From: Nitrospira sp. CG24A
GTDB lineage: Bacteria > Nitrospirota > Nitrospiria > Nitrospirales > Nitrospiraceae
NCBI GenBank assembly: GCA_002869925.2
Contig: NEWT02000037.1
Location: 60,822-102,473, forward strand
Length of the DNA stretch: 41,652 nucleotides
Reading direction: 5' to 3'
A model generated the notes under the pieces. It saw only the letters and a list, made by a program, of their open reading frames with translations, had not been told where the DNA came from and ran no database searches. This document shows, in pieces, positions 1 to 41,652 of this stretch (its first letter is position 1; the number at the start of each line of letters is the position of its first letter). The position numbers were made by a program, and so were the translations under genes.

Positions 1-1
1 T

Positions 2-265
2 CGCATCGTGAATGCGTTTGAAGTGGGTTATTTAAAAATGCGTCCGGAGTATTGGCCTAATTGTCAGCGGTTGTTGGGATTCGATCCGGCAAGGTCTCTC
101 TTCATGGATGATGACGAAGGCTGCTTGGTTGCGGCACAACGTTTTGGCGTCGTTCACCTCATTCATAGTGCCAAATCGAGTTCTCAGCTGCCTCCCGCCC
201 CGCTCCCTCAGTTCGTCTCGGTGGCAGGTTTTTCCTTACTCCTTAACGGACGGCCTGTGATTTAG
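2..265 (+). CDS. HAD-family nucleotidase, C-terminal part (5' end outside window)
   Basis: This frame is open from the window edge to a TAG stop. It is nearly identical in protein to the last ~87 residues of the complete HAD hydrolase at 19100-19798, sharing MRPEYWP, the acidic loop FMDDDE (HAD motif III) and the tail HSAKSSSQLPP. HAD phosphatases use this acidic pair to hold Mg2+; the nucleophile motif DMDGTLLD lies upstream of the window. The relation to YrfG-type GMP/IMP nucleotidases is inferred from the complete paralogue. Similarity to the other copy ends at the stop codons. The product is probably cytoplasmic. It is unknown whether the full 5' end is intact. Confidence 0.85.
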   Translation, partial: RIVNAFEVGYLKMRPEYWPNCQRLLGFDPARSLFMDDDEGCLVAAQRFGVVHLIHSAKSSSQLPPAPLPQFVSVAGFSLLLNGRPVI

Positions 266-290
266 CAGGGTGCCGAAGAATCCCGTTATT

Positions 291-355
291 TGGTTTGTCT
301 CGTTTGTTTGGTTTAACCAGACCAACTAAATGAACTAAACAAACCAGATGAGCCA
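291..355. repeat. Imperfect inverted repeat, possible terminator
   Basis: A T/G-rich arm (about 291-313, core GTTTGTTTGGTT) faces its imperfect complement (about 331-355, core AACTAAACAAACC). It lies just after the HAD stop codon, so it could end that transcript. There is no clean T tract, so it may simply be an intergenic repeat. Confidence 0.45.
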
Positions 356-461
356 GACAGGGTTTGTCCTAGTTGTACAGGACGCCGAATAGTTTCTCTT
401 GTTGTGAGGGTTTCAGTTGGATAGTATGCGCTGGTTGTTAGCCAGACGACTTCCAATCTAA

Positions 462-559
462 GGAAGGTCTGATTAATTCTCGTTTTCGCTCGGGCAAGAT
501 GCAGAACACAGGGAATTTGACTGGAGTCTGCACGGAAATCTGAATTAATCAGACCTTCC
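462..559. mobile_element. 98-bp MITE with 18-bp perfect terminal inverted repeats and CTAA target duplication
   Basis: Positions 462-479 and 542-559 are perfect 18-bp inverted repeats (outer end GGAAGGTCTGATTAATTC). The tetranucleotide CTAA sits directly outside both ends (458-461 and 560-563), as expected of a target-site duplication. A YTAR duplication is typical of IS5-group transposases. There is no coding capacity inside, so the element is non-autonomous and was presumably moved by an IS5-type transposase elsewhere. The right-hand CTAA abuts the start of the broken outer-membrane gene, so the insertion separates that gene from its former promoter. Confidence 0.8.
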
Positions 560-562
560 CTA

Positions 563-841
563 ATGGAGACCCTCATCTTGGGTAAATGGATGACAGCACG
601 GCTCTCCGCGTTCGCTCTTCTCTCCCTTCTTCTGGCTCTCACTAGTTCTCTGGCCAAGGCCGAAATGTATGTCGCGGGTCAAGTGGGTGTGAACATTCCT
701 CAAAGTCTTACCAATGTGATGCATCGAAAATGCGCAATTCCGCTCTTGACTGGAAAGACAGTTGCTCCGGTCCTCACTCGCTGCGGCCTTGCTGGCGGAC
801 TGTTTGAGCATCCTGCGAGAGAACCCCACACGGCACTCTGA
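563..841 (+). pseudogene. Truncated outer-membrane beta-barrel protein, N-terminal remnant
   Basis: The frame gives a clear signal peptide (best start ATG at 590, MTARLSAFALL with a hydrophobic core ending SLAKA) and then MYVAGQVGVNIPQSLTNV. That is the first strand of an OmpA/porin-like beta-barrel as often seen in Nitrospira. After about position 715 the similarity to a barrel stops, and the frame runs into the dispersed repeat (774-818). The remaining residues, such as GLAGGLFEHP, are just translated repeat. A full barrel needs well over 150 residues. The gene was therefore cut by deletion or repeat insertion at the 3' side, and it is flanked by a MITE at the 5' side. It is unlikely to be functional. 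Confidence 0.65.
774..818. repeat. Dispersed intergenic repeat, half copy
   Basis: Contains ctcgctgcggccttgctgg followed by tttgagcatcctgcga, which match the arms of the full element at 3444-3567. Only one arm is present. It forms the break point of the outer-membrane pseudogene. Confidence 0.7.
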
Positions 842-888
842 ATCAATCCTGAGATTTTCTTGTCGGACCGCGCACTCAGCCCTACAGT

Positions 889-1635
889 GTGGCTATGGAG
901 CCCACTGTGACCTCGACCCTGTCCTGTCCCAAGTGTCAGGCTGGTCAGCCTGACGGAGCAACGGAGTGCGTGAAATGCGGGATCATCTTTGCAAAATATC
1001 GGCCGCTTACTCCGCCAGTGCGGCAGCAGGCTGCCCCACAACACTACGCTCGCTGGGTGTCGCTTGCGAAGGAGTGGCTTGTTGACTCAGATACGTCGAC
1101 GGACTCGCTGAGGTTCGCCGGTCGTGTCGTCGTGTTTCTGGTACTGCTTTGGTGGGGCCGGGCATTCATTTTCGCTCCGCTCGAAACCAACTACACAGGA
1201 GAATCGTTCCTTCACCTGATCAATCTGCCGTTCCACGAGGCCGGCCATCTTCTCTTTATCCCGTTGGGGCGTTTCATGACGATACTGGGAGGGAGTCTCG
1301 GTCAGATCCTGATGCCGCTCGTGTGTCTCGCCACATTTCTTATCAAGACGCGCGATCCTTTCGGCGCTTCTGTGGCTCTCTGGTGGACGGCGGAAAGCTT
1401 TATGGATATCGCTCCCTATATCAACGATGCGCGGGCGTTGGATCTCACATTGCTTGGCGGGGTCACCGGGAAGGAAACAGATGGACATGACTGGAACAAT
1501 ATCCTGACCATGTTGGGCTGGCTGGAGCATGACCATCGCCTGGCCCACCTCGCCTACAACTTCGGCATTCTCCTGATGCTGGCCTCGTTCGTGTGGGGCG
1601 GGCTGCTTCTTCTGAAACACTACCGCCGGCTTTAG
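889..1635 (+). CDS. Zinc-ribbon membrane protein with HExxH motif (M50-like)
   Basis: The start is GTG 889 or, two codons on, ATG 895. Residues 13-30 form a zinc ribbon (CPKC...CVKC). A hydrophobic segment follows at about 78-97, then FHEAGHLLFIPLG with HEAGH at residues 116-120. Next come a hydrophobic stretch (about 125-150), a polar region with NDARALD, and a last membrane helix near 225-242. HEAGH in a membrane-embedded setting is the zinc-binding motif of M50-type (site-2-protease-like) peptidases, so an inner-membrane metalloprotease or a derived non-catalytic relative is likely. The substrate is unknown. The stop codon directly touches the dispersed repeat that follows. Confidence 0.75.
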   Translation: MAMEPTVTSTLSCPKCQAGQPDGATECVKCGIIFAKYRPLTPPVRQQAAPQHYARWVSLAKEWLVDSDTSTDSLRFAGRVVVFLVLLWWGRAFIFAPLETNYTGESFLHLINLPFHEAGHLLFIPLGRFMTILGGSLGQILMPLVCLATFLIKTRDPFGASVALWWTAESFMDIAPYINDARALDLTLLGGVTGKETDGHDWNNILTMLGWLEHDHRLAHLAYNFGILLMLASFVWGGLLLLKHYRRL

Positions 1636-1806
1636 CAGGATGCTGAAAAAGGGGGGATGGGGTATCTGGGACGATCCCCTTGCTCGCGCAACGCGCGGGC
1701 GAGGACTCCCCTCGTTGGACGCGCGCAGTTGGGATCATCCCACACACCCCTTATAAAGTGACTGCTCAGTGGGGCCTTGCTGGACGGCCATTTTGAGCAT
1801 CCTGCG
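1636..1806. repeat. Dispersed repeat, full copy with internal module
   Basis: The ends are inverted: gcaggatgctgaaaaag at the left and ccattttgagcatcctgc at the right. Between them is a GC-rich palindromic module (ctcgcgcaacgcgcg...gacgcgcgcag, about 1680-1730) that occurs again at 4972-5022. The whole fills most of the gap between two convergent genes, so it may also serve as a terminator. Confidence 0.7.
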
Positions 1807-1878
1807 ATGCTGCTACTGAGACATCACTACTCACAAGATCACAGTGAGGGTTAAGCAGAAATCGATGCACCGATCCTG

Positions 1879-2793
1879 TTATATCGTTATCTCGATGTCC
1901 GATAATGCTTCCAGCGCCAACATCAGCGCGTGAGTCCCGCTCCGGCCATGCCCGAGTGTTTGGACGGTCTGGTAGAGCTGGTGTGCCAACGTGAGGCCTG
2001 GGAGTGTGAGCCCCATGCGTGTCGCTTCTTCCAATGCGATGCCCATGTCCTTGATGAAATGCTCGACAAAGAACCCTGGGGCGAAGTTACGCTGGAGAAT
2101 TTTCGGCGCCAGATTGTCTAACGTCCAACAGGCAGCTGCGCCGCCCCGAATCGATTCGAGCATGCGGTTTAGATCGAGCCCCGCCTTGTAGCCATACAGC
2201 AAACTCTCGCAGACACCGACCATCGTGCCGGCGATCACGATTTGATTGCAGAGTTTCGCCTGTTGCCCAGTGCCGGGTCCTCCCTGATGCACAATCTTTT
2301 TCCCTAATAGTTCGAATAGCAGGATCACGGCTTGCACGGATGTTGTGTCACCACCGATCATGATCGAGAGCGCGGCATTCTTGGCGCCGACATCGCCACC
2401 AGAAACCGGGGCATCAATGGCAGAGAGATTGTTCGCTGAGGCAGCCGCGGCGATGTCACGGCTTAATGAAGGTTGCGTCGTCGTCATGTCGATGAGGATC
2501 GTCCCAGCTCGTGCCCCGGCCAGGACTCCCGTCTCGGCGAAGTAGACCGTGTGTACGTCCTGGGGAAAGCCGACCATCGTGATGAGGACATCGGATGCAG
2601 CCGCCACGGCGCGCGGACTCTCGGCCCATTGCGCCCCCCGGTCGAGCAATGGTTGCACCTTCGACTGCGTGCGACTATGGACCGTCACACGATAGCCGGC
2701 CGTGAGTAGATGGCCGCACATCGACGATCCCATCACACCGGTGCCGATCCAGCCGATGCTAGTGTCCGTTGGCACGACAAGTCGAACGGTCAT
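1879..2793 (-). CDS. NAD(P)-dependent beta-hydroxyacid dehydrogenase (3-hydroxyisobutyrate dehydrogenase family)
   Basis: The 304-residue length is normal for the family. An N-terminal Rossmann motif GWIGTGVMGSSM lies at residues 14-25. The substrate-binding signature DAPVSGGDVGAKNA is near 125-140, and the catalytic lysine sits in GTGQQAKLCNQ near 178. Family members oxidise 3-hydroxyisobutyrate, tartronate semialdehyde or succinic semialdehyde-type substrates in the cytoplasm. The exact substrate cannot be read from sequence. It begins 15 bp after the stop of the upstream exported protein (2809-3288), so the two are probably co-transcribed although their roles are not obviously linked. Confidence 0.88.
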   Translation of the reverse strand: MTVRLVVPTDTSIGWIGTGVMGSSMCGHLLTAGYRVTVHSRTQSKVQPLLDRGAQWAESPRAVAAASDVLITMVGFPQDVHTVYFAETGVLAGARAGTILIDMTTTQPSLSRDIAAAASANNLSAIDAPVSGGDVGAKNAALSIMIGGDTTSVQAVILLFELLGKKIVHQGGPGTGQQAKLCNQIVIAGTMVGVCESLLYGYKAGLDLNRMLESIRGGAAACWTLDNLAPKILQRNFAPGFFVEHFIKDMGIALEEATRMGLTLPGLTLAHQLYQTVQTLGHGRSGTHALMLALEALSDIEITI

Positions 2794-2808
2794 CGTTTGC
2801 CTGCTCGT

Positions 2809-3288
2809 CTATTCAGTGAGCGGAGTAATTCGATCCGCCACCGCTTGAATGACGCCTTCTTTATCTCTGGCCACCTTGACTCCCTGCAAACTTAGATAGT
2901 AGCCCCCGTGACTCGGCGATTGGATCGTGGCCGTCAGTTCAATCCGTTGCCCGTCTTCGACATCGGGATCTTTGACGGTCGGGATCCCGCAGAGTCCGTG
3001 GACGGCGACGTTGATCGAGGAGGTCTCGTCTTCCAGGTAGAACAAATAGGCGCCGTAGCACATTGTGCCGGCCTGCAGCTTGTAGGGATCGAGCGGAGTC
3101 ACATTGCGCACAGTACCCTGCAACGTGACCTGTTTCAAATGAAACGATTTCGGCGCGTCGATGATCTCACGAATGGTGATGGGGTCCGCGGCTGAAACAG
3201 AGGAAGAATCGACCACAGCCCCCACAAGCCAGAGGGCGGCGAGGAGACCGACCAACGTGTGTGCGCGAGCGGCATGGCCGTGTCTCAT
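2809..3288 (-). CDS. Exported protein, OB-fold-like, unknown function
   Basis: The 159-residue protein has a signal peptide (HTLVGLLAALWLVGAVV, cleavage likely after SVSA). The mature part begins with an IREIIDAPKSFHLKQVTLQG pattern, in which a short helix leads into beta strands around a 'V.LQGTV..V' core, as in OB-fold nucleotide- or metal-binding modules. Two cysteines (TMCYGAY and HGLCGIP) could form a disulfide. It is probably periplasmic. It is the first gene of a two-gene unit with the dehydrogenase. No function is assigned. Confidence 0.65.
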   Translation of the reverse strand: MRHGHAARAHTLVGLLAALWLVGAVVDSSSVSAADPITIREIIDAPKSFHLKQVTLQGTVRNVTPLDPYKLQAGTMCYGAYLFYLEDETSSINVAVHGLCGIPTVKDPDVEDGQRIELTATIQSPSHGGYYLSLQGVKVARDKEGVIQAVADRITPLTE

Positions 3289-3443
3289 ATATCTATTTTA
3301 CAGAAGGCCGTGGCAGAAGTCCCTTCCGCCTCTTCGACGAACTCGCTATAATCCGCTAAGCATTCCAGCAGGCTGAGAAAAACTCAGGTAATGCCAACAA
3401 TATGGCTGGAACGGTCCGTACGGTGCTGACGCCAGAATAACAT

Positions 3444-3567
3444 CAGGATGCTCAAAAAGGCTGTCCAGCAAGGCCGCAGCGAGCGAAGAGGCGAGGCGTA
3501 CGCTTCAGTACGTTGAGCCTCTGAGGGATGCGAGAACGCTGCTGGCAGACTTTTTCAGCATCCTGCG
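3444..3567. repeat. Dispersed repeat, best full copy (about 124 bp)
   Basis: The left arm caggatgctcaaaaaggctg (3444 on) is the near-complement of the right arm ending tttttcagcatcctgc. An inner inverted pair, gaggcg...gcctc, flanks gtacgcttcagtac. The element can fold into one long hairpin. Its right end sits only a few bases from the ribosome binding site of the M20 peptidase, so it forms part of that gene's leader. Confidence 0.8.
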
Positions 3568-3580
3568 AGGAGAATGACCC

Positions 3581-4948
3581 ATGATCGATCGCACGAGCCT
3601 TGAACGCTACATCACAGACAGCCGCCTCCGGTTTGAAGACCTGCTGGGCCAGATGGTGGAAATCCCTTCGATCAGCATGGATCCGGCCAGAGCCCCCGAC
3701 CTCCGGCGCATGGCGGAATTTTCGCGGCAGCTCCTCACAGACTTGGGAGCCGACGTTCGAATTGTAGAAACCGGTGGCTATCCGATCGTGTCAGGCGGAT
3801 GGATGACCGGAGTCCAACATCCGACGGTCACCATCTACAATCATATGGATGTACAGCCGGCGCAGGAGCCGGAATGGAAGCAGGAGCCTTTTGCATTCAA
3901 GAACGAGAACGGGTTGTACAAAGGCCGTGGCGCGACGGACGACAAGGGCCCGGCGCTGTCGGCCTTGTTCGGCGCACGGTATGCCATCGAGCAGGGAGTG
4001 CCGATCAATGTTCGATTTCTCTGGGAGCTGGAAGAAGAAATCGGCAGTCCGAACTTTTCGGCTGGGCTCAAGAACCGAACAGCTATTCCAAGACCGGACT
4101 CAGTTGTCGTGTCGGACACGATCTGGCTCGCAAAAGGGAAGCCAGCCATGCCCTATGGTCTGCGTGGTCTGCTTGGTGCGCGACTGACGCTACGCACGGG
4201 AACGAAAGACGCTCATTCTGGCGTGACCGGCGGCGCAGCGCGAAACCCGCTCGCGGAACTGATGGACGTGGCGCATGCCTGCGTCGATGCCAAGAGCGGC
4301 AAGGTCAAGATTCCCGGATTCTATCAGGATGTGGTTGAGCCGACCAAAGCGGAGATCAAGAGCTTTCTCGCGTCCGGTTTCCAGGTCAAGAGCTTCAAGC
4401 AGGCCTATGGATTTCAGACGCTGCGCACGAACGATCCCGCCGAGATCATGCGCCGGATTTGGGCTGCGCCGACGTTTGAGGTGCATGGGTTGACCGGCGG
4501 GTATCACGGCCCAGGGGTGAAGACGGTTGTCCCAGGCCATGGCGAACTCAAAGTCAGTATGCGATTGGTGCCGAATCAAACTCCGGAAAAGGCCTTTGCG
4601 TTGCTCAAGAAACATGTCGCCAAGCTGAATCCGCAGGTAAAAGTCGAGCGGGAAGGGATGCTTCATCCGTTCAAAGGATTGTTCGAGGGGCCCTATGTCG
4701 AGGCGGTAAAGCGAGCGGCGAAGGCGGGATTTGGGAAAGAGCCGGCCTTCATCCGCGAGGGCGGATCGATCGGCGCAGTGGTCACCATGCAAAAAGCCTG
4801 GAAGGTGCCGATCCTGTTTATGGGGCTGAGCTTGCCGGAACATGGCTACCATGCGCCCAACGAATACTTCGATTGGGGCCAAGCTTCAGGCGGAATGAAG
4901 GCGTTTGCGCATTATTTTGCGGAACTTGCCAGGATGGGAAAGAGGTGA
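3581..4948 (+). CDS. M20-family metallopeptidase (dipeptidase)
   Basis: The 455-residue protein is a cytoplasmic M20 (ArgE/DapE/carnosinase-like) di-zinc peptidase. The metal-binding and catalytic motifs are all visible. They are NHMDVQP near residue 87, GRGATDDKGP near 117 (bridging Asp), the catalytic pair ELEEEIGS near 150, DTIW near 180, and the C-terminal His in PEHGYHAPNE near 428. The dimerisation 'lid' domain (HSGVTGGAARNPL to RLVPNQTPE) lies between them. It probably hydrolyses dipeptides or N-acyl amino acids. The start is well supported: gcgaggag precedes the ATG with good spacing, directly after a dispersed repeat. Confidence 0.9.
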   Translation: MIDRTSLERYITDSRLRFEDLLGQMVEIPSISMDPARAPDLRRMAEFSRQLLTDLGADVRIVETGGYPIVSGGWMTGVQHPTVTIYNHMDVQPAQEPEWKQEPFAFKNENGLYKGRGATDDKGPALSALFGARYAIEQGVPINVRFLWELEEEIGSPNFSAGLKNRTAIPRPDSVVVSDTIWLAKGKPAMPYGLRGLLGARLTLRTGTKDAHSGVTGGAARNPLAELMDVAHACVDAKSGKVKIPGFYQDVVEPTKAEIKSFLASGFQVKSFKQAYGFQTLRTNDPAEIMRRIWAAPTFEVHGLTGGYHGPGVKTVVPGHGELKVSMRLVPNQTPEKAFALLKKHVAKLNPQVKVEREGMLHPFKGLFEGPYVEAVKRAAKAGFGKEPAFIREGGSIGAVVTMQKAWKVPILFMGLSLPEHGYHAPNEYFDWGQASGGMKAFAHYFAELARMGKR

Positions 4949-5380
4949 GGGATGAAGCCTGATGATCTTCTGTGCTCGCGCAACGCGCGGTCGCGGACTC
5001 CCCTCGTTGGACGCGCGCAGTGGAAGATCATTCAGCCCCCATCCCCGAAGAGATAACAAGCAAGCTTGGAGAGATCAATTTAGTCGATCGACGGTGCTCG
5101 CCTGGGCTAATGGCACGTCACGGCAAATCGATTGCGAAGTAATCGGAGGTAGGGCGGGTGAGAAAACGCACGCAGTGGAAGATCAATCAGCCCTCGTCTC
5201 TGAAGATTTTATAAGTGTCGCTCATGGAACTGATTTGGCAGGGCACCCTCTGCATGGCTCTGGTTTGAGCCCGGTAGGTATCGGGAACTTGTCTGGCGGG
5301 GTCACGAAACCCTCTGCATCTGACCTCTAGCTGCCGTGTGACCACTGGCGCACGGTCGTGCTTGGCTCTGTAGGTGGCCG
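4949..5380. repeat. Non-coding gap holding a dispersed GC module and decayed copies
   Basis: Positions 4972-5022 repeat the module seen near 1680-1730 (tgctcgcgcaacgcgcgg, then cccctcgttggacgcgcgcag). A second, degenerate copy of its flank follows (cgcagtggaagatcattcag at 5017, cgcagtggaagatcaatcag at 5172). I see no convincing gene in the remaining DNA. Confidence 0.55.
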
Positions 5381-5761
5381 CTACAAGCGGTGGGCGCCGT
5401 CAAGTTTCCCAAGATTCCGATCGAAGGTGCCCAGCGGTAGATGCCCGGCCTTGCGGGCGATTTCCAGAACGAGACAATCGGAGAAGCCCAACGAGGGACG
5501 AGCGCGGAACTGTGTCAGCGCCAATGCGACGACATCGGCATCCTGCAGCGTGAAGTCCTTGTGATGCAACATGAGTGCGACCGCGTTGGCGATCTGCGCG
5601 GGAGAGCGCTGGTACACCGCATCGAGCACCCATAGGGTTTCCGCCAGCACGAGGGTCGAGACCCACGCCCCCTTGGCCACATACGTCTCCGCGGCAATGG
5701 CCTGGCGCGCATCGTCACGCACCAGCAGCCGCACCAATACATTGGTATCAATGGCGTGCAT
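5381..5761 (-). CDS. VapC-type PIN-domain toxin ribonuclease
   Basis: The 126-residue protein has the PIN acidic residues: D5 (HAIDTNVLVR), E41 (LAETLWVL), D95 (FSDCLVLEIA) and D114 (TFDRNLGKL). PIN toxins are Mg2+-dependent RNases, typically cutting tRNA or rRNA when free of antitoxin. The start overlaps the end of the antitoxin gene by 14 bp, the usual translational coupling of type II toxin-antitoxin modules. All catalytic positions are present and there is no frameshift, so the toxin looks intact. The target RNA is unknown. Confidence 0.88.
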   Translation of the reverse strand: MHAIDTNVLVRLLVRDDARQAIAAETYVAKGAWVSTLVLAETLWVLDAVYQRSPAQIANAVALMLHHKDFTLQDADVVALALTQFRARPSLGFSDCLVLEIARKAGHLPLGTFDRNLGKLDGAHRL

Positions 5762-6011
5762 ATTTCTGACGGATGTGTTTTCTGATGCCGTCCTTCACGC
5801 TGGTCGAGGCTTGTCGCTTGGGGGTGCCATCGGGAAACAGCGCGTCATGCACATCTGCCAGGGTGTGCTGTCCGACTTTTCGCACAATGATCTCTTCGTT
5901 CTTCTCGTCCCATTCGAGGACCGATCCGGGTCCGACCCCGAGTTTCCTGCGAATCTCGGAAGGGACGGAAATCTGGCCCTGCGCTGTGAGTCTAGAATGT
6001 GCAAGTGGCAT
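5748..6011 (-). CDS. AbrB/MazE-fold antitoxin, partner of PIN toxin
   Basis: The 87-residue protein begins with a SpoVT/AbrB DNA-binding fold: LTAQGQISVPSEIRRKLGVGPGS is its typical swapped-hairpin pattern, followed by VLEWDEKNEEIIVRK. The C-terminal tail (SVKDGIRKHIRQKYARH) is basic and probably wraps the toxin. It neutralises the downstream PIN RNase and likely represses its own promoter through the palindrome just upstream of its start. Confidence 0.85.
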   Translation of the reverse strand: MPLAHSRLTAQGQISVPSEIRRKLGVGPGSVLEWDEKNEEIIVRKVGQHTLADVHDALFPDGTPKRQASTSVKDGIRKHIRQKYARH

Positions 6012-6046
6012 GGATGAACATTACCACGGTAATGCACCAAAGTCAA
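6011..6046 (-). promoter_or_regulatory. Toxin-antitoxin promoter and palindromic operator, probably leaderless
   Basis: On the minus strand TTGACT (6046-6041) is followed by exactly 17 bp and TAATGT (6023-6018), so transcription should begin at or next to the antitoxin ATG (6011). The perfect palindrome CATTACC-AC-GGTAATG (6019-6034) overlaps the -10 box and spacer, a good autorepressor site. No Shine-Dalgarno is visible, which fits a leaderless mRNA. The gap from 6047 to 6303 shows nothing else. Confidence 0.6.
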
Positions 6047-6303
6047 TGAAACCATAGGGGGCCGACGGTGCAGGAGGTGATGCAGTTTGATCAATCGGTT
6101 ATCCCACGCAATATTAGGATGACACGCTGTAGAAAGCACATCATCACGGCTTGATATTAAGTTTTCAGCGAAGCCGAACTGGAATGACAATCCGACCCCT
6201 TGTTGTTACATAGACAGAATCCATAACTCTTCCGTGCTGAAAAACGCTTCCGATGGTCATGAGTTTCTGAGTCCACACTCATTTTACGACTGCAATCTAA
6301 GAC

Positions 6304-6846
6304 TCAGTGCGGTTCTTGTCCTCTGGACCAGATAAAGCCCTGTGTGTATATGCTCAGGGATGCGTCCGGTTCTGTTTTTTCTGTTACCGCGAACTCCATG
6401 ATCGTTGGTATCTTGTACTGACCCTCTTTAGGCAACCACAGATTGCGAACAGCTACAGGCACACTGTTATTCGCGGTAGTTGAAAAAGAAGCGACGTTTT
6501 CAGAGCCTTTTATTCTTACCTTTCCACTGATCCGCCCTTTGTCCGAGGCAAACAGTAGCAGCAGATAATCAGTAATACCCGCTGGAACATTCTTCATTTC
6601 CACCTCCATCCAGATTTCTGTTTTGACCTTCAGTGCCTGGAAAATGAGGTCCGCCTTATCGCTAATTTGCGAAGTATTGGCTTGAAGTTCTTTGATTTGT
6701 GTTTTTAGCTCGTTTTGAGCCTTGTCGGATTCGCGTTTATTTTCTGCTTCTTCAAGCTTTCCGTAGTGGTAGGAACCGTAGGCTCCAAATGCGCTCAACA
6801 CAACGCCAAGGAGCAGCACAATTTGACTGACGGTTTGTGATGTCAT
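6304..6846 (-). CDS. Membrane-anchored coiled-coil protein, unknown function
   Basis: The 180-residue protein has an N-terminal membrane helix (about residues 8-27, QIVLLLGVVLSAFGAYGSY). A charged coiled coil follows (about 30-70, KLEEAENKRESDKAQNELK). A beta-rich C-terminal domain with no recognised motif ends the protein. It is probably single-pass with the globular part outside the membrane. The gene is lower in G+C than its neighbours and lies beside the toxin-antitoxin pair and the nuclease-helicase, which it diverges from. This suggests an acquired gene, possibly a defence partner, but nothing proves that. Confidence 0.6.
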   Translation of the reverse strand: MTSQTVSQIVLLLGVVLSAFGAYGSYHYGKLEEAENKRESDKAQNELKTQIKELQANTSQISDKADLIFQALKVKTEIWMEVEMKNVPAGITDYLLLLFASDKGRISGKVRIKGSENVASFSTTANNSVPVAVRNLWLPKEGQYKIPTIMEFAVTEKTEPDASLSIYTQGFIWSRGQEPH

Positions 6847-6892
6847 TTTTGGTTGTGAAGTATAACTTCAGAAGATTTATGACAGCGAAGGC

Positions 6893-6945
6893 GCGCATGA
6901 TGGCGCAGTATGGCGCGGAGTCCAGAGACCGTCAAGGCGAAGGAA
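6893..6945 (-). repeat. Copy of the sel1 gene leader and start region
   Basis: This stretch matches 11396-11445, the leader and first codons of the Sel1 gene at 10829-11401 (shared gcagtatggcgcggag and cgtcaaggcga). On the minus strand it even keeps an ATG (6899-6897), with MRAFAV compared with MRVLVI. The match then stops before the membrane coiled-coil gene. It is a remnant of a duplicated aat/sel1 junction. Confidence 0.65.
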
Positions 6946-7043
6946 ACTCCAACGATGGTTACAAACTTTCCCAAAGCGGTTGACGTGAGTGTTTGGTTAT
7001 AATGCCGCTATTCGCAGGGATACTCTGCGCCGAGAGGAAATCG

Positions 7044-9809
7044 ATGCCCGCCAAGCACGTCAAAGCGAGACACTGGATCGCGACAGGCATCTTTGATGCG
7101 CTCACCTCCTTCCACGAGTTCGAGCAACGCATCAATGGCATTGCGGAGGAGAAAGACCGTGGCGATATCTTTGAAATCTTCGTGGAAGGTTTTCTCGCCA
7201 CCCAACCCATTATGCAGTGCGTCACCGCCTGGGTCGTCGGCGATATTCCCCTCACGCTACGGCAACAATACAATCTTCCTAGCGATGCAAAGGGAATCGA
7301 CGGCATGTATGAAAGTCGCGTCGGAACGCATGTCGCCTATCAAGTCAAATACCGCCAGAAGGGCTATCTCACTTATACCGAAGTCGCGCCGTTTCTCGGC
7401 ATCACAGAACGCTTCACTGAGCGCGTTATCTTCACGAATGCGAGCGAACTCGCTGACGATGCCCTCAATCGTGGCGGGATGCGGCTGGTTCGCGGTGATG
7501 ATTTTCGTGCGCTCGAATCAGATGATCTTGCGCGAATCGAAGCATGGTTGAAAGCGAAGCCGATTCCCCGTTCTCCCCATACGCCAAAGCCCTACCAATC
7601 TGCCGCGCTGACCGAGATCAAGATGGCGCTCAACGCACATGGTCGCGCCACTGTCGTCATGGCGTGTGGGACAGGCAAGACCCTTGTCTCTTTGTGGGCA
7701 ACACAAGATGCACAACCGAAAACTGTCCTCGTCCTGCTGCCGTCCCTGACGTTGCTCCAACAGACGCTGGGCGAGTGGAGCAAGCATCACACCTTTACTC
7801 CGGGGTTTCGCTATCTCTGTGTCTGTTCGGATCAAACCGTAGGCTTACGGAATGATGAATTGGAACTCCGTACCTCTGATGTGGAGTTTCGTATTGATAC
7901 CAACCCCGAAGAAGTCACCCGCTTCCTTGCCCATCCCACAGAGGACGTGAAAGTCATTTTCTCGACCTATCAGTCATCGCCCGTCGTGGGTGCAGGGGCA
8001 ACAGGCTACACCTTTGATATGGGCATCTTCGATGAAGCCCACAAGACCACAGGTCGAGAGGGTAGCGCCTTTGGCTATGCGCTCTCCGACGACCACCTAC
8101 GCATCAGGAAGCGGCTGTTCTTCACCGCCACTCCCCGCCATTACGATATTCGCCATCGCGATCAAGAAGGCGAGTTTCGTGTGCAGTCGATGGACGATCC
8201 ACAGGTCTACGGTATACGCGCCCATACACTTTCGTTTGCGAGTGCCTCCAAGCGGGGCATCATCTGCCCGTACAAAGTCGTCATATCGATCATTGACAAA
8301 TACAAGGTCAGTGACTTTGCGCGGAAGCATGGCGTCACACCAATCGAGAGTGATCTTATGCGAGCGCGATGGGTAACACATCTCCTTGCCTTTCAGCAGG
8401 CTGTTGAGAATACAGGCGCGACAAAAGCCCTGACCTTCCATAGCCGCGTCAAGGCGGCACAAGAGTTTGCCAATGACACCACGCATGGCATCGGACGCTA
8501 TCTCAACGGCTACGACGTGCGCCATGTGCATGGCAAGCAACGAAGCTCTGAACGAAAAGCCCTTATCGAAGCATTTCGCCTTGCTGAAAAAGGGGTGCTC
8601 ACCAACGCACGCTGTCTGACCGAAGGTGTGGATGTGCCTGCGGTCGATATGGTGGCGTTTATCGATCCCAAACAGAGTCGTATCGATATTGCGCAAGCTA
8701 CGGGACGAGCGATGCGAAAGCCGCAAGGAGCCAGTACAAAGACGATAGGTTATGTCGTGGTGCCGTTGTTCGCCGCTGACTTTGAACAGAACAGCCTGGA
8801 CGAAGCAATTGAGTCCGAAGGGTTTGACCAAGTCGCGGATGTCCTCAATGCCTTACAGGAGCAAGATGAGGACTTGGTCGACATTATTCGTGAACTGCGG
8901 GAGCAAAGAGGCGCTGGCAAACCATTTGACCTCAGAAGATTTCGCGAGAAGGTGGATGTCATCGGTCCTGCGGTTAACCTGGAGCAACTCAAAATCAGTA
9001 TCGGCGTTGCCATAGCGGATCGCATTGGAAGCAGTTGGGATGAGTGGTATGGCGTGCTCAAAGCATATAAGCAGCGAGAAGGGCACTGCCGAGTTCCTGA
9101 CCTCCATCGCGAGCAAAACTATCGGTTAGGAAGATGGGTTGCCAATCAGCGCAAAAAAGAAGAAACCATGTCGCCTGAGCGTCTACAGCGGCTAGACGCG
9201 CTGGGGTTTGAGTGGGACATTCTCACTGCCCAGTGGGAGGAGGGGTTCCGCGCACTCCAATCCTTCTATCAGCGGGAGGGACACTGTCGCGTACCAAAAA
9301 CACATTTCGAGCACGGCTATCGGTTAAGGAACTGGGTCCGCGTTCAACGCGTAAACAAGGATGCCCTGTCGCCAGAGCGTCGTCAGCGGTTGGATGCACT
9401 GGGCTTTGTGTGGGATGCACATGCTTCGCAGTGGGAGGAGGGGTTCCGCGCACTCCAATCCTTCTATCAGCGGGAAGGACACTGTCGCGTGCCTGGCCTC
9501 CATCGCGAGTGGGACTATCGGTTAAGAGAGTGGGTTCACCGTCAACGCGTCAGCAAAGACATCATGTCCCCTGAGTGTCGTCAGCGGCTCGATACGCTCG
9601 GGTTTGAGTGGGACGCTCTCGCAGCCCAGTGGGAGAAGGGGTTCGGTGCACTCCAGTCCTTTCATCAGCGGGAAGGGCACTGTCGCGTCCCCAAAAGATA
9701 TCGCGAACAGAACTATGGGTTAGGAGAGTGGGTTGCCAAGCAACGCCAGGATAAAGACCGCGTGTGGTCAGAACGTCGTCAGCTGGGCTTTGTATGGAAG
9801 GTTCGCTGA
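7044..9809 (+). CDS. Restriction-type nuclease / SF2 helicase with four helicase-associated repeats
   Basis: I place the start at ATG 7044, eight bases after GAGAGG; a TTG at 6993 in frame is less likely and overlaps a TATAAT. The 921 residues divide as follows. Residues 1-170 are an Mrr-like PD-(D/E)xK nuclease (E44, GID86, then Q100-V-K102). A DEAH helicase follows with Walker A CGTGKT (208-213), DEAH (330-333) and TATP (361-364). The second RecA lobe has a motif VI-like QATGRAMRKP. After a linker come four 66-residue helicase-associated (HA) units, each with QREGHCRVP. It probably tracks along and cuts foreign DNA. It stands alone, without a methylase or specificity subunit. The last HA unit is shortened. 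Confidence 0.85.
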   Translation: MPAKHVKARHWIATGIFDALTSFHEFEQRINGIAEEKDRGDIFEIFVEGFLATQPIMQCVTAWVVGDIPLTLRQQYNLPSDAKGIDGMYESRVGTHVAYQVKYRQKGYLTYTEVAPFLGITERFTERVIFTNASELADDALNRGGMRLVRGDDFRALESDDLARIEAWLKAKPIPRSPHTPKPYQSAALTEIKMALNAHGRATVVMACGTGKTLVSLWATQDAQPKTVLVLLPSLTLLQQTLGEWSKHHTFTPGFRYLCVCSDQTVGLRNDELELRTSDVEFRIDTNPEEVTRFLAHPTEDVKVIFSTYQSSPVVGAGATGYTFDMGIFDEAHKTTGREGSAFGYALSDDHLRIRKRLFFTATPRHYDIRHRDQEGEFRVQSMDDPQVYGIRAHTLSFASASKRGIICPYKVVISIIDKYKVSDFARKHGVTPIESDLMRARWVTHLLAFQQAVENTGATKALTFHSRVKAAQEFANDTTHGIGRYLNGYDVRHVHGKQRSSERKALIEAFRLAEKGVLTNARCLTEGVDVPAVDMVAFIDPKQSRIDIAQATGRAMRKPQGASTKTIGYVVVPLFAADFEQNSLDEAIESEGFDQVADVLNALQEQDEDLVDIIRELREQRGAGKPFDLRRFREKVDVIGPAVNLEQLKISIGVAIADRIGSSWDEWYGVLKAYKQREGHCRVPDLHREQNYRLGRWVANQRKKEETMSPERLQRLDALGFEWDILTAQWEEGFRALQSFYQREGHCRVPKTHFEHGYRLRNWVRVQRVNKDALSPERRQRLDALGFVWDAHASQWEEGFRALQSFYQREGHCRVPGLHREWDYRLREWVHRQRVSKDIMSPECRQRLDTLGFEWDALAAQWEKGFGALQSFHQREGHCRVPKRYREQNYGLGEWVAKQRQDKDRVWSERRQLGFVWKVR
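9036..9806 (+). repeat. Four tandem 198-bp units encoding helicase-associated domains
   Basis: Units start with a Trp codon at 9036, 9234, 9432 and 9630, an exact 198-bp period. Units 2 and 3 share a near-identical stretch of about 60 bp at their starts (from 9231 and 9429), so they duplicated recently. Unit 4 has lost four codons (residues RLDA) near its end. Confidence 0.85.
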
Positions 9810-9965
9810 GTGGCAGTGATGGTTTCGGTCGCAACCTGCATGGGCACTAACCAGGATGACTGCGACCTTGCTGTAGCGTTCGCGTGAGTCGTGCCTTGCC
9901 CCACCAGTATAGTGCCCTGCTCGTGGAGGCACTATTATTACTAAGTTCTCAGCCCACGACTTAGA
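9810..9965. terminator. Gap after helicase gene with 8-bp hairpin
   Basis: A perfect stem ATAGTGCC (9909-9916) / GGCACTAT (9928-9935) with an 11-base loop lies about 100 bp after the helicase stop and is followed by an A/T-rich stretch. It may terminate the helicase transcript or mark the edge of the inserted segment. Confidence 0.45.
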
Positions 9966-10072
9966 TCATGGAATGTCGAACTGCCCGCGCCCGCGTCGAT
10001 CAGAGAGGGCGAGTGCCTCGGTCAAATGATCGAGAAAGTCGTGGCGAGGAATTTCTTCGGCGCCGAGCGTTT
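9966..10072 (-). pseudogene. 3' remnant of a second aat gene
   Basis: Read on the minus strand, this encodes LGAEEIPRHDFLDHL and ends GQFDIP-stop. That is the same C-terminus as the intact aat at 11489-12133 ([15 protein letters not shown]...WQFDIP). The rest of the gene is missing on its 5' side, where the Sel1 gene at 10173 follows instead. The stop codon and about 15 bp beyond it are also conserved. An opposite-strand open frame here is only its shadow. The remnant marks one side of a duplicated aat/sel1 junction. Confidence 0.8.
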
Positions 10073-10172
10073 CGTGTCATCTTGGGCGTCGCAACGGATG
10101 ATGGCGAATGTCTGTGGGTCTACTGCGAGTGTAGCGCGAGCGTTGGGATGAAGAGAGAGCGGTAAGCTCGAC

Positions 10173-10667
10173 TCAGCAGCCTTTGAACTTCAGTGCCATG
10201 CATTGTTGCGTGAGCCGCTTGGCTTCTGTAATCTGTTCCGGAGTCATGCGCCCGGCGACATCGTTTCGATTTTCCTCGGCTTGCTTCTGCTCGTCACCCT
10301 TCATGTGTACTGCTGCGAGGCTCACCCACAAATACGCCCGCACATAATCCTGTGTCGTGCCTAGACCTGCGAAATACAGTTCCGCGAGGTTGTTCTGTGC
10401 GAGCGCATTCCCCTGCGCCGCAGCTTTCTCGTACCACTTGCGCGCTTCCACATAATCCTGCGGTACGCCTTGTCCTTTGGCATACAGTTCCCCGAGATTG
10501 TTCTGCGCCTCCGCATTCCCTTGGGCTGCAAGCGATTGAAATGTTTTCAACGCAGTCGCGTGATCACCGGGTGGATTTATCGCGGTCGTATCTTTGAGTG
10601 GTTCTGCCCACGCCGTGCCAACAGTCAATAGGAGCCCAACACTCATAGAAAGGATTATTCGTGTCAT
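10173..10667 (-). CDS. Secreted Sel1-repeat protein
   Basis: The 164-residue protein has a signal peptide ending TAWA. Two Sel1-like (TPR-related) repeats carry the NNLGELYAKGQGVPQDY and NNLAELYFAGLGTTQDY signatures, and a conserved tail ends CMALKFKGC. Sel1 proteins are helical scaffolds for protein-protein contacts, here probably periplasmic. The partner is unknown. The start has a strong ribosome site (AGGAGGAATTCTC then ATG). The same tail occurs in the next gene, so the two are tandem paralogues. Confidence 0.85.
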   Translation of the reverse strand: MTRIILSMSVGLLLTVGTAWAEPLKDTTAINPPGDHATALKTFQSLAAQGNAEAQNNLGELYAKGQGVPQDYVEARKWYEKAAAQGNALAQNNLAELYFAGLGTTQDYVRAYLWVSLAAVHMKGDEQKQAEENRNDVAGRMTPEQITEAKRLTQQCMALKFKGC

Positions 10668-10828
10668 TGAGAATTCCTCCTGAGAGATCGTCTGAACTGC
10701 GGAGTGTGCCTCAGTCTGAAGAGAAGTTCAAGATGTCTGGATAGGCTCAGCGGCAGTTTGTGGGGGGGGGTGGCATGGGCTGATCGCGACGGATGATTGC
10801 ACATGGTGTCTGCGTGGCTAAACCCCAC

Positions 10829-11401
10829 TCAGCAGCCCTTGAACTGCCGTGTCCGACATTGACTCGTCAGCCGTTTCGCTTCTGAAATCTGCGCGGAAGT
10901 CATGTCACCTGCGATTTCATCTCGGTTTTCTGTTGCGACGTTCTTCTGTGGATCATCCGTCGAGAGGGAGGCTGCAACGTTGTACCACATGTATGCCCGC
11001 ACAAAATCCTGCTTCACGCCATGTCCGAATTCATAGAGCGCTCCAAGGTTGTTTTGAGCACCCGCGTGCCCCTGCGTAGCGGCTTGCTCATACCAGCGCT
11101 TCGCCGACGCAAAATTCTGAGGGACGCCTTTCTCGAAGTCATAGAGCGTCCCAAGGTTGTATTGCGCGTCTGCATCTCCTTGAGCAGCAGCTTTCTCGAA
11201 CCACTCTCGCGCCTTTGTGTAATCTCTCGGCACAGCCCGCCCGAAGTAATACAGCAACCCGAGGTTGGTCTGTGCTTCCGCAACGCCCTGGTTTGCATTT
11301 TTTTGCAGGTCTGCTGTCGAGGTGGCGTTTGGAGGGGAAGCCTGTGCCTGCCCAGAGGGGAGAACGAGTGTAGCCAAGAGAATGATGACTAGGACGCGCA
11401 T
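10829..11401 (-). CDS. Secreted Sel1-repeat protein, paralogue
   Basis: The 190-residue protein has a signal peptide (VLVIILLATLVLP, cleavage near GQAQA). Three Sel1 repeats follow (TNLGLLYYFG, YNLGTLYDFE, NNLGALYEFG). The C-terminal tail SEAKRLTSQCRTRQFKGC matches the neighbouring paralogue. It is a probable periplasmic scaffold. It follows aat by about 90 bp on the same strand. Its leader is copied at 6893-6945. The 160-bp gap to the next Sel1 gene contains a run of nine or more G. Confidence 0.85.
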   Translation of the reverse strand: MRVLVIILLATLVLPSGQAQASPPNATSTADLQKNANQGVAEAQTNLGLLYYFGRAVPRDYTKAREWFEKAAAQGDADAQYNLGTLYDFEKGVPQNFASAKRWYEQAATQGHAGAQNNLGALYEFGHGVKQDFVRAYMWYNVAASLSTDDPQKNVATENRDEIAGDMTSAQISEAKRLTSQCRTRQFKGC

Positions 11402-11488
11402 GGTGACGCAGTATGGCGCGGAGGGTAGAGAGCGTCAAGGCGAGCAGTCACACACGATGATGACCGAGCGACGAACTCACGACTTCTA

Positions 11489-12133
11489 TCATGGAATGTC
11501 GAACTGCCACGGTCCGCGTCGCTCTGGGAGTGTTAGCGCTGCATTGAGGTGATCAAGAAATCCCCGGCGTGAAATCTCCTCTGCCCCGAGCGCCATCACA
11601 TGGGGTGAGGATTGCTGGCAGTCCATTAGGCGGAATCCCCAGACCTGTAGCTGACGTACAAGAGATACCAAACCAACTTTCGAGGCGTCAGGGACACGGG
11701 TGAACATCGATTCTGCGAAGAAGGCGCTGCCCAGCGCCACACCATAGAGTCCGCCCACCAACTTTCCATCCTGCCAGGTTTCAACGGAATGGGCATAGCC
11801 TTGTTCGTGGAGTGTTGTGTAGGCATCGAGCATCTCTGCCGTGATCCAGGTGCCGCCGTCTGGATATTGCGGCCTGGGTCCTGCGCATTGCTGCATCACG
11901 TCGCGAAAACACCGGTCGAGTGTGACGCTGAACAGGCCAGGACGAAGACTTCTCTTCAGGCTTCGAGAGATATGAAGCTTGTCGGGAAAGAGGACGGTTC
12001 TAGGATCGGGGGACCACCACAGGATGGGCTGGTCGTCGTCGTACCAGGGAAAGATGCCGTGTCGGTAGGCTTCGAGCAATCGCTCGGGTCTCAGGTCGCC
12101 CCCGACGGCGAGCAGGCCTTCAGGGGTGGACAC
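11489..12133 (-). CDS. aat: Leucyl/phenylalanyl-tRNA-protein transferase
   Basis: The enzyme adds Leu or Phe from charged tRNA to proteins with N-terminal Lys or Arg, marking them for ClpS/ClpAP. Family signatures are clear: [35 protein letters not shown], and [18 protein letters not shown]. The GTG at 12133 cuts off conserved N-terminal residues. The frame stays open upstream and encodes [19 protein letters not shown] before the GTG, typical of Aat, but contains no ATG, GTG or TTG. The true start is probably ATA (12193-12191), which overlaps the TAA of the upstream gene as ATAA, or else the nearby ATC or CTG. It is probably co-transcribed with that gene. Confidence 0.9.
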
Positions 12134-12189
12134 ATCAACGGGCGGGAAGCGCAGATCAGACGGGTTTGCGCTGAGCCTGAACAGGGCGA

Positions 12190-13962
12190 TTATCCCTTCT
12201 TTTCATCAGTCTGAGCCAGTAACGGCTGAAAGATGGGATCTGCGTCTAGCACTGCCTTGAGGGATTCTGCCCCGACAAAGAAATTCCAGATGTCCGGCGT
12301 TTGTCCGGGAATTTCAGAAAACCAACGTTTGGCTTCCGTGAGTCGCTCCAGGAGCGCCCGATTGTCCCGGTCCGGGGTGAACAACAAACTGTAGGCTTTG
12401 GTGTATTCGGCCATGAATTTATCGAGCGGCAGATCGGCAAGCGCGAGTGCCTCGTCAGCATTCTGATAGGCAGCCCGAATGTCTGAGTCGTCAAGGATGC
12501 GGTTCCAGGCCACTTTGTTGATACGGGACCAGGCCAGTTGGAGCAGGGCTTCGGCTCGGCCGGCTCTTTGGTCTGCCGTAATAGCCGTGACCAGGGAGTG
12601 GTGGGTTTCGATCGAGGGTTCTTGATCGTTATTCCAGCGCAAGGCCACGCCTAACCGAAATCGATTGTCGAGTTGCTCGGGCCGTACAGTAGCCAGTGTT
12701 TGCATGGCTGAGAGCATGCGGTACAGGTAGTCGGCGGTCGTTGGTTTGTCGAACCCACCCATTTCCATCCCCAGCGATAGGTCCATGCGTGTCGATTGAG
12801 CATAGATGTTCCAGAAATGCTCGTTCACGACCAAGAACAATGCCGGATCATTCACCATGAGCTTGTGGAATGGGTAGGCCTCGCGTAGGACCATGGCATA
12901 GAGATGTCGGCTCAGTACCGTGAGGGCCTCGGCCTGATGAGGGTCGACGATGAGCACGCGGTTCAGCATGGCCACGCGGTCGCGCAGTTCAGGAAGCATA
13001 GCCGCGCGAGCGACCGCCGCGGTCAAGACCCCAGGGCTGTCAGTCGGTCCCCACCAGACGAGTGACTCAGAAATAGCATGGCTGGTTTCTGTGACAAACG
13101 GGATCTGTTCCTGCTTGCCGCTTCCGAAGATGGCGCCGCTGGTGACGGGAAGGTTCACAACCGCCTGGTCACCCGCGAAGCCGTATTTTTTCAGCCCGGA
13201 GAGGACCACCCACTGAGTGGTCACTTCTTTCAGCGCGCGTCTGGTTCGCTTAATCGTTGTGGTCCACTTGACCGACCCTGCAGCATAGGTCACTGGAGCA
13301 GTGAGAGGATCCTGGTAGCTGATGGACAATTTTACCAAGGTCGTCGGCACTGCGACGACCGGGCCATTCGGTCGAAGGCGGAACGAAGCTGAAGGAAGCC
13401 GTGCGCTGCCGGCAACATGAACACGGAATCCGGTTCCCGGTGGGCTCTGCCCCAACGAGTCGGTCACAAAAGCTGAGGCGGGATAGCGCTTCACGTCCTC
13501 GCTGAAAAAAATCAGTTCGCCATTACTAGGCCACAAGATCTCCATGCCGACATCAGTTCGGATGACGGTAGAGGCATGGGCATGTTGAAGGCGCTGCCGG
13601 CAGGAATCGTAGACGGGGTCGGAGTCAGCCGGATAGCGCGTGATGCCATGGGGGGCTGCGGCTACAAGGGGATATTGGCAGGCGAAGTCGAGTTGGCCGA
13701 CGGCCACCGCATTCCCTGCGCCCATCGCTTCGGCGTATCGTCGAGCCGTCGCTTCAGCAGCGGTGATGGATTGCTTCGATTTTTTTGCAGCGGCAGCGGC
13801 TGATGCCGAGGGGGCTTCGATCAGAAGCAGTATCGTCACTATAAACAGGGCTCCGGCGAGGAGCAGGCCCCTGAACCAGCCACGTTGACGGATCTGCAGG
13901 CGCATCATATCAGACGGGCTCCTCATGATAGAAAGGATGAGTGAGAGGCTGTACTGTACCAC
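12190..13962 (-). CDS. Large exported or membrane-anchored protein, unknown function
   Basis: The frame is up to 590 residues from GTG 13962; ATG 13926 is also possible, and neither has a good ribosome site. A hydrophobic segment ([19 protein letters not shown]) ends in an Ala-rich stretch and anchors or exports the protein. Residues around 65-110 resemble an NTF2-like helix ([16 protein letters not shown]). The middle is beta-rich, and the C-terminal half is helical and solenoid-like (repeated [26 protein letters not shown]). No enzyme motif is recognised. It lies directly upstream of aat and overlaps its probable start. Confidence 0.65.
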
Positions 13963-14200
13963 GCGGATTTGAAGAGCTGGAATAGGCTAGGGGGCTCTAC
14001 GAGTAATTTCTCGCCGTTCTTCTAGCGGTAGTCGAAAACTATTTTTCCACGAAGAAACATAAGCCTGAAGGAAGTCCTACACGGCTTTAGCACAACCCCG
14101 CAGGCGTACCCTCTGGGGCGCACGGTGCGACGAATAAGGAGCACCACGTCTGTGCGCGCCGCCGAGTAAGTGAGGCGGCCGGGTCCCCGTTGAGGGCTGA
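13963..14200. other. Intergenic gap, nothing clear
   Basis: This stretch contains decayed repeat-like sequence (gtgaggcggccgggtccccgt) leading into the repeat that follows. I see no gene or clear control site. Confidence 0.4.
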
Positions 14201-14243
14201 ACGATGCGAGAACGATGCTGGCGGGATTTTTCAACAGCCTGCT
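14201..14243. repeat. Dispersed repeat, one arm
   Basis: gatgcgagaacgatgctggc followed by gggatttttcaacagcctgc matches the right arm of the element at 3444-3567. It lies immediately after the cupredoxin stop codon and may help end that operon's transcript. Confidence 0.65.
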
Positions 14244-14245
14244 AG

Positions 14246-14647
14246 TTATTCGACGACGATGACGGCCCGCATCTCATGACCTGGCATGTCGCATAGGTAT
14301 GAAAAGGTTCCGGTGCGTGCCGGCGTAAGCTGAAATTCGATGAGGCCGTCAGGCGGGATGATCACTTTCTTGAGTCCTTCCGGACCGAACTCCGGGGCTC
14401 CGTTACCAGCCAGGTTGAGGTCGTCGCTCAGGAAAAGTTCCTTGGCGACGACGGTGTGGAGTTCTGTATCGTGGTTGCGGAACCGCAGCACAGTTTTGCG
14501 ACCCTGATGCAGGTGGATCTGTTGTGGAGTGAACATCCGCGAGCGGATCTCTACGGTAACCGACTCCATCTCCAACTCAGTTGCGAGCGCAACGGTGGGG
14601 GTCGCGAGCACGAGCGCCAGGCCTATGACCCAGCGCGCGCCTTTCAC
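14246..14647 (-). CDS. Exported cupredoxin (type 1 copper protein)
   Basis: I start at GTG 14647, whose GTGA overlaps the anti-sigma stop; the frame upstream of it is only the shadow of that gene. The protein has a signal peptide (WVIGLALVLATPTVALA). The cupredoxin barrel has copper ligands in order: His in TELHTVVA, then Cys, His and Met in YLCDMPGHEM at the C-terminus. It is about 133 residues, with the long HxxxxC spacing of periplasmic plastocyanin-like domains. It probably binds or transfers copper or electrons in the periplasm. Its place as the third gene of a sigma/anti-sigma operon hints that it is involved in the stress being sensed or is a target. Confidence 0.85.
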   Translation of the reverse strand: MKGARWVIGLALVLATPTVALATELEMESVTVEIRSRMFTPQQIHLHQGRKTVLRFRNHDTELHTVVAKELFLSDDLNLAGNGAPEFGPEGLKKVIIPPDGLIEFQLTPARTGTFSYLCDMPGHEMRAVIVVE

Positions 14648-14949
14648 TGTGCATTGGCCGCATCGAGGATCGCGCGGCGCATGTTTTTCCGGTCGGCCGA
14701 TGTCAACGGCGGGGCTGGACGGTGTCGGCAGAGGGTGACGGTGTGCTGAAGGGAGGCGATGAACACTTCGCAGTTCGGGCAGGCTCCCATATGCCGTCGT
14801 ATCTCCGTACACACGTCGGATGGGAGCTCGTCGTCGATGTAGGCCGACAACTGCCGGAGAAGATTCACGCAATCGCCTTGACGATGGCTATGGCCGTGAG
14901 ACGATGGCTTGGACGGTTTCCTTTGCGTCGCGGTTTTTTTCTTCGTCAT
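14644..14949 (-). CDS. Zinc-finger anti-sigma factor
   Basis: The 101-residue protein carries a ZAS-type motif: an early Cys in GDCVNLLRQLSAYIDDELP and then HMGACPNC (HxxxCxxC). ZAS proteins bind and hold their cognate ECF sigma factor until a signal frees it. No membrane helix is visible, so it is a soluble, possibly redox- or metal-responsive, anti-sigma factor. The start ATG overlaps the sigma stop by 4 bp (14946-14949), and its own stop overlaps the cupredoxin start by 4 bp. Confidence 0.88.
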   Translation of the reverse strand: MTKKKTATQRKPSKPSSHGHSHRQGDCVNLLRQLSAYIDDELPSDVCTEIRRHMGACPNCEVFIASLQHTVTLCRHRPAPPLTSADRKNMRRAILDAANAQ

Positions 14950-15566
14950 GAGTGCAAGCTCCCGGGCTTGTAACCGTCGTGGTGGGTGATACCGCGGGCG
15001 CTGAGCTCTCGCCGCACAAACAAACGCGCCCGATGCAGTCGAGATTTTACCGCGCGCTCGTTCAACCCCATGATGGTCCCCACTTCTTTGGCGCTGAACC
15101 CTTCCATATCGCGGAGCACCAGGGCCATCCGATATTTATGAGGCAGTTGCTCGATCGCCTGATCGAGAGCCGTTCGGAGCTCCTTGTTCTGTAGGGCCTC
15201 TTCGGGGCTGAGTCCGTCGATCGGAATCTGAAGGCGAAACTCTCCCTCGGAGGTGGGGACGAACTCCTCGATTGACAGCTCATGTTCCGGCTGCCCTTTG
15301 CGCTTGCGACGCATCCGTATGCAGGCCCGTGAGGCAATGGTGTACAGCCAAGTGGAGACCCGCGCCTCACCTCGAAAATCCTTGAGTCCTTGGTAGGCAT
15401 TGAGAAAGGTTTCTTGAACGAGATCCTTTGCCGACTCCGCTTCGCCGCACAGGCGATAGGCGTATCGATAGATCAAATCGACATGGTCTCGATACAGCTT
15501 ATCAAACTCTTCCGGGTTTTGCGTGGCTGAGCGTTGGGGCTGCGTCTTAGGAGCAATGGCGCGCAT
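14946..15566 (-). CDS. ECF-type RNA polymerase sigma factor
   Basis: The 206-residue protein has sigma region 2 (FDKLYRDHVDLIYRYAYRLC to ARVSTWLYTIASRACIR) and region 4 (LPHKYRMALVLRDMEGFSAK and a helix-turn-helix with ERAVKSRLHRARLFVRREL). It directs RNA polymerase to a small regulon. The anti-sigma factor and cupredoxin follow in one translationally coupled operon. Copper or oxidative stress is a reasonable guess for the signal but is not shown by the sequence. Confidence 0.92.
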   Translation of the reverse strand: MRAIAPKTQPQRSATQNPEEFDKLYRDHVDLIYRYAYRLCGEAESAKDLVQETFLNAYQGLKDFRGEARVSTWLYTIASRACIRMRRKRKGQPEHELSIEEFVPTSEGEFRLQIPIDGLSPEEALQNKELRTALDQAIEQLPHKYRMALVLRDMEGFSAKEVGTIMGLNERAVKSRLHRARLFVRRELSARGITHHDGYKPGSLHS

Positions 15567-15576
15567 GGTGGGGGCG

Positions 15577-15606
15577 AGTCTAGGGGGCGTGACCGAAGCC
15601 TGTCAA
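15577..15606 (-). promoter_or_regulatory. Sigma-70-like promoter of the ECF operon
   Basis: On the minus strand TTGACA (15606-15601), an 18-bp spacer and TAGACT (15582-15577) lie just before the sigma ATG at 15566. The leader would be only a few bases. Upstream (about 15625-15710) is an inverted pair of purine-rich tracts (gtaaaaagtgaga / tttcactttttac). Confidence 0.5.
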
Positions 15607-15712
15607 GCAAACCCGGTGGGAAGCCGTAAAAAGTAAAAAGTGAGACGTAGGGCAGCGGGCACTCTTCCCCCCGGAACATTTCACTTTTTACGTTTCACCT
15701 TTCACGAACAAT

Positions 15713-15748
15713 GAGGGCGGCCTTTTTGAGCATCCTGCTCGAGCAGGG
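15713..15748. repeat. Dispersed repeat fragment
   Basis: gggcggcctttttgagcatc followed by ctgctcgagcag is the inner end of the dispersed repeat. It lies just after the stop codon of the exported two-repeat protein. Confidence 0.6.
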
Positions 15749-15758
15749 CCGCTATTGG

Positions 15759-16709
15759 TTAGGGGGTTGGTGACGCATTGTGTCGGGGAGTGGCGGTTTC
15801 AGCGGATGGAAGCGTGACGGTGACATGTCCACTGTCGATGTGCAACGTAATCGGTTGTCCGACTTTCACACGGGGGACCCCGATCTTCGAATTGAGCATG
15901 ACCAGGCCGACAGGGGTGCGGACAAAGACGAAGTTGGATTTTAGCTTCGAGACGGTCCCAGAGAGAAGAAGTTGTACATCTGAGCCGGCCGGCGGGGTTT
16001 GGTTGATCTGCAGGTCGAATTGCAAGTCATGCACTCCGCTGATGGTATTCGTCTCATCGACCTCCACGGTCAGCGGGTCTCCTTCGCGATAGCTGGTGAG
16101 GCGTTCTTCCAGTTTTCCGACATGGATCGCCTGGTCACCGTCGGGTCCCCACCAATGCAATGTTCCTGGCTCATCGGTTCCGGATGTCATGGGTCCGCTA
16201 AGGTAGCGATGGACTAACGAATCGTCCGCTCTCTTACGGATCTCGACGAAGACATGGCGTTCATGCACCCAAAACCGTATTTCCTGCGAGGCCTTGAGAT
16301 CTTTCAGCGTGGTTTTGGAACTGAGACTCAGCAGTCCGACCGGGGTCTTGAGGAAGACGATCCCGGCCTTGGTTCGCCATACCGATCCTCGTAGCTTTAT
16401 GAAGGGATCGATGGTGACTGGGGCAACGGGGGCAGGGGGAGCATCAGGGATTGGATTAGGGATCGGGTCAGGAGTCGGATCAGGGACCGGATCAGGGGTT
16501 TCAGTGGTCGCGGGCGGAAGCGTTTCTGTCTGTTCAGATGGCTCCTCGGCATGGACGGGGCCGATAAGAGTGACGATGACTGACAAGGTGCAGAAGGACC
16601 TGATCGCACATCTCAACAAGGAGCGAAGTGAGAAATTGTATAACCCGCTGGTTTGAGAGTTGCCGCGAACTGTAGCGGGGTGAGTTTCTATATGAGTGGA
16701 ACGCATCAT
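15759..16709 (-). CDS. Exported protein with two repeated beta domains and a proline-rich linker
   Basis: The 316-residue protein has a signal peptide (LCTLSV-type core ending GPVHA). A proline/acid repeat linker follows (alternating PDP and PNP over about 25 residues). Two copies of one domain are visible: LRGSVWRTKAGIVFLKTPVG near residue 107 and LSGTVSKLKSNFVFVRTPVG near residue 248. The duplication is internal and old. It is probably periplasmic or surface-exposed. I do not recognise the family and assign no function. Confidence 0.65.
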   Translation of the reverse strand: MMRSTHIETHPATVRGNSQTSGLYNFSLRSLLRCAIRSFCTLSVIVTLIGPVHAEEPSEQTETLPPATTETPDPVPDPTPDPIPNPIPDAPPAPVAPVTIDPFIKLRGSVWRTKAGIVFLKTPVGLLSLSSKTTLKDLKASQEIRFWVHERHVFVEIRKRADDSLVHRYLSGPMTSGTDEPGTLHWWGPDGDQAIHVGKLEERLTSYREGDPLTVEVDETNTISGVHDLQFDLQINQTPPAGSDVQLLLSGTVSKLKSNFVFVRTPVGLVMLNSKIGVPRVKVGQPITLHIDSGHVTVTLPSAETATPRHNASPTP

Positions 16710-16775
16710 CAGGGTGATGCGAATAGCATGATGTCCGCGAGGGAGTCAAGGTGCAAGCCGCCACGACAGAGGCCT

Positions 16776-16967
16776 CGCCCGCATTATTCATGAGCGCTTC
16801 TGCTGCAATCGCCGATCCGCTGCTGCGACAGGCCTACGGCCTGCGGGCTCGCCCCTCGGACCCTCCACGTACTGCACGAGTACGCGTCGGGTCCTCACGG
16901 CTCCGCGCGCAGGTCTCACGACGCGGCTCAGCGATTTCACGACAAACCGTCATGAATAATGCGGGCT
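16776..16967. mobile_element. 192-bp MITE-like element with 17-bp inverted repeats and 8-bp direct repeats
   Basis: The perfect inverted repeats are 16777-16793 and 16950-16966 (GCCCGCATTATTCATGA). AGAGGCCT lies directly outside both ends (16768-16775 and 16968-16975) like a target duplication, though AGGCCT is itself palindromic, so an extended inverted repeat is possible. Inside are nested stems, ggaccc...gggtcc around cgtac...gtacg. There is no gene inside. It fills the gap between two genes. Confidence 0.7.
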
Positions 16968-16979
16968 AGAGGCCTATCC

Positions 16980-17477
16980 TTATGAAGTTACGGCGCTCGA
17001 AGGACTATGGACGTCGGTTGGCGGAGGGGAAAGCAGTGCATTTGCGGCTTCGTACGGAGTGGAGACCAGGGGAGAGAGGGTCAGAATGACACGGATCTCA
17101 CTATTCGATGCACTTGGAACTCCGAATCCTGTGAGGAGGAGGGATGGTGTGACCATGTGGCAGATGCGGCGCATTTCGAATTGTGTCCAGTCCTGGGCTT
17201 CGATTCGACGCCGGAGTTGTGCCAATACGTCGAGACAGAATTCCGTGATAATCGACGGCGTGGATTCTGGCGCCATCTGCGGCCAGTGTTCATGGGATGT
17301 CCCAAACAACGCCATCAGTGCGCGGGCCGGTCCATTCATGTGCAGAATGCGAGCGGATGAGGAAAGCACGATCATGCCTGAGTCGGAGGAAGAGCAGAGG
17401 GGTTGGTATCTCGTATCTAGTCCGGAAGCAGCGTTCTGAGAAAAGCCGGCTTGGTTTTGCGGGGTTGCTTGCGGCAC
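16980..17477 (-). CDS. PAS-like small protein
   Basis: The 165-residue protein has a PAS-type opening: SGMIVLSSSARILHMNGPAR, then ALMALFG. This is the 'variable-output' pattern in which a buried pocket follows a conserved Asn. A middle helix is ITEFCLDVLAQLRRRIEAQ, and the C-terminal tail (after about 135) is Ser/Pro-rich and probably disordered. There is no kinase, cyclase or DNA-binding domain, so it may be a stand-alone sensor. Ligand and partner are unknown. Confidence 0.55.
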   Translation of the reverse strand: MPQATPQNQAGFSQNAASGLDTRYQPLCSSSDSGMIVLSSSARILHMNGPARALMALFGTSHEHWPQMAPESTPSIITEFCLDVLAQLRRRIEAQDWTQFEMRRICHMVTPSLLLTGFGVPSASNSEIRVILTLSPLVSTPYEAANALLSPPPTDVHSPSSAVTS

Positions 17478-17635
17478 GGATATCCTTTCGGAGAAATGGT
17501 CTTGGGACTGTGCAAGAGTTGCACCGAAGTGAGTGCTATAGGAAGTGTGATTATCCTGCAGATACCGACTCTAACGTGACGCCGTGAGTGAGATTGCGCA
17601 CAAAGACGGTATGGTGGTGGCAGAAATTGAACCGG

Positions 17636-19012
17636 CTACTTCTTGCGAACCAGCATACGAATCGGGGTTCCTTCGAATCCGTACTCTTCGCGGAGTCGGT
17701 TCTCAAGAAAGCGGAGGTAGGCGGGGGTGATATTGTCCGGGTGACCGACAAATAAGGCAAAGACTGGCGGGTGTGTGGCGACTTGGGTCATGAAGGCAGA
17801 TTTGGTGATCTTGGTCGGTTTGCCTTTGCGCACCGGCAGGGGATGGGTGGCGAGGATTTCCTGGAGGAACTTATTCAGCGCTCCGGTCGGGATTCGTTTT
17901 GAAAACGCTGCAAATACCCGATCGATAGTAGGAAAGAGTTGGTTCAACGAGCCAGGGTTCGCCGCAGATGCGAAGAGGACGGGGGCCCAAGTCAGGAAGG
18001 GAAAACGTCGATGAAGTTCCTGTTCAACTTCCTGCCGGGCCTGGCTGTCGCCTTCCCGGAGGTCCCATTTATTCACCAGCAGGAAGCAGGCCCGTCCTTG
18101 TTTGATGATGATCCCCGCGATCTTCGTGTCCTGCTCGGTCACGCCTTCTACGGAATCGAGTAGCAAGATCCCGAGGTCGGACCGGCCGATGGCCAAGTGC
18201 GATCTGACCACGCTATAGCCTTCGATCCCCCGGTCGATCTTTCCGCGCCGCCGAATACCTGCCGTATCGGTGAAGAGATACCGCCGTCCTTGGTGAAGGG
18301 CGATTGAATCGATCGAGTCTCTGGTGGTTCCCGGCACATCGCTGACCACCACGCGGTCTTCTCCGAGCACGGCATTCACCAGCGTGGATTTGCCGACATT
18401 CGGCCGCCCCACCACAGCAATGCGGGGCATGGTCGACAGCTCAGGGTTCTCACTTGGGTCTGGGAGGAGCAGATAGATGGCATCCAGGAGTTCGGAGACG
18501 CCGATGCCATGCTCCGCAGAGATCGGATAGAGCGTGTCGGTTCCCAAACGATAGAAATCCGCCACGAGCGTTTCGACCTTGGGTGTGTCGATCTTGTTGA
18601 CCACGACAAACAACGGTTTCGGGTTCCCGCGCAACAGACGGACCACTTCCTGGTCCGGGGTCGTCAGCCCGGTCCGGCCATCCATCAGTAGGACCAGGAT
18701 ATCCGCTTCTGCGATGGCGAGCTCCGATTGACGCTTGATGAGAGCCAGCATGCCTTCAGAGGCCGACGGGTCCAGGCCCCCTGTATCGACCAGACGGTAC
18801 GGCCGATTTCGATAGGTGGCATCTGCGTAGTTACGGTCCCGGGTGACCCCGGGAACGTCGTCGACGATCGCGGTGCGTTTGCCGAGCATGCGATTGAAGA
18901 GCGTCGACTTGCCGACGTTGGGGCGACCGATAATGGCCACAATAGGTGGTTGACCTGTCGTGGCGGACGATACTGGTGCGGTCTGTATGGGGGTGTTCTT
19001 GGTGCGTGGCAT
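17636..19012 (-). CDS. der: Ribosome-assembly GTPase Der (EngA)
   Basis: The 458-residue protein has two tandem GTPase domains, each with a P-loop GRPNVGKST (near residues 29 and 205), plus G3 DTGG and DTAG, G4 NKID and NKWD, and a C-terminal KH-like domain ([24 protein letters not shown]). Der acts in late 50S subunit assembly. The N-terminus has a short extra low-complexity lead. It is divergent from the HAD gene with 87 bp between the starts. Confidence 0.97.
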
Positions 19013-19099
19013 GGGAGATTGTATATCGACCGTAACATAAGAATTTTGGCAAACACAACCAGCTCGTCTTTGTCGCTCCCATCATCTATACTTTCCCCT

Positions 19100-19798
19100 A
19101 TGTTGTCTCACGCCTCACGCCTTACCCCTCACGTCGTCGTCTGGAACCAAATTGACGACGTTTTGCTCGATATGGACGGGACGTTACTCGATCGCCACTT
19201 CGACAATTTCTTTTTCGAAGAGGAATTGCCGCGCCGGTATGCCGCAGTTCATGGTTTGCCGTTCGAAGAATCTCGCGACCGACTCATGGCGATGTACCGC
19301 TCGGTTGAAGGTGAATTAGCCTGGACCGATCTGCATTATTGGACGCAGCGAGTTGGAATCGATGTGGTGGCATTGCATCGTGAGTTGGATTACCTGATCG
19401 GGTTCCTACCGGGGGCGGAAGAATTCTTGCAACATCTTCACCGGCTTGGGAAGCGCGTGACGATTGTCACCAATGCACATGAGGCAGGTGTGTCGGTGAA
19501 AATTTCCAAAACCGGACTCGATCGGCATGTGGATCGAATCGTCAACGCGTTTGACGTAGGGTTTCTCAAAATGCGACCGGAATATTGGCCCCGTTGTCAG
19601 CAATTACTAGGATTCGATCCGGCCAGGTCTCTCTTTATGGATGATGACGAGAGCTGTCTCATTGCGGCACAGCAATTCGGGGTTGCCCATTTGATTCATA
19701 GCGCCAAGTCGAGCTCGCAATTGCCTCCCAACCCGCTTACTCAGTTCGTCTCGGTCACCGGCTTTTCTTCTCTCCTCAACGGGAACCCTACCATCTAG
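19100..19798 (+). CDS. HAD-family GMP/IMP nucleotidase-like phosphatase
   Basis: I start at ATG 19100; a longer open frame upstream is antisense to der. The 232-residue protein has HAD motif I DMDGTLLD near residue 25, motif II TIVTNA, a Lys in ISKTG, and motif III FMDDDE. The cap lies between (NFFFEEELPRRYAAVHG, ELAWTDLHYWT). The pattern resembles YrfG, which dephosphorylates GMP/IMP; the substrate is an inference. Its 3' 264 bases are closely duplicated at the left edge of the window. The stop TAG overlaps the stop of the facing methyltransferase remnant. Confidence 0.88.
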   Translation: MLSHASRLTPHVVVWNQIDDVLLDMDGTLLDRHFDNFFFEEELPRRYAAVHGLPFEESRDRLMAMYRSVEGELAWTDLHYWTQRVGIDVVALHRELDYLIGFLPGAEEFLQHLHRLGKRVTIVTNAHEAGVSVKISKTGLDRHVDRIVNAFDVGFLKMRPEYWPRCQQLLGFDPARSLFMDDDESCLIAAQQFGVAHLIHSAKSSSQLPPNPLTQFVSVTGFSSLLNGNPTI

Positions 19799-20415
19799 CC
19801 CGGTCTGGTTGCTTTTCCCTTGTACATCGTGCCACCGAGTCTGGGCACGTTCTGCATGTGGAACCGATCGAGCGTCATGATCTTCAAGCCGGCCTGGATG
19901 ATGAGCTGATCGATCTTCCGGTTCAGGTTGCAGCCACAGCCGATGATGTTCTGAATGGGATTCAGCCGGTCTTGCCAGATTGCGACTTTTTCGTTTTCAC
20001 TCCGACCATGCTCTAGAAACAGAAACATTCCATCGGGCTTGAGGACTCAACGAACCTCTCGAAGTGCCTTGATCGGATCGGGAATGGTGCAGAGAGTCCA
20101 GGTACTGACGGCGAAATCAAAGGATCGGTCGTCATAGGGCAATGATTCAGCGGTGACGTGTTGAATGCGAACGGGAAATGACTGGCTGGTGCTGCGCTCC
20201 GTGACGGTCTTGGGAAGAAGATTGGCTGGGTCGACGGCATGAATCCCGGTGACGGTCTTGGGGTAGTGCGGCAGGTTCAGTCCAGTTCCTATTCCCAATT
20301 CCAGCACCTCGCCGTGGACCTGAGCGAGTAATTCCATGCGCAAGCGATGGAATTCTTCTCCCGCCATGACCCATTCCATGAGGCGGGGAAAAATCTGCGA
20401 GGCATACAGTCCCAT
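19795..20415 (-). pseudogene. SAM-dependent methyltransferase (METTL7-like) broken by one in-frame TGA
   Basis: The frame runs 20415 to 19795 with one stop, TGA at 20049-20047, where relatives have Arg (KALREVR-stop-VLKPDG). A single C-to-T change from CGA would explain it. The SAM motif VLELGIGTGLNLPHY, the acidic AVDPANL, ESLPYDDRSFD and the C-terminal FLEHGRSENE and GCGCNLNR match thiol/arsenite-type class I methyltransferases. The first part alone ends after the SAM-binding core and lacks the last strands. It could be a true recent nonsense mutation or a sequence error. Confidence 0.75.
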
Positions 20416-20681
20416 AGATCCTTTGGGGGCTGGTCAGTGGAGAACCTGTCTTCTTGCACATCTAAAAGTTGACGTCATCTGTCGGGAGCGACGGTTCGTA
20501 TCTGACTCACTGTACCTGAGTGGTCGTACGATGAAAAATTCGTCGCCGAATACTCGGATGCCATCTCGGTTCCCAGATCCTGTCATTTGAACAAGTGACC
20601 CTGATATATATGATTTATACGTAGCCTGAACGATTTGTCCAGGTCCGTGTTGTTCAATCTATTACAAGGAGGTGTCTGATT
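20416..20681. other. Intergenic region ahead of secreted protein
   Basis: There is no gene here. An A/T-rich stretch (about 20602-20622, gatatatatgatttatacg) could hold a -10 box. The last bases give a very strong ribosome site (aaggaggtg) for the gene at 20682. Confidence 0.4.
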
Positions 20682-21275
20682 ATGTATGGAGCCGGTATTG
20701 GTTACAGTGGGTCGTCGCGTTTAACGCGCGCCGCATCGCTTCTTTTTGGCACGATAGTCGCCGTGCTCGAGTGTGTCTCGTCGCCGGCGTTTGCCGGACC
20801 GCACGTGCCATTTAGTGTCAGCGGCACCATCCTGACCATCGATACCGGCGATGTGAAGCCGGCTGGTCAAAGTGGGCGCTTTATCGTGAGAGACCGGCAG
20901 ATCACCGGCGCCTTCACGGGCTCTATCGGTGGCCCCTTCGTGATCACCTACGACTCCAATGTGCCTATCACAACCCAGGCGGGCCGCATTCATGCCCGTC
21001 TGATCGCCGGCGTGTATGAAGGCAATATGACTCTCGCATCCAGTACCGGTGCTACTCCCGTGGAGTGTGAAACCCCGGATGGTGCGACGTGCATTGCCAC
21101 ACCGGGCGGGAACTTCGTTCCTGGGCTGCTGCTGAATGGCAGGATGAACTTTCTCAGCGGCGCCAAAGGCCAGGGCAGCGTGACGGGTTGGCTCATCCCG
21201 ATTTTCGATATCGAAGGACATATCATCGGCATCGTAGCCAGCCAACTGACCATTAGCGGACAGTGGATGCAGTGA
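20682..21275 (+). CDS. Secreted beta-rich protein, unknown function
   Basis: The 197-residue protein starts at an ATG preceded by AAGGAGGTG. It has a long signal peptide (RAASLLFGTIVAVLECVSSPAFA). The mature part is rich in beta strands and glycine (PFSVSGTILTIDTGD, GRFIVRDRQITGAFTGSIGG), with two Cys (VECETPDGATCIAT) likely forming a disulfide. It has no lipobox or anchor, so it is periplasmic or secreted. The strong ribosome site suggests high expression. I do not recognise a family. Confidence 0.7.
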   Translation: MYGAGIGYSGSSRLTRAASLLFGTIVAVLECVSSPAFAGPHVPFSVSGTILTIDTGDVKPAGQSGRFIVRDRQITGAFTGSIGGPFVITYDSNVPITTQAGRIHARLIAGVYEGNMTLASSTGATPVECETPDGATCIATPGGNFVPGLLLNGRMNFLSGAKGQGSVTGWLIPIFDIEGHIIGIVASQLTISGQWMQ

Positions 21276-21361
21276 ACGCGACGTGCATGGACCGTTGACA
21301 CACTGCTATGCCGAAATGGCTTTCCCGCAGCCCGCTAGAGACTGTCTTCCCTGCATCAACA

Positions 21362-21387
21362 GGCCGGTCTTCCTGCGAAGACCGGCC
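21362..21387. terminator. Strong 11-bp hairpin after the secreted protein gene
   Basis: GGCCGGTCTTC (21362-21372), a CTGC loop, and GAAGACCGGCC (21377-21387) are perfectly complementary. The T-tract is weak. It lies between the secreted protein gene and leuS and probably isolates the two transcripts. Confidence 0.7.
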
Positions 21388-21485
21388 CGCTCTATGCGAA
21401 CTCCTCCTTTCCGATTCTTGTTGCTCCTGCTGGGCTATGTTAGAGTCCGTTTTCTTTTTTGAAACGGGAGCGATTCATTCCCAAC

Positions 21486-23921
21486 ATGAGTAAAACTTAC
21501 GATCACCAGGCCCTTGAAGTGAAGTGGCAGGCCTATTGGGAGCAGCATCGGACCTTCCGTGTGGCCGACGATCGGGCTAAGCCGAAGTTCTACTGCCTCG
21601 ACATGTTCCCCTATCCATCTGGTTCCGGGCTCCACGTCGGCCATCTTGAAGGCTATACGGCGACGGATATCGTGTCCCGCTACAAACGTATGAGGGGCTT
21701 TAACGTGCTGCACCCGATGGGGTGGGACGCATTCGGGCTCCCAGCCGAGCAATATGCGGTGAAGACGGGAATCCATCCGGTTGTCACGACAGCTGAAAAC
21801 ATCGCGACGTTCAAACGTCAGATGAAACGGGTCGGGCTCTCCTATGACTGGGAACGCGAGATCAGCACGATCGACCCCGAGTATTATCGTTGGACACAGT
21901 GGATCTTCTTGAAGCTGTTCGAGCGAGGGCTGGCCTATGTGGCAGAGGTGCCGGTGAACTGGTGTCCCGCTCTGGGGACGGTGCTCGCGAATGAAGAAAT
22001 TATCGACGGCAAGAGCGAAGTCGGCGGATTCGATGTGGTACGCAAACCGATGCGTCAATGGGTGTTGAAGATTACAGCCTATGCCGATCGGCTGCTCGAA
22101 GACTTGAAGCTGGTTGAGTGGCCTGCCAGCACGTTGGAGATGCAGAAAAATTGGATCGGCCGATCGATCGGCGCGGAAGTCGAGTTCGATCTGGCCGGTG
22201 CCTCCGGCACGGTTCGGATCTTTACGACAAGGCCCGATACCTTGTTCGGCGCGACCTATATGGTGCTGGCTCCGGAGCATCCGTTAGTTGCGGTCGTCAC
22301 GGCCACCGACCGCCGCGCCGAGGTCACGGCCTATCGCGAGGCGGCGGCCAGAAAAAGCGACCTCCAACGGCAGGAACTCGAAAAGGAAAAGACTGGGGTC
22401 TTCACCGGCGGCTATGCGGTGAATCCGGTGAATAAGGAACCACTGCCTATTTGGATTGCCGATTACGTGTTGATGGGTTATGGGACCGGGGCCATCATGG
22501 CTGTGCCGGCGCACGACGAGCGGGACTGGGCTTTTGCGAAGACCTATCGTTTACCGATCCGCGAAGTGATCGCAGGCGGTCAGGTTGAGCAAGAAGCCTT
22601 CGTTGAGACCGATAAGGGGACGGTCATCAATTCCACGACGCCGGATAGAGGCTTTTCTATTGATGGGCTGACACCGGAGGATGCGATTCCCAAGATCACG
22701 GCCTGGTTAGAATCGCAGGGCAAGGGGCGCAAGGCGGTGAACTATAAATTGCGAGATTGGCTCTTTGCCCGCCAGCGATATTGGGGCGAGCCTTTTCCTA
22801 TTGTGTGGGTAGATGGCCAGGCCGTCCCGCTTCCTGAGGAGCACCTGCCGATATTGTTGCCGGAGACGAACAACTTCAAACCGTCCGGGACCGGCGAAAG
22901 CCCGCTCGCAAATCTTACTGAATGGCTGACGACCACCGATCCGATCAGCGGAGCAGCGGCACGCCGTGAAACCAACACGATGCCTCAGTGGGCCGGCTCC
23001 TGTTGGTATTATCTACGATTTATCGATCCGAAGAATCAGGGCCAGCTTGTCGATCCAGCACAGGAGCGCTATTGGATGCCGGTGGATCTCTATATAGGCG
23101 GCAGCGAACATGCCGTGCTACATCTGCTCTATGCGCGGTTTTGGCACAAGGTTCTCTACGACATCGGAGTCGTCAGCACGCCGGAGCCATTCAGGAAATT
23201 GGTGCATCAGGGAATGGTCTTGGGGGAAGACAACCAGAAGATGTCGAAATCCCGCGGCAACGTCGTGAATCCCGATGAGATGATGGACCAGTTCGGGGCC
23301 GATGCGGTGCGGCTCTATGAAATGTTCATGGGTCCGCTGGAGGCTGTAAAGCCTTGGAGCACGAGAGGTGTGGAAGGGGTCACGCGGTTTCTCGAACGGG
23401 CATGGCGCCTCCTGGTGAATGAAGAGGGCCGATTGTCGAGTGCTGTGATAGACATCGTTCCTACCCTCGAACACCAGCGGGTGCTTCACCAGACGATCAA
23501 GAAGGTGACTGAGGACATCGAAGGATTGCGGTTCAATACGGCGATCTCCCAGATGATGGTGTTTACGAATGAGATGACGAAGGCCGAGCAGCGTTCTCGA
23601 ACTTTGCTTGAACCCTTTGTTCTTCTTCTGGCGCCCTTTGCCCCCCATCTGGCTGAAGAGTTGTGGGAGGTACTGGGTCACGAAGCGAGCGTCTCACAAC
23701 AGCCATGGCCGATCTTCGATCCGGCCATGATCGTCAGTGATCGGCTGACCATTCCGATCCAGGTCAATGGAAAGTTGCGGGCCAAACTCGACGTGGGGGC
23801 CGATGCCACTCGCGAGCAGGTCGAAGGGCTGGCTCGAGCCCAGGTAGCGGAGTGGTTGCAGGGTAACGAGCCGAAAAAAGTGATCTATGTGGAGAAAAAG
23901 CTCATAAACTTTGTCATCTAA
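21486..23921 (+). CDS. leuS: Leucyl-tRNA synthetase
   Basis: The enzyme charges tRNA-Leu with leucine. Starting at ATG 21486 the 811 residues fit the bacterial family; a TTG at 21459 is also in frame. The HIGH-type motif is [10 protein letters not shown], the editing CP1 domain has [13 protein letters not shown], and the KMSKS loop is [10 protein letters not shown]. The C-terminal anticodon region ends in [12 protein letters not shown]. It is followed after 11 bp by lptE and then holA, a conserved order. Confidence 0.98.
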
Positions 23922-23932
23922 GGAAGTGCGGA

Positions 23933-24604
23933 GTGGTAAGACCTGAGATCAAGAATGGTGCGATTCGGAAGGAGAAGGTGTACCGTCTTTTCATGCTCAG
24001 CACTCACGTCTCAGCACTCTGCCTGTTCCTTGCGCTTCTAGGGGCCTGCGGCTATCAATTCCGTGTGGAAGGAGCTGGGCCTACGATTGGGGGAGCGGCC
24101 ACGGCCTCCTCGCCCACATCACCTCCACCACGGTTGGTTGTCAGGACGTTGGAAAACCGAACGTTTGAGCCAAATTTAGAAACCCGCTATACGAACTATC
24201 TGCGGCATGAATTTTCCTCGGGCAGTGGGGCCCAAGTCGTTGCGGATTCTGAGGCGGCTGATCTGGTGTTGTCCGGGCAAATTCTTTCGGTTCTTCTTCC
24301 CACGCTCAGTTTCACCCAGACCACCACGCTCGAAAGCCGCGCAGAGGTGGTGGTGATCGTGAAAGTGGAGGAGACCAGGACGCAACGTGTTGTGTGGACA
24401 CAAGTAGCGAAGGGCGCATCGGAGTTCTACGTGACGCCGGACTTGCAATTTAACCGCGTTCTACAGAATCGGGCCTTAGAGCAGGCCGGTCGTTTCGTTG
24501 CCGAGGATTTAGCCTCCCGCTTTCTGCTCCAGTTGGAATCGGGAGAATTGACAAAGCCACTTGCACGTCAGGAATCGGACAACGTGGACCACCCCATTAA
24601 ATAA
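23933..24604 (+). CDS. lptE: LPS-assembly lipoprotein LptE
   Basis: LptE plugs the LptD barrel that inserts lipopolysaccharide in the outer membrane. The lipobox LLGAC is followed by GYQFRVEG, the family's usual start of the mature protein. VRTLENRTFEPNLETRYTNYL is the conserved first strand-helix unit. The start may be GTG 23933 (AGGAAG six bases ahead) or ATG 23993, which gives a more usual 18-residue signal. It is in an operon between leuS and holA. Confidence 0.88.
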   Translation: MVRPEIKNGAIRKEKVYRLFMLSTHVSALCLFLALLGACGYQFRVEGAGPTIGGAATASSPTSPPPRLVVRTLENRTFEPNLETRYTNYLRHEFSSGSGAQVVADSEAADLVLSGQILSVLLPTLSFTQTTTLESRAEVVVIVKVEETRTQRVVWTQVAKGASEFYVTPDLQFNRVLQNRALEQAGRFVAEDLASRFLLQLESGELTKPLARQESDNVDHPIK

Positions 24605-24618
24605 ATCGGATATCTCCT

Positions 24619-25734
24619 ATGGCGTCCGCTCTCTCTCATGCTCAGCTCAATGCGCAGCTTGCGCAAGGCACGGTCGCGCCGCTCTATGCGGTGGTCGGCG
24701 AGGAAGATTTGCTGCGCGATATGGCTCTCGGTGTGCTGAGGTCCGCGCTGTTGGGGGACGGTGAGAGCGATTTTAATTGCGATCTGTTCTATGGTGACGA
24801 TGTGAGCGGGGCGGAGATTGTCACCTGTGCCTCGGAGGTCGCCGTATTCGCGCCTCGGCGCATGGTGGTGGTAAAAGCGGCTGATAAACTTTCGGCCCGA
24901 GAATGCGACGCGATACTTCCCTATCTGAAGGCGCCGAACGACTCCACCGCTGTGATCTTTGTCGCATCGAAACTTGATGGGCGACTCAAGTTTACCCAGG
25001 CTCTCACGAAGGCTGCGGTGACGGTCGATTGCTCTCCTCTGAGAGAGGCGCAGTGGCTTCCTTGGCTCAAACAGGACGCTGAACGGGTTGGGATCCGCCT
25101 CAATGACGATGCGATTGACTTGCTTAAAGAGGCTTGTGGTGGGTCGCTCTATTCAGTTCGGCGTGAACTGGAGAAACTTGCCGCCTACGTCTCGCCCGGT
25201 CAGGTGGTGACTGCGGCCGATGCCGCGACATTGCGGGGGATGGAACCAGGCGCGTCAGTATTTGATTTGACGTTGGCGATCGGTACAAAAAATCGAGGGC
25301 GGGCATTGGCGATCTTGGCCAGAAATCTTGAAGCGGGAGAGGCGCCATTGAGAATCCTTGGTTCACTGGCCTGGCAATATCGGAGATTGTGGAAGGTCAA
25401 GGACGTCGCACGGCAAGGGGGGCGTGAGGGAGAAGCTGCTCGGACCTTGCGCATGGATCCCTACAAAGTACGTGGGTTTCTCGATCAATTCCCTGACGCC
25501 CATTTGCAGGAAGCGCTCCAGTTGTTTTTACATGCGGATGCCAAGCTGAAGGGTGGAAGTGGCGGACGTCCTGCGCGAATTCTTGAAGACGTGCTATTAC
25601 GGCTCTGCGATCGGGCGCAGGGACACGCACATCCACCCGCGCCGAGTCGTGGCCCTGAGGCCCCGAAACCGGCAAGAGCGAGGACCATCTCGAATGTGCG
25701 GACGATTACGAGGCGGAAGCAGACAAGGAGTTGA
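24619..25734 (+). CDS. holA: DNA polymerase III delta subunit
   Basis: HolA is the wrench subunit of the clamp loader and opens the beta clamp. The 371-residue protein has the typical N-terminal AAA+-like fold without a working P-loop (PLYAVVGEEDLLRD), the middle DCSPLREAQWLPWLKQDAE, and the helical collar (LQEALQLFLHADAKLKGG). The extra basic tail (residues after about 340, ending RRKQTRS) overlaps the end of rpsT on the opposite strand by 29 bp. Confidence 0.93.
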   Translation: MASALSHAQLNAQLAQGTVAPLYAVVGEEDLLRDMALGVLRSALLGDGESDFNCDLFYGDDVSGAEIVTCASEVAVFAPRRMVVVKAADKLSARECDAILPYLKAPNDSTAVIFVASKLDGRLKFTQALTKAAVTVDCSPLREAQWLPWLKQDAERVGIRLNDDAIDLLKEACGGSLYSVRRELEKLAAYVSPGQVVTAADAATLRGMEPGASVFDLTLAIGTKNRGRALAILARNLEAGEAPLRILGSLAWQYRRLWKVKDVARQGGREGEAARTLRMDPYKVRGFLDQFPDAHLQEALQLFLHADAKLKGGSGGRPARILEDVLLRLCDRAQGHAHPPAPSRGPEAPKPARARTISNVRTITRRKQTRS

Positions 25735-25984
25735 CACGGAGGGTGAGTCGAGCAATCCGGCGCGAAGCTGTGTTCGGCTTCATCACACCCTTTGTCACGG
25801 CTTTTCCGAGGGCCGATGTGGCGAGGCGCAGCGAAGCCTTCGCATCTTCAACTTTTTTCTCGGTGACCGCCGTTTGAACTTTCTTGACGAGGCTTTTGAG
25901 GGCGCCCAGCGCCGCATGGTTACGAGCGTGCCGTTTCACGGATTGGCGAGCTCGGCGAACAGTCGATTTATGTACAACCGGCAT
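25706..25984 (-). CDS. rpsT: 30S ribosomal protein S20
   Basis: I start at ATG 25984 (AGAGGAG six bases ahead); an upstream in-frame extension is not S20-like. The 92-residue protein begins MPVVHKSTVRRARQSVKRHARN, the basic N-terminal helix of S20, and continues with SLVKKVQTAVTEKK and KGVMKPNTASRRIARL. S20 binds 16S rRNA early in 30S assembly. The last 29 bp overlap the holA 3' end. Confidence 0.96.
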   Translation of the reverse strand: MPVVHKSTVRRARQSVKRHARNHAALGALKSLVKKVQTAVTEKKVEDAKASLRLATSALGKAVTKGVMKPNTASRRIARLTLRVNSLSASAS

Positions 25985-26069
25985 AGTAGACTCCTCTGGA
26001 AAAGAACGCACTTGTACCACACGGCTCTCCAAAGCGTCAAGGTGAGCTATTCTTGAAAAGGATACACCT

Positions 26070-26783
26070 GTGTCAACGATCATAGCCCGTGACCGTTTAA
26101 TCTTGGCTCTTGATGTGCCCTCACGCGATGAGGCCGACCGGCTTCTCGATCGCGTGCAGGATCAGGTCATGTTCGTGAAGGTGGGACTCGAACTGTACAC
26201 CGCCGCTGGACCTGAGATGGTCCAGCGCCTGATCACCCGAGGCAAGCGAGTATTTCTGGACCTCAAGTTCCTCGATATTGAGGAAACGGTTCGTCGGGCC
26301 ACTGCGCGGGTTGCAGCGATGGGTGTGGAATTCCTTACGGTCCATGCCAATCGGAAGGCGCTGGCCGCAGCCGTTCAAGGCCGTGGAGCATCCACACTGA
26401 AATTGTTGGCGGTGACGGTGTTGACCAACTTCGACACCCACGATCTTCACGATATGGGCATTCAACGGAGCGTGCAGGATTTGGTTACCGCGCGCGCACT
26501 TTTGGCGTCCGAAGTGGGTTGTGATGGAGTGGTGGCTTCTGGCGAAGAGCCGGCGATCCTCCGCACCAAGGTCGGTCCGCGATTCCTGATTGTCACACCC
26601 GGGGTGAGACCTGCCGGCAAAGGTGTCGATGATCATGCCCGGGCGACCACGCCGACCCAGGCCATTTCGGCTGGGGCCGACTATTTGGTGGTTGGGCGAC
26701 CCATCAGAGACGCGTCAGATCCTGCTGCTGCTGCCGCCGCCATTCTTGCGGAAATGCAGACGGCCTTTAATGCCAGGGGTTGA
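26070..26783 (+). CDS. pyrF: Orotidine-5'-phosphate decarboxylase
   Basis: PyrF makes UMP in the last step of pyrimidine synthesis. The 237-residue barrel starts at GTG. The conserved first strand is LILALDVPS, the catalytic set is DLKFLDIEET (DxKxxD), and the phosphate-binding end is VTPGVRP with GADYLVVGRPI. The motif reads LDIEE where many relatives have HDIPN, but the catalytic Asp and Lys remain. It is divergent from rpsT with about 85 bp between the starts. Confidence 0.96.
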   Translation: MSTIIARDRLILALDVPSRDEADRLLDRVQDQVMFVKVGLELYTAAGPEMVQRLITRGKRVFLDLKFLDIEETVRRATARVAAMGVEFLTVHANRKALAAAVQGRGASTLKLLAVTVLTNFDTHDLHDMGIQRSVQDLVTARALLASEVGCDGVVASGEEPAILRTKVGPRFLIVTPGVRPAGKGVDDHARATTPTQAISAGADYLVVGRPIRDASDPAAAAAAILAEMQTAFNARG

Positions 26784-26938
26784 CCAGCGATCATCGTCAT
26801 CCCCCGATAATGGAAATGACGGCTACGCAGAAGTCTCTTCACAATTGACCCGTGACATCATGCCTGGTTGCGGGGCTTCTTCTGTCTTTGCTAAGATCTC
26901 CTTCTCCACAGAACCCGTGTCGAGTTCTTCTCCGAATG

Positions 26939-27015
26939 GTGGGTGTAGCTCAGTTGGTTAGAGCGCCGGATTGTGGATCCGGAGGTCGCGGGTTCGAAAC
27001 CCGTCACTCACCCCA
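26939..27015 (+). tRNA. tRNA-His (GTG)
   Basis: Acceptor arms GTGGGTG (26939-26945) and CACTCAC (27005-27011) pair with one G-T. The anticodon loop TTGTGGA gives anticodon GTG. The T arm is GCGGGTTCGAAACCCGT. C73 and an encoded CCA end at 27015. A G at 26938 can serve as the G-1 found in bacterial tRNA-His. The DNA after it changes character to an accessory tract with gene remnants. Confidence 0.97.
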
Positions 27016-27044
27016 TTCAAACTTGCAACGCAGTTATTCAGATA

Positions 27045-27350
27045 ACAGAGACGTTCAACTCCGCGCGTAAATCCTGGCTCAAGTGGGCGCACGAGCACGT
27101 TGAGGTCGTGTGGCTCACGTCGTAGTCTTCTGAGAAAATTAGGACGCTGCTCCGGGTTGTGAACTTGCGTGACCTGCCTGTGCACAATATCGACCGAATT
27201 ACTTATAGCAGCAAGGTTGAATGATTGAGTCGGACAATGCCAGAGCTTCAGGGTCGTGAATGGTCGTGATTGACGATGAGATGAGCACATACATAAAGGA
27301 TATTGAGAGGCCGAAGTTCCCTAAGTCGCGATGTATCCAGGTATCAGCAT
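27045..27350 (+). pseudogene. Decayed HAD-type phosphatase remnant downstream of tRNA-His
   Basis: Plus-strand translation gives FNSARKSWLKWAHEHVEVVW, then LTS, then a stop. Further on it gives VVIDDEMSTYIKDIERPKFP in another frame. This resembles the pattern of small HAD domains (a helix before VW-T, then a late IDDE acidic motif). At least two stops and frame changes separate the pieces, so it is not expressed as a whole. The assignment rests on motif resemblance only. The rest up to 27610 shows no supported gene. Confidence 0.4.
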
Positions 27351-27617
27351 AAGGCTCGGGAGCGTTGACCGAATTGAGGGATGGTTGAGACCGGCTCGTG
27401 TATCCTGAGGGCGTGAAGACATTGAGCGGTTCCCATTGAAGGACGTAGCCCCGCGCCCTCGTTCGCAATAGATCCGCCGATATTTTTTGCACCTGCCGTA
27501 GCGATTGGCCAAGATCCCTCAAGGTGTCGCGACAGAAATCCAGGTATTGTTTGACCATAATCACAAACGGAGGCACACTCAAGATGTCCGATGATGATCT
27601 CGCAGGAGACATGCTGA

Positions 27618-28010
27618 ATGATACAACTGATTCTGATGATGCTCTTGGTCGTGAGTGGTGGACCTGCGTACGCGGAGTGGGTCGAGGTCAGTGCGAACAA
27701 GGTGGCAGGAGTGATTGCCTACGCTGACCCAGACACCATTCGCCGCAAAGGCGATCTGGTGAAGATGTCGTCGTTATTCGACTTACAGACGACACAGACC
27801 TCAAGGGGCAACTCGTACTTATCGATCAAGACGCAGCAAACGTATGACTGTGCAGAAGACCGTAGTCGGGCGCTTGCGTATACGAAGTTCTCTGGCCGTA
27901 TGGGACACGGGGCGGAAGTGTATAGCGTTGCAGTGGAACAACAGTGGAAACCAGTGGCACCGATGAGCGTTGGTCAAGAACTGTTAAAAGTTGCCTGCGG
28001 TAAGAAGTGA
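27618..28010 (+). CDS. Surface-adhesin protein E family protein
   Basis: The 130-residue protein is preceded by AGGAG. It has a signal peptide (MIQLILMMLLVVSGGPAYA). The mature pattern WVEVSANKVAGVIAYADPDTIRRKG, VKMSSLFDLQT, TYDCAEDRSRALAYTKFSG and PVAPMSVGQELLKVACGKK is that of the small adhesin-E domain widely duplicated in Nitrospirota and other proteobacteria-like genomes. Two Cys likely form a disulfide. It is probably periplasmic or outer-surface, with unknown function. Confidence 0.82.
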   Translation: MIQLILMMLLVVSGGPAYAEWVEVSANKVAGVIAYADPDTIRRKGDLVKMSSLFDLQTTQTSRGNSYLSIKTQQTYDCAEDRSRALAYTKFSGRMGHGAEVYSVAVEQQWKPVAPMSVGQELLKVACGKK

Positions 28011-29328
28011 TCGTGCAAAGCCCCTCTACTTCATCATATTCTGCTACTTCTGACTCCTATATTCTCTGAAACGGCAGTTCCTGAGCCATCCCTCCTCACT
28101 GAGACTGAGAACGTGCTCCTCGTTGGCGAGACAATCGAAGTCTTACACCACTGACAACCTGAATGAATCCGCCTCAGCATTGGTCCACGGAAAGCAAGCT
28201 TGGAGGGAGTTATATCATTGGTAGCTTGGTTGCTCCGGAGACCTTCCCAGGGCGGAAGGGAGGTTGTCAGAGACAAACCGGCTCCGCTTACTACCTCTAG
28301 AAGCGCACCACACACATAGCAAACCACCGAGCACCATGCTGGCCACGACCACTGCAATGCTCCCGACAACCCAGTACATGAATAGTTCGTATAGCATGGA
28401 GTGTGTCCTCGGAAAATTGTGTTCGATGCCTCCCCGCTCTTGTCTCCCGCTGCTGTTTCGTTGACGACCACTCGACCATTCCCTGTCTGCATTCAGTACA
28501 CCACACCATCACGGATGCGTCCAGCCCTACGGAAGCGCTGGACGCGACCCTACGGAAGCATTCCCTCGTCGCATCGACCATTGTCCAGGCCGCTCGAACT
28601 ACAGCCAAGTTGCGCCAAAGAATCGAGTCGCGTGTAAGAGCGCGGCAGAGGCGGAGTATTGAGTGGCGAGGAATTGTGGGTGATAGCTCGGCTTCCGTTT
28701 GACACGTTTTCCCCACTGTTGGTAGAGTTCGAGTGTAACGAAGGAACCGTCCTTCCCTGAAAGTGAGGTGTTTACATGAAAGCCATTTTGAGGGAAGCGG
28801 GTTTTGTCGGAACCGAGGACAGGGCAACCTCTGTATACGGGAATGGTTACCTCGCCTTCAGAGCCCCTCTTCCCTCTTTTCTAACAAGGGTAGACGGATA
28901 AGCAATAGCGAGGCCGAATCGGCTAACCACCCTTACGGGAAGCCTCCCCCCGCCTCCTCTGTTTTGTTAGGTAATGAAGAGCCACCGACAAAATGGACAT
29001 GTCAGTTGTCATCATCAGTGCGGCTCTCGTTAGTATCCTCGCCAACTTCCTCAAGGTGTGGGAGTTTGGTGGTCCTCGCTTGAGTTCGTATATAAAAAAA
29101 TCTAAACCCTCGCGCGACTCCTTTCCGTTTGGGTGTCAAATGGTCTCAAGTTTTGTCATCACACATTCCGATTGATGGCGACCACCCCCATCCCTTCGAG
29201 TCCCTCCCCCTACGCTGTACGGACGTTACGATTTGGCTTACAATCGGACAGTGTTCATGCAAGTGTCCTAACCAACCCGGCATCGTCATTGTCCACCTGT
29301 ATGACTAGAGACCGTTCGTTGCGGTAAA
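28011..29328. other. Sparse 1.3-kb tract, no well-supported gene
   Basis: Reading both strands I find only short frames with poor codon patterns, apart from the small membrane ORF at 28215-28397. A plus-strand frame at 28993-29175 begins with a hydrophobic helix (MDMSVVIISAALVSILANF) but lacks a ribosome site. Around 28700-28980 there are several short complementary runs (gtgaggtg...cacctc-like), and a structured RNA cannot be excluded. Confidence 0.4.
28215..28397 (-). CDS. Possible small membrane protein
   Basis: The 60-residue frame starts at ATG 28397 with GAGG about nine bases ahead. It has one strong membrane helix (VVGSIAVVVASMVLGGLLCVW) followed by a basic tail (SRGSKRSRF). This is the usual make-up of a small single-pass protein. 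There is no family match and no partner next to it, so it may be chance. Confidence 0.35.
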   Translation of the reverse strand: MLYELFMYWVVGSIAVVVASMVLGGLLCVWCASRGSKRSRFVSDNLPSALGRSPEQPSYQ

Positions 29329-29850
29329 ATGCCTCCCATGGATCTCGCCCACGTATTAAGTGCAGCGGAACTTCTTGCAATAGAGCACCCTCATTTTGGG
29401 AGGATTCACCCTCCCGGGTTTTTTAAGACCACGATCGGGACCGTCACGGGTACGAGCCGGAAAGCCGTGGCTATAGCGGACTATAGCTCCGGCAATCGCC
29501 AGGCTGTTGCGGTTCAGATAGATCCACGAAAATTCATGGTCACCATTGCCGGTTCCTATGTACTGGTTACCCTCAAGGAGGGAGAGAGCAGACACCCGAT
29601 TATCCACAAGGCATGGAAGATGGTGGGCCAGCGCAAAGGGGAAGGAGTGGAGGACTTCTACGGCACGGTCAATACGTATATCGATTCAGATGGTTTGAAG
29701 TGGGAACATCGATTTGAGAGAACACCGCATGAAGATGAGGTCATTGGCTTTGGGGGCAAGGGGGAGGAAGTGCTTATCATCACGTTGGAGAGCTTCTACC
29801 CCACGATTGCTCCTGACCTCAGTGGCGTGATGATATCCCCTTCTCACTAG
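29329..29850 (+). CDS. Hypothetical cytoplasmic protein
   Basis: The 173-residue protein has no signal peptide and no membrane helix. It is mixed alpha/beta, with patterns FKTTIGTVTGTSRKAVAIAD, KFMVTIAGSYVLVTLKEGE and EVLIITLESFYP. The body shows normal codon use. I do not recognise it. A fragment of the dispersed repeat follows the stop at once (29850-29885). Confidence 0.6.
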   Translation: MPPMDLAHVLSAAELLAIEHPHFGRIHPPGFFKTTIGTVTGTSRKAVAIADYSSGNRQAVAVQIDPRKFMVTIAGSYVLVTLKEGESRHPIIHKAWKMVGQRKGEGVEDFYGTVNTYIDSDGLKWEHRFERTPHEDEVIGFGGKGEEVLIITLESFYPTIAPDLSGVMISPSH

Positions 29851-30055
29851 CAGGCTGCTGTGGCTTTGTTGGACGGCCTTCGAGGGTCTCTGAAAGAGTC
29901 TGTGACATCAAGTCGCTCAGGGTTCCATGTGCGTAAATGGCTGCCTCCTCATCTGGCATTTGACAGATTTTCCCTCCATAGGGTACATCTTCCATCTGCA
30001 GCCCGTATGTCGTCGATCGCGTCACTCCTACAATACGTGTCCCAACGAGGCTTCC

Positions 30056-30667
30056 ATGTCTTTTTCGATTCGTCCCCTTCCGTCGATCGTGCTCCAATTT
30101 TCCGTCCCCCTTGTACTGTCGATCGTCTGTTTTGTTGTGCCGGCATGGGCTGACTTTCAGGCAGGTATGGATGCCAATAACCGTGAAGACTACGCCGCGG
30201 CCTTGCGTGAGTGGCGTCCGCTCGCTGAGAAGGGAGATGCCCTCGCGCAGTACCACCTCGGGGTGCTATATCGCAAAGGCCGAGGTGTGCCGCAGGACGA
30301 TGTCCAGGCAGGGAAATGGTATGACAAAGCGGCGGTCCAGGGACAGGCCAAGGCGCAGTTCAACCTGGGGACGTTGTATTTTAACGGAGAGGGAGTCCCG
30401 AAAGACTATAAGCAGGCCTTGCGATGGTTCCGTCTGGCCGCAGACCAAGGAGAGGCCGTCGCTCAAACGAAAATTGCCATCATGTACGAGGATGCCCAGG
30501 GGGTGCCGCATGATCTTGTCCAGGCATATAAGTGGTATAGCCTGGCGATCACGAGCGGAGATAAGCCGGCGACCCTTCTTCGTAATACGCTCACCGACCA
30601 GATGACCCCTGCCCAGATCGCCAAGGCGCAAAAGCTGGTGCAGGAGTGGAAGCCGAAAGGGAAATGA
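30056..30667 (+). CDS. Secreted Sel1-repeat protein
   Basis: I start at ATG 30056 with GAGG ahead; a longer frame upstream has no signal peptide. The 203-residue protein has a signal peptide (LPSIVLQFSVPLVLSIVCF ending VPAWA). Three Sel1 repeats follow (YHLGVLYRKGRGVPQDD, FNLGTLYFNGEGVPKDY, AIMYEDAQGVPHD). The C-terminal QMTPAQIAKAQKLVQEW is like the two Sel1 proteins at 10-11 kb, which end differently (FKGC). It is probably a periplasmic scaffold. Confidence 0.85.
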   Translation: MSFSIRPLPSIVLQFSVPLVLSIVCFVVPAWADFQAGMDANNREDYAAALREWRPLAEKGDALAQYHLGVLYRKGRGVPQDDVQAGKWYDKAAVQGQAKAQFNLGTLYFNGEGVPKDYKQALRWFRLAADQGEAVAQTKIAIMYEDAQGVPHDLVQAYKWYSLAITSGDKPATLLRNTLTDQMTPAQIAKAQKLVQEWKPKGK

Positions 30668-30929
30668 GCACCGATCAGGAAAGGGTCGGGGTCGGGGTCG
30701 GTGTCATGAAATATATCTCAGCGCGTTTCGGGCACAGCGCAACAGCAGTGGCTTCAGCTTTAGCAGTCACTCGCCAGGATCACATAGCCGCTCGCAAGCG
30801 TCAGGACCTTCTCGGAGTAAGCCACTGGGATAGGTTGCGCGCTTGTTCTGAAAACCCTCAGAATCTCTCCGGGTGTGGTGAGCGAATGAAGAGTCGATAG
30901 TCCTTGCGGTGCGGGAGGGACCTGACGAA

Positions 30930-31460
30930 CTAATTTGCCCGTTCCTCTATAAGGAAGAGTTCAAGCGTGCTCCGACTGAATTGCCAGGTGGAAAGCGCCT
31001 CAAATTCTTGGCCTCGCTCGTCCTGGTATCGAACTGTAAATTCCATAAGTAACGTCGTCTTGCTATTCATCACGTTTTCAAAGAAGGCATCTGAAAGGGT
31101 GCCTCGCAATTCTAGGCCCCTGTTTGGCGCCAGTGTCGGCAGGGTAAAGGTATCTTTTTCTATTGGCACACTGTTCCCATCCAGAAACACGGCAAGGTCG
31201 GTTCTCACGTTATAGGCCGGGTTCAGACCCGTATTCCGATATCGGATAGACACACGGGATCGTTGGCTCTCATGATAAAACCTTGCATTATGGCTCTGAA
31301 TATTGGGACGGCGCACGACCCCTTTCGGTTCCTTGCCCGCTCCTGTTCCATGAGATTGTTCAACGGACTGCTCGACGGTATTTTCCTGTGTCTCCAGTGG
31401 ACCGCAGCTAGTGGACAGTGCGATCAAGACAACGAGTACCGGCACGCCATATCGAAACAT
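30930..31460 (-). CDS. Lipoprotein, unknown function
   Basis: The 176-residue protein has a lipoprotein signal with lipobox LSTSC (MFRYGVPVLVVLIALSTSC). After a polar linker, the mature part shows beta strands of an immunoglobulin-like or CARDB-type fold: SRVSIRYRNTGLNPAYNVRT, GNSVPIEKDTFTLPTLAPN and TLLMEFTVRYQDERGQEF. It is probably anchored in a membrane facing the periplasm. Partners are unknown. Confidence 0.7.
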   Translation of the reverse strand: MFRYGVPVLVVLIALSTSCGPLETQENTVEQSVEQSHGTGAGKEPKGVVRRPNIQSHNARFYHESQRSRVSIRYRNTGLNPAYNVRTDLAVFLDGNSVPIEKDTFTLPTLAPNRGLELRGTLSDAFFENVMNSKTTLLMEFTVRYQDERGQEFEALSTWQFSRSTLELFLIEERAN

Positions 31461-32126
31461 TGAGATTCTTCCTTCGTCAGGGGATCAGAGCACCCACCTT
31501 ATACTAGAGAGACGGCAAAACACTATCCCCCATGGCTTGCATGTTACTGATTCACCCGCCTACGCAGGAAGCCACAGCTGCCCGTCCTCCGCAGTAGACT
31601 GCTACGGAGGATGGATAAAGCTGTGGAGGAATGCGCAGCGGGTGTCCTCCGAAGCCTTGGCGAAGGAAGACACGCTTCCAGCCTTCGTAGCCGTGTCGGC
31701 TACTACGGCGGAGTAGGCTCGGCGGGTTCCGCCGAAGACCCAAAATGAACCACGGCTGTCCGGCCTTCGCAGCCAAAGCTGCTTCGGCGGAGTAGGCTAA
31801 AGCCGTGGGGCTCCACTCATGTTGGAATGTCCAACATGGCATGCCTTGGCGTCTGCCCGGTGCGCGGAACCAATCGGTGAGTGTATCAGACTGCAATGTC
31901 TCTCGCAGTTCGAGATAGTCCCGTCCTGCTTCATGGCATGCATGACTTCGCTCCCATAAAAGAGAAACTCTGACCTCTGCTCCCCGTCTTACGGTTTGAT
32001 CGGTTCCCTTCCTGGAATAGGCCCCCTGAATCCAGCATGTTGTGAAGTGAGATGACACAAGAGCGCTGTATCTCAACTGGGTAACCTCCATCCGAGGCCT
32101 ACACCTGTATCGTTTCGTTCTCCCTC
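31461..32126. repeat. Non-coding tract with hairpin (REP-like) cluster
   Basis: Between about 31580 and 31805 several hairpins follow one another: CCTCCGCAGTAG / CTGCTACGGAGG, AGCC-GTGTC-GGCT within ccttcgtagcc...ggctactacggc, CGGCGG-GTT-CCGCCG, and GCAGCC-AAA-GCTGC. At 31818-31838 there is a perfect palindrome CATGTTGGA-ATG-TCCAACATG. No gene is supported. Confidence 0.6.
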
Positions 32127-32144
32127 TGAATCAGTTCTGATTCA
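32127..32144 (+). promoter_or_regulatory. Upstream activator palindrome, site A
   Basis: TGAATC (32127-32132), AGTTCT, GATTCA (32139-32144). The same TGAATC-N6-GATTCA is found at 36468 and 39271. It lies about 73 bp ahead of the -24 element of the sigma-54 promoter at 32215. Confidence 0.65.
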
Positions 32145-32214
32145 CTCTCCCGCCCCCAAAGACTGCCCGCCTTCACAATCTCGTGAATTTATGAGCCTGT
32201 TAAGTGAGATCATT

Positions 32215-32231
32215 TCGGCATGAGAGTTGCT
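32215..32231 (+). promoter_or_regulatory. Sigma-54-type promoter of the 604-codon gene
   Basis: TCGGCATGAGAGTTGCT has GG at 32217-32218 and GC at 32229-32230 with exactly 10 bases between, the -24/-12 rule. The transcript would start near 32242 and carry a leader of about 215 bases before the ATG at 32459. Confidence 0.65.
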
Positions 32232-32458
32232 CGCCTGCCCGTACAGCAGGGGGCACACAGGGTGAAGAAGGAATTCGCTGCAGAAGAAACAGGTCCTCTG
32301 TTGCCCGATCAAGCATATCGCATACTCTAAGACAACCATGGCAGGATAACTGGGCGCAGGGGTAGACAGTTGAACCCAAGTGGGGCAGGTACGAGGCGAA
32401 AGGCGAGGGACCCAAGGGAAGGTAAAGGGCACGGGACAAATAGCATAAGGAGGCAGTG

Positions 32459-34270
32459 ATGAAACCATTGGTGCGTGTGCTTGTTGTCACAGATGATTGG
32501 CCGGGTGCTGCGGTTAACGGTGGTTTCCTACCGTGGACGGGGCAGACTGTCGCGGAGGCTACGGGACGTAACTCCCGCGAGTTCCATTTAGGCGAGTTTA
32601 TCAGCGTGCTACAAAATACCGCGTGGGTGGGCTTTGACGTAGAGATTACCAAGGCGCACCGCACCCCGTCTGGCACTGCGGGGACAGACGCGCAAATTAA
32701 GGCTGATCGTGGCGCGGATGTGGTGAACTTCCGCTTCAATCAGCCTTTTACTGTGAATGGACAGTCGCGCACACTTGCGGATTACGACATGGCTTTGCTG
32801 TTTGCTATTGAAGCCGGGAACCCCAACCCCGCGTTCGCGCCCGAGGCCGAAGCGATCGCGCAGTTCATGGAAAACGGTGGCGGCTTCTTCGCCACCGGCG
32901 ATCATGCCAATTTGGGTGCACCGCTGTGCGGACTGATCCCGCGGGTGCGCAGCATGCGCCGCTGGTGGTCCGGCGCTGGACCCAATGGAGAGCCGTCGGC
33001 ACCACCGCCGACGGGGGCCACGCGGCACGACACCACGCAACCCGGGCTGGATGGCGTGACACATTTCGAAGACCAATCCGACGAAGTAGCGCAACCCATT
33101 ACCCCCGCGTGGTATTCCGCGGGCTTGAGCGTCAAGCAAGGCTACCTTGCCAGGAAATACTTGCCCCACCCGTTGTTGTGCTCACCACAAGGCGCCGTCA
33201 CGTTTTTACCAGACCATATGCACGAAGGTTGGTGCGAAGTGCCGGCCAGCTTCAATGGCACGTTTACACTCGGCGGCAACACCGTGCGCGAATATCCTGA
33301 CTACACGCCAGTCAATCCACCTCCAGGATATGTGCCAACGCCGTTGGGGCCTGAGATCGTGGCAACGGGCCAGGTGAAACGAAATACGACGTCGCCGGCA
33401 TTGGATACAGACGCGCATACCGGCGGCACTGCCCCTACCGATGAGATCACCTTTGGTGTGATTGGCGCATGGGACGGCCACCGTGTCGGCAAAGGCCGTG
33501 TCGTAGTGGACTCCACCTGGCATCACTTTTTTGACATCAACCTCACCGGTGATCGGTATCTTGAAGACGAAAGTTTAGGGCCACAGCATGCGCAAAAACT
33601 GCACGGCTTTTATGTGCCTGACAGTACGGGTGGTCGTGTGCCTTGCCAACAATACAAGATGATTCAATGGTATTTCCGTAACATCATCTATTGGCTCATC
33701 CCTGCTGGACGCCATCAAACCATTTGGTGGCACACGTTGTTCGAAGTGATCAAGAGGCCTCGCCTGCTGGAAGAACTCGGCGCGGCAAGCGAGTTTAAGA
33801 CATTCGAGCTTGAACAGGTTCTCTACTTCAGTCAGCTCGCGGAAGACTATCTCAGTCAGGCGCGCGGCGCCTGTGCGACCTATACCATCAAAGTTATTCT
33901 CTACAAACCCAGGATTCCATGGTGGGAATGGATTCAGGAAGTAGAGGATGTGTGGGACCCGGTGGAAAAACTGGGCAACAAACATCTGTTGGGTGATTTG
34001 CAGCGAGATATCGTTACCGGCGCCCTAGGCGCGGGTCCGCGGCCGGACGTCATGAGTAAGATGACTCTAGGTGCGGCGGTAGTGTCCGCTGCCATTGCAC
34101 GCAGCCAGGCGGCCACCTCCAAAGAACGTATTGATGTGGCGGAATTGGCAGCACGCCTGCTCCCCGATGTCGCCGTCCATGCGGCAGGCCTGTTTGCTCA
34201 ACAACTTAAAAGCGGAGTGGAGTCGTCCAAACGCTTGCTAGAAGCGGCGGCTGCCGCGCAGCGCCGCTAG
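32459..34270 (+). CDS. Large protein with glutamine-amidotransferase-like fold, unknown function
   Basis: I start at ATG 32459, preceded by AAGGAGGCAGTG. The protein is about 603 residues. An N-terminal Rossmann-like part has LVVTDDWPGAA and an ADYDMALLFAIEAG strand. It then gives FMENGGGFFATGDHANLGAP and GLIPRVRSMRRWW, as in the ThuA/GATase-like class in which an elbow residue sits after the Gly-rich turn. The middle is beta-rich (FGVIGAWDGHRVGKGRVVVD), and the C-terminus is helical. No signal peptide is seen. It follows a sigma-54 promoter and a long leader, so it is tightly controlled. Confidence 0.75.
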   Translation: MKPLVRVLVVTDDWPGAAVNGGFLPWTGQTVAEATGRNSREFHLGEFISVLQNTAWVGFDVEITKAHRTPSGTAGTDAQIKADRGADVVNFRFNQPFTVNGQSRTLADYDMALLFAIEAGNPNPAFAPEAEAIAQFMENGGGFFATGDHANLGAPLCGLIPRVRSMRRWWSGAGPNGEPSAPPPTGATRHDTTQPGLDGVTHFEDQSDEVAQPITPAWYSAGLSVKQGYLARKYLPHPLLCSPQGAVTFLPDHMHEGWCEVPASFNGTFTLGGNTVREYPDYTPVNPPPGYVPTPLGPEIVATGQVKRNTTSPALDTDAHTGGTAPTDEITFGVIGAWDGHRVGKGRVVVDSTWHHFFDINLTGDRYLEDESLGPQHAQKLHGFYVPDSTGGRVPCQQYKMIQWYFRNIIYWLIPAGRHQTIWWHTLFEVIKRPRLLEELGAASEFKTFELEQVLYFSQLAEDYLSQARGACATYTIKVILYKPRIPWWEWIQEVEDVWDPVEKLGNKHLLGDLQRDIVTGALGAGPRPDVMSKMTLGAAVVSAAIARSQAATSKERIDVAELAARLLPDVAVHAAGLFAQQLKSGVESSKRLLEAAAAAQRR

Positions 34271-34378
34271 CAAGGCTAAATGAACGTAGGGGTATCATGC
34301 ACGATTTTCAGGGCTGACGATGACACTTCCTCAGTCCCGACACACGATCTCGTTTTAGGCGCTTCCGCTCCCCCTCCG

Positions 34379-35947
34379 TTATGGCGCGGGCTTTAAGGAC
34401 ACCACGCTCTGAGCCCAGGCTTGGGCAGCCGGCTGGGTCGCTCCCACGGACTGAGCGCCATGCAGGGCCTTGTTCAGGGTGTACATCAGTGTGCCATCCA
34501 CGGTTGGGCTCGTGTCGCGGTTCACCTGCTCGGTTTGCCCGGCTCCGTTCGTCACGTTTTGATCCTGCGTGAGTGCGCAGCCCAGGATCATGGCATTGTC
34601 GGACACCGTGGTGATCGAGGACGAGAGGGCCGCCGTCGTCCCCGTGTTCCCGGTGTGCGCATCGATGGGCGTGGTTTGATTGACGCCGTTGAACACGATG
34701 GCGTTGGCAATGCCATAGCTGCTCAGCGGACTGGTCCACGTGACGACGAGATTGGCCGTCCCCACCGGGGGATTTTTCAGATACCAGATTTCCGACCCAA
34801 AACTATCACTCGCGGGGAGGGCGATCCGATCATGGCGGACCTTCGTCAACGCCACCCCGCCACGCGTGGCCGACAAGACCGGAATATCCCCGGCCACCGT
34901 GTCTCGTGCCGCGGTGCAGAGCACCAAGACTTTATTGCTGCCCGCAAGGACGGTATGGGCAAATGTAATGGAGTTGGTGGTATTGGATGCCGCAGAGGTG
35001 GTGACGTTCGACACCGAAGGGCCGGGGGGAATAGCCATGTTCACGGGCAAGGTATAGAGGCTATCGTTTCCAGCCACATCGAAGGCATTGACGGTGTACG
35101 AATAGCTCACGCCGGCCTGCGCACTGGCATCGACATACGAGGTCGCAGGGGCCGCGATGGGTTGGAATGTGCCGGTGGGGTTACAGGGAGCTGGATTGCA
35201 TCGCCGCAGATGATACCCGGCCAGTCCGCTGCCGGGCACAGGATCGAAGGAGGCCGACCAGGAAATCGTCTTCGTGGCCGGGTTGGTCGTCAGAAACTCC
35301 GGCACGAATGGGTCGACGTTATCGATCACCGCCGACGCCGGCCCGATGCGCGCATTCCCGACCGCAACACGATCCCACCACATGTTACCGATGCCACATT
35401 GAACGAAAATCTGGGCTTCCGAAAACTTTGTTGTTGATGGGTTAGACAATCCTTGGCTATTGATGCTACTCGGGGTCGGTCCCCTCATCTGCAAATTCAA
35501 CCGCTCAATGTATAGCGTTCCGTTGACCCAGAGGCGCACGAGGCCGTCTGCTTGCCCAGGTGTATTCATCTTCCATTCGGTCTCAACTTGATCCCACGCC
35601 GTCGAGGAGACAGGCGGACCGCCTTGGTATAGAACAGAACCCATTGACCAGCCTCCCTCTAGGCTAATCGTATAGCTCTGGTTGTACATCAGCACTGTTA
35701 GAACCGGCCAGGTCTTCGCTCCACCTACGCTTGGGGCGAACCTAAACATTTTCGTACTATTACTACTTGCGATAAGAAAACCTGGGGACTTGCGCACAGC
35801 GGCTCTGGTGAAAAGCCAGTCCTGACCAGAAAAGAAATAGTAAATCGATGGGTTGTCTAATCCACAACTCACGCCCGGTGAGGACGTGTTGTCCACAAAT
35901 GTTGTCTTAACGGACTTCGACCCTGAGAACGACAGCGAGTTCGTCAC
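34379..35947 (-). CDS. Surface lectin/FnIII protein, main part (frameshifted from its signal peptide)
   Basis: The 522-residue frame starts at GTG 35947 with TNSLSFSGSKSV, which is really the continuation of the fragment at 35944-36159. Residues 1-190 are a concanavalin-like jellyroll (GQADGLVRLWVNGTLYIERL, NMWWDRVAVGNARIG). A fibronectin type III domain follows (SGLAGYHLRR, SYTVNAFDVAGN). The C-terminal third is a beta-sandwich with VLVLCTAARD and MILGCALTQDQ, seen in cell-surface proteins. It is expected outside the cell and to bind or cut polysaccharide. Without its signal it would stay in the cytoplasm. Confidence 0.7.
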   Translation of the reverse strand: MTNSLSFSGSKSVKTTFVDNTSSPGVSCGLDNPSIYYFFSGQDWLFTRAAVRKSPGFLIASSNSTKMFRFAPSVGGAKTWPVLTVLMYNQSYTISLEGGWSMGSVLYQGGPPVSSTAWDQVETEWKMNTPGQADGLVRLWVNGTLYIERLNLQMRGPTPSSINSQGLSNPSTTKFSEAQIFVQCGIGNMWWDRVAVGNARIGPASAVIDNVDPFVPEFLTTNPATKTISWSASFDPVPGSGLAGYHLRRCNPAPCNPTGTFQPIAAPATSYVDASAQAGVSYSYTVNAFDVAGNDSLYTLPVNMAIPPGPSVSNVTTSAASNTTNSITFAHTVLAGSNKVLVLCTAARDTVAGDIPVLSATRGGVALTKVRHDRIALPASDSFGSEIWYLKNPPVGTANLVVTWTSPLSSYGIANAIVFNGVNQTTPIDAHTGNTGTTAALSSSITTVSDNAMILGCALTQDQNVTNGAGQTEQVNRDTSPTVDGTLMYTLNKALHGAQSVGATQPAAQAWAQSVVSLKPAP

Positions 35948-36159
35948 TTCGTTTTGTTATGGCCGGGAGCGTTGATAAACTCAAGCCCGAAATCATTCCA
36001 TCCCTGACATGGGAAATCGTTCCCACTGCCTGACGCACAGGACTCGAAATCGGCATCGACAAACACGGCCGCCTGCGCCGGTAGTGTAGGTATGGCGAAT
36101 AGGAATAGGATGCACAGGATGCGTGTGATCAACAATCGCGTCATCATCATTCCCTCCAT
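35944..36159 (-). pseudogene. Signal peptide and N-terminal fragment of the lectin/FnIII protein
   Basis: The 71-residue fragment has a signal peptide (RILCILFLFAIPTLPAQA) and the start of the jellyroll (VFVDADFESC, CQGWNDFGLEF) and ends GHNKTK-stop. The next frame takes over at VTNSLSF: one missing base in the AACAAAACGAAG stretch would join them as KTKVTNSL. The overlap is GTGA. Confidence 0.65.
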
Positions 36160-36455
36160 GTTCTGTTCAACTCGGTGAGAGCACTTTCGACGCCGCTAGA
36201 GACGATGATCGTGATTCGTGAAGCTAAGATTAGGTATCGGGGATTGGTGAATATCGGGGCGATAGGCGTGGGGAGCATGATCGAACATGGACCGTCTCAG
36301 TATTAATGAGCTGCCCTACGTACTCCTGCTATGCACACTGTATCTGCCGATAAATCAACCTTGGCGTCTGCGATTTGTGCGTTCGTATCAATAGGGCCTG
36401 AGATAGGTACCCGATCCGGCTAGCGAGGCAGACAGCCTGTCTGAGAGGATCTGAA
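36160..36455. other. Divergent intergenic region
   Basis: No gene is seen. It holds the promoter of the lectin gene on the minus strand, but no clear -10/-35 or sigma-54 pair is visible in that direction. Confidence 0.35.
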
Positions 36456-36652
36456 GTGATACAGAGGTGAATCAGTTTAGATTCATAGAGGACGCATGCC
36501 TCACTCGCTCGCTTTCAACTCCTCCCTTCCCATCCTTCGATTCATCTGACTGAAATATTACGTATTCTTGGGAGGTGGTCCTGCCAATTCCCCACAAAGT
36601 TGGCTGTGTGTTTGCTCTGGCCCAGGTGAGATTCTCTCGGCATGAGAGTTGC
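36456..36652 (+). promoter_or_regulatory. Control region B: activator palindrome and sigma-54 promoter of the PilZ gene
   Basis: TGAATC-AGTTTA-GATTCA is at 36468-36485, and a further GATTCA half site is at 36539. The sigma-54 core TCGGCATGAGAGTTGCT has GG at 36639-36640 and GC at 36651-36652. The sequence aligns along most of its length with 39259-39436 and shares the -24/-12 core of site A nearly letter for letter. Confidence 0.7.
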
Positions 36653-36699
36653 TTTTTAAATTGGTATTACGAATGTCCACTGCGAAGGAGGAGTTCGCC

Positions 36700-37056
36700 A
36701 TGGGAGGAACAATACACCAGTTGTCCGAACAGGAACCCCAGGTGCTCTGGAGAGAACCACGGCGGTCTGTGCGAGTGGTTGTGGATTTTCGGATAGTCGT
36801 TGCGAATAAGGCAGGTCTCGCCAGCGGGCAGGTGATCGATATGACGGCGAGGGGGTGTGGCCTCCGCCTCGCGAAAGCCCTCAAGCCCGGGCAATATCTG
36901 ACGCTTATGATGTACCCAGGCGGCAGTCCCGCCGCCGTGCCATGCGATGTGGGCAGGGTACAGTGGGCCGAAGGAGACCGGGCGGGTCTCGCCTTTCTGT
37001 CTCTATCGCATGAGAACGAGCGAAGGCTACACCAGCTTTGCGGCGATCGGTTCTAG
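36700..37056 (+). CDS. PilZ-domain protein, probable c-di-GMP receptor
   Basis: I start at ATG 36700 (AAGGAGGAG ahead); the frame open from 36649 covers the promoter itself. The 118-residue protein has REPRRSVRV (RxxxR) and later VIDMTARGCGLRL (the D-x-S/T-x-x-G motif, with Thr for Ser), followed by the barrel strands LTLMMYPGG and VGRVQWAEGDRAGLAFLS. PilZ proteins bind c-di-GMP and change motility, exopolysaccharide or surface functions. A sigma-54 promoter with an upstream activator site lies ahead. Confidence 0.85.
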   Translation: MGGTIHQLSEQEPQVLWREPRRSVRVVVDFRIVVANKAGLASGQVIDMTARGCGLRLAKALKPGQYLTLMMYPGGSPAAVPCDVGRVQWAEGDRAGLAFLSLSHENERRLHQLCGDRF

Positions 37057-37068
37057 TTCGAGGCCTAG

Positions 37069-37299
37069 ATGCTCACGGAACGTATTCCATATCCGCCCGT
37101 CGAGAATGTCGAGGCAGGTATCCCCTCCGGTCGGGCCATCGGGACCGATATCCGGTGTCCCTTCTGTTTTTCAGTACAGTGCCATCGGTCTCTGCGGCAT
37201 GGGGGGCGTGATTTCTTCCGTCGATTGTTCGGCAAGTTTCCCTGGCGTTGCCATGGGTGCAGGAAGCGATTTTATTTACGAAAACGGTCCCTTGACTGA
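37069..37299 (+). CDS. Small zinc-ribbon protein
   Basis: The 76-residue protein has CPFC near residue 30 and CHGC near 62, a four-cysteine zinc ribbon, with a basic middle (SLRHGGRDFFRRLFG) and a basic end (RKRFYLRKRS). It probably binds nucleic acid or a protein. It starts 12 bp after the PilZ stop, so the two form an operon under the same sigma-54 control. Confidence 0.7.
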   Translation: MLTERIPYPPVENVEAGIPSGRAIGTDIRCPFCFSVQCHRSLRHGGRDFFRRLFGKFPWRCHGCRKRFYLRKRSLD

Positions 37300-37461
37300 C
37301 AATCGCCATACACGACGGCTCGTACTCGTGGCAGGTATGTGGGCAGGGGAGCCTTTCCGAGTCTCTCTCCCTTTTTGCCTCCTAGTACTCAAATGGTGGA
37401 AACGGTAGGTCTTTTCGGTCCTATTCTCGAATGAGTAGGCCCTAGTAGTTTATTCGAGTAA

Positions 37462-37483
37462 AACTGGGGGAACCCCCAGTTTC
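37462..37483. terminator. Perfect 22-bp palindrome
   Basis: AAACTGGGGG-AA-CCCCCAGTTT is a perfect palindrome with only two bases between the arms. CTCGAAT...ATTCGAG flanks a pair of short arms just ahead. It may end the PilZ transcript, or be a protein-binding site for the gene at 37568; the tight loop makes an RNA hairpin less likely. Confidence 0.45.
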
Positions 37484-37567
37484 GCAACCTGTATCTTCAG
37501 GCGCAGGGTAGTGCTTCATCTCTCTGACGTCTCATTATGGGCACTGCGCTCCACGGAGGTGACGACC

Positions 37568-37804
37568 ATGGCGATCATTATCACCACCATGTTTTTGCTA
37601 CTGCCGGTGCTCGTTGCCCTGTACCTCTCTGTGTCCGGCGTGTTCACCAATCGGAGGTCGTTTCAGTCTGTCTTTTATGCCCTGTTGGCCTTCTTTGCGC
37701 TGACTGTTGGGATCAGCTTGAGCATTCAATATTCCTACCAAAGCTACGATCCCCCGGCAACAACCCCGGTTTCGCTGAGTGAGGTTCTGTCAAAAACTCT
37801 ATGA
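37568..37804 (+). CDS. Small membrane protein
   Basis: The 78-residue protein starts at ATG 37568 with GGAGG ahead. It has two membrane helices (IIITTMFLLLPVLVALYLSV and YALLAFFALTVGISLSIQY). No family is recognised. It overlaps the end of the facing gene by 6 bp. Confidence 0.6.
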   Translation: MAIIITTMFLLLPVLVALYLSVSGVFTNRRSFQSVFYALLAFFALTVGISLSIQYSYQSYDPPATTPVSLSEVLSKTL

Positions 37805-39064
37805 ATAGAGGGCGCGAACGATCGTCGTCGTATTGAACAGCATCGCGTTCAGGCGGGTGTAGGCTGCGTGACCATAGTAGTGATCGCGCACATTCGTTGA
37901 CCCCGTGGAATCTTGATAGTCGGCGAGAATCCCCAGTCCCTCACTCGGGATACGGACAGCACGGCGGGCACATTCGAGCCATCGTTCGAATCCATCAAAC
38001 GGCTCAACCATTTCCCACAGAGCTTTGTTTGCTGCTTTTGCCGGCTCGGTCGTCGGCACGGCGTCGCTGCCGGCTACGGCCAGTTCCTGCACGTAGTCGC
38101 CGCCCCATGCAATCGGCATCTCCATTGTGATCTGAGGTAATTCCATTTTCGAGAGCCATGTTTTGCCGTCGGTTCGCATGGTGCGATGGTTCACGATATG
38201 CAGCAGCTTGCCGAGGTCTGATGGATCCCATCCGTATCGCACCGGCATGCCAAACGTGACGATGTCCAGCGCTGCTCCATTGAGAAAGGTGCCGTTCGAC
38301 AGCAACGGAACGACACGTTGGATTGTCGAGATGATGTCTGGTCGATTGATCTGCGAGGCAAAAGCCGACAAGAGATCGAATAGACGCATCCGGCTACTAT
38401 TCGCGGTCACACATAAGAGGTTTGAGACGAGAGCGAGGATTAGTCCCGCCTGCCCATGAGCCTGTACCAGGATGCGATCTCCTTGGCCCAGCTTGTGTGC
38501 CTCGACCCAGTCGCGAAGACGTCCGAGCATTGAGACAGCCGCCATGGCACGGCCCAGGTGATGGTGTTCGCAGGACCAGAGTTCACGGACGCAATGGATC
38601 GGGCGTTCGAGACCTTGGTTAAGCGATTGCCTCATCAGTTCCGCATAGACGTCCGTAAAGTTTCCTGCGTCGCCGAGCTGATCGTCGAGGAGGTCCTTGG
38701 TCGGCTTATCATTGGCGAGCGGTGACTTTAACCCACCGGGCAGCGGGGGAATGCCATTGCTGCCTTCACGCATCAGGGCCAATAAGGCATCGAGCCCCGC
38801 CACGCCGCGTGAGTAGCCCCGTTTGAGCCCGCCCAGTTCATCCAACCGCTGTACCCCGAACAGGTCGGTTCCCATGACGGAGCCGTGTAGCAAGACGATC
38901 ACGCGGACACCGGCTTGCGACAACGTAGTCCCACATTGCGCCATGGCGTCGAGCCAAGCTGGAGCACCGGGCTCCAGGCCCGGCGTCAGTTCCGCTATGG
39001 CGAGACGGTCGCCGGGGTTCTTCCGCGACAGCTCATCGTATTGGAAATTATTCTCAATCGGCAT
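37799..39064 (-). CDS. Alpha/beta-hydrolase-like protein without the usual serine
   Basis: I start at ATG 39064; the frame extends to 39136, but those residues (MADCFSILL) are translated dispersed repeat. The 421-residue protein has the oxyanion-turn-like VIVLLHGSVMGTD and then ILVQAHGQAGLILAL at the place of the nucleophile elbow, where GxSxG reads AHGQAG. C-terminal HYYGHAAYTRLN holds candidate His. It is probably a lipase-fold protein that lost or moved its nucleophile. No signal peptide is seen. The function is unknown. Confidence 0.65.
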   Translation of the reverse strand: MPIENNFQYDELSRKNPGDRLAIAELTPGLEPGAPAWLDAMAQCGTTLSQAGVRVIVLLHGSVMGTDLFGVQRLDELGGLKRGYSRGVAGLDALLALMREGSNGIPPLPGGLKSPLANDKPTKDLLDDQLGDAGNFTDVYAELMRQSLNQGLERPIHCVRELWSCEHHHLGRAMAAVSMLGRLRDWVEAHKLGQGDRILVQAHGQAGLILALVSNLLCVTANSSRMRLFDLLSAFASQINRPDIISTIQRVVPLLSNGTFLNGAALDIVTFGMPVRYGWDPSDLGKLLHIVNHRTMRTDGKTWLSKMELPQITMEMPIAWGGDYVQELAVAGSDAVPTTEPAKAANKALWEMVEPFDGFERWLECARRAVRIPSEGLGILADYQDSTGSTNVRDHYYGHAAYTRLNAMLFNTTTIVRALYS

Positions 39065-39111
39065 GCGGGAGTTACATACCCGATGTTGGCAACGCACTGC
39101 AACGAAAGACA

Positions 39112-39135
39112 GCAGGATGCTGAAACAGTCCGCCA
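39112..39135. repeat. Dispersed repeat fragment at the 5' end of the hydrolase-like gene
   Basis: gcaggatgctgaaacagtcc then gcca matches the end of the element at 3444-3567. It provides false extra codons to the gene frame. Confidence 0.65.
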
Positions 39136-39258
39136 AACCTCCGGGCAGGTGCGGTTCAGTAAGGTGCCGCAGCGGATTAGGAGTACATTCTTTTCGAAAT
39201 CGTTCTCGTCTTGCACGGTGCCATTCGACTTGCGATAGCCTCTCTGAGTGAATCGGAG

Positions 39259-39436
39259 GTGATACAGGGATGAATCATTTTAGATTCATGAGAGCACGAG
39301 TGGCTCATTCGCTCGCCATCAGACCCCTCCTTCCATTTTCCCGATTCATCTGAGCGAAATAGAACGCATTTTCGTCAGGTGGTCGCACCAGCATTCCACA
39401 AGGTGAAGGGTGTTTCTGCTCTAGCGCAATTTTTGC
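39259..39436 (+). promoter_or_regulatory. Control region C: activator palindrome and sigma-54-like promoter of the DGR-type lipoprotein
   Basis: TGAATC-ATTTTA-GATTCA is at 39271-39288, with a half site TGAATC at 39249-39254 and another GATTCA at 39343. The core TAGCGCAATTTTTGCTT has the -12 GC at 39435-39436 and AG for GG at -24, with correct spacing. It aligns with control region B. Confidence 0.6.
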
Positions 39437-39495
39437 TTAAAAAAAATGGGAAGAATGAAGAGGCAATCCCTAGCGATACAGCACAGGAGGATAAT

Positions 39496-40053
39496 ATGAA
39501 CATCAGGATGCGTGTAGGAATGGGGAGCATCGTGCTCATGCTGGGCGGACTGCTCCTGGCAGGTTGCGGGTCAATGGCGCAGAGCGCGGCGGTGATCGAC
39601 CTGAGCGGCGTCACCCAGAACTGGGATAAGGTGATTCCTGCGGCGCAGCGCTTCGTGGTGCTGCCGGCCTTCAACAACGACGCGGTTCGGGATAACGAAA
39701 CCGGCCTGGTGTGGGAGCAATCCCCCTCGACCGCGACGAATGACTGGACCAACGCACGGTTCGAATGTGCCCGCCGCACCACCGGCGGCCGCCAAGGCTG
39801 GCGCCTGCCCTCGGTGCACGAGCTGGCCAGTCTGGTCGATCCGTCCGTCGCAGCACCGGGCCCGACCATCCCGGCTGGCCATCCCTTTACCAACGTCCAG
39901 TCGTCCCACTATTGGTCGGCGGCGACGTCCGCAGACTTTCCAACGAGCGCGTGGCTCGTGTTCTTCGGCAGTGGCGACGTGTTCACCTCCGTTAAGGCCG
40001 GCAGCCTCCACGCTTGGTGTGTTCGTGGGGGCATGAATGCGGATACGTATTGA
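39496..40053 (+). CDS. DUF1566 (Lcl) lipoprotein, probable DGR variable protein
   Basis: I start at ATG 39496 (CAGGAGG ahead). The 185-residue protein has lipobox LLAGC (MGSIVLMLGGLLLAGC). The DUF1566/CLec-like domain shows NETGLVWEQSP, GGRQGWRLPSVHELASLVD and SSHYWSAATSADFPTSAW, and ends HAWCVRGG. In DGR targets this last part is the variable region. The codons expected to vary here (AGC, CTC, TTC, TTC, GGC, AGT, GAC, TTC, TCC, GTT, GGC, AGC, CTC, CAC) all end in C or T, as when AAC/AAT template codons mutate at A. It is surface-exposed, probably for binding ligands. The promoter is of sigma-54 type. Confidence 0.8.
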   Translation: MNIRMRVGMGSIVLMLGGLLLAGCGSMAQSAAVIDLSGVTQNWDKVIPAAQRFVVLPAFNNDAVRDNETGLVWEQSPSTATNDWTNARFECARRTTGGRQGWRLPSVHELASLVDPSVAAPGPTIPAGHPFTNVQSSHYWSAATSADFPTSAWLVFFGSGDVFTSVKAGSLHAWCVRGGMNADTY

Positions 40054-40082
40054 TCATTCGGTGATTGGAGTGGTTTGGACAT

Positions 40083-40120
40083 TCGGGGGCGGACCGGGGG
40101 CGTGAGCCCCCTGCCCGCCG
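40083..40120. other. GC-rich hairpin downstream of variable region (DGR homing-site-like)
   Basis: GGGGGC-GTGA-GCCCCC (40096-40111) is a perfect 6-bp stem with a 4-base loop, inside outer arms GGCGG (40088-40092) / CCGCC (40115-40119). DGR targets carry a G/C run and a hairpin of this kind just after the variable region. It could also end the transcript. Confidence 0.6.
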
Positions 40121-40174
40121 ATGGATCAAGCATCAACGTCGTACTGACTGCTGACCACTGAAAGTGTTCTTGCT

Positions 40175-40250
40175 ATGGCCCGCTACGAACACCTGCCCAT
40201 TTACAAGACCACCATGGACTTGGCCGTGTATCTCGAACAGGTTAGCGGAT
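40175..40250 (+). pseudogene. Truncated avd gene (DGR accessory protein, N-terminal 24 codons)
   Basis: From ATG 40175 the frame reads MARYEHLPIYKTTMDLAVYL and EQV, the conserved start of Avd / four-helix-bundle proteins in DGRs. After about 40240 similarity stops where the facing gene's stop codon (40242) begins; the frame then continues only as antisense of that gene. Avd normally has about 110-130 residues and four helices; only the first helix is left. The deletion likely removed the rest, plus template repeat and reverse transcriptase. Confidence 0.7.
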
Positions 40251-40709
40251 GGCTGTCGGGGCTGGTTCGGGATGATCAGGTGCCTGCTTGGGCTGGATCT
40301 GATTCCTCGGCATGACGGCGATGGCGCTGCACGTCTTGCCTTCTTCGTCGATCTGGTGATCCACAATTTTCACACCTTGCAAGTATTCTTGAACGATCTC
40401 TTCCCTGGTGAGTTCGATGTCTTGTTCCGCCTCGCGGCCGGTCCGTTCTCGAACTCGGTCGACCATATGTTCTTTCACCAGAATTCTAATCTGCTTGGCC
40501 AAATCGCTACGGGCCGAGAGTTCCGATACTCGCTGGCAGACGATCTTGCCTTTGGACAAGTCACCCTGGCCCTTACCGATCACATAGTGCTCGCCTGAAT
40601 AGCTGGTGCGAATCTCGCCTGCATCTGTAGCCAATGAATGTAGCGGCAGCAAAACGGAACAGCCTGTGGCGATCAACGCCGCAATACACTGATGACCGGT
40701 GCTCTTCAC
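40242..40709 (-). CDS. Secreted LPP20-like protein
   Basis: The 155-residue protein starts at GTG 40709 with GGGAGG ahead. It has a signal peptide (CIAALIATGCSVLLPLHSLA). The mature part (CQRVSELSARSDLAKQIRIL, then KEHMVDRVRER and a VKIVDHQIDEEGKTCSAIAV strand) resembles the LPP20 / FlgT-N alpha/beta module of surface lipoproteins. A proline-rich tail ends the protein. It begins 3 bp after the stop of the upstream gene with a related module, so the two form an operon. Its 3' end abuts the avd remnant. Confidence 0.7.
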   Translation of the reverse strand: MKSTGHQCIAALIATGCSVLLPLHSLATDAGEIRTSYSGEHYVIGKGQGDLSKGKIVCQRVSELSARSDLAKQIRILVKEHMVDRVRERTGREAEQDIELTREEIVQEYLQGVKIVDHQIDEEGKTCSAIAVMPRNQIQPKQAPDHPEPAPTAIR

Positions 40710-40712
40710 TCG

Positions 40713-41652
40713 CTACCTCCCTTCTCTGCCTCTTCGACTGCCCTCACCACCCGGTCTGTTGCCACCAAATCCCCTTGGCGCTATCTGATTCTGGTTGGGC
40801 AGGCCCGGTATCTGCTGGAGGGGCGGCGGATGGATCTGATGCATCGATGGGGGGAGTTGTCTTGCCACCGGTGGTTGTCCCGCCGCTGTCTGCGGTGGCG
40901 CCGTTGGTGTCTTGTACGTGAAGTCATTTAACGTTCTGGAAACAGTCGGTGATCCTGGCGCCGGTGTGATCAGATGGCGCGGCATGGTCGGTTGTTTTGT
41001 TCCTGGCGCAGGGGGAACGGGCGGTTGTGGCGGCAATGGCGGCTGTTTTGTGGTGATCGTGTGTTGCGCCACGTAGACATGCGGGCTTGTGGGATAGAGG
41101 CCGTGTGCGGCAGTCAGCAGAGCCTGAAGTTGGGCCAACCCTACCAAGGAAGAAGAGGCATAGCCGGCTGTCGAGACGAGCACCCAATCCGTCCAAGCTT
41201 GCGACACCATGGCGTTTGATTGCACTCGATTGAGAATGTCTTGGCGTCGCTGAACCGCCTGTTGTGTTTGCTCTGTGGTCGAGGCCTGCGCTAAGGCCTG
41301 ATTCGCCGCATTGAGGTCCTGTTGTAGTTGGTCATTTTCATGTTTCAACGCGACAAGTTGATGCCGTGCATCCTCATTCTCCCGCAAGGCTGCAATGGCC
41401 TGTTGCACGTCGTCCGTATCGATCTGGGCAACCAGATTCGTTTGGACAACGATGGTACCTTCATCGACTGTTGTGTTGGTTGTTTGCTCCAGGACAAGGA
41501 TAATTCCAGCCGTATAGCTTCGAATTTCGTCTTTTGTCATCTCCAGGCCGTCCACAACCGTGATGCTTTCGAGGTAGACGGCGACCTGCTCCAGGGCATT
41601 TCGTTTGGCCGCTTCGGTGGCCAGGCGGACGGCGTCCTCTTTGGTGTCACGG
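40713..41652 (-). CDS. FlgT-N/LPP20-like protein with coiled coil and proline-rich tail (5' end outside window)
   Basis: The frame is open to the window edge, so a GTG at 41555 is not the true start. The first visible residues (AVRLATEAAKRNALEQVAVY, LESITVV) are the typical first helix and turn of the LPP20/FlgT-N module, followed by KDEIRSYTAGIILVLEQ. A coiled coil spans about HENDQLQQDLNAANQALAQA to QRRQDILNRV. The end is proline-rich and low complexity (about 90 residues, ending RRGREGR). It is probably exported, though the signal peptide is not in view. Confidence 0.7.
   Translation of the reverse strand, partial: RDTKEDAVRLATEAAKRNALEQVAVYLESITVVDGLEMTKDEIRSYTAGIILVLEQTTNTTVDEGTIVVQTNLVAQIDTDDVQQAIAALRENEDARHQLVALKHENDQLQQDLNAANQALAQASTTEQTQQAVQRRQDILNRVQSNAMVSQAWTDWVLVSTAGYASSSLVGLAQLQALLTAAHGLYPTSPHVYVAQHTITTKQPPLPPQPPVPPAPGTKQPTMPRHLITPAPGSPTVSRTLNDFTYKTPTAPPQTAAGQPPVARQLPPSMHQIHPPPLQQIPGLPNQNQIAPRGFGGNRPGGEGSRRGREGR

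Follow-up and report, generated by a model that had tools for sequence, protein, structure and literature searches.

A single-chain nuclease–helicase of Nitrospira with a diversifying HA repeat array: a candidate methylase-free restriction enzyme

The nuclease–helicase gene and its neighbors

The window analyzed here is a stretch of 41,652 nucleotides from Nitrospira sp. CG24A. At positions 7044–9809 of its forward strand lies an intact gene, devoid of internal stops, for a protein of 921 amino acids, the start of which (MPAKH or MPTKH) is kept in close relatives. The protein combines an Mrr-type nuclease, an SF2 helicase, and four HA (PF03457) repeats in one chain, an architecture that a sequence-only reading had described and that the open reading frame, the Pfam matches, an alignment to the restriction enzyme LlaBIII, and structure prediction bear out. 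Pfam identifies ResIII, Helicase_C, and four HA stretches (E 4.7e-69), with PF03457 scoring 229 bits against a curated cut-off of 28.4. No Mrr family exceeds the Pfam threshold in the window protein. The nuclease is assigned because residues 23–616 align in a single stretch to LlaBIII, and family relatives do match Mrr_cat_2.

The Mrr-family nuclease domain (approximately residues 23–170; window 7110–7553, forward strand), delineated by the LlaBIII alignment and by family conservation, contains E44, D86, Q100, and K102. It is followed by the SF2 helicase-like ATPase (approximately residues 176–620; 7569–8903), which is recognized through ResIII and Helicase_C as well as matches to LlaBIII and LlaGI, and which carries K212 and a DEAH motif at 330–333. 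The numbering of E44, K102, and K212 in the earlier reading is correct, and that of D86, Q100, and the DEAH motif is likewise confirmed. A linker of predicted helices (approximately residues 621–661; 8904–9026), coupler-like by its position, connects the motor to the array, and the structural alignment to 4xqk (LlaBIII) reaches residue 715. The HA repeats comprise residues 663–725 (9030–9218), 729–791 (9228–9416), 795–857 (9426–9614), and 861–919 (9624–9800, four residues shorter), all on the forward strand, and at the DNA level they form a tandem array with a period of 198 and 74% matches. Their residues at the six most variable positions, described below, are DLRANK, KTNRVV, GLEHRV, and KREAKQ, respectively.

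On the reverse strand lie a toxin–antitoxin pair (5381–6011), consisting of a PIN toxin (5381–5761) and an AbrB/MazE-type antitoxin (5748–6011), and a gene for a 180-residue membrane protein (6304–6846) in which a hydrophobic segment at the start precedes a charged, coiled-coil-like stretch. These neighbors are as originally described, and they are bystanders. The flanks align collinearly with those of the sister genome G028 at 84–91% identity, and there window positions 6094–9949 are replaced by about 1.4 kb (L200, 2817–4211) with a different, 311-residue gene standing where the window has the membrane protein and the nuclease–helicase. The toxin–antitoxin pair is retained at about 95% in this helicase-less locus, which places it outside the module, and no relative of the membrane protein was found in 60 related genomes or in any fetched locus; both candidates were therefore rejected as partners. 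Of the two arrangements initially proposed, a two-gene system with the membrane protein is not supported, for want of such relatives elsewhere, and a single-gene restriction system is supported by the Type ISP chassis, the conserved nuclease residues, and the lack of a recurring partner.

Clustering of the neighbors at about 80 loci of relatives revealed no recurrent partner; the clusters contained merely fragments of the gene itself, where it is split, at position +1, along with scattered common families. No methyltransferase family is among those recurring in 146 immediate neighbors. Matches to PADLOC were not enriched: in a comparison based on simple ORF picking and a single control set from the same loci, genes within two positions matched 49 families (146 proteins), and genes at least five positions away matched 93 (138 proteins). 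The expectation that homologues would reside in defense islands thus fails for immediate neighbors. The opposite prediction, a housekeeping setting that would argue against a defense role, holds by half, as the neighbors are mostly common cellular genes, yet they are never the same ones and the presence of the gene is sporadic. For the window protein itself, the PADLOC matches are confined to the N-terminal portion of long Type IIG/Type I fusion models, and there is no full-length match, together with partners, to a known PADLOC system.

Several short intergenic stretches in the window (4947–5056, 5148–5193, 6889–6940, 9955–10067, and 11476–11521) match multiple places in related Nitrospira loci. 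Some flank the inserted genes, and they are possibly dispersed repeat elements.

The Type ISP-like chassis and its distribution

The sequence match to LlaBIII (4xqk) spans residues 23–619 (E 1.6e-49). In this alignment, E44, D86, and Q100-V-K102 fall on Mrr-type residues, with D86 superimposing on LlaBIII D78; the mutant D78A of the related LlaGI is nuclease-dead (PMC4872093). An AlphaFold2 model of the window protein (mean pLDDT 85) yields 4xqk as the top hit among 995 chains, with a Z score of 37.1 over 571 residues, followed by LlaGI at 32.8, and all remaining helicases score 25.4 or lower. By predicted fold, its closest relatives are by far restriction enzymes. Among the features that define Type ISP membership, the Mrr nuclease and an SF2 ATPase of the LlaBIII kind are present. 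A fused gamma-class N6-adenine methyltransferase has no match in the window protein, and the C-terminal TRD is absent, its place being occupied by the PF03457 repeats.

A scan for family members detected 454 encoding relatives and yielded 79 loci, distributed over Nitrospirota, Pseudomonadota, Verrucomicrobiota, Planctomycetota, Elusimicrobia, and further groups. Nitrospira metagenome assemblies are the nearest matches within the genome collection. The survey of this architecture that had been suggested shows the same layout to be widespread: 65 full-length nuclease–helicase–HA members were examined, with 1 to 13 HA repeats each. G40, G84, D86, Q100, K102, K212, and the DEAH motif are invariant in all 65, and E44 is kept in 64, so that a lack of conservation of the nuclease residues, which would have spoken against the original proposal, is not seen. 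A tree built from the shared core separates HA forms from long Type ISP proteins (1570–1722 amino acids), and on it the clade of the window protein mixes Nitrospira with Comamonadaceae and Alphaproteobacteria, implying horizontal transfer. Of 32 genomes in the genus, 6 (counting that of the window) contain a full homologue, at differing loci; across the phylum, 9 of 295 genomes have any HA domain, and none of 14 control genomes does. The gene is accessory and patchily present in Nitrospira.

The shared chassis ends in a methyltransferase–TRD module (in Type ISP enzymes), in HA arrays, or in INT_rpt-like arrays, which fits a C-terminus that behaves as an interchangeable reader. In two relatives, L098:1905–5240 and L027:4467–7781 (both forward strand), a tandem array resembling INT_rpt (PF14882) replaces the HA repeats, with six repeats of about 63–67 residues in the former and about seven in the latter; the Pfam match has an E-value of 4e-5 in L098, with a score slightly under the cut-off, and of 1e-11 in L027. 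The L098 protein, from Verrucomicrobia, is nested among HA forms on the core tree. The INT_rpt-like array is a candidate for a second repeat-type reader.

More distantly, 741 plasmid records contain a match to the window protein. DEAD/DEAH helicases from Streptomyces, Rhodococcus, and Pseudomonas plasmids and from viral contigs share a related helicase, with HA repeats in those examined. In contrast to the window protein, many of them lack the N-terminal nuclease, and their match begins at about residue 175–180. An eight-HA relative on the Rhodococcus qingshengii plasmid RQCS_2 is located near a NACHT-domain gene and a gene for a 1329-residue protein that matches AAA weakly; together they may form a defense cluster. 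Viral contigs queried with the window protein as the single query gave no match; nuclease-less helicase–HA proteins are encoded on such contigs (L116, L117, L118, L127, L128, L136–L138, and others), those of L116–L118 adjoining a shared neighbor that by eye looks phage-structural. A nuclease supplied in trans to these helicases was considered and rejected, no neighbor being common across them. Elsewhere, at L079:12008–15439, two successive HA arrays occupy adjoining open frames, which could represent a single very long array interrupted by a frameshift or two genes in tandem.

Six diversifying positions in the HA repeat

Alignment of 443 HA repeats to a 63-position model, with 70 loci used for variability, delineates a constant frame in which W2, L31, W34, R39, L55, and W62 are nearly invariant and Q38 is strongly conserved. 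When repeats within one array are compared pairwise, at an identity of 70% or more, positions 37, 24, 40, 23, 33, and 36 differ in 56–67% of comparisons; the other positions mostly differ in roughly 0–47%, with positions 41 and 46 next highest at 55%. Arrays from outside Nitrospira, taken alone, yield the same top six.

A codon analysis was restricted to within-array repeat pairs with DNA identity of at least 72%. In 23 non-Nitrospira arrays, pN/pS at the six positions is 1.28 compared to 0.37 elsewhere in the repeat (array bootstrap 1.09–1.51), and none of 5000 random six-position sets matches it, figures that address the non-independence of within-array pairs in part. Five Nitrospira arrays gave 1.31 compared to 0.39 (0.95–1.75; 20 of 5000 random sets as high). 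Correction for multiple hits raises the Nitrospira ratio to about 1.6–1.9, while the nuclease–helicase core of the same genes evolves at a dN/dS of 0.09–0.18. Synonymous differences at the six positions are ordinary (0.42 compared to 0.39), which indicates that they are not a mutation hotspot. Six fixed positions of the HA repeat are thus under diversifying selection, which is new here. Such selection indicates changing partners; that the partner is DNA does not follow from it.

The six positions cluster on the predicted structure. Positions 33, 36, 37, and 40 occupy one face of helix 2, spanning about 100 degrees at 100 degrees per residue, with L31, W34, V35, and Q38 on the opposite face, and the loop preceding this helix holds positions 23 and 24. 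The helix is predicted with high confidence over positions 33–40, and in repeat 2 of the window protein the corresponding residues 763, 766, 767, and 770 are on predicted helix 761–770. Acidic residues make up 6% at the six positions compared to 18% at other variable positions, and N, Q, S, T, H, G, and A together 56% compared to 35%. Among 436 repeats, 412 distinct six-residue combinations occur. A code could not be derived from column covariation, an approach rejected because mutual information is weak (about 0.17 for positions 23 and 36 and about 0.15 for 36 and 40).

The only solved HA domain that we found, 2kta, is titled "putative helicase"; we know of no HA–DNA complex. Searches for fold relatives of the array gave no meaningful match (best VIA-align Z 4.5, Foldseek E 2.4), and homeodomains were not among the chains listed. 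The HA stretch xWVxxQRx nevertheless runs in the same register as the homeodomain recognition helix, with a non-significant match to MAT-alpha2 (E 0.74), and HA positions 33, 36, 37, and 40 would sit on the homeodomain base-contact positions 47, 50, 51, and 54. This likeness may serve as a lead; common descent is not supported by the structure searches.

A model for HA-directed restriction

Based on these data, the window protein is probably (at roughly 0.6) a Type ISP-like restriction nuclease that stands alone and lacks a methylase, with the HA array serving as a modular, diversifying DNA-recognition element. In this model, the array would take over the TRD's task of finding the DNA site, with every repeat binding the target by means of the exposed side of helix 2 and the loop before it. 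Binding would start ATP-driven translocation by the SF2 motor, and the Mrr nuclease would cut upon collision or stalling of translocating enzymes, in the manner of LlaBIII and LlaGI, presumably in defense against phages or plasmids. Specificity would evolve through gain, loss, and diversification of HA repeats instead of TRD swaps. The earlier suggestion that DNA form or damage may be what HA modules read is thereby made more specific, the six diversifying positions favoring the reading of changing DNA sequences. More tentatively, the HA repeats may constitute a new modular DNA-reading code, in which each repeat reads a few bases via residues 23, 24, 33, 36, 37, and 40, and in which duplication, deletion, and diversification of repeats on the methylase-free nuclease–motor chassis generate new specificities. 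Counting against the model are the lack of PADLOC enrichment nearby and the interrupted copies in two close relatives; in addition, the sparing of self-DNA is unexplained because neither a methylase nor an immunity partner is present. The host may perhaps be spared if its genome contains few of the sites defined by long arrays, of which two may be required.

The main rival, although an unlikely one, would solve this self-DNA problem. It holds that the protein is a Type IV-like enzyme, in which the HA array recognizes modified DNA for the motor–nuclease to shred, and host DNA without the modification is spared. SauUSI (PMC7913695) sets a precedent for a motor and a nuclease in one protein that lacks a methylase, and PADLOC weakly matches a methyl-directed enzyme of Type IV. 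However, that match covers only the shared helicase, and a diversifying repeat surface present in 1–13 copies suits changing sequences better than one modified base.

Rather unlikely is a sensor, in which the array would bind an invader protein or RNA and the nuclease–motor would act on nearby DNA or on the host chromosome in an abortive response, diversification reflecting an arms race with a viral protein. Diversifying surface positions are equally expected of a protein interface. However, the array stands in the place of the DNA-reading TRD on a DNA motor, acidic residues are scarce at its variable positions, which are polar, and the repeat that fills the same place in L098 and L027 is named after integrases.

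A DNA repair or recombination factor with a nuclease, acting on DNA structure or damage, is improbable. Distant similarity of the helicase to RadD, XPB, and UvrB and the mostly housekeeping neighbors at hand are in keeping with such a role; sporadic presence even within the genus and phylum, spread across phyla, replacement of the gene in the sister genome, restriction enzymes as by far the closest relatives, and a rapidly diversifying array are not. Finally, a selfish or decaying mobile gene devoid of present function, to which interrupted copies in two relatives might point, is very improbable given the strongly purified core and the catalytic residues invariant in 65 members. The interruptions in these two copies, which belong to G004 and G015 and are among the closest homologues, are an in-frame TAG in the helicase region and a frameshift in the array of HA repeats, and they reflect either genuine decay or errors of metagenome assembly.

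If the HA array is indeed the target reader of a Type ISP-like restriction nuclease, it would define a restriction class with specificity set by countable repeats of about 66 residues with six variable residues each, and a repeat-to-base code would become directly testable. It would also assign a function to a large domain family annotated merely as "helicase associated"; no paper on HA-domain defense was found in an open-access library. Moreover, the small group of single-protein restriction enzymes that lack a methylase would gain a member, and the question would arise of how an enzyme of this type protects its own genome. Engineering of new restriction specificity has been described as an unaccomplished challenge in the LlaGI structure paper (PMC4872093), and a modular reader on a LlaGI-type motor would offer a natural route to it.

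By analogy only, the HA array resembles TAL effectors and homeodomains in displaying a few hypervariable surface residues on a constant frame. It differs from them in repeat length and fold, with no demonstrable homology and no known code for HA, and neither TAL effectors nor homeodomains were returned by the structure searches. The nuclease of SauUSI belongs to another family, phospholipase D-like. SauUSI, an ATP-dependent Type IV enzyme, is similarly a methylase-free single-protein nuclease with an SF2 motor and a recognition domain, but it reads methylated DNA via one TRD, whereas the window protein carries a repeat array (PMC7913695). Type ISP enzymes, which translocate by ATP hydrolysis and cleave upon collision (PMC4666363), are likewise single chains with an N-terminal Mrr nuclease bearing E-D-QxK and the same SF2 motor, the shared part having about 26–30% identity and a predicted fold similarity of Z 37. 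In contrast to the 1578-residue Type ISP enzyme, which continues into a methyltransferase and a TRD, the 921-residue window protein possesses neither, and thus no modification activity to mark self, and ends in four HA repeats.

Follow-up and report, generated by a model that had tools for sequence, protein, structure and literature searches.

A predicted sigma-54 regulon with tandem palindromic activator sites upstream of surface and envelope genes in Nitrospira

Sensors that pair a periplasmic binding protein with a kinase are known from the TorT-TorS and LuxP-LuxQ systems. In the PrsK/PrsR system linked to PEP-CTERM proteins, an NtrC-type two-component enhancer-binding protein (EBP) is associated with a 17-nt motif, at times repeated, which ends in TTTACA and lies a mean 62.8 nt before a downstream -24/-12 element (Haft et al. 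2006, PMC1569441). More generally, the parts of the survey by Francke et al. 2011 (PMC3162934) that we draw on describe a trend for sigma-54 to act as a controller of the bacterial exterior. The DNA analyzed here, which we call the window, is a stretch of 41,652 nucleotides from Nitrospira sp. CG24A. Nitrospira are major nitrite oxidizers that are hard to handle genetically, and to our knowledge little is known about how they control gene expression. The literature that we searched, with incomplete coverage, holds no description of the motif reported below, of a sigma-54 regulon in Nitrospira, or of two-partner secretion (TPS) associated with sigma-54.

A first-pass annotation of the window had noted three perfect copies of the palindrome TGAATC-N6-GATTCA, each followed by a -24/-12 element. 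All three are there, at 32127, 36468, and 39271, and the promoter elements match the description (the window features given in this paragraph are on the + strand). Site A (TGAATCAGTTCTGATTCA, 32127..32144), a predicted activator site, is followed 89 bp past its start by promoter A (CGGCATGAGAGTTGCT, 32216..32231), which corresponds to the 90-bp rung of the distances described below, and then by gene A (32459..34270). The 603-aa product of this gene belongs to no known family, and the one close relative found comes from a different Nitrospira MAG; the earlier assignment of gene A to a GATase fold is unsupported since there is neither a Pfam match nor a PDB sequence match. Site B (TGAATCAGTTTAGATTCA, 36468..36485) indeed shares the core GGCATGAGAGTTGCT with site A and has a degenerate second copy with three mismatches exactly 22 bp upstream (AGGATCTGAAGTGATACA, 36446..36463). 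Promoter B (CGGCATGAGAGTTGCT, 36638..36653) lies 170 bp from site B, counted as for A and C between the starts of palindrome and -24 box, and 46 bp ahead of the PilZ start codon, while an alternative -24/-12 candidate (TGGCTGTGTGTTTGCT, 36601..36616) is 133 bp from the site, on the 135-bp rung. Downstream are gene B1 (36700..37056), encoding a 118-aa PilZ-domain protein, and gene B2 (37069..37299), probably cotranscribed with it, whose 76-aa product had no match in a Pfam scan and displays CxxC...CxxC zinc-ribbon-like motifs that are directly visible in the sequence. Site C (TGAATCATTTTAGATTCA, 39271..39288) also has a second copy exactly 22 bp upstream, with one mismatch (TGAATCGGAGGTGATACA, 39249..39266), and promoter C (TAGCGCAATTTTTGCT, 39422..39437) is found 151 bp from the site. 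The -24 box of promoter C, where AG replaces GG, is weaker than consensus. Gene C (39496..40053) encodes a 185-aa lipoprotein with an Lcl C-terminal domain (Lcl_C), and the proposal that it is of DGR type finds no support, with no reverse-transcriptase domain among the window ORFs that were scanned. The promoter regions of B and C align over 198 bp with 74% identity (E 6e-27) and are therefore one duplication rather than two independent occurrences.

How common is the palindrome? Within the window, allowing up to two mismatches yielded five matches versus a shuffle mean of 2.1, and the set of perfect palindromes is more informative. The 3.36-Mb genome contains nine of these, three of them inside the window, while a reversed-pattern control gave none; relaxing the third position of each half-site to A/T raised the count to 15 versus 0 for the control. 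The nine perfect sites, which differ in their spacers and flanks, comprise seven promoters beside the duplicated C, plus C5:73777. The label "three-locus" used in the first-pass annotation therefore fails because the regulon is larger than that. Among 61 genomes, the reversed control was again 0, and site-rich genomes hold 3 to 19 perfect sites; another genus reaches up to 16. The spacer is N6 in 97 cases and N3 in one, with no other length seen, at loci that had been chosen by N6.

The best candidate for an activator of these sites is, by comparison of genomes, the response regulator with a receiver-AAA+-Fis architecture encoded in an operon composed of ABC_sub_bind (PF04392), a HAMP-GAF-HisKA histidine kinase, and the EBP itself, which adjoins a cluster encoding TPS, CHAT/TPR, DUF928, and TonB-receptor proteins. 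The L186 and L218 proteins each have receiver, Sigma54_activat, and HTH_8 domains, and the recognition helix region reads NQT[KR]AAEELGLQRTYLTKLLRQK. Where the upstream region of the operon is visible, it mostly displays palindromes (perfect or with one to two mismatches) and a -24/-12 element, as at L186-L189, L221, L222, and L226-L234. Across 108 genomes, at least one site is present in 55/63 genomes with the EBP and 9/45 without it (Fisher 1e-12), and at least three sites in 39/63 and 2/45, respectively (Fisher 3e-10), values that ignore shared ancestry. Put differently, 39 of the 41 genomes with at least three sites have the EBP, the exceptions being this genome and G116, which has four sites and no EBP. 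The EBP is also absent from G034, G065, G080, and G107, with two sites each. Several genomes, namely G009, G012, G018, G036, and G169, have it together with 0 to 1 perfect sites and copies with one to two mismatches ahead of the EBP operon. The candidate was not found in the assembly of this genome. In the close relative G007 (10 sites), it lies 1.8 kb beyond a dehydrogenase. In this genome, contig C13 is syntenic with that region and stops 361 bp after the dehydrogenase; we provisionally put the absence down to a contig break at the expected place. The first-pass interpretation stands in part. Its core, a single EBP acting through this palindrome at sigma-54 promoters, passes the genome scan suggested with it: the motif is far above chance and tied to -24/-12 elements, and a shared activator can be proposed. 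The labels "three-locus," "GATase-fold," and "DGR-type" find no support.

Alternatively, the regulon might be real and its activator one of the 15 complete EBPs of this assembly (GAFTGA is seen in EBP translations), such as L026 (C29:507550), the receiver EBP L029 (C16:11591), or the PAS-type EBP L028 (C11:73654). We regard this as unlikely. The L026 paralog, 50% identical to the candidate and with the LQRTYL recognition helix in common, could bind in its stead with a near-identical helix, but L026-type genes also occur in genus g26, whose genomes have 0 to 1 sites. Similarly, L029 has orthologs in G000, G007, G028, G026, and G004, and weaker ones in four other site-bearing genomes, while L028 is present in the three g1 genomes that are richest in sites; yet neither was found in G020 and G024, both of which have phased sites. 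In this genome, there are no palindromes near the L026, L028, or L029 genes, and none of the C-terminal profiles of its own EBPs matched the distribution of sites.

A strict -24/-12 element is found 60 to 200 bp from 8/9 perfect sites in this genome, the ninth being C with its AG at -24. For 106 distinct sites, mostly from relatives, such linkage is seen in 89 (84%) versus 5.2% of random positions. Distances from the palindrome to the -24 box peak at 90, 112 to 113, 132 to 138, and 158 to 159 bp (rungs near 90, 113, 135, and 158), tandem palindromes 21 to 23 bp apart are frequent, and the orientation of the A/T-rich spacer is fixed relative to the promoter. Sites B and C do not fall on the main rungs. 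The genome-wide scan that had been suggested thus gave a frequency near -24/-12 elements far above chance, with stepped distances, and likewise in relatives. This linkage, the stepped distances, and the tandem sites make it most likely that the palindrome serves as the upstream activator site in a predicted sigma-54 regulon. Many palindromes lie within long upstream regions, as would be expected if they bound a repressor or an architectural protein that has nothing to do with sigma-54 and both elements marked long intergenic regions. We consider this very improbable in view of 84% versus 5% linkage, discrete distances to the -24 box, a fixed spacer orientation, and conservation of the distance at orthologous genes. 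Orthologs (assigned by eye) with upstream sites in different lineages include a HEAT-type lipoprotein in five genomes, a LuxR-type regulator in two, and a small membrane protein in three, with a distance of 147 to 148 bp. From these comparisons, the predicted switch of palindrome and promoter is one that recurs ahead of surface/envelope genes across the family. Predicted targets include TraT, PagL, lipoproteins, PilZ proteins, TonB receptors, and a TPS exoprotein, a broad fit with the "surface or biofilm programme" proposed at first. Finally, the notion that the three window copies are a chance or repeat artifact stemming from one duplicated repeat, to which the 74% identity of the B and C promoters over 198 bp lends itself, deserves next to no credence and is already refuted by the genome-wide count of nine perfect copies with differing spacers and flanks against a control of 0, with the palindrome also conserved in other genera.

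Taken together, we think it probable that a Fis-type response-regulator EBP binds the palindrome and that this activator is the EBP of the candidate operon. EBP dimers would occupy one 18-bp site or several, spaced 21 to 23 bp apart, mostly ~90 to 160 bp upstream of -24/-12 promoters, and would activate sigma-54 RNA polymerase there. The palindromes and promoter of the EBP operon itself would allow autoregulation. One step further, the substrate-binding-like ABC_sub_bind protein may hand a ligand to the kinase, and the phosphorylated EBP would then switch on secreted and envelope proteins, which in this genome would include gene A, the PilZ operon, the Lcl lipoprotein, TraT, a haloperoxidase-like protein, and others. 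We also lean slightly toward a broader scenario, in which a family-wide Nitrospiraceae two-component system (from ABC_sub_bind to membrane kinase to EBP) would control the TPS exoprotein cluster via tandem 18-bp sites in 22-bp steps, an array redeployed in the lineage of this genome to lineage-specific envelope genes, with 0 to ~19 perfect sites between congeners. The outcome is a predicted regulator, its DNA site, a promoter type, and a mostly surface/secreted set of targets, and it places a number of functionally uncharacterized proteins of these genomes in a biological context; the candidate two-component activator is previously unstudied.

Like the PrsK/PrsR regulon, the Nitrospira regulon pairs a predicted two-component NtrC-type EBP with a motif that is at times repeated and has a -24/-12 element downstream, was discovered by bioinformatics, and consists mostly of single genes with long upstream regions and exported/surface products (PMC1569441). 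In contrast to the PrsR motif, the Nitrospira palindrome has another sequence and starts 90 to 159 bp before the -24/-12 element, and its genomic partner is a TPS/CHAT/TonB/ABC_sub_bind cluster. None of nine EBPs scanned from this genome reached the TIGR02915 cut-off (502.6 bits), and the nearest relative, L075 in G028, scores 483 bits. A PrsR/PEP-CTERM regulon was rejected because both motif and HMM score differ. As an activator, the PrsR-like L075 was also rejected: it has an upstream site, yet its conservation does not follow that of the sites. With NtrC-family response-regulator EBPs, the candidate shares the receiver-AAA+-Fis HTH architecture, palindromes upstream of -24/-12 elements, and an apparently autoregulated operon, while the site sequence, the several tandem copies at stepped distances, and the ABC_sub_bind gene beside the kinase set it apart. 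The largely envelope, lipoprotein, and secretion targets agree with the trend described by Francke et al. 2011 (PMC3162934), although the parts of that survey used here name no such Nitrospira regulon or motif. As in TorT-TorS and LuxP-LuxQ, the gene of a substrate-binding-type protein adjoins that of a membrane histidine kinase, but in Nitrospira these are ABC_sub_bind (PF04392) and a HAMP-GAF-HisKA kinase, in putative partnership with a sigma-54 EBP.

Inspection of the window identified perfect copies of the predicted activator site TGAATC-N6-GATTCA at 32127, 36468 and 39271 (sites A, B and C), as the first-pass annotation had reported. Since the window contains five matches with up to two mismatches, against a mean of 2.1 in shuffled sequences, it is weak evidence on its own. 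The whole-genome count decided that the palindrome is real. In the 3.36 Mb of this Nitrospira genome (40 contigs), we found nine perfect copies versus none of the reversed pattern, well above chance. These are on contigs C22, C27 (two, in tandem), C29 (two), C31 (the three in the window) and C33. When the third half-site position was relaxed to A or T, there were 15 palindromes versus 0 in the control.

The palindrome is linked to predicted sigma-54 promoters. The -24/-12 elements proposed for the window sites were found, and every perfect-site locus in this genome has a plausible element to one side. Eight of the nine sites have an element obeying a strict rule (GG, TTGC and at least 8 of 12 consensus letters), the exception being site C because its -24 is AG; for this genome by itself the result is unselected. 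Pooling loci of this genome and its relatives gave 106 distinct perfect sites. A strict element lies 60-200 bp from 89 of them (84%), against a rate of 5.2% for random positions within these loci; the figures are approximate because orthologous promoters are non-independent and many loci were picked for having sites. Distances in this set, from palindrome start to -24-box start, cluster at 90, 112-113, 132-138 and 158-159 bp, thus forming rungs ~22-23 bp apart; tandem palindromes, where present, are mostly spaced by 21-23 bp. Alignment on the palindrome revealed an A/T-rich, oriented spacer (NNWTTN toward the promoter) and faint palindrome copies ~20 bp to either side.

The promoter regions of B and C (window 36400-36760 and 39200-39560) share 74% identity over 198 bp and are thus two copies of a single promoter, duplicated with a different gene behind each. 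These genes, encoding a PilZ protein and an Lcl_C lipoprotein, are unrelated. A 445-aa ORF without Pfam family (37799-39136) is divergent from site C, and the intervening region could serve both.

Many named target products are surface, periplasmic or lipoproteins. Besides PilZ (behind B and a C5 site) and Lcl_C (behind C, where "DGR" had been proposed), Pfam recognized TraT, a vanadium-haloperoxidase-like protein, PagL, a beta-lactamase-fold protein, a GerE regulator and, weakly, an M66 peptidase. Pfam assigned no family to several small targets or to the 603-aa product of gene A. Neither its "GATase" label nor the "DGR" label of gene C could be confirmed. The C5 PilZ gene (L055:6778-7689; C5:73777), 43% identical to its counterpart behind B, is preceded by TGTATC-N6-GATACA and, at 90 bp, CGGCATGATAGTTGCT; the next ORF weakly matches a phage tail sheath C-terminal domain. 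In G028, an IS3-like transposase ORF (L082:5606-6600) immediately follows a palindrome and -24/-12 element, which may reflect insertion downstream of a regulated promoter.

Across 61 genomes there are 0 to 19 sites each, with the reversed control at 0 throughout. Our survey of the family covered 137 genomes: those of genus g6 often carry 4-16 sites and those of genus g26 carry 0-1, and most of the sites listed for g26 have a G/C-rich centre. Sites are kept across lineages before likely orthologous targets: a HEAT-type lipoprotein (five genomes), a small membrane protein (three genomes, at 147-148 bp) and a LuxR-type regulator (two genomes).

In g6, site pairs ~10 kb apart lie on both sides of a cluster in which the gene for a TPS exoprotein (PF05860) is accompanied by genes for its ShlB/POTRA transporter and for one CHAT/TPR and one DUF928 protein. 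The second of the two sites is the predicted driver of genes for a TonB receptor and/or ABC_sub_bind protein, histidine kinase and receiver-AAA+-Fis enhancer-binding protein (EBP), our candidate activator. Palindromes and -24/-12 elements also precede this kinase-EBP operon in genus g1 (G020, G024) and in G118, G098, G114 and G126, and copies with one or two mismatches do so in G009, G012, G018, G036 and G169, in which 0 or 1 perfect site was counted. Among 108 genomes, at least one perfect site occurs in 55 of 63 with the candidate EBP versus 9 of 45 without, and at least three in 39 of 63 versus 2 of 45, in tests that ignore phylogeny. Loci L235, L236 and L237 (from G118, G098 and G130) encode another, diverged SBP-kinase-EBP set. 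Its recognition helix is a variant, LLGLQRTYLTRLIRQRG, and degenerate palindromes lie nearby in all three; these loci should be of use for testing helix-site co-evolution.

The candidate EBP was not found in this genome's assembly, which is 95% complete. In the close relative G007, it lies 1.8 kb beyond a dehydrogenase gene, with the end of the kinase gene just upstream and scaffold gaps in between. Contig C13 is syntenic with this region (94-95% identity) and stops 361 bp beyond the dehydrogenase, within locally recurring sequence. The simplest reading is that this genome's putative kinase-EBP operon lies in the C13 gap. In G007, GTTGCACTTGGAGTTAGAACTCAAG is repeated in the stretch separating the dehydrogenase from the kinase-EBP genes (L218:13200-13860), and the end of C13 has a near copy (L063:1-400); this repeat may have caused the assembly break. 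The main rival to the missing EBP is a paralogue at C29:507550, which has a near-identical recognition helix and 50% identity to the candidate. No palindrome lies near any of this genome's 15 complete EBPs, and none of them matches the distribution of sites across genomes.

With the missing EBP as activator, its dimers, phosphorylated by the kinase in response to a signal presented by the ABC_sub_bind protein, would bind tandem sites and contact sigma-54 polymerase, and the kinase-EBP operon would activate itself. RpoN is presumably present, since the genome's EBPs are of the GAFTGA type. A literature search of incomplete coverage found no earlier description of this regulon. In G028, a PrsR-like EBP (L075:7499-9538), scoring 483 bits against TIGR02915 (cut-off 502.6), lies behind a site and a strong -24/-12 element, which suggests that sigma-54 activators form a cascade. 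In PEP-CTERM bacteria, the PrsK/PrsR regulon (PMC1569441) works alike, but motif, spacing and HMM score differ, and we therefore consider the Nitrospira regulon a distinct system.

Follow-up and report, generated by a model that had tools for sequence, protein, structure and literature searches.

Genes and features at the locus

The window, that is, the whole analyzed DNA stretch of 41,652 nucleotides, contains a gene for an Lcl_C lipoprotein, followed on the same strand by a GC-rich hairpin and the beginning of an avd gene, and flanked on either side by a gene on the opposite strand. The following features were delineated (positions are those of the window):

37799 to 39136, minus strand: conserved upstream neighbor and syntenic flank, function unassigned, with 68% identical homologs in the same place at loci L001 and L132
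39496 to 40053, plus strand: former target gene of a diversity-generating retroelement (DGR), coding for an Lcl_C lipoprotein (open reading frame, Pfam PF07603, AlphaFold model)
39556 to 39567, plus strand: lipobox LAGC, residues 21-24, from a consensus reading of the sequence only
39907 to 40032, plus strand: probably frozen variable region, where NNY stands at 17 of the 18 codons that align to AAY in the L212 template repeat
40083 to 40119, plus strand: GC-rich hairpin (fold), with its inner stem at 40096-40111 and a GTGA loop, about 45 bases past the target stop codon
40175 to 40243, plus strand: avd stub, first 23 codons, MARYEHLPIYKTTMDLAVYLEQV (tblastn with the avd of relatives; DNA matches)
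40241 to 40244, no strand: presumed deletion junction, where avd homology ends at the LPP20 stop codon
40242 to 40709, minus strand: LPP20-like lipoprotein gene, syntenic flank outside the cassette (Pfam LPP20, 22.5 bits, below cut-off; synteny with L001 and L132)

The target product comprises 185 amino acids, and its C-terminal half corresponds to the Lcl_C (DUF1566, C-type-lectin) domain, matching PF07603 with 89.6 bits (E 2e-25; curated cut-off 34.9). Together with the LAGC lipobox, this match bears out the first-pass annotation, in which a DUF1566/CLec-type lipoprotein had been described. DUF1566 is reported as the commonest Pfam domain among DGR targets (PMC6642488). A structure predicted with AlphaFold from 27 homologs (mean pLDDT 81.6) had as its best match in the PDB the C-terminal domain of Legionella Lcl (8q4e, E 2.9e-5), followed by many C-type lectins, and on this model the target domain is predicted to have a C-type-lectin fold; a sequence search of the PDB using the family profile gave no match. 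Relatives of the target were not found in phages and viral contigs, nor were relatives of avd found in plasmids and phages.

The GC hairpin claimed earlier to follow the target is present, and its inner part (GGGGGC-GTGA-GCCCCC, 40096-40111) was the single match to the pattern in the window, with 0 matches in 100 shuffles. It deviates, however, from the published DGR hairpin located past the variable region, which has a stem of 7-10 bp and a GRNA loop (PMC3240598), as the inner stem here is 6 bp long (plus an outer stem) and the loop is GTGA; possibly, it is a plain terminator. GC hairpins with differing stem sequences also lie 30-64 bases past the target stop at seven other loci (L118, L027, L100, L111, L024, L123, and L128). 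The avd reading frame starts with the ATG at 40175, and homology stops after codon 23, at 40243, precisely where the convergent LPP20 gene has its stop codon (40242-40244, minus strand). An avd start is thus there as previously noted, but the gene is not "beheaded": its 5' end is kept and the remainder is lost, and 23 rather than 24 codons match. The junction was presumably made by deletion.

Elsewhere in the window, a dispersed repeat resembling a REP-type element occurs at about 688-770, 1743-1800, 3443-3577, and 14188-14246, with ends like CAGGATGCTGAAAAAG and the core CCAGCAAGGCCGCAGCGAG, and this repeat is also found near several homologous loci. The segment 765-1631, 38 kb from the target, holds a 260-codon open frame (853-1632), and its counterpart, 75-83% identical, adjoins Lcl_C genes of an old frozen group (L082-L086, L030).

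Codon footprint of the variable region

The variable sites were defined by the template of L212 (genome G350), an intact Lcl_C-type DGR that belongs to a different family of this phylum, and were not chosen from the target gene itself. The L212 template repeat (TR) differs from its own variable region (VR) by 24 mismatches, 20 of which fall at template A, and it aligned without gaps to 42 codons of the window target. Codons ending in C or T (NNY) were found at 17 of the 18 sites matched to template AAY, and the template third base was retained at 16 of the 18. By comparison, NNY codons make up 10 of the 24 elsewhere in the variable region (Fisher P 4e-4 versus AAY sites) and 53% of those upstream in the target gene (binomial P 1.6e-4 for 17/18). 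The target differs from the L212 template at 31 of 45 A positions and at 17 of 81 non-A positions. Hence, the earlier claim of NNY-coded variable sites holds at independently set positions, except that the ACG codon at 39943, formerly counted as a conserved site, aligns to a template AAY and is the sole non-NNY codon among the 18. An NNY excess is common to most of the 53 aligned homologous genes, with one group at background (about 9/18). The A-linked pattern is visible only against the template of another genome, as the window's own genome offers none. The NNY codons at template-AAY sites, together with the C-type-lectin-fold domain, support the view that the gene is a former DGR target.

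The window's genome contains three Lcl_C genes of the former-target type, this target included. The other two (C28:30285-30803 and C40:51830-52318; L094, L095) show the NNY footprint at 15/18 and 16/18 sites, respectively, and neither avd nor reverse transcriptase (RT) is nearby. Since they share the footprint, the genome appears to hold three frozen DGR targets; the window gene is not alone.

Remains of the cassette in the genome and its relatives

A genome search for a DGR-clade RT and a template mismatched at A, as proposed in the first-pass annotation, found neither in the window's own genome (assembly about 95% complete, 40 contigs); remnants were found in relatives. No RT matched Pfam RVT_1, BPP-1 Brt, or a sister-genus DGR RT, and DNA similarity revealed no template repeat; a 48-base template pattern (N at variable sites, 3 mismatches) matched two Lcl_C genes only. 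With an avd reduced to 23 codons, the genome thus shows none of three marks of an active DGR: a DGR-clade RT, a TR matching the variable region with mismatches at A, and a complete avd. A match to PF22296 (bAvd) in this genome (C29:335553) was set aside as a four-helix-bundle type protein with no adjoining target or RT, and the remaining PF22296 matches in the genus were set aside as a group, without a one-by-one check.

A search of 32 genomes from the genus yielded only remnants and not a single DGR-type RT. The RTs at L058, L059, and L061-L063 were inspected and are not of DGR type, and the other RT matches in the genus were rejected as frames of about 420-600 amino acids resembling group II intron or other RTs, a classification based on length and a weak Brt match only. 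Intact DGRs of the family occur in other genera, and their readable templates serve formylglycine-enzyme-type targets. In sister genera, intact DGRs (L171-L173, L176, L177, L179, L182-L185) have targets of this type and a different template, located behind the RT start. Because target and template type differ (where readable), these systems are an unlikely source of the variable region.

Intact cassettes with an Lcl_C target, avd, TR, and RT are present in other families of the phylum (L212, L216, L218, L221, and L222), which, along with partial cassettes in relatives, agrees with the standard order cited earlier. Their avd begins MARYEHLPIYK or MAQYEHLPIY, the TR adjoins the RT, and TR/VR mismatches are mostly at A in L212, L218, L221, and L222. 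Within the family, avd remnants were detected in 8 of 175 genomes, none of them complete, and in 7 of the 8 an Lcl_C gene adjoins. In genome G004, a target gene is accompanied by an avd stub, about 44 codons long and interrupted by a stop, with an RT pseudogene directly behind it (E 5e-11), whereas in G121 an RT pseudogene with in-frame stops lies between two Lcl_C genes. In G021, one contig (C414, L097) carries a target, a stop-containing avd, and a 5' piece of the TR, GTCCAGTCGGCCACCTAGTGGTCGGCGGCGACGAACGTAGACAATCCG, running into an end sequence, and another (C224, L230) has near its start the inverse of the C414 end (96.7% over 30 bases), followed by a 3' piece of the TR and an RT pseudogene. 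Although the two contigs are not joined, this arrangement suggests a template split by an insertion sequence. In the 3' piece, CAC, ACC, and AGC replace the AAC of intact templates.

Two loci syntenic with the window share its two neighbors: at L001, the target is kept and avd is absent, and in G140, the avd stub is kept and the target is absent. Judged from these gene arrangements, the three loci would be best explained by one ancestral cassette that eroded differently in each lineage.

Fate of the variable region and known systems

The window target was compared with its syntenic counterpart in L001, which belongs to another genus. At the AAY sites, 17 of 18 residues are identical, versus 62% in the upstream part, and the 18 codons show zero synonymous change, versus a pS of 0.41 upstream. 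Across the homologs, AAY-site identity is about 11% between groups (scaffold about 67%), while within most groups it reaches 75-98%, near scaffold values, although the groups were set by eye from variable-region sequences, so that within-group site identity is partly built in. Less directly dependent on this grouping are the synteny of the window-L001 pair and the replacement/silent ratio: pN/pS was 0.03-0.33 in groups of more than two members, with one exception of 0.55, whereas active variable regions usually have values above 1 (PMC8144416). Such conservation between species supports the view that diversification of the target has stopped.

We therefore consider it most probable (about 0.9) that the target is a DGR fossil, frozen after loss of the machinery, whose last variant was kept as a constrained surface lectin. 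The observed basis consists of the NNY footprint, the avd stub, the lack of any RT or TR in the assembly, the remnants and intact cassettes of relatives, and the conservation of residues at the frozen sites. In this account, a cassette with a gene for an Lcl_C lipoprotein target, avd, TR, and RT would have stood at this chromosomal place in an ancestor. RT and Avd would have made copies of the template in which adenines were replaced by random bases, and these copies would have overwritten the target's 3' end, so that AAY template codons gave rise to NNY codons. The cassette would then have been lost stepwise, until this genome lacked the whole stretch starting at avd codon 24 and reaching up to the LPP20 gene end. 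An intact target, the hairpin, and the avd stub would be left over, and the target could no longer be diversified. The frozen target is probably kept by purifying selection, and its product may bind a ligand at the cell surface.

Three other readings were weighed against this one. The first-pass annotation had left open whether the target is frozen or diversified in trans, and an RT and template could indeed lie on a mobile element or in the 5% or so of the genome that the assembly lacks; sister genera do have intact DGRs, and the L001 genome itself has an intact DGR RT elsewhere. Yet the genome searches and the 32 genus genomes yielded no DGR-type RT, the readable sister-genus templates serve formylglycine-enzyme-type targets, and an active DGR would scramble first the very residues that the window shares with L001. 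Given the loss of RT and TR and the codons conserved in L001, the target is better regarded as frozen, and diversification in trans, for which no support emerged, is improbable. It is still harder to credit an ordinary Lcl_C lectin without DGR history, with NNY reflecting codon bias at exposed loops. The encoded residues alone would give 11.9 NNY codons out of 18, and one homolog group is at background, but the observed excess is significant even given those residues (P 0.003), the template third base recurs at 16 sites, avd, TR, and RT have left remnants next to homologs, and intact DGRs share the gene order.

A weightier alternative, though on balance an unlikely one, accepts the fossil target and attributes the identity of its variable region with L001 to recent DNA exchange between lineages instead of long selection. 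Positions 39943-39997 (55 bases) are identical to L001 5442-5496, while outside this run the gene is about 70% identical between the two genera, and, taken with the lack of synonymous change at the 18 codons, this run possibly fits local DNA exchange and not selection alone. On the other hand, the two genes occupy equivalent positions by synteny, and both a 16-gene group (with the C28 paralog) and the C40 pair combine conserved residues with normal synonymous divergence. For the genus as a whole, we give even odds that a DGR generated Lcl_C receptor variants and was then lost, leaving at least eight separately frozen variants, most of them held by purifying selection at once-hypervariable sites.

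If the window target is a fossil of this kind, it speaks to the fate of a hypervariable protein after loss of its machine: its final variants seem to turn into ordinary genes under constraint. Proteins made by DGRs are usually studied as population diversity, and their long-term fate could thereby be tested in nitrifying bacteria; NNY at template-AAY sites plus an avd stub forms a simple footprint for finding further relics, and a fading NNY excess might serve as a clock for the time since freezing.

A search of the open-licence literature gave no publication on remnants of DGRs in Nitrospira. The locus, as far as it is kept, follows the order of the DGR of Bordetella phage BPP-1 (target, hairpin, avd, TR, and RT; PMC3240598), which, however, is active in a phage, has another target (mtd), and carries a hairpin with a stem of 8 bp. 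The intact Lcl_C cassettes of the phylum have the same target domain but keep the complete avd, TR, and RT that the target here is without. In Treponema denticola, target genes are left in isolates without RT and TR (PMC4891356), and, as here, they were recognized because their differences from templates carried by other isolates are A-linked. That loss is at strain level, and sister strains of the one species keep intact DGRs, unlike the genus described here, where the 32 searched genomes yielded no DGR-type RT; moreover, avd, TR, and RT remnants persist here in relatives, and frozen variants are conserved between species and genera. Machinery is likewise missing or pseudogenized at degenerate DGR loci in Thiohalocapsa PB-PSB1 (PMC10907252), but that genome still has complete loci of their class, which could act in trans, whereas none were found here. 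Leftover targets and degenerate loci were thus already known from these two systems; what is new is the record of stepwise loss, along with several frozen variants long retained across a genus.
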